Assembly (NCBI GenBank): GCA_946406315.1
Contig: CAMJKD010000005.1
Coordinates: 1-64,000, forward strand
Source: an uncultured Candidatus Saccharibacteria bacterium
GTDB lineage: Bacteria > Patescibacteriota > Saccharimonadia > Saccharimonadales > Saccharimonadaceae
Direction: 5' to 3'
DNA: 64,000 nt
Shown here: positions 1 through 64,000 of the stretch, piece after piece
Position numbering within the stretch: the first letter of the stretch is position 1
Layout: each line of letters starts with the position of its first letter
Program-made: the position numbers and the translations under genes
The notes under the pieces: generated by a model
Seen by the model: only the letters and a program-made list of their open reading frames with translations
Databases searched by the model: none
Told to the model about the DNA's origin: nothing

Positions 1-49
1 AACCGTTTCAAACTCTGATTTCAGGGCCAAATTATGGCCAAATTTCATT

Positions 50-126
50 TGGTGAGCCGGGTGGGACTCGAACCCACGACACCAAGCTTAAGAGGCTCGT
101 GCTCTAACCAGCTGAGCTACCGGCCC
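50..126 (-). tRNA. tRNA-Lys(CTT)
   Basis: Read on the minus strand this folds as a full cloverleaf: 7-bp acceptor GGGCCGG/CCGGCTC, D arm GCTC..GAGC, anticodon stem CGAGC/GCTTG with loop CTCTTAA (anticodon CTT) and T arm GTGGG-TTCGAGT-CCCAC. Discriminator A and an encoded CCA end follow. The IS element inserted about 40 bp upstream of its 5' end. Confidence 0.96.
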
Positions 127-176
127 TCACCATTTACGAATTATACCAAAGATTTCCCAATTTGGCAAGGGGCTCC

Positions 177-1081
177 GGCTTAGTTAACGAATCTAGAAAG
201 AGCCAGAAGCAAAAAAGGAACATTCCCGTAAAATAGTAGTTAGCAATAACAACTAATAGAAAGGAATGTTCCTAATGAAGAGTTTAGCAGATTTACCAAA
301 CGAGTACCATTGTCATCGTAATTTTTATCGTAGTATTTGGGGCGAGATTAGCTGCTATCGTTGTGGCTTTAAAGATATTAAATTCAGAAAGAATTACGAA
401 TATTGTCCACACTGCAAGAAGAAAATGTCTGTTAAAAGCGAGACTATATTTAAGGGTAGCAATCTTTCGTATCGTAAGATATATATGCTCATTTGGGCTT
501 GGCAGAATAAATTCGGCATAGGCGAAATCTCGAAGATGATCGAATTATCCTATCCAACAATAGAAAGATGGTTCAGGCGTTTTAGGGCGTCACTGGAACG
601 TTCTAAAACGGTTCTAGAAGATATTGTAGAGATAGACGGTAGCTTCTTTGGGAGACTTAAATATGGTAGCCAAAAATTAGTAGCAGGCGCTATTAATCCA
701 GGCTCAAAACAAATTGTACTAGAAATGGTTGGTGCTAGAGATTCTGAAGCTGTAGAAGATTTCGTAAACACCTACATAAAGCGAGGTAGCCTAATTAGAA
801 CTGACGGCTTAGCTTCATATAATACAGTCTCGCTTTACGGTTATGACCACGAGAGATGCGATCATGATAGATATATCTTTGGACCAACCAATCACATTGA
901 GAATCTTTGGAGCGTCATTAAACGAGCTCTTAGGCATATCTATAGAGATTTAACATTTAAGTTGAGTGATTTAAATTTAATTCTTCGAGAATGGGAGAAT
1001 AGGTACAATAATCCTGAAATATTTTATACTGTAGATAACTACTTAAAATTTAGGGCTTGTTCCAAATTAGTTAAGTAAACC
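177..1081 (+). mobile_element. IS1595-family insertion sequence, apparently complete
   Basis: A 905-bp element with imperfect 18-bp terminal inverted repeats (14/18): left end GGCTTAGTTAACGAATCT, right end read inward GGTTTACTTAACTAATTT. It is flanked by a 9-bp direct repeat AGGGGCTCC at 168-176 and 1082-1090, the target duplication; the family usually makes 8 bp. It holds one intact transposase gene. Intact ends, target repeat and ORF suggest recent insertion and possible activity. Confidence 0.88.
275..1078 (+). CDS. IS1595-family (ISXO2-like) DDE transposase
   Basis: The 267-aa protein catalyses transposition of the surrounding element. An N-terminal zinc ribbon (CYRCG...CPHCK, about residues 28-48) and an HTH-like stretch precede the ISXO2-like catalytic core. 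The core has the first Asp in 'EIDGSFFG', the second in 'RTDGLASY' and the late 'TNHIENLWS' segment that supplies the third acidic residue. The start at 275 is preferred over an ATG at 266 because the AAAGGA ribosome site ends 1-2 nt before 266 but lies about 10 nt before 275. The stop lies 3 bp inside the right end of the element, as expected for a compact IS. Confidence 0.92.
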   Translation: MKSLADLPNEYHCHRNFYRSIWGEISCYRCGFKDIKFRKNYEYCPHCKKKMSVKSETIFKGSNLSYRKIYMLIWAWQNKFGIGEISKMIELSYPTIERWFRRFRASLERSKTVLEDIVEIDGSFFGRLKYGSQKLVAGAINPGSKQIVLEMVGARDSEAVEDFVNTYIKRGSLIRTDGLASYNTVSLYGYDHERCDHDRYIFGPTNHIENLWSVIKRALRHIYRDLTFKLSDLNLILREWENRYNNPEIFYTVDNYLKFRACSKLVK

Positions 1082-1117
1082 AGGGGCTCCATCGCCCTGC
1101 CTAACAGAAGCTATGCA

Positions 1118-1146
1118 TTGACTTTTTGTATAGAGTATGACATAAT
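1118..1146 (+). promoter_or_regulatory. Sigma70-type promoter of the 1212 gene, shared design with the one at 30789
   Basis: TTGACT (1118-1123), a 17-bp spacer and CATAAT (1141-1146). The first 11 bp (TTGACTTTTTG) and last 11 bp (TATGACATAAT) are identical to the promoter of the gene starting at 30880, while the 7 bp between differ. Confidence 0.75.
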
Positions 1147-1211
1147 ATAGGACGTGGCAAAAGTGCGCTATTGCGGCACACTAACCAAGTACTCGTAGGA
1201 GGTTTAAAATT

Positions 1212-2948
1212 ATGTCAAAAAAAGTGTCAAGTAGTGTAATTACAATTCTGCTGGCTTGTCTCTGCGTAGCGGTATACTATCTCGCACTGCCGGCGTTAAC
1301 AATTCGTTCGGCTGGCTTATGGTGGTTTGCTCTGCTCTGCCTGTTCTGCGTCACCGTCTCAATAACCTGTTTTTGCGATCAGGATCACGAAAGAGTGATC
1401 GAGGAGGTCGGTAGCACTATTATGGTTGCCGTTCTGGTGATATTTTGCGTCTGTGGCTTGATTTCGGGCATGATATTTCATTCGGGAAAAGCTCAGCAAG
1501 TGGCGGATGTTACGGTCAGCGAAAATAAAATCGTGGATGTTTTCACTGACATTACCGCCGAAGAAAGTTTCAATAATCTACCCTTGGTAGACCTGGATAC
1601 AGCACAAATGCTGGGTGACAAAAAGGTTGCACAGTTGAAGCATGCATCCTGGTATGACGTGGACGATGAATATAACCTGATTCAATATCAGGGCAAGTAT
1701 TATCGCCTATCCGTCATCGATTACGGTGGCTATTGGAAATATCGTAAGGCTAAGCACGATGGACTGCCTGGATATGTGCTAGTATCTGCAACATCGAAAA
1801 ACGGCGTAGTGACGCAGGAGGCGACCGTAATACAGTTAGACGAAGCGATTCGCTACTCACCAGGCGCGTTCTGGTCTTTCGATCTACGGAGACATCTGCG
1901 GAGTCAGTACCCGAGCTACATTTTCGACGAAAGTTATCTTGAGATTGACGAATCAGCAACGCCATACTGGATTACGGGCGTACTGCGTCCGACGGCCGGA
2001 GTTTTCGGCGTCAAGACAGTGACGTCATTCATCGTGACAAATGCCCAGACGGGCGAGTCGCAGGAGTATTCCATCGATGACGCCCCCGAGTGGATAGATC
2101 ATATCTTCTCGCTGAAATATCTGATGGAAATTACGGAATGGCACTACGCTTATATCGAAGGCTACTGGAACAACGTTTTCAGCAAAACCAATGTTTGGCG
2201 TACGTCATACTATTTCCGTGACAAACACAAGAATGATTCCGACAGCGCGGCCGGTAAGTTTGCAAACTTCTTTGGCTACAGCTCAATCATCCAGAACGAT
2301 CAAGTCATGCTCTATACAGGACTGACAGCCGCGAATAAGGCTGATTCCAACCTGGGTTGGCTGATTATCGATACCAGTTCGGGAAAGATAACCGAGTATC
2401 AGTTCAAGGACGAGAATGGTCGAAATGCTTCTGGCGCAGAGGAAAGCTCCGCGCAGGCCGCCGTCGAACAGCTGGTTCAGGCCATGGGCTATGAAGCAAC
2501 CTTTCCGTTACCAGTTAACATTGCTGGAGAGCCAAGTTATATTATGTGCTTGAAAGGTAAGGCTGGCTTAATCCAGGCCTACGCCATCTGTAATATCAAT
2601 AACTTCTCGATTGCGGTGCAGGCAGAAACGCTAGATAAAGCGCTGAACCTTTATTTGGATAAACTCGGCAAAGACGCCGTATATGACACTGATGTCACTG
2701 AAGACGCAGACGACGATGGTCAGAATCCGGAAGCAGAAGTTCTGGAAATTACCGGCAAAGTCGTTGAGATCTATACCGCCGAAGTTAATGGCACAACGCA
2801 GTTCTACTACGTGATTGGCAATGAGCTATATCGCTCTTCCATCAAGCTGAACGAGCTGCAGGTAACATGGAAAGTCGGCGACGAACTGACAGTTACCTTC
2901 TACGAAGATGGTGCACTGAGAGTCGTAACAGACATTAAGAAGAACTAA
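1212..2948 (+). CDS. Membrane-anchored hypothetical protein of foreign composition
   Basis: I do not recognise the family. The 578-aa protein starts with three predicted membrane helices (about residues 8-30, 35-55 and 72-92), followed by a roughly 480-residue soluble part, probably outside the membrane, with many aromatic residues (YWKYRK, YWNNVF). The C-terminal ~65 residues after an acidic linker (DADDDGQNPEAE) look like a small beta-barrel domain. The start follows a strong AGGAGG site. The gene uses CTG, GTC and GCC codons far more than its neighbours, so transfer is likely. It has its own promoter at 1118 and a UUCG-loop terminator at 2991, so it is a one-gene unit next to the insertion sequence. 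Confidence 0.85.
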   Translation: MSKKVSSSVITILLACLCVAVYYLALPALTIRSAGLWWFALLCLFCVTVSITCFCDQDHERVIEEVGSTIMVAVLVIFCVCGLISGMIFHSGKAQQVADVTVSENKIVDVFTDITAEESFNNLPLVDLDTAQMLGDKKVAQLKHASWYDVDDEYNLIQYQGKYYRLSVIDYGGYWKYRKAKHDGLPGYVLVSATSKNGVVTQEATVIQLDEAIRYSPGAFWSFDLRRHLRSQYPSYIFDESYLEIDESATPYWITGVLRPTAGVFGVKTVTSFIVTNAQTGESQEYSIDDAPEWIDHIFSLKYLMEITEWHYAYIEGYWNNVFSKTNVWRTSYYFRDKHKNDSDSAAGKFANFFGYSSIIQNDQVMLYTGLTAANKADSNLGWLIIDTSSGKITEYQFKDENGRNASGAEESSAQAAVEQLVQAMGYEATFPLPVNIAGEPSYIMCLKGKAGLIQAYAICNINNFSIAVQAETLDKALNLYLDKLGKDAVYDTDVTEDADDDGQNPEAEVLEITGKVVEIYTAEVNGTTQFYYVIGNELYRSSIKLNELQVTWKVGDELTVTFYEDGALRVVTDIKKN

Positions 2949-2990
2949 AAATTAAAGCAACCGGAAGGGGGGTGGTTGCAACTCCTCCTA

Positions 2991-3015
2991 GGGAGGCCTT
3001 CGGGTCTCCTTTTTT
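2991..3015 (+). terminator. Rho-independent terminator after the 1212 gene
   Basis: A 7-bp stem GGAGGCC/GGTCTCC closed by a TTCG tetraloop is followed by six Ts. It ends just before the -10 box of the next gene. Confidence 0.9.
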
Positions 3016-3035
3016 ATTTGCGTTATAATTTTAAT

Positions 3036-3545
3036 ATGCCATGGGAAATCTTAAAGTGGGTCGGCTTAGTTATAGTAATTGTTTTTGCTGGCACTGCCCT
3101 GACCGGAGCGCCATTTGTGCCATCCCGACGCAAAGAACTCGATATTATTTTCAAGAAATTATACAAACTTAGTAAAAAAGATTTATTGGTAGATTTAGGT
3201 TCGGGTGATGGCAAAGTTTTGAAGGCGGCGAGCGATTTTGGTGCTCGTGCGCTGGGCATAGAGTTAAATCCGTTCTTGGCGATTTTTTCAAAGATTCGTT
3301 TTATCAGTAATCCGCGCGTAAGTACTAAAATGAGTGATTTCTTTCATGGCGACTTGCCGCTCGATACAACCGTCGTATACGTGTTTGGCGATGGGCGCGA
3401 CATGAAACGCATCGCGAAAAAGGTCGAAGAACAGGCGCAAAAGATGAAACACCCAGTTTATTTAATCTCGCACGCTTTTGAAATTCCGGGTCACAAAATT
3501 CAAAAGAGATGTCGCGCTTATATGCTATATAAAATTAATCCTTGA
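3036..3545 (+). CDS. Membrane-tethered SAM-dependent methyltransferase
   Basis: The 169-aa protein has one N-terminal membrane helix (about residues 7-24) and then a small class I methyltransferase fold. Motif I is 'LVDLGSGDGKV', and 'GIELNPFLA' supplies the acidic residue that binds the SAM ribose. Lineages with this architecture (single helix plus a ~150-aa Rossmann domain) have no assigned substrate. I chose ATG 3036 over an in-frame start at 2976, which would run through the upstream terminator. TATAAT at 3024-3029 lies 6 nt before 3036, so the mRNA is probably leaderless. Confidence 0.8.
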   Translation: MPWEILKWVGLVIVIVFAGTALTGAPFVPSRRKELDIIFKKLYKLSKKDLLVDLGSGDGKVLKAASDFGARALGIELNPFLAIFSKIRFISNPRVSTKMSDFFHGDLPLDTTVVYVFGDGRDMKRIAKKVEEQAQKMKHPVYLISHAFEIPGHKIQKRCRAYMLYKINP

Positions 3546-3580
3546 GTTTTTGTTAAAATAAGAAAAAGGAGCGACGAATA

Positions 3581-4189
3581 ATGAAGATTCAATATCTAGG
3601 TCATGCATGCTTTAAATTAAGTTCAGGTGATAATAGTTTGATTATTGACCCGTATCAGGACGGAAGTGTTCCAGGTTTAAAACCATTGCGCGAGGAAGCA
3701 ACGAGAGTTATTACGTCCCATCAGCATGCCGATCATTACGGTATTGAATGTATAAAAATTGTCAGAGGAAATCCAGATATATTTAAAATTAGCCCAATTT
3801 CAACTTGGCACGACGATCAACAAGGTGCGCTACGTGGTTCTAATACAATTCATATTGTTGAGTGTGAGGGCTATCGCATTGCGCACTTCGGTGATTTAGG
3901 TTGTAGTTTAAGCGACGGAGAAAAGCAGCTCCTAAAAGACCTAGATGTAATTATGATTCCAGTTGGCGGATACTTTACGATTGACGCCAATCAAGCCGCA
4001 GAAATTATAAAGGAGCTGTCGCCAAAGTGCGTAATCCCGATGCACTACCGCGGTAGCGATTTTGGCTACGACGTATTGGCTACAGTAGATTTATTTACAC
4101 GTCATTTCGCCGATGTACGCGAAACTGACGACACAATAGAGCTGAGTGAAGAACTACCAGAAGTTGTCGTAATGAATTTTAAACGTTAA
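3581..4189 (+). CDS. Metallo-beta-lactamase-fold hydrolase
   Basis: The 202-aa protein contains the metal site 'SHQHADHYG' (HxHxDH) at about residues 47-55. Further ligands are likely in 'AHFGDLGC' and in the C-terminal 'VIPMHYRG'. The length and N-terminal 'GHACFKL' match the UPF0173/UlaG-like branch of metal-dependent hydrolases, whose substrates are mostly unknown. An AAGGAG site precedes the ATG and a TAAAAT box lies about 25 nt upstream. The stop touches the convergent DUF5305-type gene (0 bp gap), so the two share no intergenic terminator. Confidence 0.88.
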   Translation: MKIQYLGHACFKLSSGDNSLIIDPYQDGSVPGLKPLREEATRVITSHQHADHYGIECIKIVRGNPDIFKISPISTWHDDQQGALRGSNTIHIVECEGYRIAHFGDLGCSLSDGEKQLLKDLDVIMIPVGGYFTIDANQAAEIIKELSPKCVIPMHYRGSDFGYDVLATVDLFTRHFADVRETDDTIELSEELPEVVVMNFKR

Positions 4190-5236
4190 TTATTTGTAGT
4201 CGGAAAGTCGAACAACGAATTTCCAAGCCATGCCATCATCGATAATGATGAAGGTGCTGGAGTTTTTGTAGGAATAATAATTGATTGGCATATGAACGGA
4301 ATTATAGACATCGAGAAGCTCATCAAAATCGTCAACTTCTGAAACTTTTAGACCAGATATGTTCGGGGCAGACTTAAGGTTAACAATAATACTGTCGTAA
4401 GATGAAAGCAGCTTGCCAACATTAATCTCGTACTCCGTACTAGCCTCTTTAATGCGCCCAACATAGTGCGATGCAATGCCAGATAAAATTGCTGCCGCTA
4501 TTAAAGCTAGTCCAATAATACGGCAAGCTAATAAAACCGTTTCGTCAATTTTCGGTGTACTAGCCAATATCTTTTCGTTGTTTTTCGCGTCCGTATCGAC
4601 CGATACCTCTAGAGCCTGCTGCGTTAATGGTACCGAAAGGCTCATTTCGGATCGAATTGGCACCTTACTCTTGATGATTTTAGAATTAACATTACCAGTA
4701 ACAACTAGCGATATTTTCATTTTGCCAACTGCAGAAAGTGCATATTGTTCCTTGAAACCGCGTAAAATAATGTTGTATTTGTCATAACCAATTTGCATAT
4801 CATGTGAAAAACTGATACGATCGACTGCTTCAATTTCGCGCGCGTCAGACTCGTATAGCTCATAATCGCGCGACCAGTAACTGGAACTACTTTTATTTTT
4901 ATTTTCGTCGGCGCTAATAGTAGCGACAATTTTATAACTATAAACGCCAGATACTGGCTGCGAGAATTTCGTATCAAATTTATAGTTAATATCGAAGTAA
5001 TCAATGAGGTTTGAAATATATTTCACACCAGCCGGAAGGATATCTTTTTCGAAATAGTCGTTCTTTTTTAACTTCACGGAATAATCTACGGAATTATTCG
5101 TCTTTTGCGTTAAATCGGAACCGCTAGCTGGACTAAAACCGAGCACGCATAAAAACACGCCAAAAACAGCACAAGTGAAAATAAGAATCATCATTAGGAT
5201 GCGCTTGCTATAGTCGTAGCGAATTTGTGTAGTCAT
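4190..5236 (-). CDS. DUF5305-like membrane protein in a SipW operon
   Basis: The 348-aa protein has an N-terminal helix (about residues 12-34), an extracytoplasmic domain of roughly 190 residues and a second helix near residues 236-258. A cytoplasmic tail of about 90 residues follows. The layout fits DUF5305 proteins, known mainly as neighbours of signal peptidase I genes in archaea and some CPR bacteria; I base this on architecture and context, not on a database match. It is the third gene of the operon, 3 bp after the signal peptidase stop, with a GGAG site. It may help secrete or assemble the peptidase's substrate. Confidence 0.75.
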   Translation of the reverse strand: MTTQIRYDYSKRILMMILIFTCAVFGVFLCVLGFSPASGSDLTQKTNNSVDYSVKLKKNDYFEKDILPAGVKYISNLIDYFDINYKFDTKFSQPVSGVYSYKIVATISADENKNKSSSSYWSRDYELYESDAREIEAVDRISFSHDMQIGYDKYNIILRGFKEQYALSAVGKMKISLVVTGNVNSKIIKSKVPIRSEMSLSVPLTQQALEVSVDTDAKNNEKILASTPKIDETVLLACRIIGLALIAAAILSGIASHYVGRIKEASTEYEINVGKLLSSYDSIIVNLKSAPNISGLKVSEVDDFDELLDVYNSVHMPINYYSYKNSSTFIIIDDGMAWKFVVRLSDYK

Positions 5237-5239
5237 GCT

Positions 5240-6391
5240 CTACTCCGTTTTAAATAAATCCTGCAACCAAACGGTTGGGTAACCAATATATTTATTTATT
5301 CCCACTACACGGCCGATAACTTGCGATCCTGCAGTCGTAAATCCGTCGATCTCTTCCTGATTATCGCCCTGCGTAACGAAAATAAAACTATCATTCTCAA
5401 TGATGATTTGCCTAACACGATGAGTAATAATAATACCCTCATGCTTAAATACCAGTATATCACCTTCCTTGATCTTATCTGGACTAGTTTTTTCAATAAA
5501 CACCGCGTCGCCGCGTGCAAATGTCGGTTGCATTGAATCGGAGGCGATGGCGATTATTTGATGCTTAAAAATGCCAGCTACCAGTGCGACCACTATTAAG
5601 AGCACGACAATGATGGGAGTAGTAATTATTAGTTGGTTGCGTTTTTTGGGGATACGGTGTTGGTCTTTACGATTGGTAGGATGAAGATTATATGTCAAAA
5701 GAAAAATCGTAGTTGGCAAGACGATAGCAACAACTGCAAAAATGAAATTGCCAAGATTTGGTAATATCGGCAGCACGAAAGGATAAAGTCGGACGCAGAG
5801 TTTATATATTAAGGCAGGTCTGAGACCGACTTCGTAACATAAATAGCTACAAAGCAGTTCTGTTGCAATAATTGGCATAATGGTCGTACAGATTGTTACA
5901 AATATTGCCTTGTAACCGCCAAATGAGCTTGCACTCGTGACTAAAACAATATTCATAATTATTACAATCGTTGTAAATATTACAACAGGCGTACGCTTGC
6001 GATAATAGGTATGAAAAATTACGTAACGTAAGACCTCGGTAATAACAGAGACGAGAAGAAGCGGTATGAAATTACTAAAAATACTAGAAATCCTTAGCGA
6101 AAACGAACTATATGTATAATTAACGATAAGCCCAAGCGCAAAACAAACAATGGCGGCCATCATGATACAGGAAATAACGATACGCGACACATATGATTTT
6201 AGATAATGTTTGTCGCGATGATATCCGAACATACAAATCGATACCGTCAAAATTGTGCCAAGAACAAATACTAGATAATAAGATTTGATGCTTTGTGCTA
6301 ATGGAAATAAAAATAACACTAAAACAATTACGGCTACCGCGAAAACGGCTTCTAAAATATATACTTGTTTTTCGTTTCGTTTAATGCGCAT
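5240..6391 (-). CDS. SipW-type (ER/archaeal-type) signal peptidase I with a long polytopic N-terminus
   Basis: The C-terminal ~100 residues form an S26B peptidase: Ser in 'ASDSMQPTF' (about residue 283) and His rather than Lys in 'ITHRV' (about residue 324). The following 'VTQGDNQEEID' is also typical. This Ser/His pair marks the archaeal/ER type, which includes Bacillus SipW. The protein is 383 aa because about 280 residues with eight or so hydrophobic helices precede the catalytic domain; SipW itself is about 190 aa with two helices. It is the middle gene of the operon, 6 bp after the TasA-like gene, and presumably processes that protein at the outer membrane face. Confidence 0.88.
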   Translation of the reverse strand: MRIKRNEKQVYILEAVFAVAVIVLVLFLFPLAQSIKSYYLVFVLGTILTVSICMFGYHRDKHYLKSYVSRIVISCIMMAAIVCFALGLIVNYTYSSFSLRISSIFSNFIPLLLVSVITEVLRYVIFHTYYRKRTPVVIFTTIVIIMNIVLVTSASSFGGYKAIFVTICTTIMPIIATELLCSYLCYEVGLRPALIYKLCVRLYPFVLPILPNLGNFIFAVVAIVLPTTIFLLTYNLHPTNRKDQHRIPKKRNQLIITTPIIVVLLIVVALVAGIFKHQIIAIASDSMQPTFARGDAVFIEKTSPDKIKEGDILVFKHEGIIITHRVRQIIIENDSFIFVTQGDNQEEIDGFTTAGSQVIGRVVGINKYIGYPTVWLQDLFKTE

Positions 6392-6397
6392 GACGCA

Positions 6398-6961
6398 TTA
6401 TTGAGATTGGCTAAAGTTGAGAGAAGCGGAGAGATTAAGTTGAATTGGCTCAGCTGGAGGCAGTTTACCGTCATCAAGTTCATTATAGCTGACGCGAACT
6501 TTTACAACCTTACGATTGACGCCGGTCGCGAAAGGTAAGGCGGCGTTAATATTGTCTTCGCTAGCGTATAATTCGAGATCGTCATAATCTACCTCGTAAC
6601 TAACGTACATAGACTCTTCTGCACTGAGATTACTCATGTTAATGCTATCAAGAACAGCATTAATCTGACCGTCATTTACTACATCGATTTGAAATAGATA
6701 GAAGTCGCCGGGATTACTAAGCGTAACATTATAGGAAATGGAGTCATCAGTGATAGTTTTAGAGTTCTCCTCTACACTACCCTCACCGAGCTGATAGGTG
6801 TCTGGATTAAAATGAACACTCCATTTATTTCCACTACCAACAGTGGCCATACCGTTAATATTAAGTACTTGCGAGTAAGCGGCAAAACCGATTGACATGA
6901 AGAGTACAGCAAAGGCTAGGATGCCAATTACGATAAGTTGAATATTCTTCTGCTTCTGCAT
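6398..6961 (-). CDS. Small secreted TasA/camelysin-like protein (likely SipW substrate)
   Basis: The 187-aa protein has a signal peptide of the SipW-cognate kind: charged start MQKQK, hydrophobic stretch 'LIVIGILAFAVLFMSIGFA' and 'AYSQVLNINGMATVG'. A beta-rich domain follows, with 'YNVTLSNPGDFYLFQIDVVN' resembling the TasA/camelysin strand pattern. In Bacillus such proteins are cleaved by SipW and form biofilm fibres. The gene heads an operon with the peptidase and the DUF5305-like gene. An AAGGG site precedes the ATG. The promoter region overlaps that of the divergent gene at 7038 in a 76-bp gap. Confidence 0.78.
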   Translation of the reverse strand: MQKQKNIQLIVIGILAFAVLFMSIGFAAYSQVLNINGMATVGSGNKWSVHFNPDTYQLGEGSVEENSKTITDDSISYNVTLSNPGDFYLFQIDVVNDGQINAVLDSINMSNLSAEESMYVSYEVDYDDLELYASEDNINAALPFATGVNRKVVKVRVSYNELDDGKLPPAEPIQLNLSASLNFSQSQ

Positions 6962-7037
6962 TTCTAATCCCTTCTTAAATCTAATTTGAGATTAACATAA
7001 GTGTAATATTTTATCAATAATTGCTATAATAACAACT

Positions 7038-7415
7038 ATGTTAATAGTAGGTTTTTTGCAATGGTGGTATCTGCGCGGTTGGACGGATTTTATCCACAAG
7101 ATGCTATCTGGACTACATAGCATAGCCGATAATTTTTCAATTACTCTATTGCTCAAAACCTTAGTAGCACCATATAAACAAATTTCCGCCTATGGTAGCG
7201 GAAGCGAGTCGTTTCAGGCTCGAATTAGCGACTTCTTCGATAAGTTACTCTCGCGTATGATCGGTATGACTCTACGTATCATAATAATTGTCGTTGGCAT
7301 CGTTGTGATATTGCTAGACATACTAATTAGTGGAATTGCCATCTTATTATGGCCACTCTTACCAATAATGCCGCTAATATGCGTGGTCATGGCAATTATA
7401 GGAGTATCGTTCTAA
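7038..7415 (+). CDS. Small membrane protein paired with a Clp-like ATPase
   Basis: This 125-aa protein has an amphipathic, Trp-rich N-terminus and two C-terminal hydrophobic helices (about residues 80-123). I do not recognise a family. TATAAT at 7025-7030 lies 7 nt before the ATG, which predicts a leaderless message. Its stop TAA shares a base with the ATG of the ATPase gene at 7415, so translation of the two is probably coupled. That suggests a partner or membrane adaptor for the ATPase. Confidence 0.75.
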   Translation: MLIVGFLQWWYLRGWTDFIHKMLSGLHSIADNFSITLLLKTLVAPYKQISAYGSGSESFQARISDFFDKLLSRMIGMTLRIIIIVVGIVVILLDILISGIAILLWPLLPIMPLICVVMAIIGVSF

Positions 7416-9817
7416 TGCATCAATTCCACTACGACAGTATGCGTGCGCGCGAATCCAGAGCTGGTAAGGTTTTTGATTCATGGTTTATACGAGTACTACT
7501 AAAGGTCGCAATTGTCGCTCTCGTCGTTTTAGGTGGCTGCTTGATGTTCATTATGCACAGTTCCTCGGCATGGCTATTGTGGGGTATCGCCATTGCTATG
7601 CTAGTAATGGATATTTATATTACTAGAGAATTGCTCGACCCACCGCTTGGTCCATCTGATAGCCTGGACGATAAATTGTCGCGTAATGTTTTAACTTTGC
7701 TTAGCCGCAATCCGACACCAAAAGAAATTGCAAAGATTGCACATAAAACTAATAGCGGTAATTTCCTGGCGGTGCGTTATGCGATTACGCCGCGTTTCTT
7801 AGAAATAGTCGCCGAAGGCGTACTGGAAGATATCGTACCGTTATTCGCAAAAGCACGCGAGGTACAAAGAGTGACCAATTATGAAAGTGTTTCTGGTGGC
7901 GTGTTAGCAGTAGCGCTAATTGAGTTGAATCCCAACCACGAGCAGATGCTTCGTACTATGAAATTGGAAGTCCAAGATTTATATAACGGTATTATCTGGT
8001 ACAACTACTTACACGGTTTAGTAAAAAACCGCAGCAAGCCAAAACATACTGGCGGTATCGCACGCGACTTAGCCTTCGGCTATACGCCATACTTGCAACG
8101 TTTTGGTCAGAATATTTCGCGAAGTCGCGAAGGTGTAGCTAATGGCCAGGTTCAACTGGCGCAGCATTCAGAAATCGTAACGCGTATGATTGAAACATTC
8201 TCAAAAGGAGGTCGCCAGAATGTGGCACTAATTGGTCCTTCTGGCTGCGGTAAATCATCAATAATTACAGCTTTCTGCGACAAATTGTTAGACGCAGATG
8301 CAAAGTTATCTTCGCAATTACAGTTTCGCCAAATCTTCAAGTTAGACGCGGCTTCAATGATTGGCGCTGGCGGCGAACGTGGAAAGATAGAGCAGTTAGT
8401 ACCAACGATTTTAGGGGAAGCCTATGCCGCAAAGAATATTATTATTTGGCTAGACAATGCGCATCTGTTCTTCGAGGAAGCAACTGGCGCAGTCGATATC
8501 AGCAACGTTCTTTTACCAATCATCGAGGCCGGTAACTTAAGGATGATTCTAACCATGGAGCAGCAGCGTTACCTTGAAATCTCCGCCAAGAACCCACAAC
8601 TGGCAAATGCTCTGAATAAAATTATGGTCGAACAGTCAAGCGAAGAAGAAACAATGAAAGTTATGGAAGATCACGTACCGCGCCTTGAATATAAATATAA
8701 TGTTATTTATACGCATTGGGCGTTAGTTGAGGCTTATCGCTTGAGTGAGCGCTACGTACATGATCTCGTAATGCCGGGGCGCGCAATTAATTTGTTAGAG
8801 TCGGCAGCGAATTATCCAGTTCAAAATGGTTATATAACCGATGAGTCAGTCCAGACGGCGGTTGAAAAAGTTTACGGCATCAAGATGCAAGCTACACAAG
8901 ACGAAGGCGAAAAAACAAAACTGCTCAATCTCGAAGAATTAATTCATGAACGCATGGTGGATCAGGTTGGCGCCGTTCAGGCCGTAAGCAACGCATTACG
9001 CCGTTCGGCTGCCGGCGTCCGCAATCAGAATCGCCCAATTGGCACTTTTCTATTCTTGGGTCCAACTGGTGTTGGCAAAACCGAGCTAGCGAAAGCTTTG
9101 AGTGAAGTGTATTTCCATGGCGAAGGCGAGATTATTCGTCTTGACTTGAACGAATTTGTTGACTCAACGGACGTAGCGCGTTTGATTGCTGACGGCTCAG
9201 AAGATGAATTAAGCCTTACGTCGCAGGTCATGAAGCATCCATTCTCCGTCGTATTATTGGATGAAATTGAGAAGGCGCACCCACAAGTGCTAACTACTCT
9301 GCTTCAGCTACTAGATGAGGGCATTTTGCGCGATGTTAAAAACCGCGAGGTGAGCTTCCGTGATGCAATCGTGATTGCAACTAGTAACGCAGGCGCCGAG
9401 CAAATTCGCCAATTCATCGATAATGGTATGGATTTAAGCGATGTAAAAGAAGAATTGACAAATAGTTTAATTCATAGTGGCGAATTTAAGCCAGAGTTTC
9501 TGAACCGTTTTGATGAGATCTGTATCTTTAAACCACTTTCAAAACAAGATTTGCGAAAGATTGTTGATTTGATTATCCAAAGCGTAAACAAGACTCTGGA
9601 ACCACAAAAGATTAACGTTCAGCTGAGTGACGGAGCGAAAGATATTCTCGTAGAGCACGGCTATGATCCGAAACTTGGTGCTCGCCCGATGCGCCGAATT
9701 ATACAGAATACAGTCGAGAACTTAGTGGCAAAGATGGTCTTGGCCGGCATAGCTGGTAACGGTGCCACAATTGATATCGATGCAGAAATGGTTGAAAGCC
9801 AATTAGAGAACAAGTAG
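7415..9817 (+). CDS. Membrane-anchored ClpB/ClpC-like double AAA+ ATPase
   Basis: The 800-aa protein has two N-terminal membrane helices (about residues 27-70) and a divergent Clp_N-like segment. AAA domain 1 has Walker A GPSGCGKS near 274 and a Walker B with 'WLDNAH' near 345. AAA domain 2 has Walker A GPTGVGKT near 549 and Walker B 'LLDEIEKAH' near 613. The C-terminus is a Clp D2-small domain ('GARPMRRIIQN'). Soluble Clp unfoldases lack membrane helices, so this one works at the membrane. I chose ATG 7415 because it follows AGGAG by about 10 nt and overlaps the upstream stop; an in-frame ATG at 7349 lies inside the preceding gene. I see no ClpP-binding IGF/L loop I can be sure of. Confidence 0.9.
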   Translation: MHQFHYDSMRARESRAGKVFDSWFIRVLLKVAIVALVVLGGCLMFIMHSSSAWLLWGIAIAMLVMDIYITRELLDPPLGPSDSLDDKLSRNVLTLLSRNPTPKEIAKIAHKTNSGNFLAVRYAITPRFLEIVAEGVLEDIVPLFAKAREVQRVTNYESVSGGVLAVALIELNPNHEQMLRTMKLEVQDLYNGIIWYNYLHGLVKNRSKPKHTGGIARDLAFGYTPYLQRFGQNISRSREGVANGQVQLAQHSEIVTRMIETFSKGGRQNVALIGPSGCGKSSIITAFCDKLLDADAKLSSQLQFRQIFKLDAASMIGAGGERGKIEQLVPTILGEAYAAKNIIIWLDNAHLFFEEATGAVDISNVLLPIIEAGNLRMILTMEQQRYLEISAKNPQLANALNKIMVEQSSEEETMKVMEDHVPRLEYKYNVIYTHWALVEAYRLSERYVHDLVMPGRAINLLESAANYPVQNGYITDESVQTAVEKVYGIKMQATQDEGEKTKLLNLEELIHERMVDQVGAVQAVSNALRRSAAGVRNQNRPIGTFLFLGPTGVGKTELAKALSEVYFHGEGEIIRLDLNEFVDSTDVARLIADGSEDELSLTSQVMKHPFSVVLLDEIEKAHPQVLTTLLQLLDEGILRDVKNREVSFRDAIVIATSNAGAEQIRQFIDNGMDLSDVKEELTNSLIHSGEFKPEFLNRFDEICIFKPLSKQDLRKIVDLIIQSVNKTLEPQKINVQLSDGAKDILVEHGYDPKLGARPMRRIIQNTVENLVAKMVLAGIAGNGATIDIDAEMVESQLENK

Positions 9818-10576
9818 TTATTTAACGCGTAAATCGTCGAGGGTCTTGTTTGGATTTAGGACATCAAGATCGATATATTTTTCGCCGCCCGAATAGCCGT
9901 CAAGACGACCGCGATCATTATATTGCCAGATTAGCCAATCTTTACCGTTACGCCAATTAGCTGGTACGTATACGTCGCGAATCCAACGTGGATAGCTAGA
10001 GAAGTCTGTAGCAAGATATTTATCATAAAAATCTTTTTGCGCATATAAAACTGGCTTGACATTATATTGAGACTCTAAGGTGTCAAGGAATGATTTAAGT
10101 TCACGAGCGACATTTTCTTGATTGGGAAGATTATCAGTATGGCTACCATATAGTTCAACGTCAACGGCAGGCAGTAGGCGTCCTTCAAGACTATCACCGA
10201 TTGCATCAATAAAGTTTTGAGCTTGCGTAATGCCGGCGCTTTCAAAAGAGAAAAAATGATAAGCACCCGATAGCAGTCCCGCATTTTTAGCGTTTTGCCA
10301 ATTTTGCTTAAAGAATTCGTCTTGATGCGAACTACCCTCGGTAGCTTTAATATAAATGAACTGAATCCCCTGCTCCTTCAGCTTTGCCATATCTACATTA
10401 ACTTGATAGGATGAAATATCTGCTCCGCGCACATCATTAGCGCCGAGCGATATCTCATTAATGCTAATAAAACGGTTTTTGACGGCTTGATATAACACGA
10501 TGAAGAATGTGGCCAAAATAATCAGGACAATTGTAGGAAGGATTAGTAATCTCCGCTGAGTTTTAGGCTGAGACAT
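9818..10576 (-). CDS. GH25 lysozyme (muramidase), membrane-anchored or secreted
   Basis: The 252-aa protein has one N-terminal hydrophobic helix (about residues 12-30) and then a GH25 domain. Catalytic-site features are visible: 'GADISSYQ' (Asp), 'YIKATEGSS', 'GAYHFFSF' and 'PAVDVELYG' with the catalytic Asp/Glu pair, ending in 'WIWQYND'-like 'WLIWQYNDRG'. It should cleave the MurNAc-GlcNAc bond of peptidoglycan at the cell surface, either its own wall or that of a host bacterium. Its stop abuts the stop of the convergent ATPase gene. ATTATA (TATAAT on this strand) at 10583-10588 is 6 nt from the start, so the message is probably leaderless. Confidence 0.92.
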   Translation of the reverse strand: MSQPKTQRRLLILPTIVLIILATFFIVLYQAVKNRFISINEISLGANDVRGADISSYQVNVDMAKLKEQGIQFIYIKATEGSSHQDEFFKQNWQNAKNAGLLSGAYHFFSFESAGITQAQNFIDAIGDSLEGRLLPAVDVELYGSHTDNLPNQENVARELKSFLDTLESQYNVKPVLYAQKDFYDKYLATDFSSYPRWIRDVYVPANWRNGKDWLIWQYNDRGRLDGYSGGEKYIDLDVLNPNKTLDDLRVK

Positions 10577-10605
10577 AGGTCTATTATATCAGACGAAAAA
10601 CTGGA

Positions 10606-10785
10606 CTATTTAACTTCTTTGTTTCTGCTGAAGTACGAGTGCACTAGAGCGAAAGCCTCGTCGGAGATCCACCCATACTGGAGCCTATCGCACTCCTGCA
10701 TATGCCTGGAATGACTAAGAGTGGGCACCCGCTTCTGCAGAGGGCGTATGCGCAAATTTTTAATGGCGCCTACGGCAACCTGCAT
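10606..10785 (-). CDS. Possible small protein, 59 aa
   Basis: An open frame from ATG 10785 to TAG 10606 encodes a basic peptide. Its C-terminal half ('YGWISDEAFALVHSYF') looks like a normal amphipathic protein segment. There is no clear ribosome site or promoter and I recognise no family. The base composition resembles the foreign-looking gene at 10983 rather than the AT-rich neighbours. It lies between the lysozyme gene and a divergent promoter, and could be a remnant. Confidence 0.35.
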   Translation of the reverse strand: MQVAVGAIKNLRIRPLQKRVPTLSHSRHMQECDRLQYGWISDEAFALVHSYFSRNKEVK

Positions 10786-10809
10786 GGCTAGTTTTTGGCA
10801 AAATTAGGC

Positions 10810-10839
10810 TTGACAATTCGGGGTATTGTGTGCTAAAAT
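10810..10839 (+). promoter_or_regulatory. Promoter and long leader of the 50-aa gene
   Basis: TTGACA (10810-10815), an 18-bp spacer and TAAAAT (10834-10839) predict a start near 10846. The transcript would have a ~137-nt 5' leader before ATG 10983, including a 7-bp hairpin CGATTAC-TGAT-GTAATCG near 10940-10960. Confidence 0.75.
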
Positions 10840-10982
10840 CGTATAGTTGCTTGAGGTCAGTGCTTAGGCGTTATCTACGCGGCGTATCACAACAAACAGA
10901 TGCGACAATGTTAGGTTTCGCCCATACATGCACAAGCCGTACGATTACTGATGTAATCGTTGCTATTTTAAAGGAGGTTGAA

Positions 10983-11135
10983 ATGGAACGCCTTGATAAT
11001 TACAGACGTGAGGACGTCTCGTGGGCCAAAGCGGCAGAAAGGACCGGCGTGCAGACAGAAAGAGCTGTGCTTCACGTTGCACCGACGGAAGACGAGTCTG
11101 CCAACACGGACGACACCGAAGAAGAGTCAAGCTAG
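10983..11135 (+). CDS. Small acidic hypothetical protein, 50 aa
   Basis: The product is a 50-aa soluble peptide whose second half is very acidic (TEDESANTDDTEEESS). No family is recognised. The start is fixed by a near-perfect AAAGGAGG site 7-8 nt upstream of ATG 10983; a longer frame from 10830 would start before the predicted transcription start. A consensus promoter, a long leader and a strong terminator at 11183 make this a well-defined single-gene transcript. A role for the transcript itself cannot be excluded. Confidence 0.65.
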   Translation: MERLDNYRREDVSWAKAAERTGVQTERAVLHVAPTEDESANTDDTEEESS

Positions 11136-11182
11136 CTGACACCTAAGCTTTAATGGCACACATCTCTCGGGGCTCTAGCCCC

Positions 11183-11210
11183 CCTCGCCTCGCTTCGGCG
11201 GGGCTTTTTT
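11183..11210 (+). terminator. Terminator after the 50-aa gene
   Basis: Stem CCTCGCC/GGCGGGG with loop TCGCTTC, then six Ts at 11205-11210. Confidence 0.88.
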
Positions 11211-11261
11211 ATGCAAGATGAAAAAGCGCAGGAAGCATAGCTCTGCGCGGAAAAAAACACG

Positions 11262-11289
11262 AAAAAAGCAGGCCATAAGCCTGCCTTTT
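11262..11289 (-). terminator. Terminator downstream of tRNA-Arg(TCG)
   Basis: Stem GCAGGC/GCCTGC (11268-11273 with 11279-11284) and, on the minus strand, a run of six Ts. A second hairpin GCGCAG/CTGCGC at about 11226-11249, also with Ts, backs it up. Confidence 0.82.
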
Positions 11290-11292
11290 TCG

Positions 11293-11369
11293 TGGTACAC
11301 CCGGAGGGATTCGAACCCACGACCCCCTGTTCCGAAGACAGATGCTCTAATCCACTGAGCTACGGGTGC
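11293..11369 (-). tRNA. tRNA-Arg(TCG)
   Basis: The minus strand gives acceptor GCACCCG/CGGGTGT, anticodon stem TCTGT/ACAGG with loop CTTCGGA (anticodon TCG) and a T loop TTCGAAT. An encoded CCA end follows. The T stem GTGGG/CCCTC has one T-T mismatch. Confidence 0.93.
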
Positions 11370-11473
11370 GATAGTGATATTATACCATCAGACTGAGATA
11401 GGTGCGAATAAATAGTCAAGTCTAGGATTTTTAACATAAGCGTTATATAATGATGCATAGATAAGGAGTATGT

Positions 11474-13801
11474 ATGCTTAGAAGAGTGAGATTCAATACT
11501 AAAGGTCTAGGACTTTTGTTTTGCGCATTGGTCGTTAGTTTAGCGGCGCCGTGTTGGCAAATGATTGCCTTTGCGGATAATAATGAGTCAGTATACGTGA
11601 GATTATTAAATGCAACTATTTCCACGATAGAAGCCGGTGGAGCTACCGCATATAATGCAACTTGGCATATCAACAACAACGACGTAACGCTAGGGTTTCA
11701 TAGCGGCTTAGCTGTGGAAGATATTGCGAGCGGGAAGGCTATTCCGTTTGCTAATAGTAGCGATATATTAAATGGACTTGGCGCACAGGCTCAAGGCGAT
11801 TTTTGTAGTTCATATATCGCCGAACTAACCGCTTCAGACGGTTACGGCGCAGTACTAAGTTGCGACTATGATGAGTCTAGCAATTACTCCGATGTTTCTT
11901 TAGCACAGCACTTAATACTCCCTGCCCAGGTAGAATATTTTACTCTTGAAGTTAAAGATAGAAGCCAAAGTAATCCACGGCCTGGAGACGATCAGGGCAA
12001 TATGCTTGGTTTGGTTTTCGAAAATGTCGATGAATATGACGAGACTGAGGGCAAATACGTCATCGTTCATTCTACCGATCAAAGTTTGGCGGGCAAAAGT
12101 TTCCGAATTGATTCGCAAGACGCCCAAATAACCGCACATAACGAAGATCAGAGTGTGCATTATTCCGTCGATTTAGAACACGACGCATTCTTCGCATCAA
12201 GTTATGCCGTAAGTGGCGATTTTGATCCAGAAACTGCCCAGGTTACTCTCATTGGTATAGAAGGCTACGAATATGCTCCAGAAATGACACGCGTAGGTAA
12301 CGCATACGTCTTCTCAATGAACGGCATCCATTTCCCTGGCAATACCGTATACTTGGCAATACAGGACAAACATGAGATTCAGCCACATGATCCAGATGAG
12401 CCACAGCCGCACGCTGGCGTCGAAACGCATAGTAGCGTAACCGTACATAGTAGCGAAGGTTACGATAATCCAAAATCTTTCTATCATAGCTGGATTATCA
12501 TTAATGACGGTGAAGTGTTTGATGAACAAGATTGTATGTGGAATGATACGAATTGTGCCGCTACTTATCAAAGAGACGATGTCCGCTACAACAAAGAGGA
12601 GAACGCTAATACTGTAGAACTACAAATTTCAACCCTATTCATCTATAAGGTCGTAAATAAAGTCGTTGTTAATAACGTAGAATACAATGTGCCGATTGAT
12701 TATTCAAACCGCGCTGATTGGTTGGCTCATTATGATCATCAAGCGGTTGGCTTTGAACTAGAAGTTCCTTATGCTGAAAGCTACGATATCACAATTGATA
12801 CCGCCGATACTCCTGGTGACGAACAAGTGATTGGCAACTTCCTTTGGACGAATGACGAAAACGAGAAAACCGACCCAGAAGGACGCAAAAATGATGCTTA
12901 TATCGGTCATTCACATCTTGAGGTAGTAGGTGTGCGTTGTCATATTACAGAGAATGATGCGGATGACGTTTTCTTCAATGTTGAAGCGGGAGAGCCTGAA
13001 CCAGAAGGTTGCGTCTTCGAATATGAACCAGACGATGAGGATCATAACTATGGCTCGTTAGTAGTTCCAGAGGGTAGCGAAGTGACTGTTCGACTAAAAA
13101 CCGAGTATGGTTATCAAGTAACTTCGTTTGGTATTAATGATAATGAGATTGCCGTCGACGAAGGAAAAGTTGCAGAATACACCTTTGGTATTTTTCGTGG
13201 CAACTTCCACCTTGGCGCCGTAGTCGAAAAGACAAGCGATGAGGTTAATGCATCCTCCTCAAAGATTAGGTCTGGCTCCATTAAGTTGGGCGGTGAGGAA
13301 ATTGATGAAGGAACTGCTATGTTAACCGTTGGTGATGCAGATTTGACCGACGAAGAAAAAGCACAGTTCCAAAATGAGGCTGGAAACTACAATATTTCTA
13401 CTTATCTCGATATTGATCTTGACCAGATTTTCTACAATGGTCACGGCGGTTACTGGAAGGGCGCCGAAATGAAGGAGCTCGAGCAGGAGGCCGAGATTAG
13501 TCTTGTGTTAGAAGAAGGCGTAGATGGTAACGAAGTAATTATTGTGCACAAGAAGCACGATGGCAGTTATGAATTAATTCCAACAACGTACGATGCCGCT
13601 ACGCATACGATCACATTTAAAACCTCGAGTTTCTCTGACTATGCAATTGGCTCAAAAACAGTCGCCAAGCCCGTAAGCGAGGTGGTCAGCCAAGTAAATA
13701 CACTCGATAATGTACTGCATTACGTTGCAATGTTTGCGGCGTGTTCCATACTTATCATTGCCGTCGCCTTTAAGAATCGCTCCGCCAAGACTACGAAGTA
13801 G
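11474..13801 (+). CDS. Large secreted, membrane-anchored surface protein (adhesin-like)
   Basis: The 775-aa protein has a signal peptide ending near residue 35 ('PCWQMIAFA'), an acidic extracytoplasmic region of about 700 residues and a C-terminal helix (about residues 745-765) followed by a basic tail. There is no LPXTG motif. Repeated beta-type segments and paired Cys residues (about residues 475-515) suggest a disulphide-stabilised multi-domain adhesin, but I recognise no named domain. It has an AAGGAG ribosome site and a TATAAT box about 20 nt upstream. A DsbA-like gene follows after 12 bp, consistent with oxidative folding of this protein. Confidence 0.85.
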   Translation: MLRRVRFNTKGLGLLFCALVVSLAAPCWQMIAFADNNESVYVRLLNATISTIEAGGATAYNATWHINNNDVTLGFHSGLAVEDIASGKAIPFANSSDILNGLGAQAQGDFCSSYIAELTASDGYGAVLSCDYDESSNYSDVSLAQHLILPAQVEYFTLEVKDRSQSNPRPGDDQGNMLGLVFENVDEYDETEGKYVIVHSTDQSLAGKSFRIDSQDAQITAHNEDQSVHYSVDLEHDAFFASSYAVSGDFDPETAQVTLIGIEGYEYAPEMTRVGNAYVFSMNGIHFPGNTVYLAIQDKHEIQPHDPDEPQPHAGVETHSSVTVHSSEGYDNPKSFYHSWIIINDGEVFDEQDCMWNDTNCAATYQRDDVRYNKEENANTVELQISTLFIYKVVNKVVVNNVEYNVPIDYSNRADWLAHYDHQAVGFELEVPYAESYDITIDTADTPGDEQVIGNFLWTNDENEKTDPEGRKNDAYIGHSHLEVVGVRCHITENDADDVFFNVEAGEPEPEGCVFEYEPDDEDHNYGSLVVPEGSEVTVRLKTEYGYQVTSFGINDNEIAVDEGKVAEYTFGIFRGNFHLGAVVEKTSDEVNASSSKIRSGSIKLGGEEIDEGTAMLTVGDADLTDEEKAQFQNEAGNYNISTYLDIDLDQIFYNGHGGYWKGAEMKELEQEAEISLVLEEGVDGNEVIIVHKKHDGSYELIPTTYDAATHTITFKTSSFSDYAIGSKTVAKPVSEVVSQVNTLDNVLHYVAMFAACSILIIAVAFKNRSAKTTK

Positions 13802-13813
13802 TATTATATAAAG

Positions 13814-14644
13814 ATGGACGCCGAAAAGAAGGTTGAGGTTAAGCCTGCTAAAAAGACCGTCGGTACCGTAACGCCGATTGTTTGTCTATCGCTTGGCTTA
13901 GTGGTCTGCTTTATTCTGTTGGTTATCGTAGTTAGTCATAATTCTGAACTAAATAAAACTTTAAATGCACGCGATTTGGAGATTGAGGAGCTGAAGAATA
14001 ATACTCCTAAATGTAATCAAAATCTTAAGACTGACGAAGAAATTAATATTAGCAATCCAAATAAAATAATTGATGCAGCAAGCGAGAACGGTAACATTGG
14101 CGACCATATACGTGGAAAAGCCGATTCGAAAGTGCTTGTAGTAGAGTATGCTGATATGTCTTGCCCTGGTTGCGCTATTATGACGCCGATGCTGAATGAA
14201 GTTTATCAAAAATACGGCAGTAAGGTGGCTTTCGTCTTCCGTCATTACCCAATTAGTAGTCATCAAAATTCACAATCGGCAGCGGAAGCGGTTGAGAGCG
14301 CAGGGCGCCAAGGAAAATATTGGGAGATGATTGACGCGCTATACGAGAATCGTGCAGATTGGATTGGCGCGAGTTACGCAGACCGCACCAATGCGTACGT
14401 GAAGATTTTCAAGAGAGTTGCACCAAATGGCGACGAAGAAAAGTTCCGATCCGATTTAGCCGATAAAGATATAACTAAGAAAGTCAATTTTGATTATAAA
14501 CTTGGAAATACTAAATCAAACGTCTCAGCGACGCCGTCCATATTCGTAAATGGCGAACTGATTGATTTATCGCGCGAAGATATTACATATAGCGATATTT
14601 TGAAAGAAATTGAAAGCAAAATCGAAGCTGGACTAGCGCAGTAG
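13814..14644 (+). CDS. DsbA-family thiol:disulphide oxidoreductase, membrane-anchored
   Basis: The 276-aa protein has one N-terminal helix (about residues 20-42), a short coiled stretch and a DsbA/DSBA-like thioredoxin domain. The active site is CPGC in 'DMSCPGCAIM' (near residue 118), and the cis-Pro loop is 'SATPSIFVNG'. It should introduce or shuffle disulphides in exported proteins. It lies 12 bp after the secreted-protein gene, likely in the same transcript, although TATATA-like sequence in the gap could add a promoter. Shared terminator follows at 14661. Confidence 0.92.
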   Translation: MDAEKKVEVKPAKKTVGTVTPIVCLSLGLVVCFILLVIVVSHNSELNKTLNARDLEIEELKNNTPKCNQNLKTDEEINISNPNKIIDAASENGNIGDHIRGKADSKVLVVEYADMSCPGCAIMTPMLNEVYQKYGSKVAFVFRHYPISSHQNSQSAAEAVESAGRQGKYWEMIDALYENRADWIGASYADRTNAYVKIFKRVAPNGDEEKFRSDLADKDITKKVNFDYKLGNTKSNVSATPSIFVNGELIDLSREDITYSDILKEIESKIEAGLAQ

Positions 14645-14660
14645 TTTTCCATGCGGAAAA

Positions 14661-14680
14661 AGCAGGCTTTCCAGCCTGCT
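14661..14680. terminator. Bidirectional terminator between the DsbA-like gene and tRNA-Arg(CCG)
   Basis: An 8-bp perfect stem AGCAGGCT/AGCCTGCT with loop TTCC, with A-rich sequence on the left and CTTT on the right. It can end transcription from both sides. Confidence 0.78.
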
Positions 14681-14687
14681 CTTTCCG

Positions 14688-14762
14688 TGGTACACCCGAC
14701 AGGATTTGAACCTGCGACACCTGGTACCGGAAACCAGTGCTCTTCCGCTGAGCTACGGGTGC
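14688..14762 (-). tRNA. tRNA-Arg(CCG)
   Basis: The minus strand gives acceptor GCACCCG/CGGGTGT, anticodon stem CTGGT/ACCAG with loop TTCCGGT (anticodon CCG) and T arm GCAGG-TTCAAAT-CCTGT. An encoded CCA end follows. Acceptor stem and flanking terminator resemble those of the tRNA-Arg at 11293. Confidence 0.95.
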
Positions 14763-14925
14763 GTGTATATTTATTTTAGCACGCGCCCAGGCTATAGGGA
14801 GGGCTCAAGAGAGGATTATGGTTTTGTATAGGCTAGAATCGAGCGACACGTTTTAATAATATACAAAAAAATGCTCCGTTTTAGATTATTGGTAGTTTTT
14901 ATGCATCTGGCAGTATAATTAATAT

Positions 14926-15957
14926 ATGAAGATACGTGAAAATGTACCAATAGCAGAATTAACAACTATGCGCTTAGGTGGCGCTGCTCGCTACGTAATT
15001 GATATCGAGGAGGATAAAGATCTTGCGGAAGCTTATCATTTCGCAAAAGAAAAGAATCTCCCGACTTATATCTTAGGCGGCGGCAGTAATGTCATTGGGC
15101 GCGACAGTGGCTTTAATGGTGTTATTTTTGTAAATAAACTACATGGCATTTATGTGATTGATAGCGATGCAGAGAAAATTCGGCTTTGTGCTAAAAGTGG
15201 AGATTTATTGGACGATTTAGTAGAGTATAGTGTTAAGCTTTGGAATGGCGAAAGTTTTGGTTATTCAGGTATAGAAGCGTTATCTAAGATTCCCGGTACG
15301 GTCGGCGCAGCACCAGTGCAAAACGTAGGAGCCTACGGGCAAGAAATAAAACAAACTTTACATTCAGTATGCGTTTATGATTGTCGTGATAATCTCTTTA
15401 AACATATGATGGCTGACGAATTAGATTTAGGTTATCGTCATAGCATTTTCAATACAGGCGATGGCGTTGGGCGCTATTTTATTACAAGTGTAACGGTGGA
15501 ACTACATAAGAATTGGCTGAAACCTCCGTTCTACAATTCCCTGCAGGCATATTTTGACGAACATGGCACGAAAGAGTTTACGCCGCAAGCCGTACGCGAT
15601 GCAGTGGCAGAAATTCGCGCAAGTAAATTGCCAGATCCAGCCGAGTTTGCATCGGCCGGCTCATTTTTCAAGAACGTGTACATAAAAGAAAACGAAATTG
15701 CCGATGCTGAGGCGTGGGGAATCCCAGTTTGGGATGGTGGCAAGATTCCCAGCGGTTGGCTAATTGAGCACGCTGGCTTAAAAGGCAAGGAGTTCTTCGG
15801 TATGCGCGTTTCTGATAAGGCCGCACTGGTATTGATTAATGAAAAAGCCAAAAGTTATGCCGATTTAGCTAAAGCGCGCCAAGCTGTAATTGATGCCGTG
15901 AAAGAAAAATACGGCTTCACATTAGAACAAGAGCCAATGGAATTAGGAGATAAATGA
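14926..15957 (+). CDS. murB: UDP-N-acetylenolpyruvoylglucosamine reductase
   Basis: MurB reduces UDP-GlcNAc-enolpyruvate to UDP-MurNAc with NADPH and FAD, an early cytoplasmic step of peptidoglycan synthesis. At 343 aa it shows the FAD-binding 'LGGGSNVIGRD' (near residue 50), 'IPGTVGAAPVQNVGAYGQEI' and the proton-donor Ser region 'ASAGSFFKN'. The C-terminal 'IEHAGLKGKEFFG' is also present. The extra region before the C-terminal domain fits the longer type I enzymes. TATAAT at 14914-14919 is 6 nt before the ATG, so the transcript is probably leaderless. The stop TGA overlaps the folD start. Confidence 0.97.
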   Translation: MKIRENVPIAELTTMRLGGAARYVIDIEEDKDLAEAYHFAKEKNLPTYILGGGSNVIGRDSGFNGVIFVNKLHGIYVIDSDAEKIRLCAKSGDLLDDLVEYSVKLWNGESFGYSGIEALSKIPGTVGAAPVQNVGAYGQEIKQTLHSVCVYDCRDNLFKHMMADELDLGYRHSIFNTGDGVGRYFITSVTVELHKNWLKPPFYNSLQAYFDEHGTKEFTPQAVRDAVAEIRASKLPDPAEFASAGSFFKNVYIKENEIADAEAWGIPVWDGGKIPSGWLIEHAGLKGKEFFGMRVSDKAALVLINEKAKSYADLAKARQAVIDAVKEKYGFTLEQEPMELGDK

Positions 15958-16730
15958 AAGAACTAAATGGTCGAGAGTTGGCAGATTACATTAAAGAACG
16001 CCATGCACATACCGTAAAAGCGCTAAGGAGCAAAAAAATTTTTCCAAAATTAGCAATTTTTTACGATAATGACTCCCCAGCAATTGCAAAATACATGTCA
16101 CTAAAACAGAACTATGGTAATGATGTCGGAATTGAGGTTGAGATTACAAAAATATCTACGATCGATGCGGAGGAGAAAATACGCGCCGCTGCAGAAGATG
16201 AAAAAGTGACAGGGATTATCGTACAATTGCCATTGACAGAATGCAATATGTCAATTCTAGATTTAATCCCACTCAAAAAAGATGTAGATGGTTTGCGCGG
16301 TGAGTCCGATACGGCAACCGCAATGGCAATTCATTGGTTGCTCACTGGTTATGGCGTAGACTTGCGGGGAAAGAAAATAGCAATTGTCGGCCACGGCAAG
16401 CTTGTGGGTGCACCGCTTGAAAAAATGTGGCACGAAAGCGGCTATGACGTAACGGTTTATGACAAAGGCGACGACACTTCAACCCTACCAGAGTGCGACG
16501 TAGTCGTAACGGCAACTGGTGTACCGGGATTGATTAAGTCTGAGATGCTGAAATATGGCGCCATAGTTATTGACGCCGGCACAGCTTCCGAAGGTGGCAT
16601 ACTTAAGGGTGATGTCGACGATGCTGTGCGCGAACGCAACGATCTGATGATTACGCCAAAGCTTGGTGGCGTAGGTCCGCTAACGGTTGCAATGTTATTC
16701 GAACGCGTTTTACAGGCGACGCAAAAATAA
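15954..16730 (+). CDS. folD: Bifunctional methylene-THF dehydrogenase / methenyl-THF cyclohydrolase
   Basis: FolD interconverts 5,10-methylene-, 5,10-methenyl- and 10-formyl-tetrahydrofolate in the cytoplasm. The 258-aa protein has the catalytic Tyr/Lys segment 'KYMSLKQNYG', 'GIIVQLPL', 'DVDGL' and an NAD(P) site 'IVGHGKLVGAP'. The C-terminal signature reads 'PKLGGVGPLTVAM' where the usual form is PVPGGVGPMT. The family average is about 285 aa, so this is a short version. ATG overlaps the murB stop (ATGA) with an AGGAG site inside murB, which implies coupled translation. Confidence 0.95.
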   Translation: MKELNGRELADYIKERHAHTVKALRSKKIFPKLAIFYDNDSPAIAKYMSLKQNYGNDVGIEVEITKISTIDAEEKIRAAAEDEKVTGIIVQLPLTECNMSILDLIPLKKDVDGLRGESDTATAMAIHWLLTGYGVDLRGKKIAIVGHGKLVGAPLEKMWHESGYDVTVYDKGDDTSTLPECDVVVTATGVPGLIKSEMLKYGAIVIDAGTASEGGILKGDVDDAVRERNDLMITPKLGGVGPLTVAMLFERVLQATQK

Positions 16731-16791
16731 TGTGACTGAACGACGATTATATTATCGTCATTTGCTTTGGCTAGAATGCGAAGCGACACAA

Positions 16792-16827
16792 AAATACTCC
16801 CCGATTGCTCGAGGAGTATTTTTCTTT
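16792..16827. terminator. Bidirectional terminator between folD and the DUF11-repeat gene
   Basis: Stem AAATACTCC/GGAGTATTT (16792-16800 with 16813-16821), with T-rich sequence on the right and A-rich on the left. It fits the convergent genes. Confidence 0.85.
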
Positions 16828-16883
16828 TAGTTTCCCGTCCATCTAAAAAGCTTCTGGGAAAGCTCTATACTAGGCGGTCAACT

Positions 16884-19385
16884 TTATTGTTTGCGGCTAA
16901 TAACATAATAGCCAGCAGCAGTAGTTATGGCAGCGAGGCCAACAATACCGCTGATGATTTCGCCAGCACCAGTGTTTGGTAACTCTGGAGTGGTCGGCTC
17001 TTCAGGCTTACAGGTCTTACCTGGTACAGTTACGTTAGCAGTGTCAGACTTTTCAGTCTTGCTGTCGTTGTTGTACTTACCTTTAACGGTGTTGGTAAGA
17101 ACTGAATCGTTACAATTATCTTTCAAAGAATCATTAACGGTTGCATAGAAGTATACAGTAGCTTCGGTACCCTTAGCGTAGTCGCCAATATTGACGCCTT
17201 GATCGCTTATGATGCCGTCACTAAGAACTTTACCGTCAGTATATTCAGAGTTATAGAGAATAGAACTGCCTCTTACGTAAGTCATGTTGCTTGGAAGAAT
17301 ATCGCGGATAACTACATTCTTAAGAGTAGTTTCGCCAATATTCTTGAATTGGATGCGATAGCGAACTTTGTCGCCGGCTTTAACAATGACGTTTTCACTC
17401 CATTCTTTACCACCATTGACCTGAACCATCTTATTGATAGTGAAGCCGTCTTTACATTCTTTACCATCAACCTTAACGATTGCGGTATCAGTCTTAGAAG
17501 TCTTGTCGTCGTTATTATACTTACCTTCAGCAATATTAGTGAGGGTAGCATCTTTACAATCTTCGCCAACACCAGCGTTGACCTTAGCATCGAAGTAGAT
17601 ATAGACGGTCTTGCTGGCAGCGACAGTACCAATATTGATACCAGTCGAGGAAACAATACCATCAGCAACAGCTTTGTCGCCAATCTTAGTACTACCCTTA
17701 ACATAGGTCATCTTGGAAGGAAGAGTGTCTTTAATAACAACATTCTTAAGATCGTTGTCGCCAACGTTCTTAAATTCGATGCGGTAATGAGCAGTGTCAC
17801 CAGCCTTGAGGGTAGTGTTTTCTACATAATTACCTTTTGCATCCTTAACTTTCTTATCGATAGTGAAACCATCTTTACAAGTCTTGCCTTCAATCTTTAC
17901 TACAGCAGTATCGGTCTTAGCAGTCTTGTCATCTTTGTTGTAGGTACCCTTAACGGTGTTAGTAAGGGTAGTAGTCTCACACTTGTCACCAAGAGTCTTA
18001 GCAACAAGAGCATCAAAGTAGACGTATACAGTCTTGCCGGCAGCTACGTTACCGATGTTGAGGCCAGCGTCAGAGACGATGCCATCAGCAGCAGCTTTGC
18101 TGTCGATCTTCGTGCTACCTTTGACATAAGTCATGTTAGCAGGAAGAGTATCTTTGATGATGACGTCTTTCAAAGTAGTATCGCCAGTATTCTTGAAAGC
18201 GATACGGTAGTGAGCATTTTCGCCAGCCTTAAGGTTAGCATTTTCGACATACTCACCGGCAGCATTCTTAACCTTCTTATCGATAGTAAAACCGTCTTTA
18301 CAGGCTTTGCCATCAACGATAACGTCGGCAGTATCTTCTTTGGTACCAGTGCTGGAACCGGCAGAAGTTTGAGCAACGTTGCGAAGGATAGTGTTGCCAC
18401 ACTTTTCACTTACAGATTTGTCAACAGTAGCGTTGAAGTAAATCCAAGCGTCACCATTAGCATTGTAGGTACCAACATTAAGACCATTGTCATTGAGAAT
18501 ATTATCACTGACAGGAATACCTTTAGGATTGGTAGAGTTAGCGAGAGTAGTAGAACCCTTCACATAGGTAAGACCAGTAGGAAGGATATCGCGAACGCTA
18601 ACGTTCTTTAATTGGACGTTACCAGTATTCTTAATGTGGATACGATAACGAACAGTGTCACCACTCTTAGCTTTGATTTGTTCGCTCCAAGTATCAGTAC
18701 CAAGGAGTTTTACTTCCTTTTGGATACTGAGATCAGGTTTGCTAGCAAATTGAGCTTTGACATGGAAGGTAAGGTAACCAGAATATTCATTACAACCAGG
18801 AATGTTACCATCCATCTTGTCGTAACCAAGAAGAGTACCATTATTAGTAAATACGCTAGTAGTAAGGTTGAAAGTACCGGCATTATTGTAGTACTTAGCA
18901 GTACCATCTACATAAGCGAGATTGAACTTTTCGCCATTCTTAGATTTAAAATGAGTTTCATCCCAAACGGAAGTTGGATTCGCGTTTGAAGAGGTAATTT
19001 TACCACTAACGGTAATATCAGTACCAGTAGTGGTTGGCAAAACGACATAAGCTTTTACGTCTTTTGCGGTAAGATTAAGGTTAGAAGCAGCGTTATTGTG
19101 TACATACATACGCACAACGTACTCTTTACCATTTTCTACTTCAGTAGAATCGCTCCAATAGTTCTTGGAGGCGTCGCCAGTGTATGGAGAGGCGCTTACG
19201 AAATAGCGCTCGTCACCGACTTCTTTATTATTGTTAGTAATCGAGTTAAATGTGACATAGCTCGCTGGCTTCTCGAGCGTAAAAGTAGTACGAGAAGGAC
19301 CCCAAGCGAAAGCCACAAGTGCGCCAGTAGTGGCTACAGCAGCAACAGCTGCAAAGCCAAGACCAGCTTTAGTGATTTTCTTCAT
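16884..19385 (-). CDS. LPXTG surface protein with four DUF11-type repeats
   Basis: The 833-aa protein has a signal peptide (MKKITKAGLGFAAVAAVATT...), a ~220-residue N-terminal domain and four tandem repeats of about 140 residues. Each repeat carries 'GDxxRYRI-FKN-G---LKNV-I-D-LP--MTYVKGST', the pattern of DUF11/TIGR01451 domains. A Cys pair brackets each repeat. The C-terminus is a sortase signal: LPNTG, a hydrophobic segment and RKQ. It should be anchored to the cell wall as a stalk or adhesin. Start 19385 is chosen because AAAGGA precedes it and a signal peptide follows; an in-frame ATG at 19475 would add 30 residues that spoil the signal sequence. No sortase gene is in the window. Confidence 0.92.
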   Translation of the reverse strand: MKKITKAGLGFAAVAAVATTGALVAFAWGPSRTTFTLEKPASYVTFNSITNNNKEVGDERYFVSASPYTGDASKNYWSDSTEVENGKEYVVRMYVHNNAASNLNLTAKDVKAYVVLPTTTGTDITVSGKITSSNANPTSVWDETHFKSKNGEKFNLAYVDGTAKYYNNAGTFNLTTSVFTNNGTLLGYDKMDGNIPGCNEYSGYLTFHVKAQFASKPDLSIQKEVKLLGTDTWSEQIKAKSGDTVRYRIHIKNTGNVQLKNVSVRDILPTGLTYVKGSTTLANSTNPKGIPVSDNILNDNGLNVGTYNANGDAWIYFNATVDKSVSEKCGNTILRNVAQTSAGSSTGTKEDTADVIVDGKACKDGFTIDKKVKNAAGEYVENANLKAGENAHYRIAFKNTGDTTLKDVIIKDTLPANMTYVKGSTKIDSKAAADGIVSDAGLNIGNVAAGKTVYVYFDALVAKTLGDKCETTTLTNTVKGTYNKDDKTAKTDTAVVKIEGKTCKDGFTIDKKVKDAKGNYVENTTLKAGDTAHYRIEFKNVGDNDLKNVVIKDTLPSKMTYVKGSTKIGDKAVADGIVSSTGINIGTVAASKTVYIYFDAKVNAGVGEDCKDATLTNIAEGKYNNDDKTSKTDTAIVKVDGKECKDGFTINKMVQVNGGKEWSENVIVKAGDKVRYRIQFKNIGETTLKNVVIRDILPSNMTYVRGSSILYNSEYTDGKVLSDGIISDQGVNIGDYAKGTEATVYFYATVNDSLKDNCNDSVLTNTVKGKYNNDSKTEKSDTANVTVPGKTCKPEEPTTPELPNTGAGEIISGIVGLAAITTAAGYYVISRKQ
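17010..18725 (-). repeat. Four tandem ~425-bp coding repeats (DUF11 domains)
   Basis: The unit recurs at about 18720-18295, 18295-17870, 17870-17445 and 17445-17010, visible as repeated GKxCKDGFTI and RYRI/KNV/LP/TYVKGS codon blocks. Units two and three are the most alike, as expected from copying by recombination. Confidence 0.8.
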
Positions 19386-19472
19386 AAAAATATATTCCTT
19401 TCTTGAATTATGTATCCAGATTGGGAAAAGTTTTTCTTTGAAAGATGTTTTAGCCGCATTGTTAATCGTCTT

Positions 19473-19498
19473 CAAATCAGATCATTACTGAGTAAAAC
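19473..19498 (+). repeat. Left copy of a 26-bp inverted repeat around a two-gene island
   Basis: The 26 bp here match the reverse complement of 21701-21726 at 25 of 26 positions (core CAAATCAGATCATTACTG, then one mismatch, then GTAAAAC). The pair brackets the two genes of foreign composition at 19631-21466. Confidence 0.8.
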
Positions 19499-19509
19499 AT
19501 GGAAGTTAA

Positions 19510-19535
19510 GGCGGAGAGTTTTGAGGCTCTCCGCC
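19510..19535 (-). terminator. Hairpin at the end of the island operon
   Basis: Perfect 9-bp stem GGCGGAGAG/CTCTCCGCC with an 8-nt loop, about 95 bp past the stop of the 434-aa gene. The T run is weak (CTTAACTT), so termination may be partial. The rest of 19386-19630 holds the LPXTG gene's 5' region. Confidence 0.6.
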
Positions 19536-19630
19536 TATTAAGGAACTATGTTCGCCTTCCCCCCAAGGCGTGACATCATGTGCGCCCGCAACTGGCGCGT
19601 GCCACTATCTGGGATGGTTGAAGCTTATTT

Positions 19631-20935
19631 TTACTCCGGAGCTTCGCACTCGTCGTTACCCGGACTCGGTTCGTCCGTGGTAGGCGCAGGATCTGCACCA
19701 TGTTCCACCGTGGCAGGGTGGTCATCGACTTGCTGTGCGAAGTCTCCATGATCGCGACCGTCGCCGGCCTGAACCGTACCAGTGTCTTGAGCACCGGTGC
19801 CAGGATCCGTGTAGGTTTCCTGACGACCATTGTCATGGTCGACGGTCTGACTACCAGACCGAGTGCCGCTCGAAGCGTCAGGCTTTTCGGTCGGTGAGTC
19901 ACCGCCGCCGCTCGGAGTTTCCGGTTTTGGCGGATCAGGCGCGACATACACATCGGGCGAGTTCTGTTCAGGATGAGGATCATCCGTCACAGTCTCGTCG
20001 TTGTTGGTATTCGAGCCCCCGCCATAATCCGGATTGTCCGGGTGCCGACCCTGAGGTCCGGCATTGGGATCCTTCGGCTTCAGCGTCGGGGTCGGGGTCG
20101 GTTCAGGGTCGCTGCCTCTCGGAGGATCCGGTGTCGGGCTCGGAGGAGTCGGTTCCGGATTATCAGGAATCGGCGGCGTATCAGGAATCGGGACATAAGA
20201 AATGTCGACCGGCTGATAGCCACACTCAATCCTGTAACGGATCTTGATGCCCTTATCGCCCAGGTCAAATACCAACAGATGACCACCAGCGTTCTGTGTG
20301 TTCTTCACGATGACCGCGGGCTTGTTGCCCTCAAGGCCATTGTGCCACATATACATTGCGCTGGTGTAGTCGTTGACTTCTACGATGTAGACTTTTGCAT
20401 GCTTGTAGACGTCAATGAGACGCTCATAGCAAGCTACTGCGTAGTTGCGGTCCTCCAGGAAGTGGAGGTGTGCCTTGTCGGCACGAGAGCCAACCGGCTC
20501 GTTCTGCTCATCGAGCAGGATCGGCTTGCCAGTAAGCTCTTCCACGTGCACACAGTGCTGTGCAAGCAGTGCCGGGTCAGCCAGGTTATTGGCTCCCTCG
20601 TCGGTCATCGGGTTAATGCGCGTGATGTACTCGCCGCTAAGCTTTCCATCGTTGTTGACGTAGTTATACTCCAGAACGGATCCAGCCTTGCCGTCGTTCA
20701 CAGCCTGAGCACCATCATGATAGGTGTTGTCGTCGCCTTTATGACGGTCGTTGTTGAAGTCGTCCGAAGTTACGTCGTTGTCATTGGCCCTGTCGTTATA
20801 ATAGGTCCAGCTGCTTACCACGTCGGCAACTGCGCCAACGCCCTGCTGGATGATGCCACTCGTGAATCCGCACAGAAGTGTGCAGAAGAGCAGCATGATG
20901 ACAACAAAGGCGCCTGCCTTTTTTCTGTTTGTCAT
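19631..20935 (-). CDS. Secreted protein with Pro/Asp/Thr-rich disordered tail (foreign composition)
   Basis: The 434-aa protein has an N-terminal signal or anchor helix (about residues 9-30). A soluble domain of about 220 residues, with no family I recognise, follows. The last ~170 residues are low-complexity, rich in Pro, Gly, Asp, Thr and Glu ('PTPTPTLKPKDP'), like a wall-spanning or stalk region. There is no LPXTG. GC content and codon use are clearly higher than in neighbouring genes. It is the second gene after the strong promoter at 21781-21809, 30 bp downstream of the 166-aa gene, with an AAGAAAGG-like site. Confidence 0.82.
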   Translation of the reverse strand: MTNRKKAGAFVVIMLLFCTLLCGFTSGIIQQGVGAVADVVSSWTYYNDRANDNDVTSDDFNNDRHKGDDNTYHDGAQAVNDGKAGSVLEYNYVNNDGKLSGEYITRINPMTDEGANNLADPALLAQHCVHVEELTGKPILLDEQNEPVGSRADKAHLHFLEDRNYAVACYERLIDVYKHAKVYIVEVNDYTSAMYMWHNGLEGNKPAVIVKNTQNAGGHLLVFDLGDKGIKIRYRIECGYQPVDISYVPIPDTPPIPDNPEPTPPSPTPDPPRGSDPEPTPTPTLKPKDPNAGPQGRHPDNPDYGGGSNTNNDETVTDDPHPEQNSPDVYVAPDPPKPETPSGGGDSPTEKPDASSGTRSGSQTVDHDNGRQETYTDPGTGAQDTGTVQAGDGRDHGDFAQQVDDHPATVEHGADPAPTTDEPSPGNDECEAPE

Positions 20936-20965
20936 GTTTTCACCTTCTTTCTATCTGACACACTA

Positions 20966-21466
20966 TCAGTGATCTTTCTTCGCGCCGAGGTTGGTCACGT
21001 ATACCAGGTATACAAAGAGAGCCAGGCTCGGGAACAGAGCGAAGAAAATGGAATACGGGTTCCTTACGCGGTCGAGAAGCAGATTGGTCGCCGCATCCCT
21101 GGAATCTACCAGGAAGGGCTCATGGCCGAGCATGATCCAGAGACCGATAAAGCAAGCCGCCGCGATGATACCAGCCAGAATGATAAACCACCATTCTTTT
21201 TCGCCGGTCAGTCGAGCGATGATGTTGCCTTCAGTTCTGCGGATCTGAGCTACGGTTTCTGCCGTTCCCTGCGCGACCGTGCCAGCAGTGTGAGCTTTGA
21301 TTTGGTTAGCGGCGTTGTCGATGCGGCCACCAATTTCAGTCGTAGCTCCAGCTACTACTCCGGCAGTGTTGGCGTTGATGGTTTCAGCGGAATTATTGAT
21401 CTTGCCGCTGATCTCGATGGTCTGCTGCGCAGCAACCGCGCTGAAGACCTTTTCAAAGTTTGTCAT
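20966..21466 (-). CDS. Two-helix membrane protein of foreign composition
   Basis: The 166-aa protein has a ~90-residue N-terminal region rich in Ala, Thr, Asn and Gln with heptad-like spacing (probably coiled coil). Two membrane helices follow (about residues 93-115 and 135-158), then a short basic end. No family is recognised. It is the first gene of the island operon, with an AGGAGAG site and a ~308-nt structured leader. The coiled coil plus helices suggest a membrane scaffold for the secreted partner gene, but this is inference. Confidence 0.8.
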   Translation of the reverse strand: MTNFEKVFSAVAAQQTIEISGKINNSAETINANTAGVVAGATTEIGGRIDNAANQIKAHTAGTVAQGTAETVAQIRRTEGNIIARLTGEKEWWFIILAGIIAAACFIGLWIMLGHEPFLVDSRDAATNLLLDRVRNPYSIFFALFPSLALFVYLVYVTNLGAKKDH

Positions 21467-21774
21467 AATATCACTCTCCTAATCAAAATCTCGTGCCGCT
21501 CTGTGCGGTCACGGTGACAAAAATCCCCCGCTGCCACGACAAGGGATGTAGACGATGCACTTGCGTGCGAGTTCTTTATATGCAGGCCGCTATGAACGGC
21601 CTGCACGGTAGCTAAGCTACCTTCACACCCCCTGTGGAGGTGATAAATGTTTTTCAGACGGACGGAAAGCTTCAAAACCATCCTACTGTGTAATGTTGCG
21701 GTTTTACACAGTAATGATCTGATTTGTTAACTCTGCACCTCTTGCCAAGCCTTTCGCAGTCCTTGCAATTAGCT
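21467..21774 (-). other. Structured ~308-nt 5' leader of the island operon
   Basis: Between the predicted transcription start and ATG 21466 several hairpins are visible: TGCAGGCCG/CGGCCTGCA (21581-21589 with 21597-21605), GGTAGC/GCTACC (21607-21612 with 21616-21621), GCAC/GTGC near 21557, CCGC/GCGG near 21497, GTCAC/GTGAC near 21509, and a 9-bp ACTGTGTAA/TTACACAGT (21685-21693 with 21704-21712). No known riboswitch is recognised. Confidence 0.6.
21701..21726 (-). repeat. Right copy of the 26-bp inverted repeat
   Basis: Reverse complement of 19473-19498 with one mismatch. It lies inside the transcribed leader, downstream of the strong promoter. Confidence 0.8.
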
Positions 21775-21780
21775 GGAATT

Positions 21781-21809
21781 ATTATATCAAAGATTTTGCA
21801 TTTTGTCAA
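21781..21809 (-). promoter_or_regulatory. Perfect-consensus promoter of the island operon
   Basis: On the minus strand TTGACA (21809-21804), exactly 17 bp, then TATAAT (21786-21781). This is the full sigma70 consensus with ideal spacing. The remaining 21810-21890 holds the leaderless promoter of the divergent gene at 21891. Confidence 0.9.
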
Positions 21810-21890
21810 TAGTTTTATATAATAATTTACCGTTAGCGCAAAATATGTTATACGTAAGCATTTTTGGCCGTATGATAAAATATAAGCAAG

Positions 21891-22565
21891 ATGGCTTTTA
21901 GTAGTAAAATGATCAGCCGGATTACTAAAACAACGGCAAGCAGTACACATACAGCAAATGCGATTCGTGCGCATAATAATGGCGGTTTCAGCAACCGCGG
22001 CACAAGCGTAAATTCACGTCCCCTTACTGGGACAAATTCGCCGGCAAGAGGTTATGGATACTCCCATATTGGACAGAAGCGGAATAAATACAAAAATGAC
22101 GTAACGCAGCGAGATTACGAGAGAGTACGGCAGCTGCGAAATGACGATTATCATGTAGGCTATGGACGTTCGTCGGACGTAGATATGGCCAATAGGCAAG
22201 AGGCAAATGCGCATTCTGGAGATGAAGCTGGCTATGTGCGAACGGTATTTGAAGAACAGTCGTCACAATCGATGACTGAGCACCAGCATATGGAATCAAC
22301 TGGTTACGGTCGCACGGGCGAAGCGCTAACAGAGAGCCGGCAGAGAGCAAATGCGCATGCGAAACAGGGCGGATTAAGCAATAGAATGGCAGGGCCAAGT
22401 AGTCGTTTTGAGGCATCAAGAATATCTGGTGGAAGATTTGGCGGTGCTGGCGGTAATGGCGGCGCTGCAAGCAGATTTGGTAGCACTCCGCCACCACGTA
22501 TGAGTGGTGCCGCTAACGCAACTGCAAGACCAGTGCCAAAGCCGAATTTTCGTCGCCCTTCTTAG
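21891..22565 (+). CDS. Disordered Gly/Arg/Ser-rich hypothetical protein
   Basis: The 224-aa protein has no signal peptide or helix and is low-complexity throughout, with many Arg, Gly, Asn, His and Tyr residues. Its C-terminal third (RFGGAGGNGGAASRFG) resembles RGG-type nucleic-acid-binding or condensate-forming tails. The family is not recognised. A TAAAAT box at 21876-21881 lies 9 nt before the ATG, with no ribosome site, so a leaderless mRNA is likely. The 3' end overlaps the convergent prmC by 53 bp. Confidence 0.7.
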   Translation: MAFSSKMISRITKTTASSTHTANAIRAHNNGGFSNRGTSVNSRPLTGTNSPARGYGYSHIGQKRNKYKNDVTQRDYERVRQLRNDDYHVGYGRSSDVDMANRQEANAHSGDEAGYVRTVFEEQSSQSMTEHQHMESTGYGRTGEALTESRQRANAHAKQGGLSNRMAGPSSRFEASRISGGRFGGAGGNGGAASRFGSTPPPRMSGAANATARPVPKPNFRRPS

Positions 22566-23307
22566 CGCAGCTAAAACTACCAGTACGTTGGGCGTATTTA
22601 ATAATCTCTTGGTGTTGGGTAATATCCGCCTCTAATACTAGGCAAGCGTCAGGATTAAGATGATCTGGAGCTTGATCGATGAGTTTTTTGATAAATTCTA
22701 GGCCGCCATCTTTAGCATAGAGTGCGTTTTTGGGTTCAAAACTAATCTCCGTGCCGAGCCAATCCCAGTTTGCGTCGACATAGGGGAGATTAGCTACGAT
22801 AAGGTCGTATTTTTCAGTTTTTGCAAGGTTTTTTAAGAGGTCAGATTGGCGAAAATCGATATCTGCCTGATAGGTTTTTGCATTTTCTCGCGCTACATTG
22901 AGAGCATCTTCGGAGATATCTACCGCTGTTATTTCTGCTTCCGGAAGCTCTTTTGCGAGCGTTATGGCAATACAGCCACTACCCGTGCCGACGTCAAGAA
23001 TGGTCTGAGGGCGAAGATTGATTATCTCTGTTATGAGAGCCTCGGTCTCTGGTCGCGGAATAAGAGTGCTTGAGGTAACTTTAAAGTCGCGGTCGTAGAA
23101 TTCTTTGTGTCCCAAGATATAGGCGAGAGGCTCGCCAAGCTTACGACGATTAACTAGGGCATGAATCTTTTCAAGTTCTTTTTTCTTGATATTGTATTCG
23201 GGATGAGCATGCAAAAAAGCCCGATCCTTACCGAGAACTTCAGCAACAATCAGCTCACCGTCAAGGCGATCAATTGGCGCAAGCTCAATCCATAAGCTCG
23301 CGTTCAT
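22513..23307 (-). CDS. prmC: Release factor glutamine N5-methyltransferase
   Basis: PrmC methylates the Gln of the GGQ motif in release factors 1 and 2. The 264-aa protein has an N-terminal helical domain and a class I methyltransferase domain with '[12 protein letters not shown]' and 'ITAVDIS'. The substrate-glutamine motif reads 'ANLPYVD', with Leu where most PrmC have NPPY. It follows prfA, its substrate's gene, with a 23-bp overlap, a classic prfA-prmC arrangement. Its 3' end overlaps the convergent gene at 21891. Confidence 0.93.
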
Positions 23308-24313
23308 GAGTCTGCAGGGCCTCGATTATATCTTCAATATCACCATTCATTGCTGCGGTAATATTGCTGCGATTATAGTGAATACGATGGTCGGTAATGC
23401 GATCTTGAGGGTAGTTATAAGTACGAATCTTCTCTGAACGGTCGCCGGTGCCAATTAGGGATTTGCGAGCGTCAGATGCTTTAGCGCGCTCGTCGGCGAT
23501 TTTTTGCTCCAAGAGACGAGAACGAAGAATAGTCATTGCACGAAGGCGGTTTTGCTGCTGAGAACGCTCGTCTTGCATAGTTACAACAATTCCCGTAGGG
23601 AGGTGAGTAATACGAACGGCGGAATCGGTCGTATTTACGCCCTGCCCGCCATGGCCGCCAGCACGATAAATATCGATGCGAAGGTCTTCTGACTTAATCT
23701 CTAAATCTTGCTCTTCCGCTTCTGGAAGAACGGCCACAGTGGCGGTGCTAGTATGGATGCGACCCTGAGATTCGGTAACGGGTACGCGCTGAACGCGATG
23801 AACGCCACCTTCAAACTTGAGCTTGCCATAAGGCTGATCACCAGTGACGCGGAAAATTACCTCTTTATAACCGCCGGCATCATTTACGGATTCGGATTGA
23901 AGCTCTACTTTAAGGCCGTGAGTTTCAGCATAACGGAGATACATGCGATAGAGGTCACCCGCAAAGAGAGAAGCCTCGTCGCCCCCTGCCCCGGCGCGAA
24001 TTTCAATAATAGCAGGCTTGTCGTCATTAGGATCTTTCGGAATGAGCATTTCGGCAAGTTTCGCCTCTGTTTCTTGGAGTTCTTTTTCGAGATCCGGCTT
24101 CATTTCAGCAAGTTCCGGGTCGCCTTCGGCCTCTTTGAGGTCATTTTGGAGCTGTTCGCGTTTTTTGCCAAGGGAGATTAATTCATCTATCTCTGATAAA
24201 CGGCGATTTTTGGCGGCAAAATTCGGATCAGCATAGGCATTAGGCTGACTGAGAAAATCTGTTAATTCCTGATGTTCTTGGTTTAGTGCATCAAAATCTA
24301 TCTCGAGGCTCAT
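23285..24313 (-). CDS. prfA: Peptide chain release factor 1
   Basis: RF1 ends translation at UAA and UAG. The 342-aa protein shows the catalytic GGQ in '[16 protein letters not shown]' and the codon-reading PxT tripeptide (PVT) in '[10 protein letters not shown]', which distinguishes it from RF2 (SPF). Start 24313 gives MSLEIDF and is preferred over an in-frame ATG at 24331. A TAAAAT box at 24322-24327 lies 8 nt upstream of it, so the mRNA would be leaderless. prmC follows with overlap. RF2 would be encoded elsewhere, since TGA is a stop here. Confidence 0.96.
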
Positions 24314-24371
24314 ATAAGAATATTTTAACATCTTTTTAGGAGGTGAGCCAGATATGCTATAATCTTGCCAT

Positions 24372-24448
24372 GGGCCTTTAGCTCAGCTGGCTAGAGCGTA
24401 CGATTCACATTCGTAAGGTCACTGGTTCGAGCCCAGTAAGGCCCACCA
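24372..24448 (+). tRNA. tRNA-Val(CAC)
   Basis: Acceptor GGGCCTT/AAGGCCC, D arm GCTC..GAGC, anticodon stem TACGA/TCGTA with loop TTCACAT (anticodon CAC) and T arm CTGG-TTCGAGC-CCAG. An encoded CCA end follows. TATAAT at 24358-24363 is its promoter -10. Its last 12 bp and the 20 bp downstream recur further right (27978, 29985), so it may be an integration site. Confidence 0.96.
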
Positions 24449-24575
24449 GAAGGTTTATAAAATAATTTTTATCTATTCCGCAATCTATAAATGCTTGTTA
24501 TGCCCTCGACAACTTAATCTAGTCGGAAATACTATATTCTTTCATTAATCTGAATACAGTAGTATCGGCACTGGT

Positions 24576-25730
24576 TTATTTATTTTTATTCTTCACTCGC
24601 TTCACGTTCGTAATAATCAGCATCAGCACATAATATCCCACGCCAAACGCTAACACGATCCCGATCGAGCTCAATACTTCGCCCCACTGCGTCGCACCAA
24701 ATTCCGTATAAGCGCCAATCTTTTCAGTGCTTTGCGCGTAGTAATAAGTCGGAAAGAACTTCGCGACATTCAAAATCCCACCCGTTAGTAGCGATGAATC
24801 TAGAAAGATGCCGGAAATGAAGCTTAGTCCTAACGGAATCACGGTTTGCATGCCGGATAACACTTCGCGCTTCTTTACAAATGACGTAATTAAGGACGCC
24901 ATTGCGCTAAACGTCATCGCGAGTGCCAGCATTGATGCAAACATCATCACGCCCGTCATTGACATTGCCGTATTTGGCGCAATGAAGCAGCAGGCTACCC
25001 ACAAAATCGCCACCAGTAACACGCAGAATAGCAAGTTACCAATCATTAACTGTGTATTTAGTTTCCACATCGGCATCGCCGACACTTCGTTGCGACGCTT
25101 CACCGTCTGCGCATTAAACACGCAGGCCACCGTGCCCACAATCAAAATCGTTTCCGCCATCACTGGATAAGCTGAAAACACCGCAAAAATTGTGCCGCCA
25201 CGATTATCCTTTTCTTCCAGGTTGCCAATCATATTAATCTCGGCATCCGTCTCGGAAGTCTTTTCCATTTGCTTTAGGATCTCATCGCGCGACATGCCAC
25301 TGCGTGCCAGCGCATTCATGCTGGTCAAGAATCTCGTCTCATGCATCTCGGCAATCATACTCACGCCTTCCATGGACCACTTCTGCGATACTTCCGCCTC
25401 ACCACGTAAAGCCGCCTCTTCGAATCCCGCAGGAATAATAATCAGCACGCGCGTGTAATCATCATAGATGAAATCCTGAATCGCATGTTCTTCATCCTCG
25501 ACTTCGAGCACGTCATCCGCATACGAACCCACGTATTCGCAGAACTTGTGCGAGAACACTGTGTTATCGCGATCAATAAACGCCATATTTACCGTAATAT
25601 CTTCATAGGTACTTGGCGCCGGCGCATTCATCGTATTCAAATACACTACTAGTACCGAAATCGCGACATACATCACGATTAGCCCTATGTTGCGGAGCAT
25701 AATCTTTAGATATGCCTTAAATACTGTCAT
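24576..25730 (-). CDS. ABC-2 type transporter permease
   Basis: The 384-aa protein has one N-terminal helix, a ~150-residue extracytoplasmic domain and five to six C-terminal helices. That is the architecture of ABC-2 export permeases. It pairs with the similar 377-aa permease and an ATPase, forming an exporter of unknown cargo (drug, lipid or peptide). It is the last gene of the three-gene operon and overlaps the preceding permease by 14 bp. Confidence 0.88.
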   Translation of the reverse strand: MTVFKAYLKIMLRNIGLIVMYVAISVLVVYLNTMNAPAPSTYEDITVNMAFIDRDNTVFSHKFCEYVGSYADDVLEVEDEEHAIQDFIYDDYTRVLIIIPAGFEEAALRGEAEVSQKWSMEGVSMIAEMHETRFLTSMNALARSGMSRDEILKQMEKTSETDAEINMIGNLEEKDNRGGTIFAVFSAYPVMAETILIVGTVACVFNAQTVKRRNEVSAMPMWKLNTQLMIGNLLFCVLLVAILWVACCFIAPNTAMSMTGVMMFASMLALAMTFSAMASLITSFVKKREVLSGMQTVIPLGLSFISGIFLDSSLLTGGILNVAKFFPTYYYAQSTEKIGAYTEFGATQWGEVLSSIGIVLAFGVGYYVLMLIITNVKRVKNKNK

Positions 25731-26850
25731 AACGTTTCCTCCTTGAGAGTACTAACGACAGTACCAACATTACACCTGCAAATATCGCAATGCGCGCGAA
25801 CGCTTGCCAGTAATATTCCATGTCGCCGTTGTAGGCAAACAGGGCATAGTAACCGTCCGCAATCGCCGCAATCGGATTAACTTTCGCAAATAACGGCATC
25901 ATCGTCTCGAACTTATCGCGCAGAATCGGATCGCCCATCATGCCAGCAAAGAAGCAGCACAGCATAATTACTGAAATTAGTAAGCCATTCTTGAGGCCTT
26001 CGGACTTTTTGTTCGATGCGCCCACAAAGATACCGAGCGAGAGACCCGCGAGCACGCCCATCATACTGATGAGTAGTGTCCAGCCCGGCTCGGCCGCCAT
26101 CTGTACGCCTAGTACAAAGCGGATAAAGAAATATAGTACCAATTGTTGGATTGAGCAAACCACAAATCCTACCAGTAAATCTGCCACCATCACCATCGTT
26201 TTGTTCGTTGGCGATACACTTAAGCGTGCGCCCTTGGTCGAAAGATTCGCTTCATTATTCTTCGTTAGCTCAATGCCAATTAGCGATGCATATAGCGCCG
26301 CCATTGCCATCAATGTAAAGAAATAATTCACTGTAAAGTCTGTGTGCTCGGTATTATCGTCCTTTACGAAATCTTCCGTCATAATCTTACTGAAGCCATC
26401 TTCGCGCATCAAGTATTCCGGACTAGTCTGCGCAATTGCCGCCGCGGTGGTATTTAGCTCCGCGTATTGGTCGAGTGCATTCTTAATCAACGTCTGCCCA
26501 ATGTTGTTTTCCTTAATGAATAAATGCGCCTTATCATCCTTGAAGTCGATATAACTTTGCACTTCGCCATCGTCCAACTTTTTCCTCGCGTCTTCTGCGC
26601 TCGTAAACGAAATCTCGAAGCTCTTGTGTTTGTCTAGCTCCTTAAAGAACATGCGCCATTCACTATTCTCAGAAAGCGCATCCTGGACCACTGCCACCTT
26701 GGATGATTTGGACTCTTTCATCGCATTGAGACCACTAAACGCCGCATTGAACAAAATCGCCATGATGAACGGGAAAATCAGCACCCAAAACAGGCAGCTT
26801 TTGTTCCACAGTAGTACCTTCAATTTAGTTTTAAATACGTGCCAAAACAT
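25717..26850 (-). CDS. ABC-2 type transporter permease
   Basis: The 377-aa protein has the same layout as its neighbour: one N-terminal helix, an extracytoplasmic domain (about residues 45-185) and six C-terminal helices, with a short basic end. The two permeases most likely form a heterodimer over the ATPase encoded just upstream. Its start codon overlaps the ATPase stop (position 26850), so translation is coupled. Confidence 0.88.
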   Translation of the reverse strand: MFWHVFKTKLKVLLWNKSCLFWVLIFPFIMAILFNAAFSGLNAMKESKSSKVAVVQDALSENSEWRMFFKELDKHKSFEISFTSAEDARKKLDDGEVQSYIDFKDDKAHLFIKENNIGQTLIKNALDQYAELNTTAAAIAQTSPEYLMREDGFSKIMTEDFVKDDNTEHTDFTVNYFFTLMAMAALYASLIGIELTKNNEANLSTKGARLSVSPTNKTMVMVADLLVGFVVCSIQQLVLYFFIRFVLGVQMAAEPGWTLLISMMGVLAGLSLGIFVGASNKKSEGLKNGLLISVIMLCCFFAGMMGDPILRDKFETMMPLFAKVNPIAAIADGYYALFAYNGDMEYYWQAFARIAIFAGVMLVLSLVLSRRKRYDSI

Positions 26851-27788
26851 TAGTCACGGAGCTCCTTACCAGTTAATTCGAGGAACACATCGTTCAAGCT
26901 CGGAAGTTCCGAGAAGATGCGCTCATAGCTGAGCTCGTTCTTCTTCAAGAATTCAATTACGCTCGGGAGTTTTTCTTTGCCGCGTGCGAAGGTGAGTGCC
27001 AATTTGCCGTCGTCATACTTGGCTTCAAGCAAATTCGGCATCTTTTCAAACTCGGCCATAATCTTCTTATCCGGCTTCGCCATCTCAATCACGATGCGCT
27101 CGCCCATGGTGGTCATTTCTTTCAAAGACTCCTTCGTACCCTTGGCGATGATTTTACCCTTATCGAGAATTACGATGCGGTCGCAAATCTGCTCCACCTC
27201 TTCCATGTAGTGGGAAGTGTAGACAATGGTTGCACCGGCTTTATTTAATTTTACAATGCCCTCCAGAATCGCATTGCGGCTCTGTGGATCGACTGCCACC
27301 GTTGGCTCATCGAGGAAGATCAGTTTTGGTTTGTGCGCAATTCCGCAGGCAATGTTAAGGCGCCTTAGCAAACCACCCGAAAGCTGTTTTGGACGGAACT
27401 TCTTAAAGTCCTGCAGCGCCGTGAGTTTAATCGCGTCTTCTACATATTTCTTGCGGGTTTCTTTGTCGCGAATATACAAGCCACAGAAATAATCGATGTT
27501 GTCATAGACGTTTAGCTCGTTAAACACGGCTACGTCCTGGAATACCACGCCAATCTTGCGCTTAAGTTCATAGTTATCTGGCGACATCGTCTCGCCAAAG
27601 ATCTTAATCTCGCCCTTCTGATATTTCAGTAGAGAAAGAATACAGTTAATTGTGGTACTCTTGCCACTACCGTTCGGCCCTAAGAGACCAAAGATTCGAC
27701 CTTTCTCCACATAAATTGACAAATCATCTACGGCTTTAAACTTACCGTACAATTTTGTCAGGCCTTCAACCTCAATAATTTTTTCCAT
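26850..27788 (-). CDS. ABC transporter ATP-binding protein
   Basis: The 312-aa ATPase powers the ABC-2 exporter. It has Walker A 'GPNGSGKSTT', the signature 'LSGGLLRRLNIA' (LSGGxxRR form) and Walker B 'KLIFLDEPTVAVDP'. A switch His in 'YTSHYMEE' and a ~90-residue C-terminal extension are typical of DrrA/CcmA-like exporters. A TAAAAT box and GGAGGC lie directly before the ATG. Confidence 0.94.
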   Translation of the reverse strand: MEKIIEVEGLTKLYGKFKAVDDLSIYVEKGRIFGLLGPNGSGKSTTINCILSLLKYQKGEIKIFGETMSPDNYELKRKIGVVFQDVAVFNELNVYDNIDYFCGLYIRDKETRKKYVEDAIKLTALQDFKKFRPKQLSGGLLRRLNIACGIAHKPKLIFLDEPTVAVDPQSRNAILEGIVKLNKAGATIVYTSHYMEEVEQICDRIVILDKGKIIAKGTKESLKEMTTMGERIVIEMAKPDKKIMAEFEKMPNLLEAKYDDGKLALTFARGKEKLPSVIEFLKKNELSYERIFSELPSLNDVFLELTGKELRD

Positions 27789-27977
27789 GCCTCCATTTTA
27801 CCAGATAACAAATGAACGGGAAGCTCTCGCAATAGAAGCACACTACTCCGCGCAAGGACTTTACATTTTCTTTTATCAGATTAGGAACGGTATGTCCAAC
27901 GATTTAATTAAAGCCTACGCGCAAGAAGTTGTAGTCTCCCCCCTATGTTCTTTGTATATGAGTAAAACCTGGTTAAT

Positions 27978-27989
27978 TAAGGCCCACCA
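27978..27989 (+). repeat. Copy of the tRNA-Val 3' end
   Basis: TAAGGCCCACCA is identical to the last 12 nt of the tRNA-Val gene (24437-24448) and is preceded by a CTGGTT also present in the tRNA T arm. It lies in the 250-bp gap 27789-28036, in which I see no gene. Confidence 0.6.
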
Positions 27990-28036
27990 AGTCAAGATTG
28001 CCCGCAAGGGTTATTTTTGTATTCTCGAAACGTTAT

Positions 28037-28309
28037 CTAAAACACTATAGCATCAGTAACATCGTCGTCGATTTCCAAAATTGTCTTTCCACCAAAGCAC
28101 TTAATCGTAAAAATTTCTTCAGGAGTTTTTACGGTTGCTATTTTTGTTCCAGAAGTTACATCTGGCTCAAACTCCCAAATGCTATACTGGCCATCTGGCT
28201 CTCGCTCCATTTCATACTCGCGTCCGTTATATTTGAACTCTATCTCATGATAATTAACAAGAGCTTCGGTATATTGAGCAATGAGATCGCTGTAATCTTC
28301 CGTTTTCAT
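28037..28309 (-). CDS. Small immunity-like protein, 90 aa
   Basis: The soluble, acidic 90-aa protein has the layout 'EAL-x5-EIEFKYNGREYEME' followed by '...TPEEIFTIKCFGGKTILEI'. I associate this shape with short Firmicutes proteins encoded after phage- or toxin-related genes, but I cannot name the family with certainty. It overlaps the preceding gene by 4 bp (ATGA) and its AGGAG site lies inside it. The product of the 58-aa gene at 38176 keeps both ends of this pattern but lacks the middle. An immunity or antitoxin role is inference from context. Confidence 0.7.
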   Translation of the reverse strand: MKTEDYSDLIAQYTEALVNYHEIEFKYNGREYEMEREPDGQYSIWEFEPDVTSGTKIATVKTPEEIFTIKCFGGKTILEIDDDVTDAIVF

Positions 28310-28704
28310 AAGTCAACTCCTTTTAGGAACTTCTTATATATATTATACAATGCCTGGTTGAGGATGCCTTTTTCCTTTGAAGCGATTATCTCGGGTTCTC
28401 CTTGACGTTGACTATTTTTGTAGCGATGAATATGGAGATTTGGATATTTTCCCCCATGGCGGCCATAATCAATCACAAATTCTAGACTACGATCTTCCCC
28501 ATACTGGCAAAACTGCTTAAAGCTGCCGTCTGGATTAAGCAAAATATATGCCGTTCCTGGCGTATTAGAGAATGGAGGAAGCGATTGCTTCTCTTTTCCT
28601 TTAGTCTTCTTCTTTAAGACTTTAACACCATACATACTCCCAGCCTCTTCCCAGCCGTATTCTTTAAATCCCCCGGTTTTAAGGTATGCACCTGTGCTAC
28701 CCAT
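28306..28704 (-). CDS. Possible toxin-like domain protein, 132 aa
   Basis: The 132-aa protein has a Gly-rich N-terminus, then 'SNTPGTAYILLNPDGSFKQ' and 'VIDYGRHGGKYPNLHIHRY'. Motifs of the type DxxxH..(P)HxH at the C-terminus occur in nuclease-like toxin domains attached to phage or secretion-system proteins; I infer this from motif shape only. It has a strong AAGGAGG site located within the upstream DUF4417-like gene (8-bp overlap). The immunity-like gene follows directly. No secretion signal is visible. Confidence 0.65.
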   Translation of the reverse strand: MGSTGAYLKTGGFKEYGWEEAGSMYGVKVLKKKTKGKEKQSLPPFSNTPGTAYILLNPDGSFKQFCQYGEDRSLEFVIDYGRHGGKYPNLHIHRYKNSQRQGEPEIIASKEKGILNQALYNIYKKFLKGVDL

Positions 28705-29347
28705 TTTGTTTCCTCCTTATTGATAAGCGTTGTGAAAAATTGGGATAATAAACAATATTATCGAAAAGCGCATCCAGCTCTGACACGGGGCCACCAGCAA
28801 TGATGAGATGTGATGGATTGAGTCGTTTTTGTAGCTCAATCGCCCCATCAATGAGCATCTCGTGGCTCACGAAGTTTTGCATAGAACCATTCGTTGATAT
28901 CGCAACGGACGAATTTGGTGGTAGGCCATCTAGGCACCACTCGAAGTCGCGCGGATAGGCGTATGAGACTACCGGAATAACATTTATGCCATTGCTTTGC
29001 AGATAGTAATCAATTTCCCGGTTCCTGCCTACGCTTTCTTTTCTGTGATAGGCCGGCATATCACGGTAAGCAGAATAATCTGTTCCGATTACGCCGTCAG
29101 CGTTACGATAGTGTTCCAAATATTTATCGCAATTTGCATAGACGCAATTAAAGAAGTAGTCATAAACGAAATGATCTACCCAATACCCTTTCGGGTATCC
29201 TTTTGCTCGCCATTCATTAAATGAAATGACATTGTTGGGGATAGCCTGAGTGGGGCTAAGTTTTGGAAAACCTTCGGAACCGACGAGCTCCGCACCTTTT
29301 GTATATTTTGAGTATTTGAAGGACTCCTCCTGGCGATTATGGGACAT
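28697..29347 (-). CDS. DUF4417-family protein
   Basis: The 216-aa protein matches the DUF4417 pattern. It has 'IPNNVISFNEW', 'VDHFVYDYFFNCVYANCDKYLEHY', 'GVIGTDYSAYRDMP', 'NGINVIPVVSY', 'WCLDGLPPNSSVAIST' and 'LIIAGGP'. The family is common in Firmicutes phages and mobile elements and has no known activity. ATG 29347 is preferred over 29380 because AGGAGG lies 4 nt upstream. It is first of a three-gene overlapping operon. An AT-rich TATTAT-like -10 lies near 29410. Confidence 0.82.
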   Translation of the reverse strand: MSHNRQEESFKYSKYTKGAELVGSEGFPKLSPTQAIPNNVISFNEWRAKGYPKGYWVDHFVYDYFFNCVYANCDKYLEHYRNADGVIGTDYSAYRDMPAYHRKESVGRNREIDYYLQSNGINVIPVVSYAYPRDFEWCLDGLPPNSSVAISTNGSMQNFVSHEMLIDGAIELQKRLNPSHLIIAGGPVSELDALFDNIVYYPNFSQRLSIRRKQNG

Positions 29348-29940
29348 ATACCTCCTCGTCCACTTAAGTTTGTTTCCCATACCGCTCGAGTTTGCCCGGA
29401 TTCTGCTTTTGATATAATATTTAGTGCATATCCGAACAAAAACGAGGATATAGCTCTCAGCGTATTCGGATCATTTAGCGGTGAACGAGTACGCTTTTTT
29501 GTAGTGAGTTTTTTAGGCGACACTTCCTATAAGAAAAGGCGCCTACTTGCAGACATGGACTTCGCTTTCTAACTCCTTATCTTCAAGTAGACGCCGTTAT
29601 AATCGGTGTCAACTTGTCCCCGGACAGTTATTCAACGAAAAGCCCACACCTATTCATGCCCACCTTCCGTCTCTAGACCTCACTGTCTCTCAAGGACACT
29701 ATAATCGTAGCATGTTTTCAATATAGCTGCAACACCCTTTATAGGGGTTATGCTTCCAAATTACCCCTGTTATACCGTATATGCCAATGATTGCAAGCAT
29801 AAGTGTCATACCCCTGTCAAGCATTAACACTACACCTGTGGAAAACCTGTGGAAAAGTGCTATTTTTGGTCTATTATTTTTCTTGAATTATTTCATAATA
29901 AAAATGTTGTATTATTTACATTTTTAATTTCATTTTTGCA
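29348..29940. other. Gene-poor stretch
   Basis: I see no convincing gene. Two ~9-bp DnaA-box-like words (TGTGGAAAA, complement of TTTTCCACA) lie 11 bp apart at about 29836-29855. Short repeats of the type CAGGGGTA occur near 29770-29815. TATAAT-like boxes near 29412 and 29598 could start short transcripts. Confidence 0.4.
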
Positions 29941-29943
29941 CTA

Positions 29944-30020
29944 TTAAGAATATCGGCCTGGATTATGGTTCTAACTTTGCGCACTAAGGTCCACCAAACG
30001 GTTTATAAAATAATTCGCAA
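29944..30020 (+). repeat. Hybrid repeat: copy of the 42447 repeat fused to tRNA-Val 3'-flank
   Basis: The left ~50 bp (from ATTAAGAATATCGG to TCCACCA) match 42447-42497 with about six mismatches. From TAAGGTCCACCA (29985-29996) onward it instead matches the tRNA-Val end and its downstream flank, including the 16 bp GGTTTATAAAATAATT and then CGCAATCTAT. Confidence 0.75.
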
Positions 30021-30084
30021 TCTATTCCTACTCTTTGCGATTCTGTTAAATCCCTTATAAAAATAGAGGGCTATTTTTATGTCA

Positions 30085-30169
30085 TTTTTACGACAAAAAC
30101 TGCCAAAAATACGGTTTTTACTCTTGTTAAAATGTCTGTTAATACCCTAAACAATTTAGTCTAAAAAAG
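30085..30169 (+). repeat. Interspersed intergenic repeat, right module (copy a)
   Basis: Shares the string around ACTGCCAAAAATAC, TGTTAAAATGTCTGTTAATACCCTAA and ATTTAGTCTAAAAAA with copies at 39105-39172 and 39908-39993. All three lie just past the 3' end of a minus-strand accessory gene. Confidence 0.7.
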
Positions 30170-30200
30170 ATTGTTTTGACGGTTTTCTCAAAAAAGGAAT

Positions 30201-30223
30201 CCCCCGATTCAATGAATCAGGGG
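30201..30223 (-). terminator. Terminator of the truncated paralogue
   Basis: Stem CCCC-GATTC/GAATC-GGGG with loop AAT and a T-rich stretch on the minus strand. It is the counterpart of the hairpin at 40027-40049. Confidence 0.7.
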
Positions 30224-30261
30224 AAGTGATGATTTGGTCGAAACAAGGTGAGGAAAGAGGC

Positions 30262-30615
30262 TTAGGCCATCTTCCACTCATCGAGGGTAATCACGAGGCG
30301 CCCCTCGTCCCGATCGTACAGAATCTCGAGCCCAAGGCCCTCATAGAGATACCCGATTTCATGCTGGTCGGCAGAGTAAACCTTGCCTCTCGACACCACA
30401 TAGAACGTAGCATCATAGCCGCATCCTGATTCGCCCCACGTCAGTCTAAAAACGTCTCCGTTCTTAGCCTTAACGATGACAGCATCCCGGGGCCTGATTC
30501 GTCCAGCCACTCCATCAGCGCCATTTCCCCGAGCAATCAGCTCGGCTTCCTGGTCTTTAGGAGCCTTGACGCAAACCGTAGCGAGAAGAGACGATGCAAA
30601 TATTTTCACCGCCAA
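30262..30615 (-). pseudogene. 5'-truncated paralogue of the 40093 gene
   Basis: The 117-aa frame from a TTG codon matches the C-terminal half of the 199-aa protein at 40093, including 'ELIARGNGADG-AGRI', 'VKAK-GDVFRLTWG-SG-GYDATFYVVS-GKVYSA' and 'LGLEI'. Homology starts at the codons for 'APKDQEAEL'. Upstream sequence is unrelated and carries, in another frame after AAAGGA, a protein-like stretch ('IQDYIKIKEKEAIARGKA') without a start codon. So the gene has lost its start, leader and first ~90 codons, probably by a deletion that fused two genes out of frame. Confidence 0.75.
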
Positions 30616-30788
30616 AAAGTACAGCTTTTACGGCCTTTCCGCGAGCTATGGCTTCTTTTTCTTTAATTTTGATATAATCTTGTATAGATAGATTCCTTTC
30701 TTTATTTGTCGTTATTTAGAGTTTAGAAATCTATCTTTTTTGTTTCAAGCTTTTTATGTTGCAAAGGTCCTGGACCCTAACGATGTAT

Positions 30789-30817
30789 TTGACTTTTTGG
30801 CGTGTTTATGACATAAT
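30789..30817 (+). promoter_or_regulatory. Promoter of the 30880 gene, same design as at 1118
   Basis: TTGACT (30789-30794), a 17-bp spacer and CATAAT (30812-30817), with the same TTGACTTTTTG and TATGACATAAT blocks as the promoter 29.7 kb away. Confidence 0.78.
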
Positions 30818-30879
30818 GATAAGATATAGCCTGTTAGCTAGAACCTTAAAACTCTGATTATAGAAAGGACGTGGTTTTT

Positions 30880-32220
30880 ATGCCGAACTACACGAGCAAT
30901 ATTAAGGAACTCCCCGCTTATAAAGAGCTAGTAAAACAGTTCAGGAAGAAGGGATACACGAAAGGAATTGAACAGTGGAAGTCGAGGAGTGTTGCCGTAG
31001 GAACCGCTGGTTACTATATTGATAAAGTCAAACACGGAAACGTGAGGGTTGAGGACGTTCCTGGCAATTTATTGCGGGAGGTCCTTCTCTATAGCGCCTC
31101 TGGGTGCTACAAAGCAGTTTACGACTATATCGAGCAACATCCCGACCAGTTTGATCGACAGTTCTGGAAAGATGCTACTTCAGCTGACTATTACAATATC
31201 CTTTTTAAGGATCATAATATCTTTGATATTATGCCGGACGAGTATCTCGACGAAGAGATGGCAATGTGCGCGATGTTTGCCGCAATCGATATGCGGTATT
31301 GCGAACGACGCAATGAATGCGAAGGATGGTTTTATACTGTCCATAGAAGAAAACCGGAAATCTTAACCCGCGAAATGTATATCCTGGGCGCAAGATGCTT
31401 TGCAGCAAAAAATAGCGACAAGAACGAATTTCTAGCTATTACTCCGGAAGAGCATCGTACACCAGAGTACTGGCTCGCATTGTGCTTATGCAATGATACT
31501 CCGGTTATGACGGATGTCCCGACGGAGATGCTAACCGAAGATTTCTTGATGGGAATCTTTCTTTCGGACACGCAAACCATCAGGGGCTTCACGGAAGAAA
31601 CACTCGAGAGAGATGTTGTGTTCAGGGGTGAGACGGTTAAGATGTGGCAGGCTGCCATTCTTTATTCTGGCGATACGATTCGCGACATCTCGCTCAACGA
31701 AGAAAGAATCGCATTCTTCCGCTCGAAGTACGACAAAGACTCTTCTGAGTACGAGTATGCGTTCAAGGACCATTACAAAGCCTATCTACGCAAGCAGAAA
31801 GACATACCGACGCCGGGCGAATCGAGTAACCTCCTGGCTTCTATACTTACGCTCGGAATCGCTATGGGCGGAGGCGACAGCAATAGAGCAATTGACGAGG
31901 CCAGTGAAGCGTCGAGATCGATGAGAAAAAACCAGACGTCTCTGCCGATTCATCTAAGCGGAAGGGTGCCGAACGAGTATTGCAAGATATACGACAAAGA
32001 AGAGTATCTGCTGGAAGTCTACAAAAAGCTCGGCATTCAGGTGATAGAAGAATTAGATTACTTTTATTACTCCGTTGAATTGCCGGACACACTCACTATC
32101 GTCGACGATGAATACGGTCGCTGTGTCAAAGAAGGCGACAAAATTTTACTCCATTTTCGCGACCTTGGACCTTTCTATGACAGAAGTGTCTACGTTGACG
32201 AAATCAATGTAGCCATATAA
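30880..32220 (+). CDS. Unknown 446-aa soluble protein with helical repeats
   Basis: The protein has no signal or membrane segment. Its middle (about residues 110-250) carries recurring units such as 'IMPDEYLDEEMAMCAMFAA', 'ITPEEHRTPEYWLALCL' and 'VPTEMLTEDFLMGIFL'. This 'xxxP-E--T-E-----' rhythm resembles the helical repeats of DUF4116-type proteins. The C-terminal 80 residues form a separate mixed domain. Start 30880 has AAAGGA 10 nt upstream, unlike the GTG at 30871. Codon use is GC-richer than the neighbours. It is a single-gene unit with its own promoter and terminator; function unknown. Confidence 0.8.
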   Translation: MPNYTSNIKELPAYKELVKQFRKKGYTKGIEQWKSRSVAVGTAGYYIDKVKHGNVRVEDVPGNLLREVLLYSASGCYKAVYDYIEQHPDQFDRQFWKDATSADYYNILFKDHNIFDIMPDEYLDEEMAMCAMFAAIDMRYCERRNECEGWFYTVHRRKPEILTREMYILGARCFAAKNSDKNEFLAITPEEHRTPEYWLALCLCNDTPVMTDVPTEMLTEDFLMGIFLSDTQTIRGFTEETLERDVVFRGETVKMWQAAILYSGDTIRDISLNEERIAFFRSKYDKDSSEYEYAFKDHYKAYLRKQKDIPTPGESSNLLASILTLGIAMGGGDSNRAIDEASEASRSMRKNQTSLPIHLSGRVPNEYCKIYDKEEYLLEVYKKLGIQVIEELDYFYYSVELPDTLTIVDDEYGRCVKEGDKILLHFRDLGPFYDRSVYVDEINVAI

Positions 32221-32225
32221 GAAGA

Positions 32226-32251
32226 GCCCCGCATTGCTGCGGGGCCTTTTT
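32226..32251 (+). terminator. Terminator of the 30880 gene
   Basis: Stem GCCCCGC/GCGGGGC, loop ATTGCT, then CTTTTT. Confidence 0.92.
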
Positions 32252-32292
32252 GTAGCGTAAAACCACTGACTAGGCTAGTGGTTTTACGCTAC
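32252..32292. other. Perfect 16-bp inverted repeat (long hairpin)
   Basis: GTAGCGTAAAACCACT (32252-32267) and its exact complement (32277-32292) flank a 9-nt loop GACTAGGCT. It starts directly after the T run of the preceding terminator and is followed by another terminator, so it may be a small RNA, a protein-binding palindrome or a mini-element. Confidence 0.8.
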
Positions 32293-32301
32293 AATAATTA
32301 T

Positions 32302-32327
32302 ACGCAAGATTTCTTCTTGCGTTTTTT
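32302..32327 (+). terminator. Second terminator after the palindrome
   Basis: Stem ACGCAAGA/TCTTGCGT, loop TTTCT, then T6. Confidence 0.85.
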
Positions 32328-32416
32328 GCTAACGCAAAAAGTGTCTCCTTCTACCACTACTCCGCGGCGGGCGGAGCCACCATCGACCTAGAAAGTTAAT
32401 TAAGGAGAAAGAAAAA

Positions 32417-32746
32417 ATGAACGACACTACGAACTATCTACTGTTTTTGTGTACCCAAAGAAGTCAATATCTTATGAGCGGAAAGCAATTATACGATAGA
32501 GTCTTGAGCTCTATCAAGGAAAAGGACCTCTCCGACAATCTTAAGAAGCAATTACTAGTAGAGTTGTATAGATATTCCTTTTATGAAGGTACTCAAACTA
32601 GTCCAGATGCAAGAGGCGATAATGATCTTAAAGTTGGCATTCTGTTGAATATCGAGAAGGCTGCAAACGGCGAAGAGAGTGAACTTGATAACGCCAAAAA
32701 GCAAACGACATGCTTAGGAGCTTTATTGATGTCCCAGACAATCTAA
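32417..32746 (+). CDS. Hypothetical soluble protein, 109 aa
   Basis: An all-helical, charged 109-aa protein without signal peptide or recognised domain. Its ATG follows AAGGAG with a slightly long 10-nt spacer. It stands alone between the palindrome/terminator block and the intergenic repeat at 32873. A composite terminator lies at 32797. A CTCCGC/GCGGAG hairpin near 32360 lies in its leader. Confidence 0.65.
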   Translation: MNDTTNYLLFLCTQRSQYLMSGKQLYDRVLSSIKEKDLSDNLKKQLLVELYRYSFYEGTQTSPDARGDNDLKVGILLNIEKAANGEESELDNAKKQTTCLGALLMSQTI

Positions 32747-32796
32747 TTAAAGCATTGGATTGGGGCAAGGATAAACAATTCTAAACTCATATTATT

Positions 32797-32844
32797 GAAG
32801 TTCTTGCACGGAGTGTAACGCTCCTACCGCAGGAACTTCTTTTT
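32797..32844 (+). terminator. Terminator of the 109-aa gene
   Basis: An outer 11-bp stem GAAGTTCTTGC/GCAGGAACTTC (one G-T-type position) encloses a smaller GGAG/CTCC hairpin and is followed by T5. Confidence 0.8.
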
Positions 32845-32872
32845 GCAGTATTCGAGTAATCTAGCTCTACGA

Positions 32873-32920
32873 CCTTCTTTATAAATTGTTAATACCCGCC
32901 CAATCCGCCCCCCACAACCA
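32873..32920 (+). repeat. Interspersed intergenic repeat, left module (copy b)
   Basis: TTATAAATTGTTAATACCC through CAATCCGCCCCCCACAACCA resembles 38930-38960 and 39788-39821. The rest of the 312-bp gap (32921-33058) holds a CCACCC...GGGGTGG hairpin followed by T6 near 32940-32992, probably a terminator. Confidence 0.55.
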
Positions 32921-33058
32921 CGGTTAGCTTATTCTAACCCACCCATAATTTGTGCATTTTGTCAAAATGTAACAGGGGTGGATTTTTTATTTTGCACAAA
33001 AATCTAAAAGTTTTGATTAAAGTTGGGCAATCTAGAGGTAAATCGCGTTATTCAAACC

Positions 33059-36000
33059 CTATAGTATTTCAACATTGCTTTCATCGCGCTGTTGAATGTT
33101 TTTGCGAATAAAGTCTCTATTTTGCTCTGGAATTCCGTATTGATTAAACAAGGCCTCGTCGATTGCATCTACTGGAAGGCTCCAGTACGGTTTAGATAAA
33201 TCTGGCTGAGGAATGAATTGGTATTTATCTCGTGCCGTATTTTGAGAGTCTTTACCTAAGAATAGTAGCGCCCTAAAGAACTTAGTCATGAAATATTTAG
33301 ACATCTTCCTAGCTTCGCTCTCTGTATTAAATGGACCAAATTGTATATATGTTTCCGAACAAATATCCCCCGGCTTTGCCAACAATATATTCGAATACGC
33401 GCCGCCAAGACCAGCCACCTTAGACATATTACCCCACGCCTTCGGAACGAAAAGCTTATATTTATCAATAAACTTCAAACATTCGGCATACTTCGTTGAT
33501 GTTTTGTCTAAGAAAATACTACTTCTAGTGATATATTTATATCCTCGCTTTTCTCCTGGTAATAACCCAAAAAGTCTCACGTCGCTTTCGCTACTTTTGG
33601 AGTCAAGGAGTCTGATATTATAAATCTCAGGCTTCTTGAGTGGGTCGGCGCGAAAACCGTACGGTTTTTGCGCCGACCCAAATTCTTCCATGCTCTTAGA
33701 AACATTTATAATATCAAGCAGCTCTTTCAGCTCCTCTGGCTTATCCATCTCGGAACGTTCAATTGGTAATATCATCTTGCCAATTTCTTTCCCATATTCA
33801 TACTTGGTAATTTCGCCCCCATTATCGTAATGGCTGTCGCGATAGACGATATTTACCCCGCCCGTTCCAACGTCCGGAAATAGCCTATCGTCTCCGTCCT
33901 CATAATAATTATCAATTCTGACGATGCATTTATCTCGTTTATATTTTTCGTTATTTAACTGACTGAGACCATTAGTATTAGTTGCTTTTTGCCAACCAAT
34001 CGGAAATATGAATGCTAGATAATTCGGCGCCAAATCAACTGCCATTTTATAGAAATCTGCATATATTTGCCTTCTACCTTGCTGATACGGCGGATTTCCA
34101 ATAATTACATCAAACTTCATATTTTCCTCCCAGCATTTGCTGATATGTTCATTTACCTTTTCAAGATTTATCTCGTTATTCTCCGATTGTGGATTGAAAT
34201 TTAAGAAATGATTTTCTAGAATACGGCGCTCTTTTTGGTCATATTCTTCCCGTTTAAATCTCGTAAATCCAATGACAGTATTAATCGACGCCTTACGCAA
34301 TATCTGGTTTGGCGACCATGCGTAGATTTGATTTGTAAGAATATGCATTACGCAGTCATGGTCGGATGTGAATTTTGGACGAAGATTCTTATATAATCGC
34401 TTCACTACACCGGCCATATAAAGACCACTCTTGGAGTACGGATCAAGAAACTTGCGTTTTTCAGACTTAAAGATGTTCGGATTTTGCTCTTCGAGCGCAT
34501 CGAGCATTTTGTTAACAACGAATTTTGGAGTGAATACCTGGTTATTCCGCTGCATAGGAATGTAATTGAAAATGTCTTCGTCTTCATCGTTGACGAAGTA
34601 GTCCGATAGTTCTTTCTCACGATTCATAAATTCGCGAATTGCGACAGTACAGTTATCTTCATTAAAGAAGTTGTTTTGGCGCAAAATTCGAAATTCATCT
34701 TTGGTAATATCTGTCAATTCAAAGAAATCATCGTCCGATATCTTCTTTTCAAGATCATCAAAGGTCATATCTAATGAGCCGAATGCGTGCAAGATCATTG
34801 GAATACAACGGGCAAAACCGCGTAGTTTATCTCGATAAGCATCCTCTTCTTTTTTGCGCTCATCTTTTTTAGTTTTCTTGGCATCTTCACGAGCTTCTTT
34901 AGCTGCAAGTTTAGCCAAATCAATTTTCTCCGGCTCCATTCCCATGGTTATGTAATCAGGGATTTCCGTTTCACTAACAGCAGACTCAATAATTGCTGCT
35001 TGTTCCTCTTCGGTAAATTGAGCTTCCGAATATAGCTTCTTACCAAGGACATTATGGGATGAGTTAATAATTGTCTCCGGATCAATGACCGGCTCGCCTT
35101 CTTCGTCTATTTCAACCTGCGCTTCAGGGACTTCGGATGGGGTCTTTTCGAGTTTTTGTTTCTTTACGGCTGTCAATTTGTCCAGAATACTACGAACTTG
35201 AGGTGAGGCATGAAAAATATTACTGACATTAAATAGCTTATTCGATGCAACGAATCCGCCATCGACGATCTCCTTTGCAATGAGTTTGCGCGGGAGTTCA
35301 ACGACATCATTTGCGTCGAGCTGGCGAAGCTTACCATAGTTATCCATGGAGACTACCGGCAAGAAATTGAGTAATTCGCGGATTGCGGCTTTGCCAGTTA
35401 CCGTACGAGCAACAGAAGTGGCACATAGCTCCGTAGCATATTGACTAATCGTAGTTAAAATACGATCCGGCATGAAGTCAAAAACGAAACAATCTTCTTT
35501 CGTGTACTTTCTGCCATTTCTTTCATATTCCCAAGCATTCTGTGCGCGAAAAGCCGCTTGCAGGTACCTAGTAGCGCTAGTTCTGGCAATGCTGCCATCC
35601 CCGCCAGAACCATAGAGCATCAAAACTGCAGTCCATGGCTTAACCGTAATTCCAGTAGCTAGCTTTCCGCACGACAATGTTATAGTTTTCGTATTCCACG
35701 GTTCGTCTGTCATTGCGCGGCGCAAGTCATCAAGTTCATCTTTGCCGCCGAACTCATCATCGCCATCACTCGCCGCTAAAACAACCTGATACTTATCGCC
35801 GTCAGGCCCGAAAACGGGATGTTCATTCAGTAGTTGTTTTAATCGTCTACACGCCTTGACGCCTGGCAAAATCCAGAATGTGTGCCGTAAATTATTGCGC
35901 TTCTCTTCAGTGTCAAACGGCAACTCTATGGCTCGCGCAATTCTACGATTATGTTCACGGTCGTAGCCAGATATCATATCGAGCCAGTTGACGACATAAT

Positions 36001-37192
36001 CTTCATACAAGAAATGATCCCCGGTAGTTTTAAAGAATTCTGATAAGTCGAAACAGGCTTCTTCTTCCTTTGCGACATCTTGCATCAAGGTGCTCAGCTG
36101 ATATGCGAAAATGTTCATCTGCGGAAGAGCCTCGTACGGATTCACGCCCTTTGAGTAGTCCCATTCCTTTTTTGCTTTTTGTTCATCAGAATATGACCAG
36201 CTATATATCTGGTTCTGATTAAAGTCGCCATCGGCTATAGCGCGGAACGGAGTACCGGATAAGTGTAGCGTAAAGTCTACATTTAAGCTCTTGAGAACAT
36301 TCTTTGTCTTAGTTGTTTTTACGCCCTCATGGCTTTCGTCGATTATCAATAAGTCCCATTTTTGACCAACATCAAAGATCCATTGGTTCTTTTCCTTGAA
36401 GTCATTCACTTCTCCGTCTTTGCCCTTAATGTCTTGTAACGAAATAAAGAATATCAATGGCTTTCGTAGTGCGTCTGGAGATTTAAGCAAATCTTCGCGC
36501 GTAATTAATTTGCGAATTAGATTCCCCTGACCATCGCGAATATCTCGTGCTTTCGAGGCAGCAAAAATCCATTTACCAGGATTACGCGGCTCAATGTGGT
36601 CGAAGAAATCATTCGCCCAGGAATCAGCAATCCCTGGGCGGTTCGTTACTATCAAAATTCTTTGAGCATTTATTTGTTCTGCGAATAGGTAGGAGGTCAG
36701 AGTTTTACCAAAACGAGGTTTGGCGTTCCAAAGAAATTTCCTATCAGGAAAAGTAGCGCGATTACTCCAGTAATTGTAAGTCTGCTCGATAGCATCTGCC
36801 TGCTCTTTGCGCGGGATAATTCCACTACCTTCTTTGCGATAGTTTAGAAATTCTTCACGACAATTAACGCGATTGTCTATAATTTTTTCAATAAACTCTT
36901 GGTCACACTGAAACCACTCGGAATCGCGACCAGAATCCGTATTCTTTTTCTCGCATTTTACGCCAGCATGTTTGAGCGCTTTATGTATTTCATAATCACG
37001 AAAAGGTTGGCCATAAATATCTACCGCTGCACGCTTGTATAGAACTTCAAAAGGAATATTGGCGGCCGTGTTTTGATTTGACGTACGGTCAGATTCAAAT
37101 GTCGTTTCGTCGCCAACTTTCAGCCATCCTTCGTGGGCTGGATAGTTGATATGCTTGTATATATAGATTACTTTTTCTCGAACTGATTTCAT
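33059..37192 (-). CDS. Giant GIY-YIG-like / SF2 helicase / DNA adenine methyltransferase fusion (restriction-modification-like)
   Basis: The 1377-aa protein carries three activities in one chain. Residues 1-85 resemble a T5orf172/GIY-YIG nuclease ('VIYIYKHI...GWLKVG', 'NTAANIPFEVLYKRA', 'RDYEIHKALK'). Residues 125-600 are a superfamily 2 helicase with Walker A KPRFGKT (158-164), DESH (285-288) and motif III SGTPF (312-316). Around 914 and 1033 lie methyltransferase motifs 'FLDPYSKSGLYMAG' and 'VIGNPPYQQG', the Eco57I/N6-adenine type. The order resembles type ISP/IIG restriction enzymes, which usually have an Mrr-type nuclease instead. A charged coil (about 750-800) separates the halves. A methyltransferase-like partner lies 12 bp upstream in the operon. 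Probable anti-phage role. Confidence 0.85.
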   Translation of the reverse strand: MKSVREKVIYIYKHINYPAHEGWLKVGDETTFESDRTSNQNTAANIPFEVLYKRAAVDIYGQPFRDYEIHKALKHAGVKCEKKNTDSGRDSEWFQCDQEFIEKIIDNRVNCREEFLNYRKEGSGIIPRKEQADAIEQTYNYWSNRATFPDRKFLWNAKPRFGKTLTSYLFAEQINAQRILIVTNRPGIADSWANDFFDHIEPRNPGKWIFAASKARDIRDGQGNLIRKLITREDLLKSPDALRKPLIFFISLQDIKGKDGEVNDFKEKNQWIFDVGQKWDLLIIDESHEGVKTTKTKNVLKSLNVDFTLHLSGTPFRAIADGDFNQNQIYSWSYSDEQKAKKEWDYSKGVNPYEALPQMNIFAYQLSTLMQDVAKEEEACFDLSEFFKTTGDHFLYEDYVVNWLDMISGYDREHNRRIARAIELPFDTEEKRNNLRHTFWILPGVKACRRLKQLLNEHPVFGPDGDKYQVVLAASDGDDEFGGKDELDDLRRAMTDEPWNTKTITLSCGKLATGITVKPWTAVLMLYGSGGDGSIARTSATRYLQAAFRAQNAWEYERNGRKYTKEDCFVFDFMPDRILTTISQYATELCATSVARTVTGKAAIRELLNFLPVVSMDNYGKLRQLDANDVVELPRKLIAKEIVDGGFVASNKLFNVSNIFHASPQVRSILDKLTAVKKQKLEKTPSEVPEAQVEIDEEGEPVIDPETIINSSHNVLGKKLYSEAQFTEEEQAAIIESAVSETEIPDYITMGMEPEKIDLAKLAAKEAREDAKKTKKDERKKEEDAYRDKLRGFARCIPMILHAFGSLDMTFDDLEKKISDDDFFELTDITKDEFRILRQNNFFNEDNCTVAIREFMNREKELSDYFVNDEDEDIFNYIPMQRNNQVFTPKFVVNKMLDALEEQNPNIFKSEKRKFLDPYSKSGLYMAGVVKRLYKNLRPKFTSDHDCVMHILTNQIYAWSPNQILRKASINTVIGFTRFKREEYDQKERRILENHFLNFNPQSENNEINLEKVNEHISKCWEENMKFDVIIGNPPYQQGRRQIYADFYKMAVDLAPNYLAFIFPIGWQKATNTNGLSQLNNEKYKRDKCIVRIDNYYEDGDDRLFPDVGTGGVNIVYRDSHYDNGGEITKYEYGKEIGKMILPIERSEMDKPEELKELLDIINVSKSMEEFGSAQKPYGFRADPLKKPEIYNIRLLDSKSSESDVRLFGLLPGEKRGYKYITRSSIFLDKTSTKYAECLKFIDKYKLFVPKAWGNMSKVAGLGGAYSNILLAKPGDICSETYIQFGPFNTESEARKMSKYFMTKFFRALLFLGKDSQNTARDKYQFIPQPDLSKPYWSLPVDAIDEALFNQYGIPEQNRDFIRKNIQQRDESNVEIL

Positions 37193-37204
37193 TTTTGCCC
37201 TTCC

Positions 37205-37894
37205 CTAAAATAAAGTTGACTGCTTTACCGATTTCGGCTTCGGTTTAGGTTTGGGCTTGTCGGGAATTTTAATGGGCAGATGTAGTAGTTCTTCGGATGT
37301 TTTAGCTAAGTTTTCAATATCGGTTCGTTTGGTTTCTTCGCGTAGTTTTTCGATGTCAGCGAAGTTCCATTTTTCGAGTTCAAAACCGCCATTACCGTCT
37401 GGAATCCAGTTAATCAAATCGATCTTTTTGCGCCCGGTTAATAAATTGCCGTAGCAGATATTTGCTTTCAGAATGGCATCCATCGCCATTAGAAATGAGG
37501 CGGAGTTTTTCTTGCCCTTGAAATGTGCGTTAACAATGTTTTTCATGCAATCGCGCGCTTCTTCAAGGTTGTCGCGTGCAATATCCACGCCATAAATATT
37601 GCTTAGCGAAATGAGGACCTTATATTCATCCTTGCCAGCTTTTTTAAGCTTACGATTTAAGATTTCCGCCAGAAAATTGCCATTACCACAGCCAGGCTCG
37701 AAAACCTTCTTATCGATTTCCGAGATAGTTGGCTCGCATAGGTCGCACATGGCTTTCACTTCGCGTGGTCGCGTAAAGACTTCGCCAGCATTGCGCACAC
37801 GCTCACGGGATTTAATGCCCTGAGTTTTGGTAGATTTTGTTTTAGATTGAACTCGTGCTTTTTTCTTAGATGGTTTTTCCGTATCCTTTGACAT
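37205..37894 (-). CDS. SAM-dependent methyltransferase-like partner with C-terminal clamp-binding motif
   Basis: The 229-aa protein has a basic, disordered N-terminus of about 35 residues. 'GEVFTRPREVKAMCDL' and the SAM motif 'VFEPGCGNGNFLAEIL' (near residue 65) are typical of the N-6 DNA methylase family. I do not see an NPPY catalytic motif; the corresponding region reads 'KANICYGNLLTG...IDLINW'. Methylation may therefore need the fused NPPY domain of the next gene. The chain ends in a Pro/Lys repeat and 'KQSTLF', which fits the sliding-clamp-binding consensus QxxLF. It is the first gene of the two-gene operon, with a GAGGT site before ATG. Confidence 0.8.
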   Translation of the reverse strand: MSKDTEKPSKKKARVQSKTKSTKTQGIKSRERVRNAGEVFTRPREVKAMCDLCEPTISEIDKKVFEPGCGNGNFLAEILNRKLKKAGKDEYKVLISLSNIYGVDIARDNLEEARDCMKNIVNAHFKGKKNSASFLMAMDAILKANICYGNLLTGRKKIDLINWIPDGNGGFELEKWNFADIEKLREETKRTDIENLAKTSEELLHLPIKIPDKPKPKPKPKSVKQSTLF

Positions 37895-37952
37895 AGCGAC
37901 CTCGCGGGTCGGTTCAAAAGATATGGAGAAACTACCTCACCATAAAACAAAA

Positions 37953-37972
37953 AGCGACCCTGTCGAGTCGCT
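37953..37972 (-). terminator. Terminator upstream of the restriction operon
   Basis: Stem AGCGACCC/GAGTCGCT (one G-T-type pair), loop TGTC, with TTTTTG on the minus strand. It would stop transcripts coming from the NUDIX operon. Confidence 0.8.
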
Positions 37973-37992
37973 ACAACTTTAACAATCCGAGT

Positions 37993-38055
37993 CTCTCCAA
38001 ATAAAAGAAAAACCTAGACTGCGGCAGGGCCGCTTTCTGTCTTTTATTCGGAGAG
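37993..38055. other. Long hairpin with 16-bp inverted repeat
   Basis: CTCTCCAAATAAAAGA (37993-38008) pairs with 38040-38055 at 15 of 16 positions. The ~31-nt interior has its own GCGGC/GCCGC hairpin. It could encode a small structured RNA or be a miniature element. 38056-38147 shows no gene. Confidence 0.7.
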
Positions 38056-38147
38056 CCTACGTAATTGTTAGACTCTATTTGATTGTAATGTTGTAGCAAT
38101 TTGATTATATCATGCAAACAGATGATATCTGTCAAAATTGTCACAAC

Positions 38148-38174
38148 AAAAAGCCGGTCCAGCGCCGGCTTTTT
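38148..38174. terminator. Terminator of the NUDIX operon
   Basis: Perfect 10-bp stem AAAAAGCCGG/CCGGCTTTTT with a 7-nt loop, 2 bp past the stop of the 58-aa gene. Confidence 0.88.
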
Positions 38175-38175
38175 G

Positions 38176-38352
38176 CTAGACGATATACTTATGAGTAGCT
38201 TCGCTCTCGATTCCGGAAAAACTCTTGCCATCGAAACACTTCAACGATAAGGCTTCCTCCGGAGTGCTGTAGATAAACTCGATTTCTCGATTAACGCCGA
38301 GCGCTTCGAGGTAGTCATCCATAGAATTCTGCTTGTCATCTTGTAAATTCAT
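38176..38352 (-). CDS. Shortened immunity-like protein, 58 aa
   Basis: Frame from ATG 38352 to TAG 38176. The N-terminal 'DDYLEALGVNREIEFIY' and C-terminal 'TPEEALSLKCFDGKSFSGIE' match the two ends of the 90-aa protein at 28037. The ~30 residues between them are missing, so this looks like an internal-deletion derivative or a minimal version. Its ATG overlaps the NUDIX stop (ATGA), as in the 28306/28309 pair, and the ends of the two upstream proteins are also alike ('LKGIDL' and 'LKGVDL'). A terminator follows at once. Confidence 0.7.
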   Translation of the reverse strand: MNLQDDKQNSMDDYLEALGVNREIEFIYSTPEEALSLKCFDGKSFSGIESEATHKYIV

Positions 38353-38870
38353 AAGTCGATTCCTTTCAAAATCTCCAAGACCCGTTTTTCACGCTCCGCC
38401 ATCTGCTTTTTAAACGCATCGTCACTTTTAAAAACGGAGTTTACCGTTATAGCTTCTTCGATCGGTACAAATCTTAGAACAAAATCCAACGCCTTTTCCC
38501 TATCATCTAGCTCTTGGTCGCCTATCTCGTCTTCCACTTTGCAAGTGTAGTAGAAATTCCGTTGAATATGAATAGTATCCTTACCAGATTCGTCGCCATT
38601 TTGAATCTTTAAGACTTCCCCAAATTCTTTGACCGAGTCCGGAATAAGCGTCATACCAGTTTCTTCTTTGATTTCACGAGCTAATGTTTCAAGATGCGTT
38701 TCATCACCCTCAATTCCACCACCAGGAAATTTATAAAAATGGTACTTCCGGCTATAAATCATTGCAATATTACCATCATGATCAAAAATAATTCCACGAA
38801 CCGATGAACGATAAAACTTTTTTCCGTTCGGATTATAGTCTTTTAAATCAATAGTAAAAAGCTTTCTCAT
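38349..38870 (-). CDS. NUDIX hydrolase
   Basis: The 173-aa protein has a complete Nudix box: GGxxxxxE in 'GGGIEGDE', then 'REIKEETG', matching Gx5Ex7REUxEExGU. It should hydrolyse a nucleoside-diphosphate-linked substrate; the substrate cannot be read from sequence. A TAAAAT box at 38877-38882 lies 6 nt before the ATG, so the message is probably leaderless. The 58-aa immunity-like gene overlaps its stop. The last ~35 residues, after the Nudix fold, are a charged helix. Confidence 0.93.
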   Translation of the reverse strand: MRKLFTIDLKDYNPNGKKFYRSSVRGIIFDHDGNIAMIYSRKYHFYKFPGGGIEGDETHLETLAREIKEETGMTLIPDSVKEFGEVLKIQNGDESGKDTIHIQRNFYYTCKVEDEIGDQELDDREKALDFVLRFVPIEEAITVNSVFKSDDAFKKQMAEREKRVLEILKGIDL

Positions 38871-38921
38871 ATCACTATTTTATCGCAAGATAGGCGTTGA
38901 AACTCTTATCTAATTATCTTC

Positions 38922-39180
38922 CTTATAGATTGTTAATGCCTGAACAATTCGCCCCCACCAGATCAGAATGCTTCGCATTCAAAAAAGTGAGCGACCGCCG
39001 TTTCGCGAGCGACACCACCAGATTATATAACTCGGCATTTTGGCCGATTTTTTAGTAGTTAATTTCCGTTAAGTGCCCTGCAACAATAGTATGCAATTTT
39101 GAACCATTTTTATGACGAAAAACTGCCAAAAATGTAGTTTTTTAACCCTGTTAAAATGTCTGTAATACCCTAAGCGTTCA
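38922..39180 (+). repeat. Interspersed intergenic repeat, left and right modules (copy c)
   Basis: Left module TTATAGATTGTTAATGCC...TTCGCCCCCACCA (38930-38960); a second CCACCAGATTATATAA lies at 39015-39030, then GGC..TTTTGGCCGATTTTT and the right module at 39105-39172. It fills most of the gap between the NUDIX gene and the gene at 39235; hairpins GAATGC/GCATTC near 38966 also occur. No gene is seen here. Confidence 0.75.
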
Positions 39181-39200
39181 AGATTTTAACACTAGTTGTT

Positions 39201-39227
39201 AAAAAACCAGGCAAAAATGCCTGGTTT
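39201..39227 (-). terminator. Terminator of the 39235 gene
   Basis: Stem AAACCAGGC/GCCTGGTTT with loop AAAAAT and T6 on the minus strand. Confidence 0.88.
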
Positions 39228-39234
39228 CCTGGTC

Positions 39235-39738
39235 TTACACTGCATTGACGATGATATCTTTACAACATTGGATTTGTTCAAGGAGCTCATCGTTTCCATT
39301 GATGCCTTTATCGAGAGTGTTATATTCAGCCTTAATGCTATTTTCTACATCTTCAGAAAACGCTTCTTCTTCGACAGTAATCCTTGACTTCCCTTGCTCC
39401 TGGAAATATCCAAAGAAAGATAGCGCAGCCCATGAGCCACTCTCCGGAACCGTCAAATCTGGTGTAACATACATAAGTGGGGCCTGCTTTGAATCGTTTG
39501 ACATCTTATAGAATGCAATACCTTGCCGTCCATTACGACCGTTTTTCGCAAAAGCCCCAGCAATATACCGAATATGATTTTTATCCGACATGTTACTACT
39601 ATAGAGTTCCTCGCAAAAACCATAGAATTCATCCTCTTCGTTCACAACAATCTTACCAGAAAATGATGGATCAGGTTCTGACCATTTTCCGAACTGCATG
39701 AAATTGCCGGAAATATTAAAAATACGACTCACATTCAT
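39235..39738 (-). CDS. Hypothetical soluble protein, 167 aa
   Basis: An acidic 167-aa protein, probably beta-rich in its first ~110 residues ('GKIVVNEEDEFYGFCEELY', 'RYIAGAFAKNG', 'GIAFYKMSN', 'GSWAALSFFGYF') with a helical C-terminus. I recognise no family. The start is uncertain: AGGAGG lies only 2 nt before ATG 39738, so GTG at 39732 (8 nt away) may be used instead. It sits as a single-gene cassette between repeat copies c and d. Confidence 0.7.
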   Translation of the reverse strand: MNVSRIFNISGNFMQFGKWSEPDPSFSGKIVVNEEDEFYGFCEELYSSNMSDKNHIRYIAGAFAKNGRNGRQGIAFYKMSNDSKQAPLMYVTPDLTVPESGSWAALSFFGYFQEQGKSRITVEEEAFSEDVENSIKAEYNTLDKGINGNDELLEQIQCCKDIIVNAV

Positions 39739-39777
39739 CACCTCCTATCGTAGTGAGCACATCTGTTGTATCATACC

Positions 39778-39993
39778 ACACTTTTTACAATCTGTTAATG
39801 TCTGCCCAATTCGCCCCACCAGATTATATATGAGTCGGCTTTTTGGCCGATTTTTAGTAGTAATTTTCCGTTAAGTATCTTGCAGATTCTAGAGTGCAAT
39901 TCTGCGCTAATTTTCGTAAAAAATGTGCCCGAAAGTACACTTTTACCTCTATAAAATTGCCCGTTAATACCCTAAACGATTTGGTTAAAAAAA
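39778..39993 (+). repeat. Interspersed intergenic repeat, left and right modules (copy d)
   Basis: Left module with TGTTAATGTC...AATTCGCCCCACCAGATTATATA (39791-39830), then TCGGCTTTTTGGCCGATTTTTAGTAGT, then the right module from about 39908. It is closest to copy c in the left part. With the terminators at 39992-40049 it accounts for the gap 39742-40092. Confidence 0.75.
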
Positions 39994-40049
39994 GACCACC
40001 TCGGTGGTCTTCCTTAAAAAGGAAATCCCCCGGTTCAAAGAACCGGGGG
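39992..40049 (-). terminator. Double-hairpin terminator of the 40093 gene
   Basis: CCCCCGGTTC/GAACCGGGGG (40027-40036 with 40040-40049, loop AAA) is followed on the minus strand by a T-rich tract. A second stem AAGACCACC/GGTGGTCTT (39992-40000 with 40003-40011) backs it up. Confidence 0.88.
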
Positions 40050-40092
40050 AAGTGATGGCTTGACTATGAAACAGGGCGGGAGGGGAAGATGC

Positions 40093-40692
40093 TTAGATCA
40101 TCTGCCACTCATCGCGGTCAATCACGAGACACCCCTCATCCTGATCGTAGGTCAGAGAGAACGGAATCTCGAGCCCGAGACTCTCATAGAGATCCTCGAT
40201 CTCCGGCTGGTTAGCAGAATAAACCTTGCCACCGGACACCACGTAGAACGTAGCGTCGTAGCCGTATCCTGATCCACCCCACGTCAGCCTGAAGACGTCT
40301 CCGTCCTTTGCCTTGACGATAATAGCGTCCCAGGACCCGATCCGTCCGGCTTCTCCGTCAGCGCCATTTCCCCGAGCAATCAGCTCGACTTCCTGGCCCT
40401 TAGGAGCCCTGATGCGGCCACATCCGCGACGTGTGTATCCCCTTTCGGAGCTGAGGATGAGGTAGATATTGTCATCCTTACGCGCATCGATTCTCGGTCT
40501 GCCAGACTTGCTGGTTCCGATCGTCAGATCAGAGCGAAGCTCCTTGATAACGTCGTCCGCCTGAATAGACTTCGGTGTTGGAAGGAAGACTTCCCGCCGT
40601 CCGCGTCCGCATTCGCCAATGGCGACTCCGGTCACGGTACCGAACTTCATCTCCTTCGAAACGGCCTTAAGGGTTGTGTTAGTATACAGCAT
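40093..40692 (-). CDS. Hypothetical 199-aa protein under leader-RNA control
   Basis: A soluble, Gly/Arg-rich, beta-type protein of unknown family. It has a basic middle (residues ~75-115, 'SKSGRPRIDARKDDN', 'RGYTRRGCGRIRAPKGQ') and a C-terminal domain shared with the truncated copy at 30262. Start 40692 follows AAAGGAG; an upstream in-frame ATG at 40767 lies in the structured leader and would have no site. GC-rich codon use differs from the neighbours. Expression depends on a perfect-consensus promoter at 40879-40907, an 18-codon leader peptide and a folded leader that pairs with the ribosome site. Confidence 0.8.
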   Translation of the reverse strand: MLYTNTTLKAVSKEMKFGTVTGVAIGECGRGRREVFLPTPKSIQADDVIKELRSDLTIGTSKSGRPRIDARKDDNIYLILSSERGYTRRGCGRIRAPKGQEVELIARGNGADGEAGRIGSWDAIIVKAKDGDVFRLTWGGSGYGYDATFYVVSGGKVYSANQPEIEDLYESLGLEIPFSLTYDQDEGCLVIDRDEWQMI

Positions 40693-40815
40693 GGTTTCTC
40701 CTTTCCTCCCCGCAGGGAAAGTCGACGTTCGGAATGAATTAAGGGGATTATCCCCACGTCGAGCCACCTTTCTTAAGTAGCGCCCAGTAAACCGTATAGA
40801 TTTACTCGACGCTAC
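40693..40815 (-). other. Structured mRNA leader with masked ribosome site
   Basis: Three stacked structures are visible. The first is TTCTTAAGTAGCG/CGCTACCTAAGAA (40770-40782 with 40810-40822, one mismatch) with an inner AGTAAA/TTTACT. The second is TCGACGT/ACGTCGA (40722-40728 with 40756-40762) enclosing GGGGATTATCCCC. The third is CTTTCC/GGAAAG (40701-40706 with 40716-40721), which pairs with part of the AAAGGAG ribosome site. The leader-peptide stop falls within the first stem. Confidence 0.7.
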
Positions 40816-40872
40816 CTAAGAACATTTCTGTTTCGTAGTCAATTTAATGTTCCTGTATCTCGTCTGATACAT
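40816..40872 (-). CDS. Leaderless 18-codon leader peptide
   Basis: ATG 40872 to TAG 40816 encodes MYQTRYRNIKLTTKQKCS, rich in Lys, Arg and Thr. The -10 box ends 6 nt before the ATG, so transcription should start at or next to it. The stop codon lies inside the first leader stem, so a ribosome finishing or stalling here would disrupt that stem. This is the arrangement of attenuation or ribosome-stalling leaders; the effector is unknown. Confidence 0.55.
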   Translation of the reverse strand: MYQTRYRNIKLTTKQKCS

Positions 40873-40878
40873 AGTTGT

Positions 40879-40907
40879 ATTATACCACAGATTATCAAAG
40901 ATGTCAA
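40879..40907 (-). promoter_or_regulatory. Perfect-consensus promoter of the leader peptide/40093 gene
   Basis: On the minus strand TTGACA (40907-40902), 17 bp, TATAAT (40884-40879). Same quality as the promoter at 21781-21809. Confidence 0.9.
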
Positions 40908-40948
40908 TAGCAAAAACACTGAAGAATAGTAACAGAGGTAAGATTCGG

Positions 40949-41347
40949 CTATTTTTGTGCGCGATAATTCTTGACTGCGTCGGCGAGAGCCTGGTGGCCG
41001 AGGACGGAACAGTGAAATTTATGCTTCGGGAGATTGCCGAGGTAGTCATCAATGTCTTTGGCGGAGATTTGCGTTGCTTTGTCGAGCGTTTTACCCTTGG
41101 CAAGTTCCGAAAGCGCAGAGGTCGAGGCAATAGCCGAGGCGCAGCCGTAGGTTTTCCAGCGGACGTCCTCGATTTTGTCGTCTTTGACCTTGATATACAT
41201 TTTCATCTGATCGCCACAGATAGGATTACCGACGATACCGACTGCATCAAAATCGAATTGAGATTCGTCGCCAAACAAGAAGTTGCGCGGGTTCATGAAG
41301 TGATCCTTTACGGTGTCTGAGTAAATCCAATCTTGCCCTTCGTTCAT
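40949..41347 (-). CDS. iscU: Fe-S cluster scaffold protein (IscU/SufU type)
   Basis: The 132-aa scaffold takes sulphur from the desulfurase and assembles Fe-S clusters. It has the three ligand cysteines in 'GNPICGDQM', 'TYGCASAIASTSALSE' and 'KFHCSVLGHQAL'. The Asp next to the first Cys is present, and the last segment has C-x3-H as in IscU. Its ATG overlaps the desulfurase stop (ATGA). No insertion between the first and second Cys, so it is closer to IscU than to Gram-positive SufU. Confidence 0.93.
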   Translation of the reverse strand: MNEGQDWIYSDTVKDHFMNPRNFLFGDESQFDFDAVGIVGNPICGDQMKMYIKVKDDKIEDVRWKTYGCASAIASTSALSELAKGKTLDKATQISAKDIDDYLGNLPKHKFHCSVLGHQALADAVKNYRAQK

Positions 41348-42417
41348 TTCGTCTTCCTTTCGATAGTGCTGATTTTTTGTAAGCGATCAATGGTTCCTGG
41401 CAAAACCGCCATGACTTTGGCGATGTCTTCTTTGGTGTTATCGAGACCGAAGGAGAAACGAATCGACGAATGCGCCACTTCGGCGTCGCCGGTTTTTGCC
41501 ATGAGGACGTGGCTCGGCTTGATGTCGCCAGAGGCGCAGGCGGAGCCAGTCGAGACGACAATGCCCTCGGCGTCGAGATAAAGCTGGATAGATTCGCCCT
41601 CGGCTGCCTCGAAAGAGGCGTTTAGGATGTTTGGAAGCGAATTTTTGAGGTCGGTATTGAGGCTGCTGCCCGGGATTTCCTTGAGAATACGCTTAGCTAG
41701 TTCATCGCGCAGGGCACGGATTCTTGTATCGTAAATTTCCCAGGTTTTGTGGTCGAGAAGATATTTGAGCGCAGCGCCAAAACCGATGATGCCGACCGTA
41801 TTGTAGGTCGTGCCGCGGCGTTTTTTCTCTTGATTGCCACCAAGAATTAGAGGCTTGAACGGAACGCCATTCTTGACGTAGAGCGCGCCGACACCAATCG
41901 GGCCGCCAATCTTGTGCGCGCTAAAGGTGGCATAATCTAGGTCGAGCGCTTTGACGTCGATTGGGAGTTTGCCAAGCACCTGTGTGAGGTCAGAATGGAC
42001 GAAACCGCCCTCTTTGTGAGCCTTTTTGGCAACATCGGCAATCGGCAAAAACTCGCCGATTTCATTGTTCGCCAGCATATAGGAGTAGAGCGCGGGTTTT
42101 TCGTCGCCGCCAAGCACGCGCGCAGCCTCGATAATTGAGTGGTGCTCGAGCGGCGAGGTGAGGATTTTGTGCCCTTCAAAAGTGCGGATTACAGTGTTGT
42201 TCGATTCCGAAGCGCCAGATGTAAAGATAATTTCGCTAGGATCAGCGTTGATGAGTTTCGCCAAAAGTTCGCGCGCTTCTTCGATCTTGTTCATCGAGAG
42301 GTGGCCTGGAGTATGGAGCGCCGAGGCGTTCGCAAAATACTTCTGCTCTGCTTCATGCATAGCTTCAATTGCCTCCGGTAAAAGCGGGCTGGTTGCCGCA
42401 TAATCCAAATACACCAT
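41344..42417 (-). CDS. iscS: Cysteine desulfurase (NifS/IscS type)
   Basis: This PLP enzyme converts cysteine to alanine and a protein persulphide for Fe-S assembly. The 357-aa protein shows 'YLDYAATSPLLPEA', 'FTSGASESNN', the PLP-binding Lys in 'TFSAHKIGGPIG' and the active-site Cys in 'STGSACASGD'. ATTATA (TATAAT on this strand) at 42427-42432 is 9 nt from the ATG, consistent with a leaderless or near-leaderless message. It forms a two-gene operon with iscU. It lies inside the right border repeat at 42447, directly next to accessory DNA. Confidence 0.95.
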   Translation of the reverse strand: MVYLDYAATSPLLPEAIEAMHEAEQKYFANASALHTPGHLSMNKIEEARELLAKLINADPSEIIFTSGASESNNTVIRTFEGHKILTSPLEHHSIIEAARVLGGDEKPALYSYMLANNEIGEFLPIADVAKKAHKEGGFVHSDLTQVLGKLPIDVKALDLDYATFSAHKIGGPIGVGALYVKNGVPFKPLILGGNQEKKRRGTTYNTVGIIGFGAALKYLLDHKTWEIYDTRIRALRDELAKRILKEIPGSSLNTDLKNSLPNILNASFEAAEGESIQLYLDAEGIVVSTGSACASGDIKPSHVLMAKTGDAEVAHSSIRFSFGLDNTKEDIAKVMAVLPGTIDRLQKISTIERKTK

Positions 42418-42446
42418 CGTAATCTGATTATACTCTGTTAGCCCAA

Positions 42447-42497
42447 GTTATTGAGAATATCGGCCTGAATTATGGTTCTAACTTTGCGAACTAAGAT
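42447..42497 (+). repeat. Border repeat, copy of 29944-29996
   Basis: From ATTGAGAATATCGG to TAAGATCCATCA this matches the repeat at 29944 with about six mismatches, in the same orientation and 12.5 kb away. It ends in a decayed tRNA-end-like string. Confidence 0.75.
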
Positions 42498-42553
42498 CCA
42501 TCACATTAATTTGAAGATTTTGTTTATTATATCGACGAAGGAGGACAGCTGAT

Positions 42554-42668
42554 ATGGAAAGTATAAAATTTATCGACCTTCTTCGTTTTTCAGATGATGA
42601 TTTTAAAAAGTTAAAGCTCGTCTTTAATAGTAATTGGAACTATATACCAAGCGGAAGACCAGATTATG
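42554..42668 (+). pseudogene. 5' fragment of a lost gene
   Basis: After GGAGG and ATG 42554 about 38 codons read as a normal N-terminus ('MESIKFIDLLRF-SDDDFKKLK', 'VFNSNWNYIPSG'). The frame then runs into the antisense of the convergent membrane protein gene, where the sequence becomes meaningless. The N-terminal pattern reminds me of short phage-type proteins, but no family is assigned. It is best seen as a remnant truncated at a recombination junction. Confidence 0.55.
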
Positions 42669-42981
42669 TTAGAGAAATTCCTTTTGTGATAAATATAATA
42701 GCCAGAATGATAGCGCCAATAATCAGGACTACATTAATGACAATATCTAGACGAATAGCCCAACGGGCAATATCGGTCATAACACGTATCCATGTCTTTT
42801 TATGAGATAAACCCTTCTTAAATAATTGATGCTTATTGAAAATATACCTAGCCAACAAACCGATTATGAGCCAAAAGATACTATGAATTAATAAAATATA
42901 CGGAAGATACGGTATGATGAATGCAAAAATTCCTGCCGCAAAGAGTATTGGCCATAAGAACAGGAAGAATACTACGCCCAT
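42664..42981 (-). CDS. Three-helix membrane protein, 105 aa
   Basis: A small integral membrane protein with helices at about residues 3-25, 27-48 and 78-100 and a basic cytoplasmic loop (KHQLFKKGLSHKK). No family is recognised. The ATG follows AAGAAGGA. Its 3' end meets the gene fragment at 42554. Downstream of its start (42982-43176) is ~195 bp with only a TGTCGC/GCGACA hairpin near 43106-43143. Confidence 0.72.
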   Translation of the reverse strand: MGVVFFLFLWPILFAAGIFAFIIPYLPYILLIHSIFWLIIGLLARYIFNKHQLFKKGLSHKKTWIRVMTDIARWAIRLDIVINVVLIIGAIILAIIFITKGISLT

Positions 42982-43176
42982 AAAAATCCTTCTTTTTTAA
43001 AACATTTTGTTTATGCTTTTATATTAGATTATCATAAAAATGAAAGTGCGCCGTAGACCGCAGAATTAGACGTCCAACGAGCCATAGGCGACCAATTCCG
43101 AGGTCAGGAGAGCTCTGTCGCATGAAGCCGCAATAGCCTCACGCGACAGAAAATGAGAAGCAAGATTGCTGATTGA

Positions 43177-43572
43177 TTATTCCAATCCGATTGGCTCAAT
43201 GTCCATCACGCGTCGAGGAACGAGCGACATAACATCACCGCAATAAAGATAATCAGCTTGATATTCGGCAAGTGTATAGTTCCATCTCCGAACATCCATA
43301 ACATACATTACATCATTCTTGTCGATTTTTCCCGACTGAACCATAGCTTCGTACTGTTGGCGATGAATTTCGAATGTTCGCTCAAATGTATTATATCCAA
43401 CTCTGACTGGAGCCGCAAAGGCGATTATCAAAAGCGTCATAATGCCGGCGGTTGATACTGCTATTAATCGCGTTATTCCAAAGCCGTCCGACCACCATTC
43501 TCTACCTTTACTGTTTTTTACTTTTTTCCGCTCAAAGAGTATAAGAACGACGGACAACATAACTAATAACAT
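43177..43572 (-). CDS. Membrane protein, about 131 aa (start uncertain)
   Basis: The protein has two helices (about residues 1-14 and 40-62 counted from ATG 43572) and a ~75-residue C-terminal domain ('DVMYVMDVRRWNYTLAEYQADYLYCGD'). No family is recognised. The frame is open up to a TTG at 43641, but neither start has a good ribosome site; a GGGAGGG near 43600 is followed by an out-of-frame ATG. A TATAAT box near 43730 and a leader hairpin (GCGACCAC/GTGGTGTTGC, near 43655-43680) lie upstream. Confidence 0.6.
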   Translation of the reverse strand: MLLVMLSVVLILFERKKVKNSKGREWWSDGFGITRLIAVSTAGIMTLLIIAFAAPVRVGYNTFERTFEIHRQQYEAMVQSGKIDKNDVMYVMDVRRWNYTLAEYQADYLYCGDVMSLVPRRVMDIEPIGLE

Positions 43573-43807
43573 CGAGATAATAATGCAAAAAAAGCATCGG
43601 ATACCCTCCCTTCGTTTATCTGCAGGAACATTGCCTCTCAAAATAATAAACGAGCAACACCACTGCAGGGTGGTCGCTTGCCGTAAGGGCGTACTGTTCC
43701 CTGTTTGTGGATTGTGTCAGATTTAATTATATCATATAATGCCATATTCTTCAAGGTCTACTCATCTTAATTCAACCCGCTGACGTTTTAGGGGCAAATT
43801 AGAGGGG

Positions 43808-44923
43808 TCATTTCGCTACGATTTCGCCGTCGTCGAGGATTTTTGCATTTGAACCATCCCATGATAATATTTCGTTTATTTTCTGAGTACGTGCGGCGCC
43901 TGACAGTAAACTCGTATAAACATTACTCTGTAAGCCGGGCAAGAAATAAAATTTTACTCCACCTTCCGGAAGAAACTTGATGCGTAAGATTCCAGTATCT
44001 TCGACACCGTTATTGAAGATGAAATCGCCAAGATTATATATGATTGGTTTACCATTGTTATAATCAATTCCCTGCAGCGTGTGCGCATGACCGCCAACGA
44101 TAATGTCGGCGCCAGCGTCGAGATAGTCTTTGGCGGTAGTTTTCTGAACTTGCTCTAGTCGATGTGATAATTCAGTTCCCCAATGTATGATAGCTATAAC
44201 ATAATCGCTATTCGCTTTCGCTTCTTTGATAGTCTTTATAAACTCGGCGGTATCATAACAGAGCAAAACGCCACCCGTAGTTGCCGTTGCGCCAGGAGTG
44301 TCGATGCCGCCCTTCTCGGCGCGTGTTGCATTTACGAACGCTACACGATTACCGTTAGGTAGAGTTAAGTAGTATGGTTTTTTCGCTTCATCAAGATTCC
44401 TACCCGCACCAATATGGGGCATTTTGATGGCGTCAAAACTATCGAGCATATCATTAAAAGCAAGCGGACCAAAATCATAAACATGGTTATTTGCGAGTGT
44501 TACTAGGTCGACGCCCATATCGTTATAGATTGATAGTCGTTCCGGCTTGGCACGAAAAGTATAATATTTACCAGGGGTTTTAGCTCCGCGATTGCTGACG
44601 GTAAATTCACTGTTAGCAACCATAAAGTCACTTCCGCGCATAATCTTCAAAACTTCGTCCGACAGAATGCCATTAACACCTTTGCCGCGACCGTCGTACG
44701 CTGGTATCACTTCCCAATTGTCAGCTAGGGATATGTCGCCAACGATACTGATTATATAATCTTTATCTGGCTCAATAGTTTCGCGAAGCTCCGCTGAACC
44801 AATCTGAGTCTCCGAATACGACGACCGAAAAAGCCTAAGTCCAGCAAATACGAGCAATGCAACCAATGCCACCGCCGCCACAAAGCCGACGATTTTAATA
44901 ACTGCCGAGTGCTTCTTTGTCAT
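43808..44923 (-). CDS. CapA/PgsA-family metallophosphatase-like protein
   Basis: The 371-aa protein has an N-terminal anchor helix (about residues 8-28) and a CapA-type calcineurin-like domain. Its motifs are 'SIVGDISLAD', 'NSEFTVSNRG', 'VTLANNHVYDFG', 'IAIIHWGTELSH' and 'IIVGGHAHTLQG'. CapA proteins take part in poly-gamma-glutamate capsule synthesis or export, but many homologues outside Bacillus have no proven substrate. No capB/capC genes are nearby. A TATAAT box lies 7 nt before the ATG (44931-44936), again a leaderless design. Confidence 0.92.
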   Translation of the reverse strand: MTKKHSAVIKIVGFVAAVALVALLVFAGLRLFRSSYSETQIGSAELRETIEPDKDYIISIVGDISLADNWEVIPAYDGRGKGVNGILSDEVLKIMRGSDFMVANSEFTVSNRGAKTPGKYYTFRAKPERLSIYNDMGVDLVTLANNHVYDFGPLAFNDMLDSFDAIKMPHIGAGRNLDEAKKPYYLTLPNGNRVAFVNATRAEKGGIDTPGATATTGGVLLCYDTAEFIKTIKEAKANSDYVIAIIHWGTELSHRLEQVQKTTAKDYLDAGADIIVGGHAHTLQGIDYNNGKPIIYNLGDFIFNNGVEDTGILRIKFLPEGGVKFYFLPGLQSNVYTSLLSGAARTQKINEILSWDGSNAKILDDGEIVAK

Positions 44924-44965
44924 TATTATAATTATAACTCAGTGTAGATATGGCTTTTTAGCTTT

Positions 44966-46204
44966 TTAAAGTGAGATGCTACAGATTTCTGCGGCATGGA
45001 GTAATACATTTGTCGTTTTACTCTCGTTTGCAAGAATTACTTTCTGTTCTTGGTCGGTTAAATTTGCAAGTACAACTTTGCAGCCCGTTTTTGTTTTTCG
45101 GGCCACTGCAACAATATCTTTGGAATCATACTCACAACGTAGCACTTCGCTACCTGCTGGGAATAATTGCACAAACTTTTTTAATGCCTGATAAATTGGC
45201 GTTAAAATTAAGTCGTCTTCTGCTTCGTTTAATATAATGGGGCTTTTAACGAAGTTGCGGCAGTAACTTGGACCACCCTGCCAAGACAGAAGCATATTCC
45301 AATCTACCCATGCACTAGCGCCATTATTTATGTCTGAAAATAATTCGTAGTAATACAGTCGAGCAGCGCCAATCCAGTCTCGCTCGTCATAGGGCGCAGA
45401 AAAACCGCAGCACATTTCGGAGCTAAGTATCATAATATCTGGATATTTTTGACGGACTTGCCACATTTCGTCTGGATACGTGCCGTTATACCAGTGATAG
45501 CAGAGGCCAGCGATTTTTGCCTGGCGACCATATTTAGTTACATATGAGCCATTAAACAATCGGTCTGCAACTTCGCTGAGATTCTTCTTATTGTGGTCCC
45601 AAAGTAATAGCTGGACGTCTAAATCGCTAAGTTCGATAGCTAAGTATTTGTAGGCTAGCTTTCTTTGCGTACGACAAGTATATAGACAAGATTCCCATTT
45701 TTGAATAGCATGCGGTTCATTTTGTGGCGTTAAATAATTAACTTTTACGCCTTCAGCCGCATAAGCTTCTAGCCATTTTCGGATATACTTAGCGTAATTA
45801 CTATAACGCCAAGGTTTCAAAATACCGCCAAAACGTTGCATATACGTCATTTTCATACGACTAGGCGGAGACCACGGACTAGCGATTATTTTTAGTTCTT
45901 TTTGACGAAGGATTTTTTGCAACATCGGCAGTACCCAACGCCGATCATGCTCGATAGAAAAGTCACTAAGGTTTACCCTCTTCGTGTATTCGTATGGTTT
46001 CAAACAAAAATCGTTGCTACCAATACTTACCCTGCCCCAGCGATAATCGAGTCCGTTTTTATCATAATAGGCAGCAAGAAAAGCTTCCTGTTTTTGGGGA
46101 TTTAGTTTTGAGTAATTGTATGCCGTCGCTTCAGTAATTGCGCCGCCCATGCCTAACCATTGGCCTAGGTTGATATCATTTCTAATAGTGATTTTTACAC
46201 TCAT
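44966..46204 (-). CDS. Glycoside hydrolase family 30 (glucosylceramidase-like)
   Basis: The 412-aa enzyme shows GH30 features: 'LGMGGAITEATAYN' near the N-terminus and the acid/base Glu in 'LTPQNEPHA'. The nucleophile Glu is in 'ILSSEMCCGF', and a C-terminal beta-sandwich-like region follows. Substrates in the family include beta-glucosides, beta-xylosides and beta-1,6-glucans. I see no signal peptide, so it is cytoplasmic or exported by another route. It is last in an operon, 3 bp after the 1331-aa secreted-protein gene. Confidence 0.9.
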   Translation of the reverse strand: MSVKITIRNDINLGQWLGMGGAITEATAYNYSKLNPQKQEAFLAAYYDKNGLDYRWGRVSIGSNDFCLKPYEYTKRVNLSDFSIEHDRRWVLPMLQKILRQKELKIIASPWSPPSRMKMTYMQRFGGILKPWRYSNYAKYIRKWLEAYAAEGVKVNYLTPQNEPHAIQKWESCLYTCRTQRKLAYKYLAIELSDLDVQLLLWDHNKKNLSEVADRLFNGSYVTKYGRQAKIAGLCYHWYNGTYPDEMWQVRQKYPDIMILSSEMCCGFSAPYDERDWIGAARLYYYELFSDINNGASAWVDWNMLLSWQGGPSYCRNFVKSPIILNEAEDDLILTPIYQALKKFVQLFPAGSEVLRCEYDSKDIVAVARKTKTGCKVVLANLTDQEQKVILANESKTTNVLLHAAEICSISL

Positions 46205-46207
46205 TCT

Positions 46208-49200
46208 TTAATATCTTGGTGGCAATTCTTTGAGGTTTGTTGTGCTAGCTTCGTTATATTTAGCCGACTGCGCATAACTCCATAAATAATTAGCCATATT
46301 GAAATTAAAAATTTCGGCTCGTTTAATCGCGTTTGTACCGCTATCTGCGCCAAAGGTACGATTAAGTTTGATAGTCTTCGTGAGAACTGGCGCCTCGAAA
46401 ATAAGTTGTTCATTACAAACGTCCGAAGAGAGATTGGCCATGTTTGTTCTTTTGTCCTCGTATAGGTTGTTGGCGGTAGTGTAAGCGCAGGTGTCTACTT
46501 CGTTGTCTGCCACAATTAATGCGTCAATTTTCCGTACATTAGGCATGATAAGAACATTCTTTGCAATGATAATATTTTGCTTGATAGCTTTCGTATTATT
46601 ATATTCTTGATCACTATTTGCGGACAGAATGTCGCCGTCTATGATTAGGGTTCCGGTTACATAGTAGACAGTAGTTTGCTCTGGCGCAACTAACGCGGAA
46701 CTAGAATAAGCATTGCCCTCAATTTTGTTATACAGAATGCCATCAGAGCCAGAAGAGGCTAGTAAATGATTATTACTAGAAATGTGGGCATACTTCGTAC
46801 CAAACGCATCGGTTACACAGCGAGCATCACCAGGGCTACTAATACTATTACAGTTACCCAATACACCAACGGTTACGGTATGAGTTGGCGTATTAGTGAT
46901 GTAGCGGCTCTTAATACTGGAGGTATAATTTTTAGCTGATTCCGTAGCGCCAGAGATTTGGGCACCGATAGCACCGATATTGGGGGAGTTGCAATCGTCA
47001 TTCGAGAAAGTCTGGCTACCAAAGACGCAAGCACTATCCGCATTGCCAATATTAGCAACATCTGAGACGTCATTGGCGCGAGCCTGGTTGATAGTAACAT
47101 CTGCACTATTAATCCGATACCCGAAAGTAGCACCGGATGCGGTACCGCGCGTGCCACTCACGTCATCTTTACCAATGAGAGCATACTCAGACCATGAACC
47201 GAAGAAGTTTTTAGCCGAGCTCGAGGATACTGCCCTAGTATAGCGAGAAGTAATAAAACCACGATTGCCCGCAGCGAGAACATTCGATCCTTCGAAACTA
47301 GTTGTTGGGCGCTTAGCAACAGTGTAACACGCCCGTGCAGTAGCCCATTCAGCGCCGTCACTGCCAGAGACCTCGGCAGTGCTCTTAAGCGCAATATCAT
47401 TCAATCCTGCCCCGCTGGTAATAGCGAGGTTGTTATGACTATCGCGCGGCCAGACGGAATATTTTACGCAAACTACGCTACCTACCGGACGATCATCGGG
47501 GACATATACCGAAATGCCAGAGCTCGGGAAGGCGTCGCCGTTTCCGCTAGTAAGACCATTGTGGTCGCCATTATTATTAAAGGTGATGTTGGTGTGGGTA
47601 GAAATAGTCGTCAGGTCCGTTTCGGTGCTACCAATGTTACCAGAAGAGTCAATTGTAGTGAAATATCTTTCAATTTTAACTTTGGTCGGCTTCGTGATGG
47701 TGGCATATTTATTTTCCGAATCATTATCGGAAATAGAAGTATTCGTGCGCGGTTGGACGAAAACGCCCGCATTCACCTTAAAGCTTGAACCGCCGTATAC
47801 AACATTTCCCGAAACGCCAACACTGCGCTTAGCATACGGTTGAAGTATGTAGTTGTATGGAATGCGAACATTAGCCTTAGCAGTATGATCATGAGCGACT
47901 CCAGAAACTACACCGCCAGTAATATTAAGGTCATTCCAAGTGAAACTTTGCGTAATCGTAGAGCCAACATCGGAAGCGGCGCCAGTTTTAGCGGCAGCAT
48001 AGCATCCATCTTCAGTACTACTACCAGCTATCTGATAATGCTGACCAGCAGAGCTATAGGTTGGACCGTGAGGTAAATTCTTGCATTTGTATGTTTTTTG
48101 ATTATATGTATCGCGATCGTAAGACGAGATATTAATGTTTGATGGGGACTGGAATGTTTTTTCTACACTGTTTTTGTCGTGCAAGAATCCACTTGTAGCC
48201 GTGGAGCTATCCCAAGTCCGTGTGTCGCTATATTTCAACGGTGAGGCTGAAGTTACAGTCGGGACCGAGGCGCCGAAGAGATAACCACTCCTACCGCTAA
48301 TGCTACTTGCGCCAGTCGCCGTATAAACTGATTTATTCGTAGCATTATCTAGAGTCGATGTATTAAAGACAGCATAGGCGGCGCCAGCACAAGATTCATA
48401 TCTGAAGCGAATTGAATCACCAGGGCGAGCCCAGATATCGACGGATTTTGTATAGCTATTATTAGCGGTGAAATTAGATGGATCGTAGTCTGTAAAACTA
48501 AACGAGTCACCGCCGGCGATTGTGCTATTTACTACGCCAATACGACCAATATTCCGACCATCACTGATGCCATATTGATAAGATGCATCTAATTTACATT
48601 TGGCCTTTTCGCGATAAACTTTAACACACTTCGAAGCGTTGCCTGAAGTATTGCCCGTATAACTGACGACCGCTGCATAGCTCAGGTTATTGCAAATAGT
48701 CTTCGTTTCCCCGTATTTGAGTGTGCCGGAATAACTGTAGTCAGCGTAAGTTAGCACATCCTGATTGTGACCAGTTTCAAGATCGATAGTGGTACCACTT
48801 CTGTTGCTATTCGCAACAGTAGAGCTATCGGCTGTAATATTTGCCGACCAAGACGTCGCCGCCGTACCACCAGCCTGATCCGATTCTCGCTTGATGTTAT
48901 CTTTAAATTGAATAGTAAACGAACCGTCATCTGAAGTGATTGTAGTGGCGCGACTATGAGAATCGGCTGGCGCATCAATGGCATCCTTATTTCCATCTTT
49001 AATCTTTGCCGCTACATTGCCAGAAAATGAAGCCGTAGCGCGCGAAAGTTGAACGCAGTAACGCCCACCGATGCCAGAGCTGCCATATAGAGTACATGTG
49101 CCATCTGGCACGGTGTTAGGGCTCGTATCGTTACTCCTAGCGGCATAATGTAAGGTTTGGAAAATCGTCTGCGTTTGGCCTGGCGCAAGCTCTGTAGTAA

Positions 49201-50203
49201 TGGTAGCTTCGTGAACTTTTAGTTCATCATTTTTGCCGAAATCCATACTTTGAACTTCGTTTGATGCGCCTTTCCCTTTTTCCTTATCACTGCTATTGAC
49301 GTAATACGGCTCCGCATCTTCCCCGTCTGGCCCTTTATCGTCGCGTTTAATATAGTGAACGAATTTGATATCTTTCGAATTAGCGCCGATGTTAGCGATT
49401 TTGTAGTTATTGTTCTTTTTGGAAGAACCATCCCATATTTCAGTGGTACCAGTATAGGTCGACAATGGATCTTCGCAGAAATTAATCGTAATCGTGGAGC
49501 TATCTATAACTCGCATGCCATCGAGTCCTTTGTTAAGACCACCATCGATGCTTGGGTAGCGGGAGATAAATATGGTACGCGAGTACGGAAAACACTTGGC
49601 GCCATCATCATTTACTATTGAAGTACCCGGTGTAGCGCCGTCTTTAAACTTACTCAGGTTAACGGTCAGCTTAATCTTTTCTTTCGCCCAATTGTCGGTC
49701 CAGTTCCAGTCCGCATTCGGCATCCAACCGCGATTAAGGGAGCCGACTGTTATACCCTCTGCGGGGTTAGTAATATAGTCAACATGGTTCTTCCCATCAT
49801 CATTGCAACCAGATTTATCATTACATAATGATAGATTGTAAGTAGAGATTACCTTATCGCCATATGTGCCGTTGGCATTGTCAAAGAATACGAGAGCGCC
49901 CTGGAGATAGAGATCAACCGTTTTGGAGCTGTCGCCCGTATCGATTACGGTCGCTCCTTCACTAACGTCATATACACCAGGTCCACTGCCGTTAATCCAC
50001 ATAGCACCCGATGGAGCATTCCAACGATCACAGGCATCAACAATAGCTTTGTTTTTGGTAGGGTCACCTTTATCATACTCAATTCCTTTAGTACAGCCTG
50101 CCGACGTATGGTCGCTATAGTAGTGTGCGGAACAGTGGGCAGAACAGAGAAATAGGCACGACACGACACCGCAGAATAATGCAAGTATTATTTTTCTTTT
50201 CAT
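46208..50203 (-). CDS. Giant secreted protein, 1331 aa
   Basis: A signal peptide (MKRKIILALFCGVVSCLFLCSA) precedes about 1300 residues rich in Ser, Thr, Asn and Gly. Paired-Cys segments recur, such as 'TLHYAARSNDTS...CVQLSRATASFSG' and 'NLSYAAVVSYTG...CVKVYREKAKC', which look like related beta domains. A later section ('QNIIIAKNVLIMPNVRKIDALIVADNEVDTC') has a short beta-helix rhythm. The chain ends in 'LPPRY' with no C-terminal anchor. I do not recognise a named family. Together with the upstream 298-aa membrane protein and the GH30 enzyme it forms a three-gene operon. Confidence 0.88.
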   Translation of the reverse strand: MKRKIILALFCGVVSCLFLCSAHCSAHYYSDHTSAGCTKGIEYDKGDPTKNKAIVDACDRWNAPSGAMWINGSGPGVYDVSEGATVIDTGDSSKTVDLYLQGALVFFDNANGTYGDKVISTYNLSLCNDKSGCNDDGKNHVDYITNPAEGITVGSLNRGWMPNADWNWTDNWAKEKIKLTVNLSKFKDGATPGTSIVNDDGAKCFPYSRTIFISRYPSIDGGLNKGLDGMRVIDSSTITINFCEDPLSTYTGTTEIWDGSSKKNNNYKIANIGANSKDIKFVHYIKRDDKGPDGEDAEPYYVNSSDKEKGKGASNEVQSMDFGKNDELKVHEATITTELAPGQTQTIFQTLHYAARSNDTSPNTVPDGTCTLYGSSGIGGRYCVQLSRATASFSGNVAAKIKDGNKDAIDAPADSHSRATTITSDDGSFTIQFKDNIKRESDQAGGTAATSWSANITADSSTVANSNRSGTTIDLETGHNQDVLTYADYSYSGTLKYGETKTICNNLSYAAVVSYTGNTSGNASKCVKVYREKAKCKLDASYQYGISDGRNIGRIGVVNSTIAGGDSFSFTDYDPSNFTANNSYTKSVDIWARPGDSIRFRYESCAGAAYAVFNTSTLDNATNKSVYTATGASSISGRSGYLFGASVPTVTSASPLKYSDTRTWDSSTATSGFLHDKNSVEKTFQSPSNINISSYDRDTYNQKTYKCKNLPHGPTYSSAGQHYQIAGSSTEDGCYAAAKTGAASDVGSTITQSFTWNDLNITGGVVSGVAHDHTAKANVRIPYNYILQPYAKRSVGVSGNVVYGGSSFKVNAGVFVQPRTNTSISDNDSENKYATITKPTKVKIERYFTTIDSSGNIGSTETDLTTISTHTNITFNNNGDHNGLTSGNGDAFPSSGISVYVPDDRPVGSVVCVKYSVWPRDSHNNLAITSGAGLNDIALKSTAEVSGSDGAEWATARACYTVAKRPTTSFEGSNVLAAGNRGFITSRYTRAVSSSSAKNFFGSWSEYALIGKDDVSGTRGTASGATFGYRINSADVTINQARANDVSDVANIGNADSACVFGSQTFSNDDCNSPNIGAIGAQISGATESAKNYTSSIKSRYITNTPTHTVTVGVLGNCNSISSPGDARCVTDAFGTKYAHISSNNHLLASSGSDGILYNKIEGNAYSSSALVAPEQTTVYYVTGTLIIDGDILSANSDQEYNNTKAIKQNIIIAKNVLIMPNVRKIDALIVADNEVDTCAYTTANNLYEDKRTNMANLSSDVCNEQLIFEAPVLTKTIKLNRTFGADSGTNAIKRAEIFNFNMANYLWSYAQSAKYNEASTTNLKELPPRY

Positions 50204-51096
50204 TCTTTGGCTTCCTCATATTTTTGATTATATTCTTCCGCGAGTTGCTCATCCCCAAGCCCCATTGCATATTCGCGCGCTAAGCGAGCCATTTGACGTG
50301 TTGGTTCATATTTATAGGCGGCTTTTGCGTCTGATAAAATCATACTTTTCTCTTCATCGGTAAAATGTATTTTTTTGAATACGTGATCGTTATATACTAT
50401 CGCAGCGCGCGTAGCATGGAGACAGGCTTTGGCGGTATTATTATCGGAATCGTTATATTTATCTATAGCTGCTTGTAAATATAAGACGGCGTCCGGAACG
50501 CTATATTCCGCATATTTATAAGCCAAAGCTTTAATGGTTAGATAATCATCCTTGTACGCCTCAATACTCTCACTATGCTCTTTGAGGCGTTCTTCTTTTT
50601 TCTTTGCAGCCATAGCTGCTTCATTTTTATTATTAATATCTGTAACAATATCTGAACCAATTTTAATGCCAAGAAATATAACAGTCACCACGATTGCTAA
50701 TGCTATCAGTGAGTTTCGTATTATTTTGAATTTCGGACGATTCTTTTTGATGTATTGATTGAATTTTTCTTTGCTCTCCGCTCTCTTTTCATTCCTAGCG
50801 GTCTTTTTATGCCCTTTCATGCGCTCGCGATAAGTGCTAACCATCTTCTTGGTTAGAGCCTTTTCTTCTTTGATGCGTTTTTGTTCAGTGGTGTGAGCGA
50901 TTTTTTCGGCATCAGATACGTTTACGAAGAGTTCTCCCATATCTTTCTTGTGGATATCCTTCGATTCAAAATGGAAGTCTTCATTATTAGACTTTTCTTC
51001 TGTTTTGGGTTCGTCGCTCAGGTCAAGAATAGGGACATCCCACTCTTCGCCTGCTTCGCTCTTAATATTTGGCGTTTTATTTTTATTCTCTGCCAT
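50200..51096 (-). CDS. Membrane protein with cytoplasmic tail and external helical repeats
   Basis: The 298-aa protein has an acidic/basic disordered N-terminal region (about 125 residues), one membrane helix (about residues 130-150) and a C-terminal helical domain. The last part ('ALAYKYAEYSVPDAVLYLQAA', 'ACLHATRAAIVYN') has TPR-like spacing. No specific family is recognised. It is first in the operon and overlaps the 1331-aa gene by 4 bp, suggesting it works in export or anchoring of that protein. A TATAAT box is about 70 nt upstream. Confidence 0.78.
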   Translation of the reverse strand: MAENKNKTPNIKSEAGEEWDVPILDLSDEPKTEEKSNNEDFHFESKDIHKKDMGELFVNVSDAEKIAHTTEQKRIKEEKALTKKMVSTYRERMKGHKKTARNEKRAESKEKFNQYIKKNRPKFKIIRNSLIALAIVVTVIFLGIKIGSDIVTDINNKNEAAMAAKKKEERLKEHSESIEAYKDDYLTIKALAYKYAEYSVPDAVLYLQAAIDKYNDSDNNTAKACLHATRAAIVYNDHVFKKIHFTDEEKSMILSDAKAAYKYEPTRQMARLAREYAMGLGDEQLAEEYNQKYEEAKE

Positions 51097-51326
51097 AATC
51101 TCTTACGCCTTCCAAAAATGATGGTTAGCAAATCAACTCGTACAATCCGCTTATGATTATTATATCATAGCTAATATGTAATCAGATTAATTCTTTGAGC
51201 ATTGCTATTATTTGTGATAGCATTATTATTATTGGAGAATAATTCTTGCGTCGACAATGCGTTTGGCGGTACGAGGCAGTTATCCGTATGTGCGAGGCAA
51301 TCTAGAGCGGGATGAGGGTTAAATAA

Positions 51327-51824
51327 ATGTTATTAAAGTTATTATTAGTGATGCTGGTTGCTATGTTACCGGTTGTTGAGTTGCGTGGTGCAATTCCAAT
51401 TGCCGCTAGCATGAATTTACCCGAAGTGCTGTCGCTTATTGCAGCAATGGTAGGCAATATTTTACCGATGCCTTTAATTTTCGTGTTTGCCCATGGTCTT
51501 TTGGAAAAAGGTTCACAATCTAGATACAAATCAATAAAAGAATTCTGTAAATGGATAATCAAAAAGGGACACAAGGCAAGCGATAAATTACAAACGAAAA
51601 ACAATGCGAGTATTTATGTTGCGTTGTTTTTATTTGTCGGGATTCCACTTCCCGGCACAGGAGCATGGACGGGTACGATTGCGGCGACTTTTCTAGATTT
51701 AGATTTCAAAAAGACAATGGTCGCTATTGGCTGCGGAACACTATTAGCTGGTTTAATAATTCTCTGCCTGTCGTTTGGCGCCGTGAACTTTTTCTCTTAT
51801 TCCTGTTTGACGATTTTGCCGTGA
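51327..51824 (+). CDS. Small multidrug export-like membrane protein (COG2426 type)
   Basis: The 165-aa protein has four to five hydrophobic segments and the family pattern 'PVVELRGAIPIA', 'GNILPMPLIFVF' and 'GIPLPGTGAWTG'. The family is annotated as putative small multidrug exporters, but transport has not been firmly shown. It has only weak promoter signals and no clear ribosome site. Its 3' end overlaps the convergent nrdG by 28 bp. Confidence 0.88.
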   Translation: MLLKLLLVMLVAMLPVVELRGAIPIAASMNLPEVLSLIAAMVGNILPMPLIFVFAHGLLEKGSQSRYKSIKEFCKWIIKKGHKASDKLQTKNNASIYVALFLFVGIPLPGTGAWTGTIAATFLDLDFKKTMVAIGCGTLLAGLIILCLSFGAVNFFSYSCLTILP

Positions 51825-52339
51825 TTAAGATATAAGATACGCTGATTACGGCTGCCGCGAAACTTTAAGGTTAAATCTCGTTGAGACTGAATGAATGGAC
51901 CATCAATAAGCGCATCGAGCTCTTCGACAAACTTCCAAGCATCGGAATCGCGTGGAATTTGTTCATAAACTAGACCAGTAAAAGACCAGACGTTCCAGCC
52001 GAGTTCTTTTTTGCAGAACTTGGCGATTTCAAGGCAAGCCTTAGCCTGTAAAAGAGGCTCGCCGCCACAGAACGTAATACCGCTCTGCCCTTTTAGCTTA
52101 CGCAACTCTTCTTTGACTTTATCGATTTTTACAACTGCGCCGACATCTTTTTCGGCCCAAGTTTCTGGGTTTTGACAACCGAGGCAACGCTGACGGCAAC
52201 CCTGTGTCCAAAGTACAGCGCGTAGGCCTGGACCGTTCACGATTGAATCATGCTCAAGGTCGCCCGATAAAACAATGTAGCCTTCAGGCACATCCATTTG
52301 CGGTTCGCAGAGAATGTTAGTTTTCTTCTTCGTCGTCAT
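51797..52339 (-). CDS. nrdG: Anaerobic ribonucleotide reductase activating protein
   Basis: NrdG is a radical-SAM enzyme that installs the glycyl radical on NrdD. The 180-aa protein has CxxxCxxC in 'TQGCRQRCLGCQN' and 'FCGGEPLLQ', which helps bind SAM. It lies downstream of nrdD across a hairpin, and a TAAAAT box at 52351-52356 may add a weak internal promoter. Its 3' end overlaps the gene at 51327. Confidence 0.94.
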   Translation of the reverse strand: MTTKKKTNILCEPQMDVPEGYIVLSGDLEHDSIVNGPGLRAVLWTQGCRQRCLGCQNPETWAEKDVGAVVKIDKVKEELRKLKGQSGITFCGGEPLLQAKACLEIAKFCKKELGWNVWSFTGLVYEQIPRDSDAWKFVEELDALIDGPFIQSQRDLTLKFRGSRNQRILYLNHGKIVKQE

Positions 52340-52361
52340 ATTTATTCTCTATTTTAGCCCA

Positions 52362-52389
52362 AAGTGCCGCGTTTTGCAGCGCGGCACTT
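52362..52389 (-). terminator. Hairpin between nrdD and nrdG (partial terminator or processing site)
   Basis: Perfect 10-bp stem AAGTGCCGCG/CGCGGCACTT with an 8-nt loop, extendable by CCC/GGG around a bulge. No T run follows on the minus strand, so attenuation or mRNA stabilisation is more likely than full termination. Confidence 0.6.
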
Positions 52390-52402
52390 GGGGGATTTGC
52401 TT

Positions 52403-54751
52403 TTACTCTTTACCAAGAGCAGCTTTTTGGGCAGCTTTCTTGGTCTCGCGTTTTACCTTAGTGGCTTGATCGTATTGCCCCACCGATACATTGTGTTTGA
52501 CACGAGCAGCTTCTTCGGCTTTCTTGCCATCATTCCAACGCTCGAGCGAGCCAACTAGGTATCCAGTAATACGGCGAAGACGCTCGAAGCTAAATTCACC
52601 GTCAGTTTCATGACGACCGCAACCAGGGCAGACATCACCTTCGATAATGCCAGAGAAGCCACAGACTGGATCGCGATCGACTGGGTGATTGACTGAACCA
52701 TAGCCGATACCAGCTTCCTTCATATGGCGAATAACAGACTCGAAAGCTTCGATATTATCAGAAGGATCGCCGTCCATTTCGATATATGTAATATGACCAG
52801 CGTTACAAAGCGCATGGTATGGCGCTTCGATATCGATTTTGTCAAAGGCGGAAATTGGATAATAAACTGGAACATGGAAGGAATTAGTATAGAAATCTCG
52901 GTCTGTTACACCTTTAATTTTGCCAAATTCTTTGCGATCCATACGAGTAAAGCGACCGGCTAAACCTTCGGCTGGAGTAGCAAGAAGCGAGAAGTTGAGT
53001 TTATGCTTCTTTGTGCGACCATCACAGAATTCGCGCATATGACTGACAATGTCGAGGCCGAGCTCTTGCGCTTCGGCTGACTCGCCATGGTGTTGACCAA
53101 TCATCGCAACGAGCGTTTCGGCTAGGCCAATAAAGCCAATTGAAAGGGTGCCATGCTTAATGACATCGCGAAGTTTGTCGTTTGGACCAAGTTTTTCACT
53201 GCCAACCCAGTTACCCTGCCCCATAAGGAATGGGAAGTTCTTGACTTTTTGATTGGCTTGAAATTCGAAGCGTTGAAGTAGTTGTTCGGCGCAAAGATTA
53301 AGCTTTTCGTCGAGTTCTTTATAGAAGCCATCCCAATCTGGCTCCTTGCGTTCGCCAAGACAAATACCATGCTTTATACCGATGCGAACAAGATTGAGCG
53401 TCGTAAATGATAAGTTACCACGACCAGAAACGTGACCGTCGGTTTCTTTGAAGCAAGAACCAAAGACGCGCGTGCGGCAGCCCATAGTTGCAATTTCAGT
53501 ATCCGGATCGCCTTCTTTGTAATACTGAAGGTTAAACGGCGCATCAATGAAGGTGAAGTTCGGGAATAGGCGCTTAGCGGATACTTCCATAGAGCGCTTG
53601 AAGAGATCATAGTTTGGGTCGCCGGGATTGTAATTAATACCTTCCTTAACCTTGAAAATTGAGATTGGGAAAATTGGCGTTTCATGATGACCGAGGCCGT
53701 TCATGGTTGCCTCAAGAAGCATCTTAGAGACGAGGCGACCCTCTGGGCTAGTATCGGTGCCGAAGTTAATTGAGGTGAATGGCACCTGAGCGCCCGCACG
53801 GCTATGCATGGTATTGAGGTTATGAACAAAGCCTTCCATAGCTTGAAGGGTTTGATGTTCAGTATCTTCAACCGAGGCCTTAATAACACTTTCTGGGACT
53901 TTAGCTTTCTTAAGCTTCTTTTCGTCGCCAAGAGTGATATCGTCTTTGATGGTAATCTTTAAGTCTTTACCGGTAAATTCTTCGTATTTTTTGAGATTAT
54001 CCTTGAGGGACTTGCGGAAGGTCTTGTTGACGGATGGAGCTAAGCAGAAATCAAAGAATGGAATAGACTGGCCGCCATGTTGCTCGTTCTGATTTGCCTG
54101 AAGGACGATAGCGGCAAGAGCGGCGGCAGTGCCAATAGACTGCGGCGTGCGAAGGAAGCCATGGCCAGTATTAAAACCGCGATCGAAGAGTTTGCGAACA
54201 TCAGTTTGGCAGCAGGTGAGGGTGCCGGTGGCCAAGAAATCAAGGTCGTGAATATGAATGTCGCCATGATCATGAGCATAGCTAAATTCTGGCTTCAAAA
54301 TGCAGATTTTGGCATATTCCTTGGAACCTTCAGCGCCGAATTGTAGCATTTTGCCCATAGCGGAGTTACCGTCAACGTTAGCATTCCCACGCTTAACGTC
54401 GGAATCCTCCTCGGCATCAAGCTGAGAAATCGTATCATAGGTCTGCATAAGTTTAGTCTTTGCCTCACGGACGCGACTACGTTCAGCACGATATTCAATA
54501 TATGCCTTAGCCGTGCGTTTGAAAGCAGATTCCATTAGGACTTTTTCGACAATGTCCTGAATTTGCTCTACATTTGGAATGCGACTATTAATTTCTTCTT
54601 GCGCAACACGTATTACCTTATCCGAAATATGTACCGCACGATCATAACCGAACTCACCCGTAGCCGCACCGGCCTTTGCTATCGCCTCTGTAATCTTATC
54701 TTGTTTGAAGCTGACAACTTTGCCGTCACGCTTTCTGATTGATTTGAACAT
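52403..54751 (-). CDS. nrdD: Anaerobic (class III) ribonucleoside-triphosphate reductase
   Basis: NrdD reduces NTPs to dNTPs with a glycyl radical and formate. The 782-aa protein starts with an ATP-cone ('IRKRDGKVVSFKQDKITEAI'), the allosteric switch. Near the C-terminus it has a Cys4 zinc site ('DPVCGFSGIIEGDVCPGCG') and the radical Gly in 'RRITGYLVGS'. A charged ~45-residue tail follows the usual end. The start has GGAGG 5 nt upstream. Two pairs of NrdR boxes lie in the 320-bp region upstream. An oxygen-sensitive enzyme fits an anaerobic or facultative host niche. Confidence 0.96.
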   Translation of the reverse strand: MFKSIRKRDGKVVSFKQDKITEAIAKAGAATGEFGYDRAVHISDKVIRVAQEEINSRIPNVEQIQDIVEKVLMESAFKRTAKAYIEYRAERSRVREAKTKLMQTYDTISQLDAEEDSDVKRGNANVDGNSAMGKMLQFGAEGSKEYAKICILKPEFSYAHDHGDIHIHDLDFLATGTLTCCQTDVRKLFDRGFNTGHGFLRTPQSIGTAAALAAIVLQANQNEQHGGQSIPFFDFCLAPSVNKTFRKSLKDNLKKYEEFTGKDLKITIKDDITLGDEKKLKKAKVPESVIKASVEDTEHQTLQAMEGFVHNLNTMHSRAGAQVPFTSINFGTDTSPEGRLVSKMLLEATMNGLGHHETPIFPISIFKVKEGINYNPGDPNYDLFKRSMEVSAKRLFPNFTFIDAPFNLQYYKEGDPDTEIATMGCRTRVFGSCFKETDGHVSGRGNLSFTTLNLVRIGIKHGICLGERKEPDWDGFYKELDEKLNLCAEQLLQRFEFQANQKVKNFPFLMGQGNWVGSEKLGPNDKLRDVIKHGTLSIGFIGLAETLVAMIGQHHGESAEAQELGLDIVSHMREFCDGRTKKHKLNFSLLATPAEGLAGRFTRMDRKEFGKIKGVTDRDFYTNSFHVPVYYPISAFDKIDIEAPYHALCNAGHITYIEMDGDPSDNIEAFESVIRHMKEAGIGYGSVNHPVDRDPVCGFSGIIEGDVCPGCGRHETDGEFSFERLRRITGYLVGSLERWNDGKKAEEAARVKHNVSVGQYDQATKVKRETKKAAQKAALGKE

Positions 54752-54808
54752 TTTTACCTCCGTAGTTCTGAAAATCAGTCATTTTTTGTGTTTTTTGGTT
54801 AATATTAG

Positions 54809-54857
54809 ACACTATATATAGTGTCTGTTGAGATAATGGTAACGCTATATATGGGGG
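54809..54857. promoter_or_regulatory. NrdR box pair 1
   Basis: ACACTATATATAGTGT (54809-54824, a perfect palindrome and an exact fit to the NrdR consensus) and ACGCTATATATGGGGG (54842-54857) are 33 bp apart centre to centre, three helical turns, as usual for NrdR pairs. Confidence 0.88.
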
Positions 54858-54916
54858 ATTGCAATAGGAATTGTAAATAATACAACGCTTACAGATTGAG
54901 ATTTTTTGGCTAAAAA

Positions 54917-54965
54917 ACGCTATATATAGCGTCTTATCTGTTATCTTAGACACTATTGTAGTCAT
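54917..54965. promoter_or_regulatory. NrdR box pair 2
   Basis: ACGCTATATATAGCGT (54917-54932, perfect palindrome) and ACACTATTGTAGTCAT (54950-54965), again 33 bp apart. A TTTTCCACA word (55006-55014) lies beyond. The remaining bases of 54752-55071 hold the promoters of nrdD and the divergent MurA fusion. Confidence 0.85.
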
Positions 54966-55071
54966 TCTTACAACACTCTTGCACTTTTTTGAGTTTTGCA
55001 CATAGTTTTCCACATGGTTTAAATATTCAGAAATGCTATTGTTTTTATGCGTCTCGTGATATACTAAGTGT

Positions 55072-56613
55072 ATGAAAAAGCAAGCTGATTACATGGTTGA
55101 GATAGGAGCAATCATCGCTACTGCTCGTACTCGCCAAAATATGACTCAGGCTGAATTAGCCGACAAAATCGGCACTAGCCAGTCTGCAATAAACAGAATC
55201 GAGCACGGCAAGCAGAATGCTTCGCTTGAGATAATTAGTAAAATAAGTCATGCTCTACGAACGCAAATCGTGACGGTAAACGATACAGCTTCGAAGAGCT
55301 ACCGTATTAATGGAGGCAAGGAATTACACGGCTCAATCACAATTAACACCTCCAAAAATGCAGCTGTTGGCTTGCTTTGCGCCGCTCTCCTAAACGAGCA
55401 GAAAACAACTTTAGTACATCTAGCGCATATCGAAGAAGTCTATCGCATTATTGAAGTACTAGAATCAATCGGCGTAAAAACTGAATGGACTAATAATGGC
55501 CACGATCTCGAGATTACGCCGCCAAAGAAAATCGACTTGGATAATCTAGATATTGAGGCAGCCCGCCGTACGCGTACGGTAATTATGTTTATGGGTCCAC
55601 TATTGCACCGCTTCAGGGAATTCCGTTTGCCTTATGCGGGTGGATGCTCGTTGGGTTCACGTACGGTCGAGCCGCATTTGCACGCTTTGAAGAATTTCGG
55701 TCTGGACGCCGATGCGAAGAGCAATCCTGGTTTCTATGAGGCAACTGTTCGCGAAATTAAAATTGAAGACAAGAAGATTGTTTTAACTGAACGCGGCGAT
55801 ACCGTGACCGAGAATGCCGTCATGGCAGCAGCGCTCTATCCAGGGAAAACTACTATCGTAGGCGCAAGTCCAAATTATATGGTGCAAGATGTTTGCTTTT
55901 TCTTGCAAAAATTAGGCATTGTAATTGAAGGCGTCGGTACGACAAACTTAATAATTCATGGCGTAAAAAGAATCAGTAAAGAAATTAAATATGCGCCAGG
56001 CGAGGATCCAATCGAAGCAATGAGCTTCATTGCTGCAGGTATTGCAACGAGATCTGAGATTGAAGTCAAAAGAGTACCGATTGAATTCTTAGAGATTGAG
56101 CTGGAAGTCTTACGCAGTATGGGGCAAAAAATGCACATTAGTAAGGAGTATCTAGGCGAAAACGGACGCACGAGGTTAGTCGATATTCGATTAAAAAAAT
56201 CTACTTTGAAGGCGCCAATCGATAAGATTCATCCAATGCCATTCCCCGGTCTAAATATTGATAGCCTACCATTCTTCTCTCTAATCGCAGCAACGGCTGA
56301 GGGTAGAACTTTAATACATGACTGGGTATTTGAGAATCGTGCGATTTATTCAACGGAATTATCAAATCTTAATGCAAAAGTTGAGCTATTAGATGCGCAT
56401 CGCATTTTTGTAAATGGTCCAACAAACTGGCGACCAGCAGAGATGATGGCACCACCAGCCCTGCGCCCAGCAGTCGTAATTATGTTGGCAATGCTTGCCG
56501 CTCCTGGTACTTCAATTCTGCGCAATGTTTATTCTATTGCGCGCGGATATGAAGATTTTGCAAATCGCCTGCGTGCTCTTGGCGCAGATATTGAGCCGCT
56601 ATCCGATATTTAA
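55072..56613 (+). CDS. XRE-type HTH domain fused to MurA-like enolpyruvyl transferase
   Basis: Residues 8-65 are a Cro/CI-type helix-turn-helix ('IATARTRQNMTQAELADKIG', 'TSQSAINRIEHGKQN'). Residues ~75-513 are a UDP-GlcNAc 1-carboxyvinyltransferase. The Lys/Asn pair 'SKNAAVGLL', the catalytic Cys loop 'GGCSLGSRTVEPHLHAL' and 'IARGYEDFANRLRALGADI' are present, so the enzyme should be active in the first committed step of peptidoglycan synthesis. MurA normally has no DNA-binding domain. TATACT at 55060-55065 is 6 nt from the ATG (leaderless). It is divergent from nrdD. Confidence 0.9.
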   Translation: MKKQADYMVEIGAIIATARTRQNMTQAELADKIGTSQSAINRIEHGKQNASLEIISKISHALRTQIVTVNDTASKSYRINGGKELHGSITINTSKNAAVGLLCAALLNEQKTTLVHLAHIEEVYRIIEVLESIGVKTEWTNNGHDLEITPPKKIDLDNLDIEAARRTRTVIMFMGPLLHRFREFRLPYAGGCSLGSRTVEPHLHALKNFGLDADAKSNPGFYEATVREIKIEDKKIVLTERGDTVTENAVMAAALYPGKTTIVGASPNYMVQDVCFFLQKLGIVIEGVGTTNLIIHGVKRISKEIKYAPGEDPIEAMSFIAAGIATRSEIEVKRVPIEFLEIELEVLRSMGQKMHISKEYLGENGRTRLVDIRLKKSTLKAPIDKIHPMPFPGLNIDSLPFFSLIAATAEGRTLIHDWVFENRAIYSTELSNLNAKVELLDAHRIFVNGPTNWRPAEMMAPPALRPAVVIMLAMLAAPGTSILRNVYSIARGYEDFANRLRALGADIEPLSDI

Positions 56614-56648
56614 TTTGTCACTAGTCGCTTATCTGTTATAATTACTGT

Positions 56649-56936
56649 ATGGCTATTACTAGAGAAGATGTCTTACATTTGGCAAAACTGTCAAATATTT
56701 CGCTGAGCGAAGAACAAATTGAGCCACTGAAGAAGGATCTCGACAATATCGTCGGTTATATTTCACAGCTCGATGAGCTAGATACCGAAGGCGTTGAGCC
56801 AACTTATCAGTGTTTTGATATGCAGAACGTTTGGCGTGAGGACGTAATTGAAGATTTTGAAGCGAATCGTGAAGATTTGCTAAACCTAACGGTCGAGAGT
56901 GAAGATCATCAGATAAAGGTACCAAAAGTATTATGA
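56649..56936 (+). CDS. gatC: Asp/Glu-tRNA amidotransferase subunit C
   Basis: GatC stabilises the GatAB amidotransferase. The 95-aa protein has the typical 'VLHLAKLSNISLSEEQI' start, 'LDNIVGYISQLDELDTEGVEPTY' and an acidic end. TTGTCA-16-TATAAT (56615-56642) ends 6 nt before the ATG, so the operon mRNA is probably leaderless. gatA starts within its stop codon. Confidence 0.94.
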   Translation: MAITREDVLHLAKLSNISLSEEQIEPLKKDLDNIVGYISQLDELDTEGVEPTYQCFDMQNVWREDVIEDFEANREDLLNLTVESEDHQIKVPKVL

Positions 56937-58321
56937 TTACTGCAGACAAGAACACCAAAGCCGTAGATTTAGTCCGCGCGGCGCTCGACAAAGCAAAAGA
57001 ATACGAGGACTATCATTGCTTCATTTCTATGAACGAAGCTCGTGCGCTTGAACGTGCACGAGAAATAGACGAAAAGATTGCAAAAGGCGAAAAAGTAGGT
57101 CGCTTAGCGGGCGTACCATATGCATTGAAGGATAACTATTTAAGTCCAGAGGGCGTAACTACAGCGGCCGCACGAATGCTCGATAATTTCCCTTCCCCAA
57201 TTACCGCAACGGCAGTTGCTAAATTAGAGGCAGAAGGCGCGATTATGATTGGCCGTACCAATCTAGATGCATACGCACATGGCTCAAGTACAGAGAACTC
57301 TTACTTTGGACCAACCCACAATGCGCACGACATGAGTCGTGTTGCAGGCGGTTCGTCCGGTGGTTCAGCCGTTTCGGTGGCGCTAGATATCGTACCGTTT
57401 GCGCTCGGTTCAGATACGGGCGGTTCGATTCGTCAACCAGCAAGCTATAATGGCGTGTGGGGGATTAAGCCAACCTACGGTGCCGTTAGTCGTTACGGCG
57501 TAGTTGCGATGGCCTCTTCAACAGACACGATGGGCTGTTTTGCGAGGAATGCAGACGATGTCGATTTAATCATGAGTATCATAGCAGGCAAAGATCCAAA
57601 GGATTCTACAACCTTAGATGACTTCTGGAATCGCGAACTCGACGACGCAAGACCAAAGAAAAAGAAGATTGGTATCATTAAAGACTTTCTGAAAGACGGC
57701 GTCGATCCAGAAGTAAGTAAAGCTGTTACTGATTACGCAGACAGAATGAAAAAGGCTGGCTATGAAGTCGAAGAAGTCAGTATGCCGATTATGAAATACG
57801 GTTTGGCAATTTATTACATCGTGCAGCCAGCCGAAGTGGCTTCAAACTTAAGCCGCTACGATGGCATTCGCTATGGGCATCGCGCCGCAGAGGTGACGGA
57901 TTTGGATAGTGTTTATAGTAAGACGCGCGATGAAGGTTTTATGCCAGAAAACAAGCGTCGCATCATGATCGGCAACTTCGTATTAAGTTCTGGCTTCTTT
58001 GATGCTTATTATTTGAAAGCACAGAAAGCACGCACTTTGTTAATCAACGCTTATAATGAGGCCTTTGAAAAATATGATGCCCTGCTTTGCGCCGTTGCGC
58101 CAGCACCAGCGTTCAAGCTCGGTGAAAAAACTGACGACCCATTGCAAATGTATATGGAAGATATGATGAGCGTACTGCCAAGTTTAGCTGGTCTACCAGC
58201 AATTTCCGTACCAGCAGCAACATCGAAGAGTGGTTTGCCGATTGGCGTACAGTTAATTGGTCCACGTAAGAGTGACCAGATTCTACTCAATATTGCTAAG
58301 GGAATAGAGGAGGTTGCCTAA
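56933..58321 (+). CDS. gatA: Asp/Glu-tRNA amidotransferase subunit A
   Basis: GatA releases ammonia from glutamine for amidation of misacylated tRNA. The 462-aa protein has the amidase Ser-cisSer-Lys triad: Lys in 'PYALKDNYL', 'VAGGSSGGSAVSVAL' and 'ALGSDTGGSIRQPA'. It overlaps gatC by 4 bp and the next gene by 1 bp. No Gln- or Asn-tRNA synthetase is seen in this window, and the presence of GatCAB suggests the indirect pathway is used. Confidence 0.97.
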   Translation: MITADKNTKAVDLVRAALDKAKEYEDYHCFISMNEARALERAREIDEKIAKGEKVGRLAGVPYALKDNYLSPEGVTTAAARMLDNFPSPITATAVAKLEAEGAIMIGRTNLDAYAHGSSTENSYFGPTHNAHDMSRVAGGSSGGSAVSVALDIVPFALGSDTGGSIRQPASYNGVWGIKPTYGAVSRYGVVAMASSTDTMGCFARNADDVDLIMSIIAGKDPKDSTTLDDFWNRELDDARPKKKKIGIIKDFLKDGVDPEVSKAVTDYADRMKKAGYEVEEVSMPIMKYGLAIYYIVQPAEVASNLSRYDGIRYGHRAAEVTDLDSVYSKTRDEGFMPENKRRIMIGNFVLSSGFFDAYYLKAQKARTLLINAYNEAFEKYDALLCAVAPAPAFKLGEKTDDPLQMYMEDMMSVLPSLAGLPAISVPAATSKSGLPIGVQLIGPRKSDQILLNIAKGIEEVA

Positions 58322-58746
58322 TGGGTGATGGGTCACCTCTAGTCTTCTTGGTCGCCATCGTTGTGGTTGGAGTTTTAGTTCTACTTGCGATTTCAATGAC
58401 TAAGAAAAAAAGACATGAATTTGATAGAGAAAATTATCAGATTGATTTGATGCGAATTGAAAAATCCCTTCAGCAAGGAAATGAAGCTACTTATGCAATG
58501 GTGATTATCGAGGGTGATAAACTGCTCGATAAAGCTTTGTGCGAAATGGGCATACAAGGGCGTACGATGGGGGATCGTTTGAAGAGAGTCGGAAAAGAAA
58601 AATTCACTCAGCTGAATGCAGTCTGGCATGCACATAAGCTACGCAATCAGATTGCTCATGAAAGTGATTTTCATCCGGAATATCGCCAAGCAGAACATGC
58701 CCTAGCAACCTACCGACAGGCATTAAAAGATTTGGGAGCAATATAG
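58321..58746 (+). CDS. Membrane protein with a HEPN-like motif, inside the gat operon
   Basis: The 141-aa protein has an N-terminal helix (about residues 8-25) and then an all-helical cytoplasmic domain. Its C-terminal 'AVWHAHKLRNQIAHESDFHP' contains R-x4-H (RNQIAH), the catalytic signature of HEPN RNases. I infer HEPN membership from this motif and the helix layout, and no active-site test is possible here. It overlaps the gatA stop (TAATG) with a GAGGAGG site in gatA, and gatB starts right after its stop, so all four genes should be co-translated. Confidence 0.8.
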   Translation: MGDGSPLVFLVAIVVVGVLVLLAISMTKKKRHEFDRENYQIDLMRIEKSLQQGNEATYAMVIIEGDKLLDKALCEMGIQGRTMGDRLKRVGKEKFTQLNAVWHAHKLRNQIAHESDFHPEYRQAEHALATYRQALKDLGAI

Positions 58747-60174
58747 ATGAGCAAAAGTGATTATAAAATGACAATTGGTATAGAGTGTCATGTACAGCTC
58801 AATACTAAAACGAAGTTATTTAGCGCCGTCGATAATGACGCCGTAGACAAAGAACCAAACTCCTGCGTGAGCCCAATAGACTACGCCTTACCGGGTATGC
58901 TGCCAGTATTAAACAAAGCAGCAGTCGAGAAAGCCATACGTGCTGGTATTGCAATGAACTGCAAGATTAATCTTGTCAGCCGTTTCGATCGCAAACATTA
59001 TTATTATCCTGATTTACCAAAGGGCTATCAGATTTCGCAGATGTATCAGCCGATTATTGGAGCCGGCGAGGTACTTTTGCCAGACGGATCGACAGTAAAA
59101 ATTGAGCATGCCCATTTGGAGGAAGATGCGGGTAAATTAACGCACTATGATAACTATTCGCTTGTCGACTTAAATCGCGCCGGCACGCCGCTAATTGAAA
59201 TTGTATCAATGCCAGACATCCACTCGGCTGCTCAGGCGCGCGCCTATTGCGAAGAGCTGCATCGATTAATGATGTATGCTGAAGTGACGAATGGCGATTT
59301 ATATCAAGGTAATATGCGTTTTGATGTGAATATTTCTTGTTCAAAAACTGACAAGCTTGGCACGCGGGCGGAAATTAAGAATCTCAACTCTTTTCGTAGC
59401 GTAGAACACGCAATTGAATATGAATTTGAACGTCAAACTAAACTATTAGACAAAGGTGAAAAAGTCGTTCAAGAAACACGTGGCTGGAGTGATGCGACTG
59501 GCAAAACTACCACTCAACGCAGCAAAGAAGAGGCGCAAGATTACCGTTATATGCCAGAGCCAGACGTTCCGCCGATCGTATTAGAACAAAGTTATATCGA
59601 TAAGATTGAAGCTAATATGCCAATGATGCCGGACGAATATCGTTCAAGATTCGGCGTATTGAATTTAGATAATAGTGAACGCGAAGCTATATTAAACTAT
59701 CCAATTCTTGCAAAACGCCTGAATGAAGTTTGCGACAAGGGCGGCGTACAACTTGCACCGCGCGTGGCGCATTGGTTCTCTGGAATACTGCTGGCCGAAG
59801 AAAATTTAGACAAAGATTTTGCACTCGCAACAGCCGCTGAATTAACAGAGCTTTCCGAAATGGTAGAAAAGAAAGAACTTTCGTCAACTGGCGCTAAAGC
59901 TGTTTTGATGGAAATGTATGATAAGAAAAATACCCAGAAGACACCGCATCAACTCGCAAAAGAAATGAACCTTTTGCAGGAAAATGACGAGGATGCATTA
60001 GGGGCGATTATTGATGAAGTTTTAACTGCGCCTGAATGCGCCAAAGCGGCCGACGATGTTCGCAGTGGCGAAATGAAGGCAATCGGATTCCTAGTTGGGC
60101 AAGTAATGAAGAAATCGAAAGGTAAAGCCAACCCAGCTACCGTGAATGAGTTAATTAAAAAGAAGTTATCGTAA
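58747..60174 (+). CDS. gatB: Asp/Glu-tRNA amidotransferase subunit B
   Basis: GatB binds the misacylated tRNA and transfers the amide. The 475-aa protein shows 'GIECHVQLNTKTKLF', 'KHYYYPDLPKGYQISQ', 'HLEEDAGKL', 'LVDLNRAGTPLIEIVS' and the C-terminal YqeY-like domain ('VGQVMKKSKGKANPATVNELI'). It starts 0 bp after the HEPN-like gene and has GGGAG upstream. The length is close to the family norm. Confidence 0.97.
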   Translation: MSKSDYKMTIGIECHVQLNTKTKLFSAVDNDAVDKEPNSCVSPIDYALPGMLPVLNKAAVEKAIRAGIAMNCKINLVSRFDRKHYYYPDLPKGYQISQMYQPIIGAGEVLLPDGSTVKIEHAHLEEDAGKLTHYDNYSLVDLNRAGTPLIEIVSMPDIHSAAQARAYCEELHRLMMYAEVTNGDLYQGNMRFDVNISCSKTDKLGTRAEIKNLNSFRSVEHAIEYEFERQTKLLDKGEKVVQETRGWSDATGKTTTQRSKEEAQDYRYMPEPDVPPIVLEQSYIDKIEANMPMMPDEYRSRFGVLNLDNSEREAILNYPILAKRLNEVCDKGGVQLAPRVAHWFSGILLAEENLDKDFALATAAELTELSEMVEKKELSSTGAKAVLMEMYDKKNTQKTPHQLAKEMNLLQENDEDALGAIIDEVLTAPECAKAADDVRSGEMKAIGFLVGQVMKKSKGKANPATVNELIKKKLS

Positions 60175-60196
60175 ATTAAAAAGGAGCAACTAAGAT

Positions 60197-61039
60197 ATGC
60201 CATACAAAACCCCAACCAAGGCCGTTATTACCGACGCCGGATTTGCAAGCCGCTTCTTGCCAATCACTAAAACTATTCCTAAAGCCATGATTCCACTCGG
60301 TTCAAAGCCGATTATGCAATATGCAGTCGAAGAATGCGTAAAAGGTGGAATTAAGGATATTATCATCGTAGCTACACATGAAGGTAAACCAATCTATGAA
60401 GACTATTTCGGCAACCCATGTGAAAAGATTTATACACAATTAGAATCGCAGGGCAAATTAGATCGTTTCGAATCGGTACGTGAAGTTCTATCGATTGCAA
60501 ACATTACAGTTATTGAGCAAGACCCGAGTCTGCCTTATGGTAACGGTTCGCCAATCGCTTCCGCAAAGCCATATTTGAACGATGATGAGGCATTTTTGGC
60601 GCTATATAGTGACGATTTAATCTTTGGCAAGGGTGACGTGGAAACGTTAGTAGAAGCCTATAAAAACCATCCAGATGCAAAAGCTATTATTGCTGCACAA
60701 GAAATGCCAAAAGAAGTCTGGAATAAGTACGGCATGATTGCGATGAAAGATAAGAAAAAGCAAACTTTGAGCCACATTGTCGAAAAACCAGCCACTCCTG
60801 ACCTTTCACCTTCAAATCTTACTTCCTATGGTCGTTACCTACTAACTCCAGAGGTATTTGCACATTTGGTTCCAAATAATACCGGTCTCGATGATGAGCT
60901 CTGGACCGTCGACGCTATCACTAAACTCGCAAAGTCTGGCGACGTACTCGTCGTTAAAAGTAAAGGAAAATGGCTCACGACGGGCGATCCAAAAAACTAT
61001 TACCAGGCTTACGAAGAATTTAATAAAATGGAGGCATAA
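60197..61039 (+). CDS. galU: UTP-glucose-1-phosphate uridylyltransferase-like nucleotidyltransferase
   Basis: The 280-aa enzyme should make UDP-glucose from UTP and glucose-1-phosphate for envelope polymers. It has the nucleotide loop 'AGFASRFLPITKTIPKAMIP' (usual form AGxGTRFLPxTK), 'SLPYGNGSPIASAKPY', the metal Asp pair in 'LYSDDLIFG' and 'HIVEKP'. The changed loop (FASR for xGTR) makes the exact nucleotide a little less sure. AAAAGGAG precedes the ATG. It starts 22 bp after gatB. Confidence 0.88.
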   Translation: MPYKTPTKAVITDAGFASRFLPITKTIPKAMIPLGSKPIMQYAVEECVKGGIKDIIIVATHEGKPIYEDYFGNPCEKIYTQLESQGKLDRFESVREVLSIANITVIEQDPSLPYGNGSPIASAKPYLNDDEAFLALYSDDLIFGKGDVETLVEAYKNHPDAKAIIAAQEMPKEVWNKYGMIAMKDKKKQTLSHIVEKPATPDLSPSNLTSYGRYLLTPEVFAHLVPNNTGLDDELWTVDAITKLAKSGDVLVVKSKGKWLTTGDPKNYYQAYEEFNKMEA

Positions 61040-61042
61040 GCT

Positions 61043-61357
61043 ATGGAAACTCCTGCTTGGATATTAGTATTTATTCTTTCGGGAACGCTTTTCTTGTTTC
61101 TAGTTCTTTTTATCATATTGCTTGTAAAATTGATTGGCGTTACTAAAGAAGCAAAGAAAATTATGATTCAAGGTCAAGGTATCGCCGAAAAGGCCGACGA
61201 TATTGCCGGAAATGTCCGTGATATGACGACTGTAGGCGGTTTAGTAAAGTACTTCGTCGAAAATTATACTGGCGGAGGTGTCAAGAAAAAGAAGGCGGCA
61301 AAGAAAGCTAGAGTCGTAAAGGAAGAAAAAGAAGAGGAGGAAAACCAAGATGAGTGA
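61043..61357 (+). CDS. Single-helix membrane protein with Lys/Glu tail
   Basis: The 104-aa protein has one N-terminal helix (about residues 6-30), an amphipathic segment ('EKADDIAGNVRDM') and a low-complexity Lys/Glu tail. The layout resembles DUF948-like or YtxH-partner proteins, but no firm match. It has a GGAGG site 3 bp after galU and overlaps the next gene by 8 bp, so it probably works with the YtxH-like protein. Confidence 0.78.
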   Translation: METPAWILVFILSGTLFLFLVLFIILLVKLIGVTKEAKKIMIQGQGIAEKADDIAGNVRDMTTVGGLVKYFVENYTGGGVKKKKAAKKARVVKEEKEEEENQDE

Positions 61358-61661
61358 CAAAAAAGAGAAAAGCGGTAAGTTCTTTCTAGGTGCAGCGCTT
61401 GGCGCAATTGCTGGCGCAGTAGCTGGTATTGTGATGGCGCCAAAAAGTGGCGAAGAAACCCGCAAAGATATCAAAGAAGCTGGAGACAAAGCCATTAAAG
61501 AAGGCAAAGAAGCTGGCAATAAGATCTTTAACAAGTTTAAAGGTGGCTCTGGCGAAGACGAAAGAGAGACCGTAGAAGATATCGTTGAGGAAAAAGAAGA
61601 AAAAGCAAAAACAACCAAAAAGAAAACCGCCAAAAAGACCGCAGAGAAGTCCGGAGAGTAG
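61350..61661 (+). CDS. YtxH-domain protein
   Basis: The 103-aa protein has the YtxH signature 'AALGAIAGAVAGIVMAPKSGEETR' region (Gly-rich membrane stretch, then APKSGxETR) and a Lys/Glu-rich tail. YtxH-type proteins are small membrane-associated proteins, some linked to stress in Bacillus; the molecular function is unknown. It overlaps the preceding gene and ends at a strong terminator. Confidence 0.9.
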   Translation: MSDKKEKSGKFFLGAALGAIAGAVAGIVMAPKSGEETRKDIKEAGDKAIKEGKEAGNKIFNKFKGGSGEDERETVEDIVEEKEEKAKTTKKKTAKKTAEKSGE

Positions 61662-61667
61662 GGTTAA

Positions 61668-61699
61668 AAATATCTCACCTAGTCGGTGAGATATTTTTT
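61668..61699. terminator. Bidirectional terminator between the YtxH gene and murJ
   Basis: Perfect 12-bp stem AAATATCTCACC/GGTGAGATATTT with loop TAGTC and T/A tracts on both sides. It sits at the ends of convergent genes. Confidence 0.93.
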
Positions 61700-63338
61700 A
61701 TTGTCGTTTAATGTTCTTAAAGAGTGTATCGTTTATTTTACGAACAACTGGTTTTACTTCTTCAACTTTCAGTAAAGAACAGATAGCTATATAGAATGCA
61801 GCCGTTGCGATAGTAATAACTAGGAACTTAGGAAAAGTTGCTAGGAAAGAGTTGTCGACCGCACGTAGCGGCAATAGTTTCGTCATAAAGTAAGCCACGA
61901 TGCCAGTTAAAACAGCTGCGAGAGCTATCTTGCCCATAGCAACCCAAAACTCGAGATTGAACAGTTTGCGCTCCATATCGCGATTTTGACAAATAGCAAG
62001 TACTAGTACTTCAAATAGGGCACTGATCGAAACGGCGTAAGCTAAGCCCTCTGGGCCAAGATTAAGTACACTAAAGCCAACCGCAATAATCACTTGCACG
62101 ATAAAAGCTATGATTGAAATCGTAAGTGGCGTACGAGTATTTTGCTTAGCATAATAGCCACGCGCTACGATATGATAGAGCGATTGGCAGAAAATCGAAA
62201 TAACAAAGGCTGCGAGTACGCTAGAGATTTTAGGATCACCGCCATTTTTAATAAAGTTAACAACGTAACCACGAATGAAGAAAGCGACAATGGCAACTGG
62301 CAAAGAAATCCAGATAATTGTGCGATATGCCGAGCGAAGAGTGTTGCGATAAGTTTCAGTCTGATTACGCCCTGCTTCTTCGCTAAGTTTTGGGAAGAAT
62401 GCAGTCGAAATTGCGACGCCGATAAGGTTGATTGGCATTGAGTGAAGTGATGACGCCTGTTGAAATGCGCGAATTGATTGCTCCCCCATGCGGGAGGCGA
62501 GATTGGTGTTCATAATGCTAGTGACGTAATCGATGCCCTGATCGACTGAACGCAGCGGAAGAACCTTTAAAATAGAGCGGAAACCTTGGTTTTTCCAATG
62601 GATTTTAAATTCATATTCAAAACCGAGACCAATTAAACCGATAATGCTGGTCAACAACTGGAGAATCGCGCCGAGCACAACGCCGAGTGCGACGCCCATA
62701 ATACCACCCTCAAAAATTTGGACACCAAAGATATTAATGCCGTTCGTAAAAACAAGGATACCGATGATGATGCCGACATTATACAATGCTGGAGCAATTG
62801 CATAGAATACAAAGCGCCCGACCGCTTGCTGCATACTAGATAGGACCGTAGCTATAGCAAAAAGGAATGGATTAATTGCAATCACGCGCATCATATTAAT
62901 AGCAAGCGACATGGCCGACTCATTTAGACCTGGTGCAACAATGTAGCGAACGAGCGGATCGGCAAAAATCATGATAAAAATCGAAGCAATTAAACAGAGG
63001 ATGGCGAGAAAATTTAAAGTACTACCACTAAGCTCCCAGGCGGACTTTTTATTCCCCGCCACGAGACGTTGATTAAAAACTGGGATAAAAGTTACGGCGA
63101 GTGCCCCTGAAGTTATAATGAAGAATAGAAAATCTGGCACCGTAAAAGCGGCAGTATACGCATCAAGACCAGCTGGATAAGTATCGTAATACATCGAGTT
63201 AAGCCAGCGATCACGGAAGATGCCGAGAAGTGCAGATATTAAAGTTGAACTCGCAATTACTATAGCAGCAGTTTTTACTGACAGCTTGGTGTTTACAAGT
63301 GATACGACTGAACGGAAGTGGTTTTTACGCTCTTTCAT
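61698..63338 (-). CDS. murJ: Lipid II flippase
   Basis: MurJ flips the peptidoglycan precursor lipid II across the membrane. The 546-aa protein has about 14 helices and MviN/MATE-like motifs: 'SALLGIFRDRWLNSMYY' at the start, 'DAYTAAFTVPDFLFFIITSGAL' and 'FNQRLVAGNKKSAW'. The conserved 'QASSLHSMPINLIGVAISTAFFPKLSEEAG' region is intact. The ATG follows AAAAGGG. ftsH lies 14 bp upstream in the same direction, so the two are probably co-transcribed. Confidence 0.96.
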   Translation of the reverse strand: MKERKNHFRSVVSLVNTKLSVKTAAIVIASSTLISALLGIFRDRWLNSMYYDTYPAGLDAYTAAFTVPDFLFFIITSGALAVTFIPVFNQRLVAGNKKSAWELSGSTLNFLAILCLIASIFIMIFADPLVRYIVAPGLNESAMSLAINMMRVIAINPFLFAIATVLSSMQQAVGRFVFYAIAPALYNVGIIIGILVFTNGINIFGVQIFEGGIMGVALGVVLGAILQLLTSIIGLIGLGFEYEFKIHWKNQGFRSILKVLPLRSVDQGIDYVTSIMNTNLASRMGEQSIRAFQQASSLHSMPINLIGVAISTAFFPKLSEEAGRNQTETYRNTLRSAYRTIIWISLPVAIVAFFIRGYVVNFIKNGGDPKISSVLAAFVISIFCQSLYHIVARGYYAKQNTRTPLTISIIAFIVQVIIAVGFSVLNLGPEGLAYAVSISALFEVLVLAICQNRDMERKLFNLEFWVAMGKIALAAVLTGIVAYFMTKLLPLRAVDNSFLATFPKFLVITIATAAFYIAICSLLKVEEVKPVVRKINDTLFKNIKRQ

Positions 63339-63352
63339 ATGCCCTTTTTAAA

Positions 63353-64000
63353 TCAGTTATGTAATTTTGCGTTTTCTGGTAAGATTGTGCCTTCGAGAAT
63401 TTTGGAAACTTCGTCTTCTTCAAGTGTCTCTTTTTCGAGTAGTGCAGCTGCAAGTTTGTCGAGATATTTTCTGTTAGCCTTCAAAACAATTTCAGCTCGC
63501 TGCCCTGCCTCTTTATTGAGTGCTTCAATTTCCGCATCGATTAATTCTGAAGTCTTTTCAGAGTAAATCTTTGCGCGATCGCCAAAGAAGTTAACTTCGT
63601 CGGTATTGAAGACTTGGTCGCGAAGCTTAACACCCATGCCTTCTTGTGAAACCATTTCGCGGGCTAGCTCGGCGACGTGTTGGAGGTCGGAACTTGCACC
63701 AGTAGTAATACCATCTTTGCCAAGAATCATACGTTCCGCAACGCGACCACCCATTGCGCGAGCAAGTACATCTTTGAGCTCAAAGACATTTTTATAGCTA
63801 CGGTCTTCTGGTGGGAGGAACCACGTAACACCGCCAGTGTGACCACGCGGAATAATCGTCACTTTGTGAACTGGATCAGAATCTGGCAGGACGTGCCCAA
63901 CAATTGCGTGCCCTGCTTCATGATAGGCCGTAATACGACGCTCTTGGTCATTCATAACTTTCGACTTGCGCTCGGGTCCAATAGCGACGCGTTCGAAAGC
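63353..64000 (-). CDS. ftsH: ATP-dependent zinc metalloprotease FtsH, C-terminal part
   Basis: Only the last ~215 codons are in the window; the gene continues past position 64000. Visible are the end of the linker to the peptidase ('AFERVAIGPERKSKV'), the zinc site HEAGH in 'ITAYHEAGHAIVG' and 'VTIIPRGHTGGVTWFLP'. The third zinc ligand region 'GASSDLQHVAELAREMV' is also there. Spacing and motifs fit an active M41 peptidase that degrades membrane proteins. An in-frame ATG near 63955 is internal, not the start. Confidence 0.96.
   Translation of the reverse strand, partial: AFERVAIGPERKSKVMNDQERRITAYHEAGHAIVGHVLPDSDPVHKVTIIPRGHTGGVTWFLPPEDRSYKNVFELKDVLARAMGGRVAERMILGKDGITTGASSDLQHVAELAREMVSQEGMGVKLRDQVFNTDEVNFFGDRAKIYSEKTSELIDAEIEALNKEAGQRAEIVLKANRKYLDKLAAALLEKETLEEDEVSKILEGTILPENAKLHN

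Follow-up and report, generated by a model that had tools for sequence, protein, structure and literature searches.

MurA fused to an XRE DNA-binding domain in Saccharibacteria and related bacteria, with a candidate operator at its own promoter

MurA, the entry enzyme of peptidoglycan synthesis and the target of fosfomycin, is known to be controlled by feedback inhibition, proteolysis or protein partners, without DNA binding, and we know of no DNA-binding MurA. PutA and NadR are bifunctional repressor-enzymes, and in BirA and PutA DNA binding is coupled to ligand or redox state. In such trigger enzymes (BirA, PutA, NadR), one polypeptide is both a biosynthetic enzyme and a repressor of pathway genes, as is predicted for the HTH-MurA protein described here, but none of the three is a MurA or displays the EPSP fold. 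BirA is likewise documented as a bifunctional repressor-enzyme (PMC6391492).

BoxR and BzdR combine an XRE helix-turn-helix (HTH) with a shikimate-kinase-like domain (PMC6449761). They share with HTH-MurA an N-terminal XRE HTH and a C-terminal domain with an enzyme fold from primary metabolism, and they are repressors acting on palindromic promoter repeats, as is proposed for HTH-MurA. However, BoxR and BzdR control catabolic operons whereas the predicted target of HTH-MurA is its own gene, and their kinase-like domain is described as a part of the repressor whereas the enzyme domain of HTH-MurA keeps all its catalytic residues. Unlike in the BoxR/BzdR case, HTH-MurA is also the only MurA of the cell, and its C-terminal domain is EPSP_synthase/MurA rather than the shikimate-kinase-like domain that marks BoxR and BzdR. 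Domain databases may list the HTH-MurA architecture without comment, and a search of the open-access literature, subscription journals lying outside its scope, found no report of it. What is new here is a candidate DNA site at the murA promoter that matches the fused HTH.

The window, i.e. the whole 64 kb stretch of DNA that was analysed, belongs to a 1.07 Mb, 99.5% complete Saccharibacteria genome. Its hth-murA gene (55072..56613, forward strand, like the other features below unless otherwise stated) is a single open frame without internal stop, which opens just four codons 5' of the ATG and encodes 513 aa in which an XRE HTH is joined to MurA. The HTH_3 domain (residues 15-65, 55114..55266) reaches 55.6 bits with Pfam (E=5e-15, cut-off 23), and EPSP_synthase covers residues 80-500 with 169.5 bits (cut-off 22.8); profiles and structure matches delimit a MurA domain of EPSP-synthase fold at residues 76-510 (55297..56601). 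The unbroken frame and these two Pfam domains confirm the intact XRE HTH that an earlier note had read in front of a MurA domain. The same note considered that the HTH could turn out to be a separate gene, with an internal start at about residue 70; the relatives are nearly all full-length, and no start codon is conserved in the linker (the best column reaches 20 of the 92 fused homologues), and a free MurA made from an internal start was rejected on this basis.

The AlphaFold2 model of HTH-MurA (42 homologues, mean pLDDT 88.8), which also supports the HTH_3 domain, displays HTH helices at residues 7-21, 26-33, 37-44 and 52-62, a floppy linker at 68-73 and a confident MurA domain. Conservation and the model designate QSAINRIE (residues 37-44, 55180..55203) as the recognition helix, in which Q37, S38, R42 and E44 are invariant or nearly so. 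In 434 numbering, the Arg10-Glu35 pair and Gln17/Gln28 are what we take to be the core marks of XRE domains; among the 434-like residues of the fused HTH, R19, Q26 and G46 are invariant, and Q37 and E44 invariant or nearly so. The fused domain is therefore of the XRE/Cro-C1 type by both its HTH_3 profile and its 434-type core residues, and its conserved positions are those that contact DNA.

The MurA domain scores 329.7 against the NCBIfam model of the MurA subfamily, PRK09369 (cut-off 297), and 307.1 against the TIGR01072 equivalog, below its cut-off of 392.7, the clade being divergent. The best matches in structure databases are all MurA. Plain MurA proteins, including those of E. coli (1UAE) and L. 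monocytogenes (3R38), have the same fold (TM-score of about 0.9, normalised by target length) and the same active-site residues, and none of the solved MurA structures that were found carries an HTH. Residues K22, N23, R91, C115, R120 and D231 of E. coli MurA correspond to K95, N96, R168, C192, R197 and D312 of HTH-MurA, and D305, E329, R331, R371 and R397 to D397, E421, R423, R465 and R491. These 11 active-site positions are invariant in the 92 fused homologues, save for two E-to-D changes at E421. The Lys/Asn pair and the catalytic Cys reported by the earlier note are indeed all present, as Lys95-Asn96 (55354..55359) and Cys192 (55645..55647). That note had also suggested a search for a second murA devoid of HTH; the 99.5%-complete genome gives one EPSP-family match only, which rules out a second MurA. 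As murB was found, together with a murC match below the cut-off of that model, HTH-MurA is the sole candidate for its step in a genome with MurB and a MurC-like ligase. Judging from its residues, HTH-MurA is probably enzymatically active.

A palindrome that we consider a candidate operator is found at the murA promoter, mostly 8-11 bp 5' of the ATG. Its family consensus is TATATCR-N4-YGATATA, and its right half is TGATATAAT, the extended -10-like sequence that it overlaps. The genus of the window and the sister genus display a variant, TATKCR-NNNN-RTGATATA, with a left half one base shorter and a 5-nt spacer. The proposed operator of the window, TATGCGTCTCGTGATATA (55046..55063), is this genus variant, which is conserved in both genera, and is the sole exact match of the variant pattern in the 64 kb. 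It overlaps the presumed extended -10, TGATATACT (55057..55065), as read from the sequence. The start codon is located 6 bp past TGATATACT, and the murA mRNA is therefore probably leaderless. A -35/-10 consensus scan found no promoter pair upstream of the murA of the window.

The palindrome was first spotted by eye and the detection rule was then fixed, with a false-positive rate of 1.2% on shuffles. The palindrome score reaches 12.7 of 14 at 44 fused loci (versus 9.1 in shuffles) and 8.7 at 22 plain murA loci (versus 8.7 in shuffles). Loci of the window genus, with their degenerate left half (TATKCR, spacer 5), score near shuffles on the family-wide pattern; as the 14-base pattern alone misses this variant (most of L002-L019 are near shuffles), the rule was given a second form ahead of the out-of-sample test. 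The fixed rule detects the operator at 57 of 60 loci with an intact HTH and at none of the 23 plain or degenerate ones; out of sample, it does so at 28 of 32 further intact-HTH loci and at 0 of 8 plain or decayed ones. Globally, the operator accompanies 85/92 murA genes with an intact HTH versus 0/33 with an HTH lost or decayed, the latter comprising 31 loci and two added later (G053 and G087). Among the seven intact-HTH loci that fail the rule, three (L051, L284 and L302) show the core palindrome by eye.

Losses point in the same direction. Two loci with a decayed HTH (L059 and L079) have lost the operator too, and the loss of the HTH inside the family of the window (G053 and G087) is accompanied by that of the operator. 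Nine independent pairs differ in their HTH; about seven (7.1-7.2) are concordant with the operator and none is opposite (sign test, p ~0.016). By comparison between genomes, the fused XRE domain has a candidate cognate palindromic operator.

Furthermore, base 5 of the half-site, which is mostly T but G in some clades, co-varies with recognition-helix residue 36 of the protein (Ser36 in the window, codon at 55177..55179). All 17 proteins with Thr36 have a G at base 5 in at least one half-site, 46 of the 48 with Ser36 have none, the other two being paired with TATAGC, and the single Ala36 protein goes with a TATAAC half-site. Of the 501 protein columns, that of residue 36 predicts base 5 best. 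The Fisher p of 9e-14 takes no account of phylogeny and is inflated by relatedness. The link was noticed and tested on the same data; as the residue follows clades, only three supported independent pairs are available, none of them discordant. The fused HTH and the candidate operator would appear to share a specificity code.

In 20 genomes, exact sites are present at murA in most and only three lie elsewhere, so that the putative regulator appears to serve hardly any gene but its own. Among same-genome controls, a site within one mismatch was found upstream of murB in 1/30 genomes and of murC in 1/29, and a conserved peptidoglycan regulon is rejected on these counts. The two near-consensus sites are directly before murB in G010 (L088) and before murC in G105 (L101). 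In three genomes (L086, L098 and L100), operator-like sites lie in the vicinity of thrS and perhaps of a tRNA. The sister genus g2 (G089, L192, L193 and L208) carries many extra exact operator-like sites, G089 having 14 besides that of murA among the matches listed, and several of the extra sites are 5' of tsaD-like genes. This surplus may correspond to a lineage-specific extension, i.e. an expanded regulon, or to another regulator.

The survey of MurA proteins proposed by the earlier note revealed the fusion across the family and the order of the window and in a second patescibacterial order. In the family, a match was obtained in 142 of 151 genomes, and almost all of these matches include the HTH or are interrupted only where a contig ends or the frame breaks. 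One genus (G053 and G087) departs from this, its murA having lost the HTH and directly following another gene. Among 380 genomes of the phylum, the fusion fills the order of the window and parts of others, and many lineages carry a plain MurA, with an identity of about 50% or, for a distant type, of about 30%. The HTH-MurA fusion is old and widespread, and the enzyme that starts cell-wall synthesis carries a fused DNA-binding domain in many ultrasmall episymbiotic bacteria. With the tree rooted on distant MurAs, the HTH seems to have been gained once and then to have been lost or to have decayed repeatedly; on the larger tree, 14 changes are needed at the most-parsimonious count.

The family f20 (L059, L079 and L314), in which the HTH is decaying or gone and the operator lost, forms a natural loss series; in L079, the decayed HTH lies 5' of the chosen start. 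A long frame upstream of murA in L068 was discarded as an HTH, since it runs over a tRNA-like sequence. Five genomes of the same class but of other families (G198, G243, G370, G430 and G452) only have the distant plain MurA (about 30% identity), which suggests that one MurA type was replaced by another. The bin G607 holds two HTH-MurA copies, C9 and C6 (L283 and L313), each with an operator, owing to either a duplication or mixed strains. The closest named records are MAGs of Candidatus Saccharibacteria, rumen and gut being the source of many. Two records titled Candidatus Nomurabacteria, L116 (JAITNW010000005.1) and L168 (JAIROX010000001.1), encode HTH-MurAs 76% and 65% identical to that of the window, and these labels may be wrong. 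The isolate assembly of Piscicoccus intestinalis NBRC 104926 includes a 65 kb contig (L184, NZ_BCNQ01000015.1) with a Saccharibacteria-type HTH-MurA (62% identity), possibly a contamination or an unnoticed episymbiont.

As a DNA-binding domain is fused to the enzyme and a matching site is present at the murA promoter, HTH-MurA very probably represses its own gene. The earlier note had proposed that the enzyme could also act as a repressor, and this becomes probable with a candidate operator (55046-55063) at its own promoter that co-varies and co-disappears with the HTH. We hold with considerable confidence that HTH-MurA is bifunctional, i.e. an active MurA and a transcriptional autorepressor. 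Comparative genomics documents the fusion, the intact active site, the candidate operator, the co-loss, the covariation in specificity and the near-single target, and the position of the site points to repression. The palindrome consists of two 7-bp half-sites spaced by one helical turn. HTH-MurA, probably in dimeric form, would bind it with its 434/XRE-type HTH, and the 11-bp spacing of the half-sites would fit such a dimer. As the operator and the presumed extended -10 overlap, and as the mRNA is probably leaderless, the bound protein would block RNA polymerase (promoter occlusion), and the level of MurA would set its own synthesis by negative autoregulation. Simple concentration feedback is taken as the default, ligand gating being a possible extension. 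It is conceivable, though rather doubtful, that the MurA domain is a ligand sensor for its own promoter in a one-protein feedback loop; the open-to-closed change on UDP-GlcNAc/PEP, UDP-MurNAc or fosfomycin would then alter the grip of the HTH dimer on the operator, and the enzyme that commits precursors to the wall would report their supply to its own promoter.

Other explanations of the palindrome can be weighed against autorepression. It could be bound by a different XRE regulator, the fused HTH serving as a protein-protein contact or folding module; indeed, these genomes hold further XRE HTHs (weak extra matches), and the near-consensus sites of the sister genus g2 far exceed the needs of murA. 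This is nevertheless improbable, since site and fused HTH vanish together, base 5 tracks residue 36 of the fused HTH above every other column, and the conserved positions of this HTH are DNA contacts. It is very improbable that the HTH has no regulatory role and that the palindrome simply belongs to the promoter, as an extended -10 with a spacer motif. The right half, TGATATAAT, does resemble the -10 boxes of other leaderless genes in these genomes, and specificity therefore resides only in the left half and in the covariation; however, the left half is located within the spacer, is lacking at plain murAs and at the promoters of murB and murC in the same genomes, and co-varies with the HTH. 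The scan having yielded no good -35 hexamer, HTH-MurA could conceivably assist RNA polymerase at its operator, as an activator. Most sites, however, cover the presumed -10 and end 8-11 bp before the probable leaderless start, the classical position of a repressor, and activation appears unlikely.

The earlier note had further suggested that wall and dNTP synthesis might be linked through shared control of murA and nrdD (anaerobic ribonucleotide reductase; 52403..54751, reverse strand). In the genus of the window, the two genes are indeed divergent, with a 320-bp spacer. However, nrdD has its own NrdR boxes, two perfect palindromes 108 bp apart and assigned to neither strand, ACACTATATATAGTGT (54809..54824) and ACGCTATATATAGCGT (54917..54932), where 0.10 are expected in the window, and an NrdR homologue (120.4 bits, just below the cut-off of 124.65) is encoded elsewhere in the genome. 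These boxes share the intergenic region of the candidate operator but differ from it in sequence (ACACTATATATAGTGT) and regulator, and serve nrdD. Moreover, the operator lies on the murA side, some 295 bp away from the start of nrdD, and nrdD adjoins murA at 8/9 loci of the window genus and at none sampled outside. On the NrdR boxes, the NrdR homologue and this genus-limited adjacency, the coupling was dropped, and it is scarcely credible that HTH-MurA exerts it. Downstream, gatC-gatA (56649..58321) is similarly conserved only within the genus among the loci sampled.

Nature provides ready-made test pairs for autorepression by HTH-MurA, in the Ser36/Thr36 operator code and in the repeated losses of the HTH. 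If true, this would be one of the rare regulatory circuits at promoter level to be inferred across uncultivated CPR bacteria, and a very economical one given a genome size of about 1 Mb. The host-dependent Saccharibacteria and their relatives would then govern entry into wall synthesis with one self-repressing enzyme.
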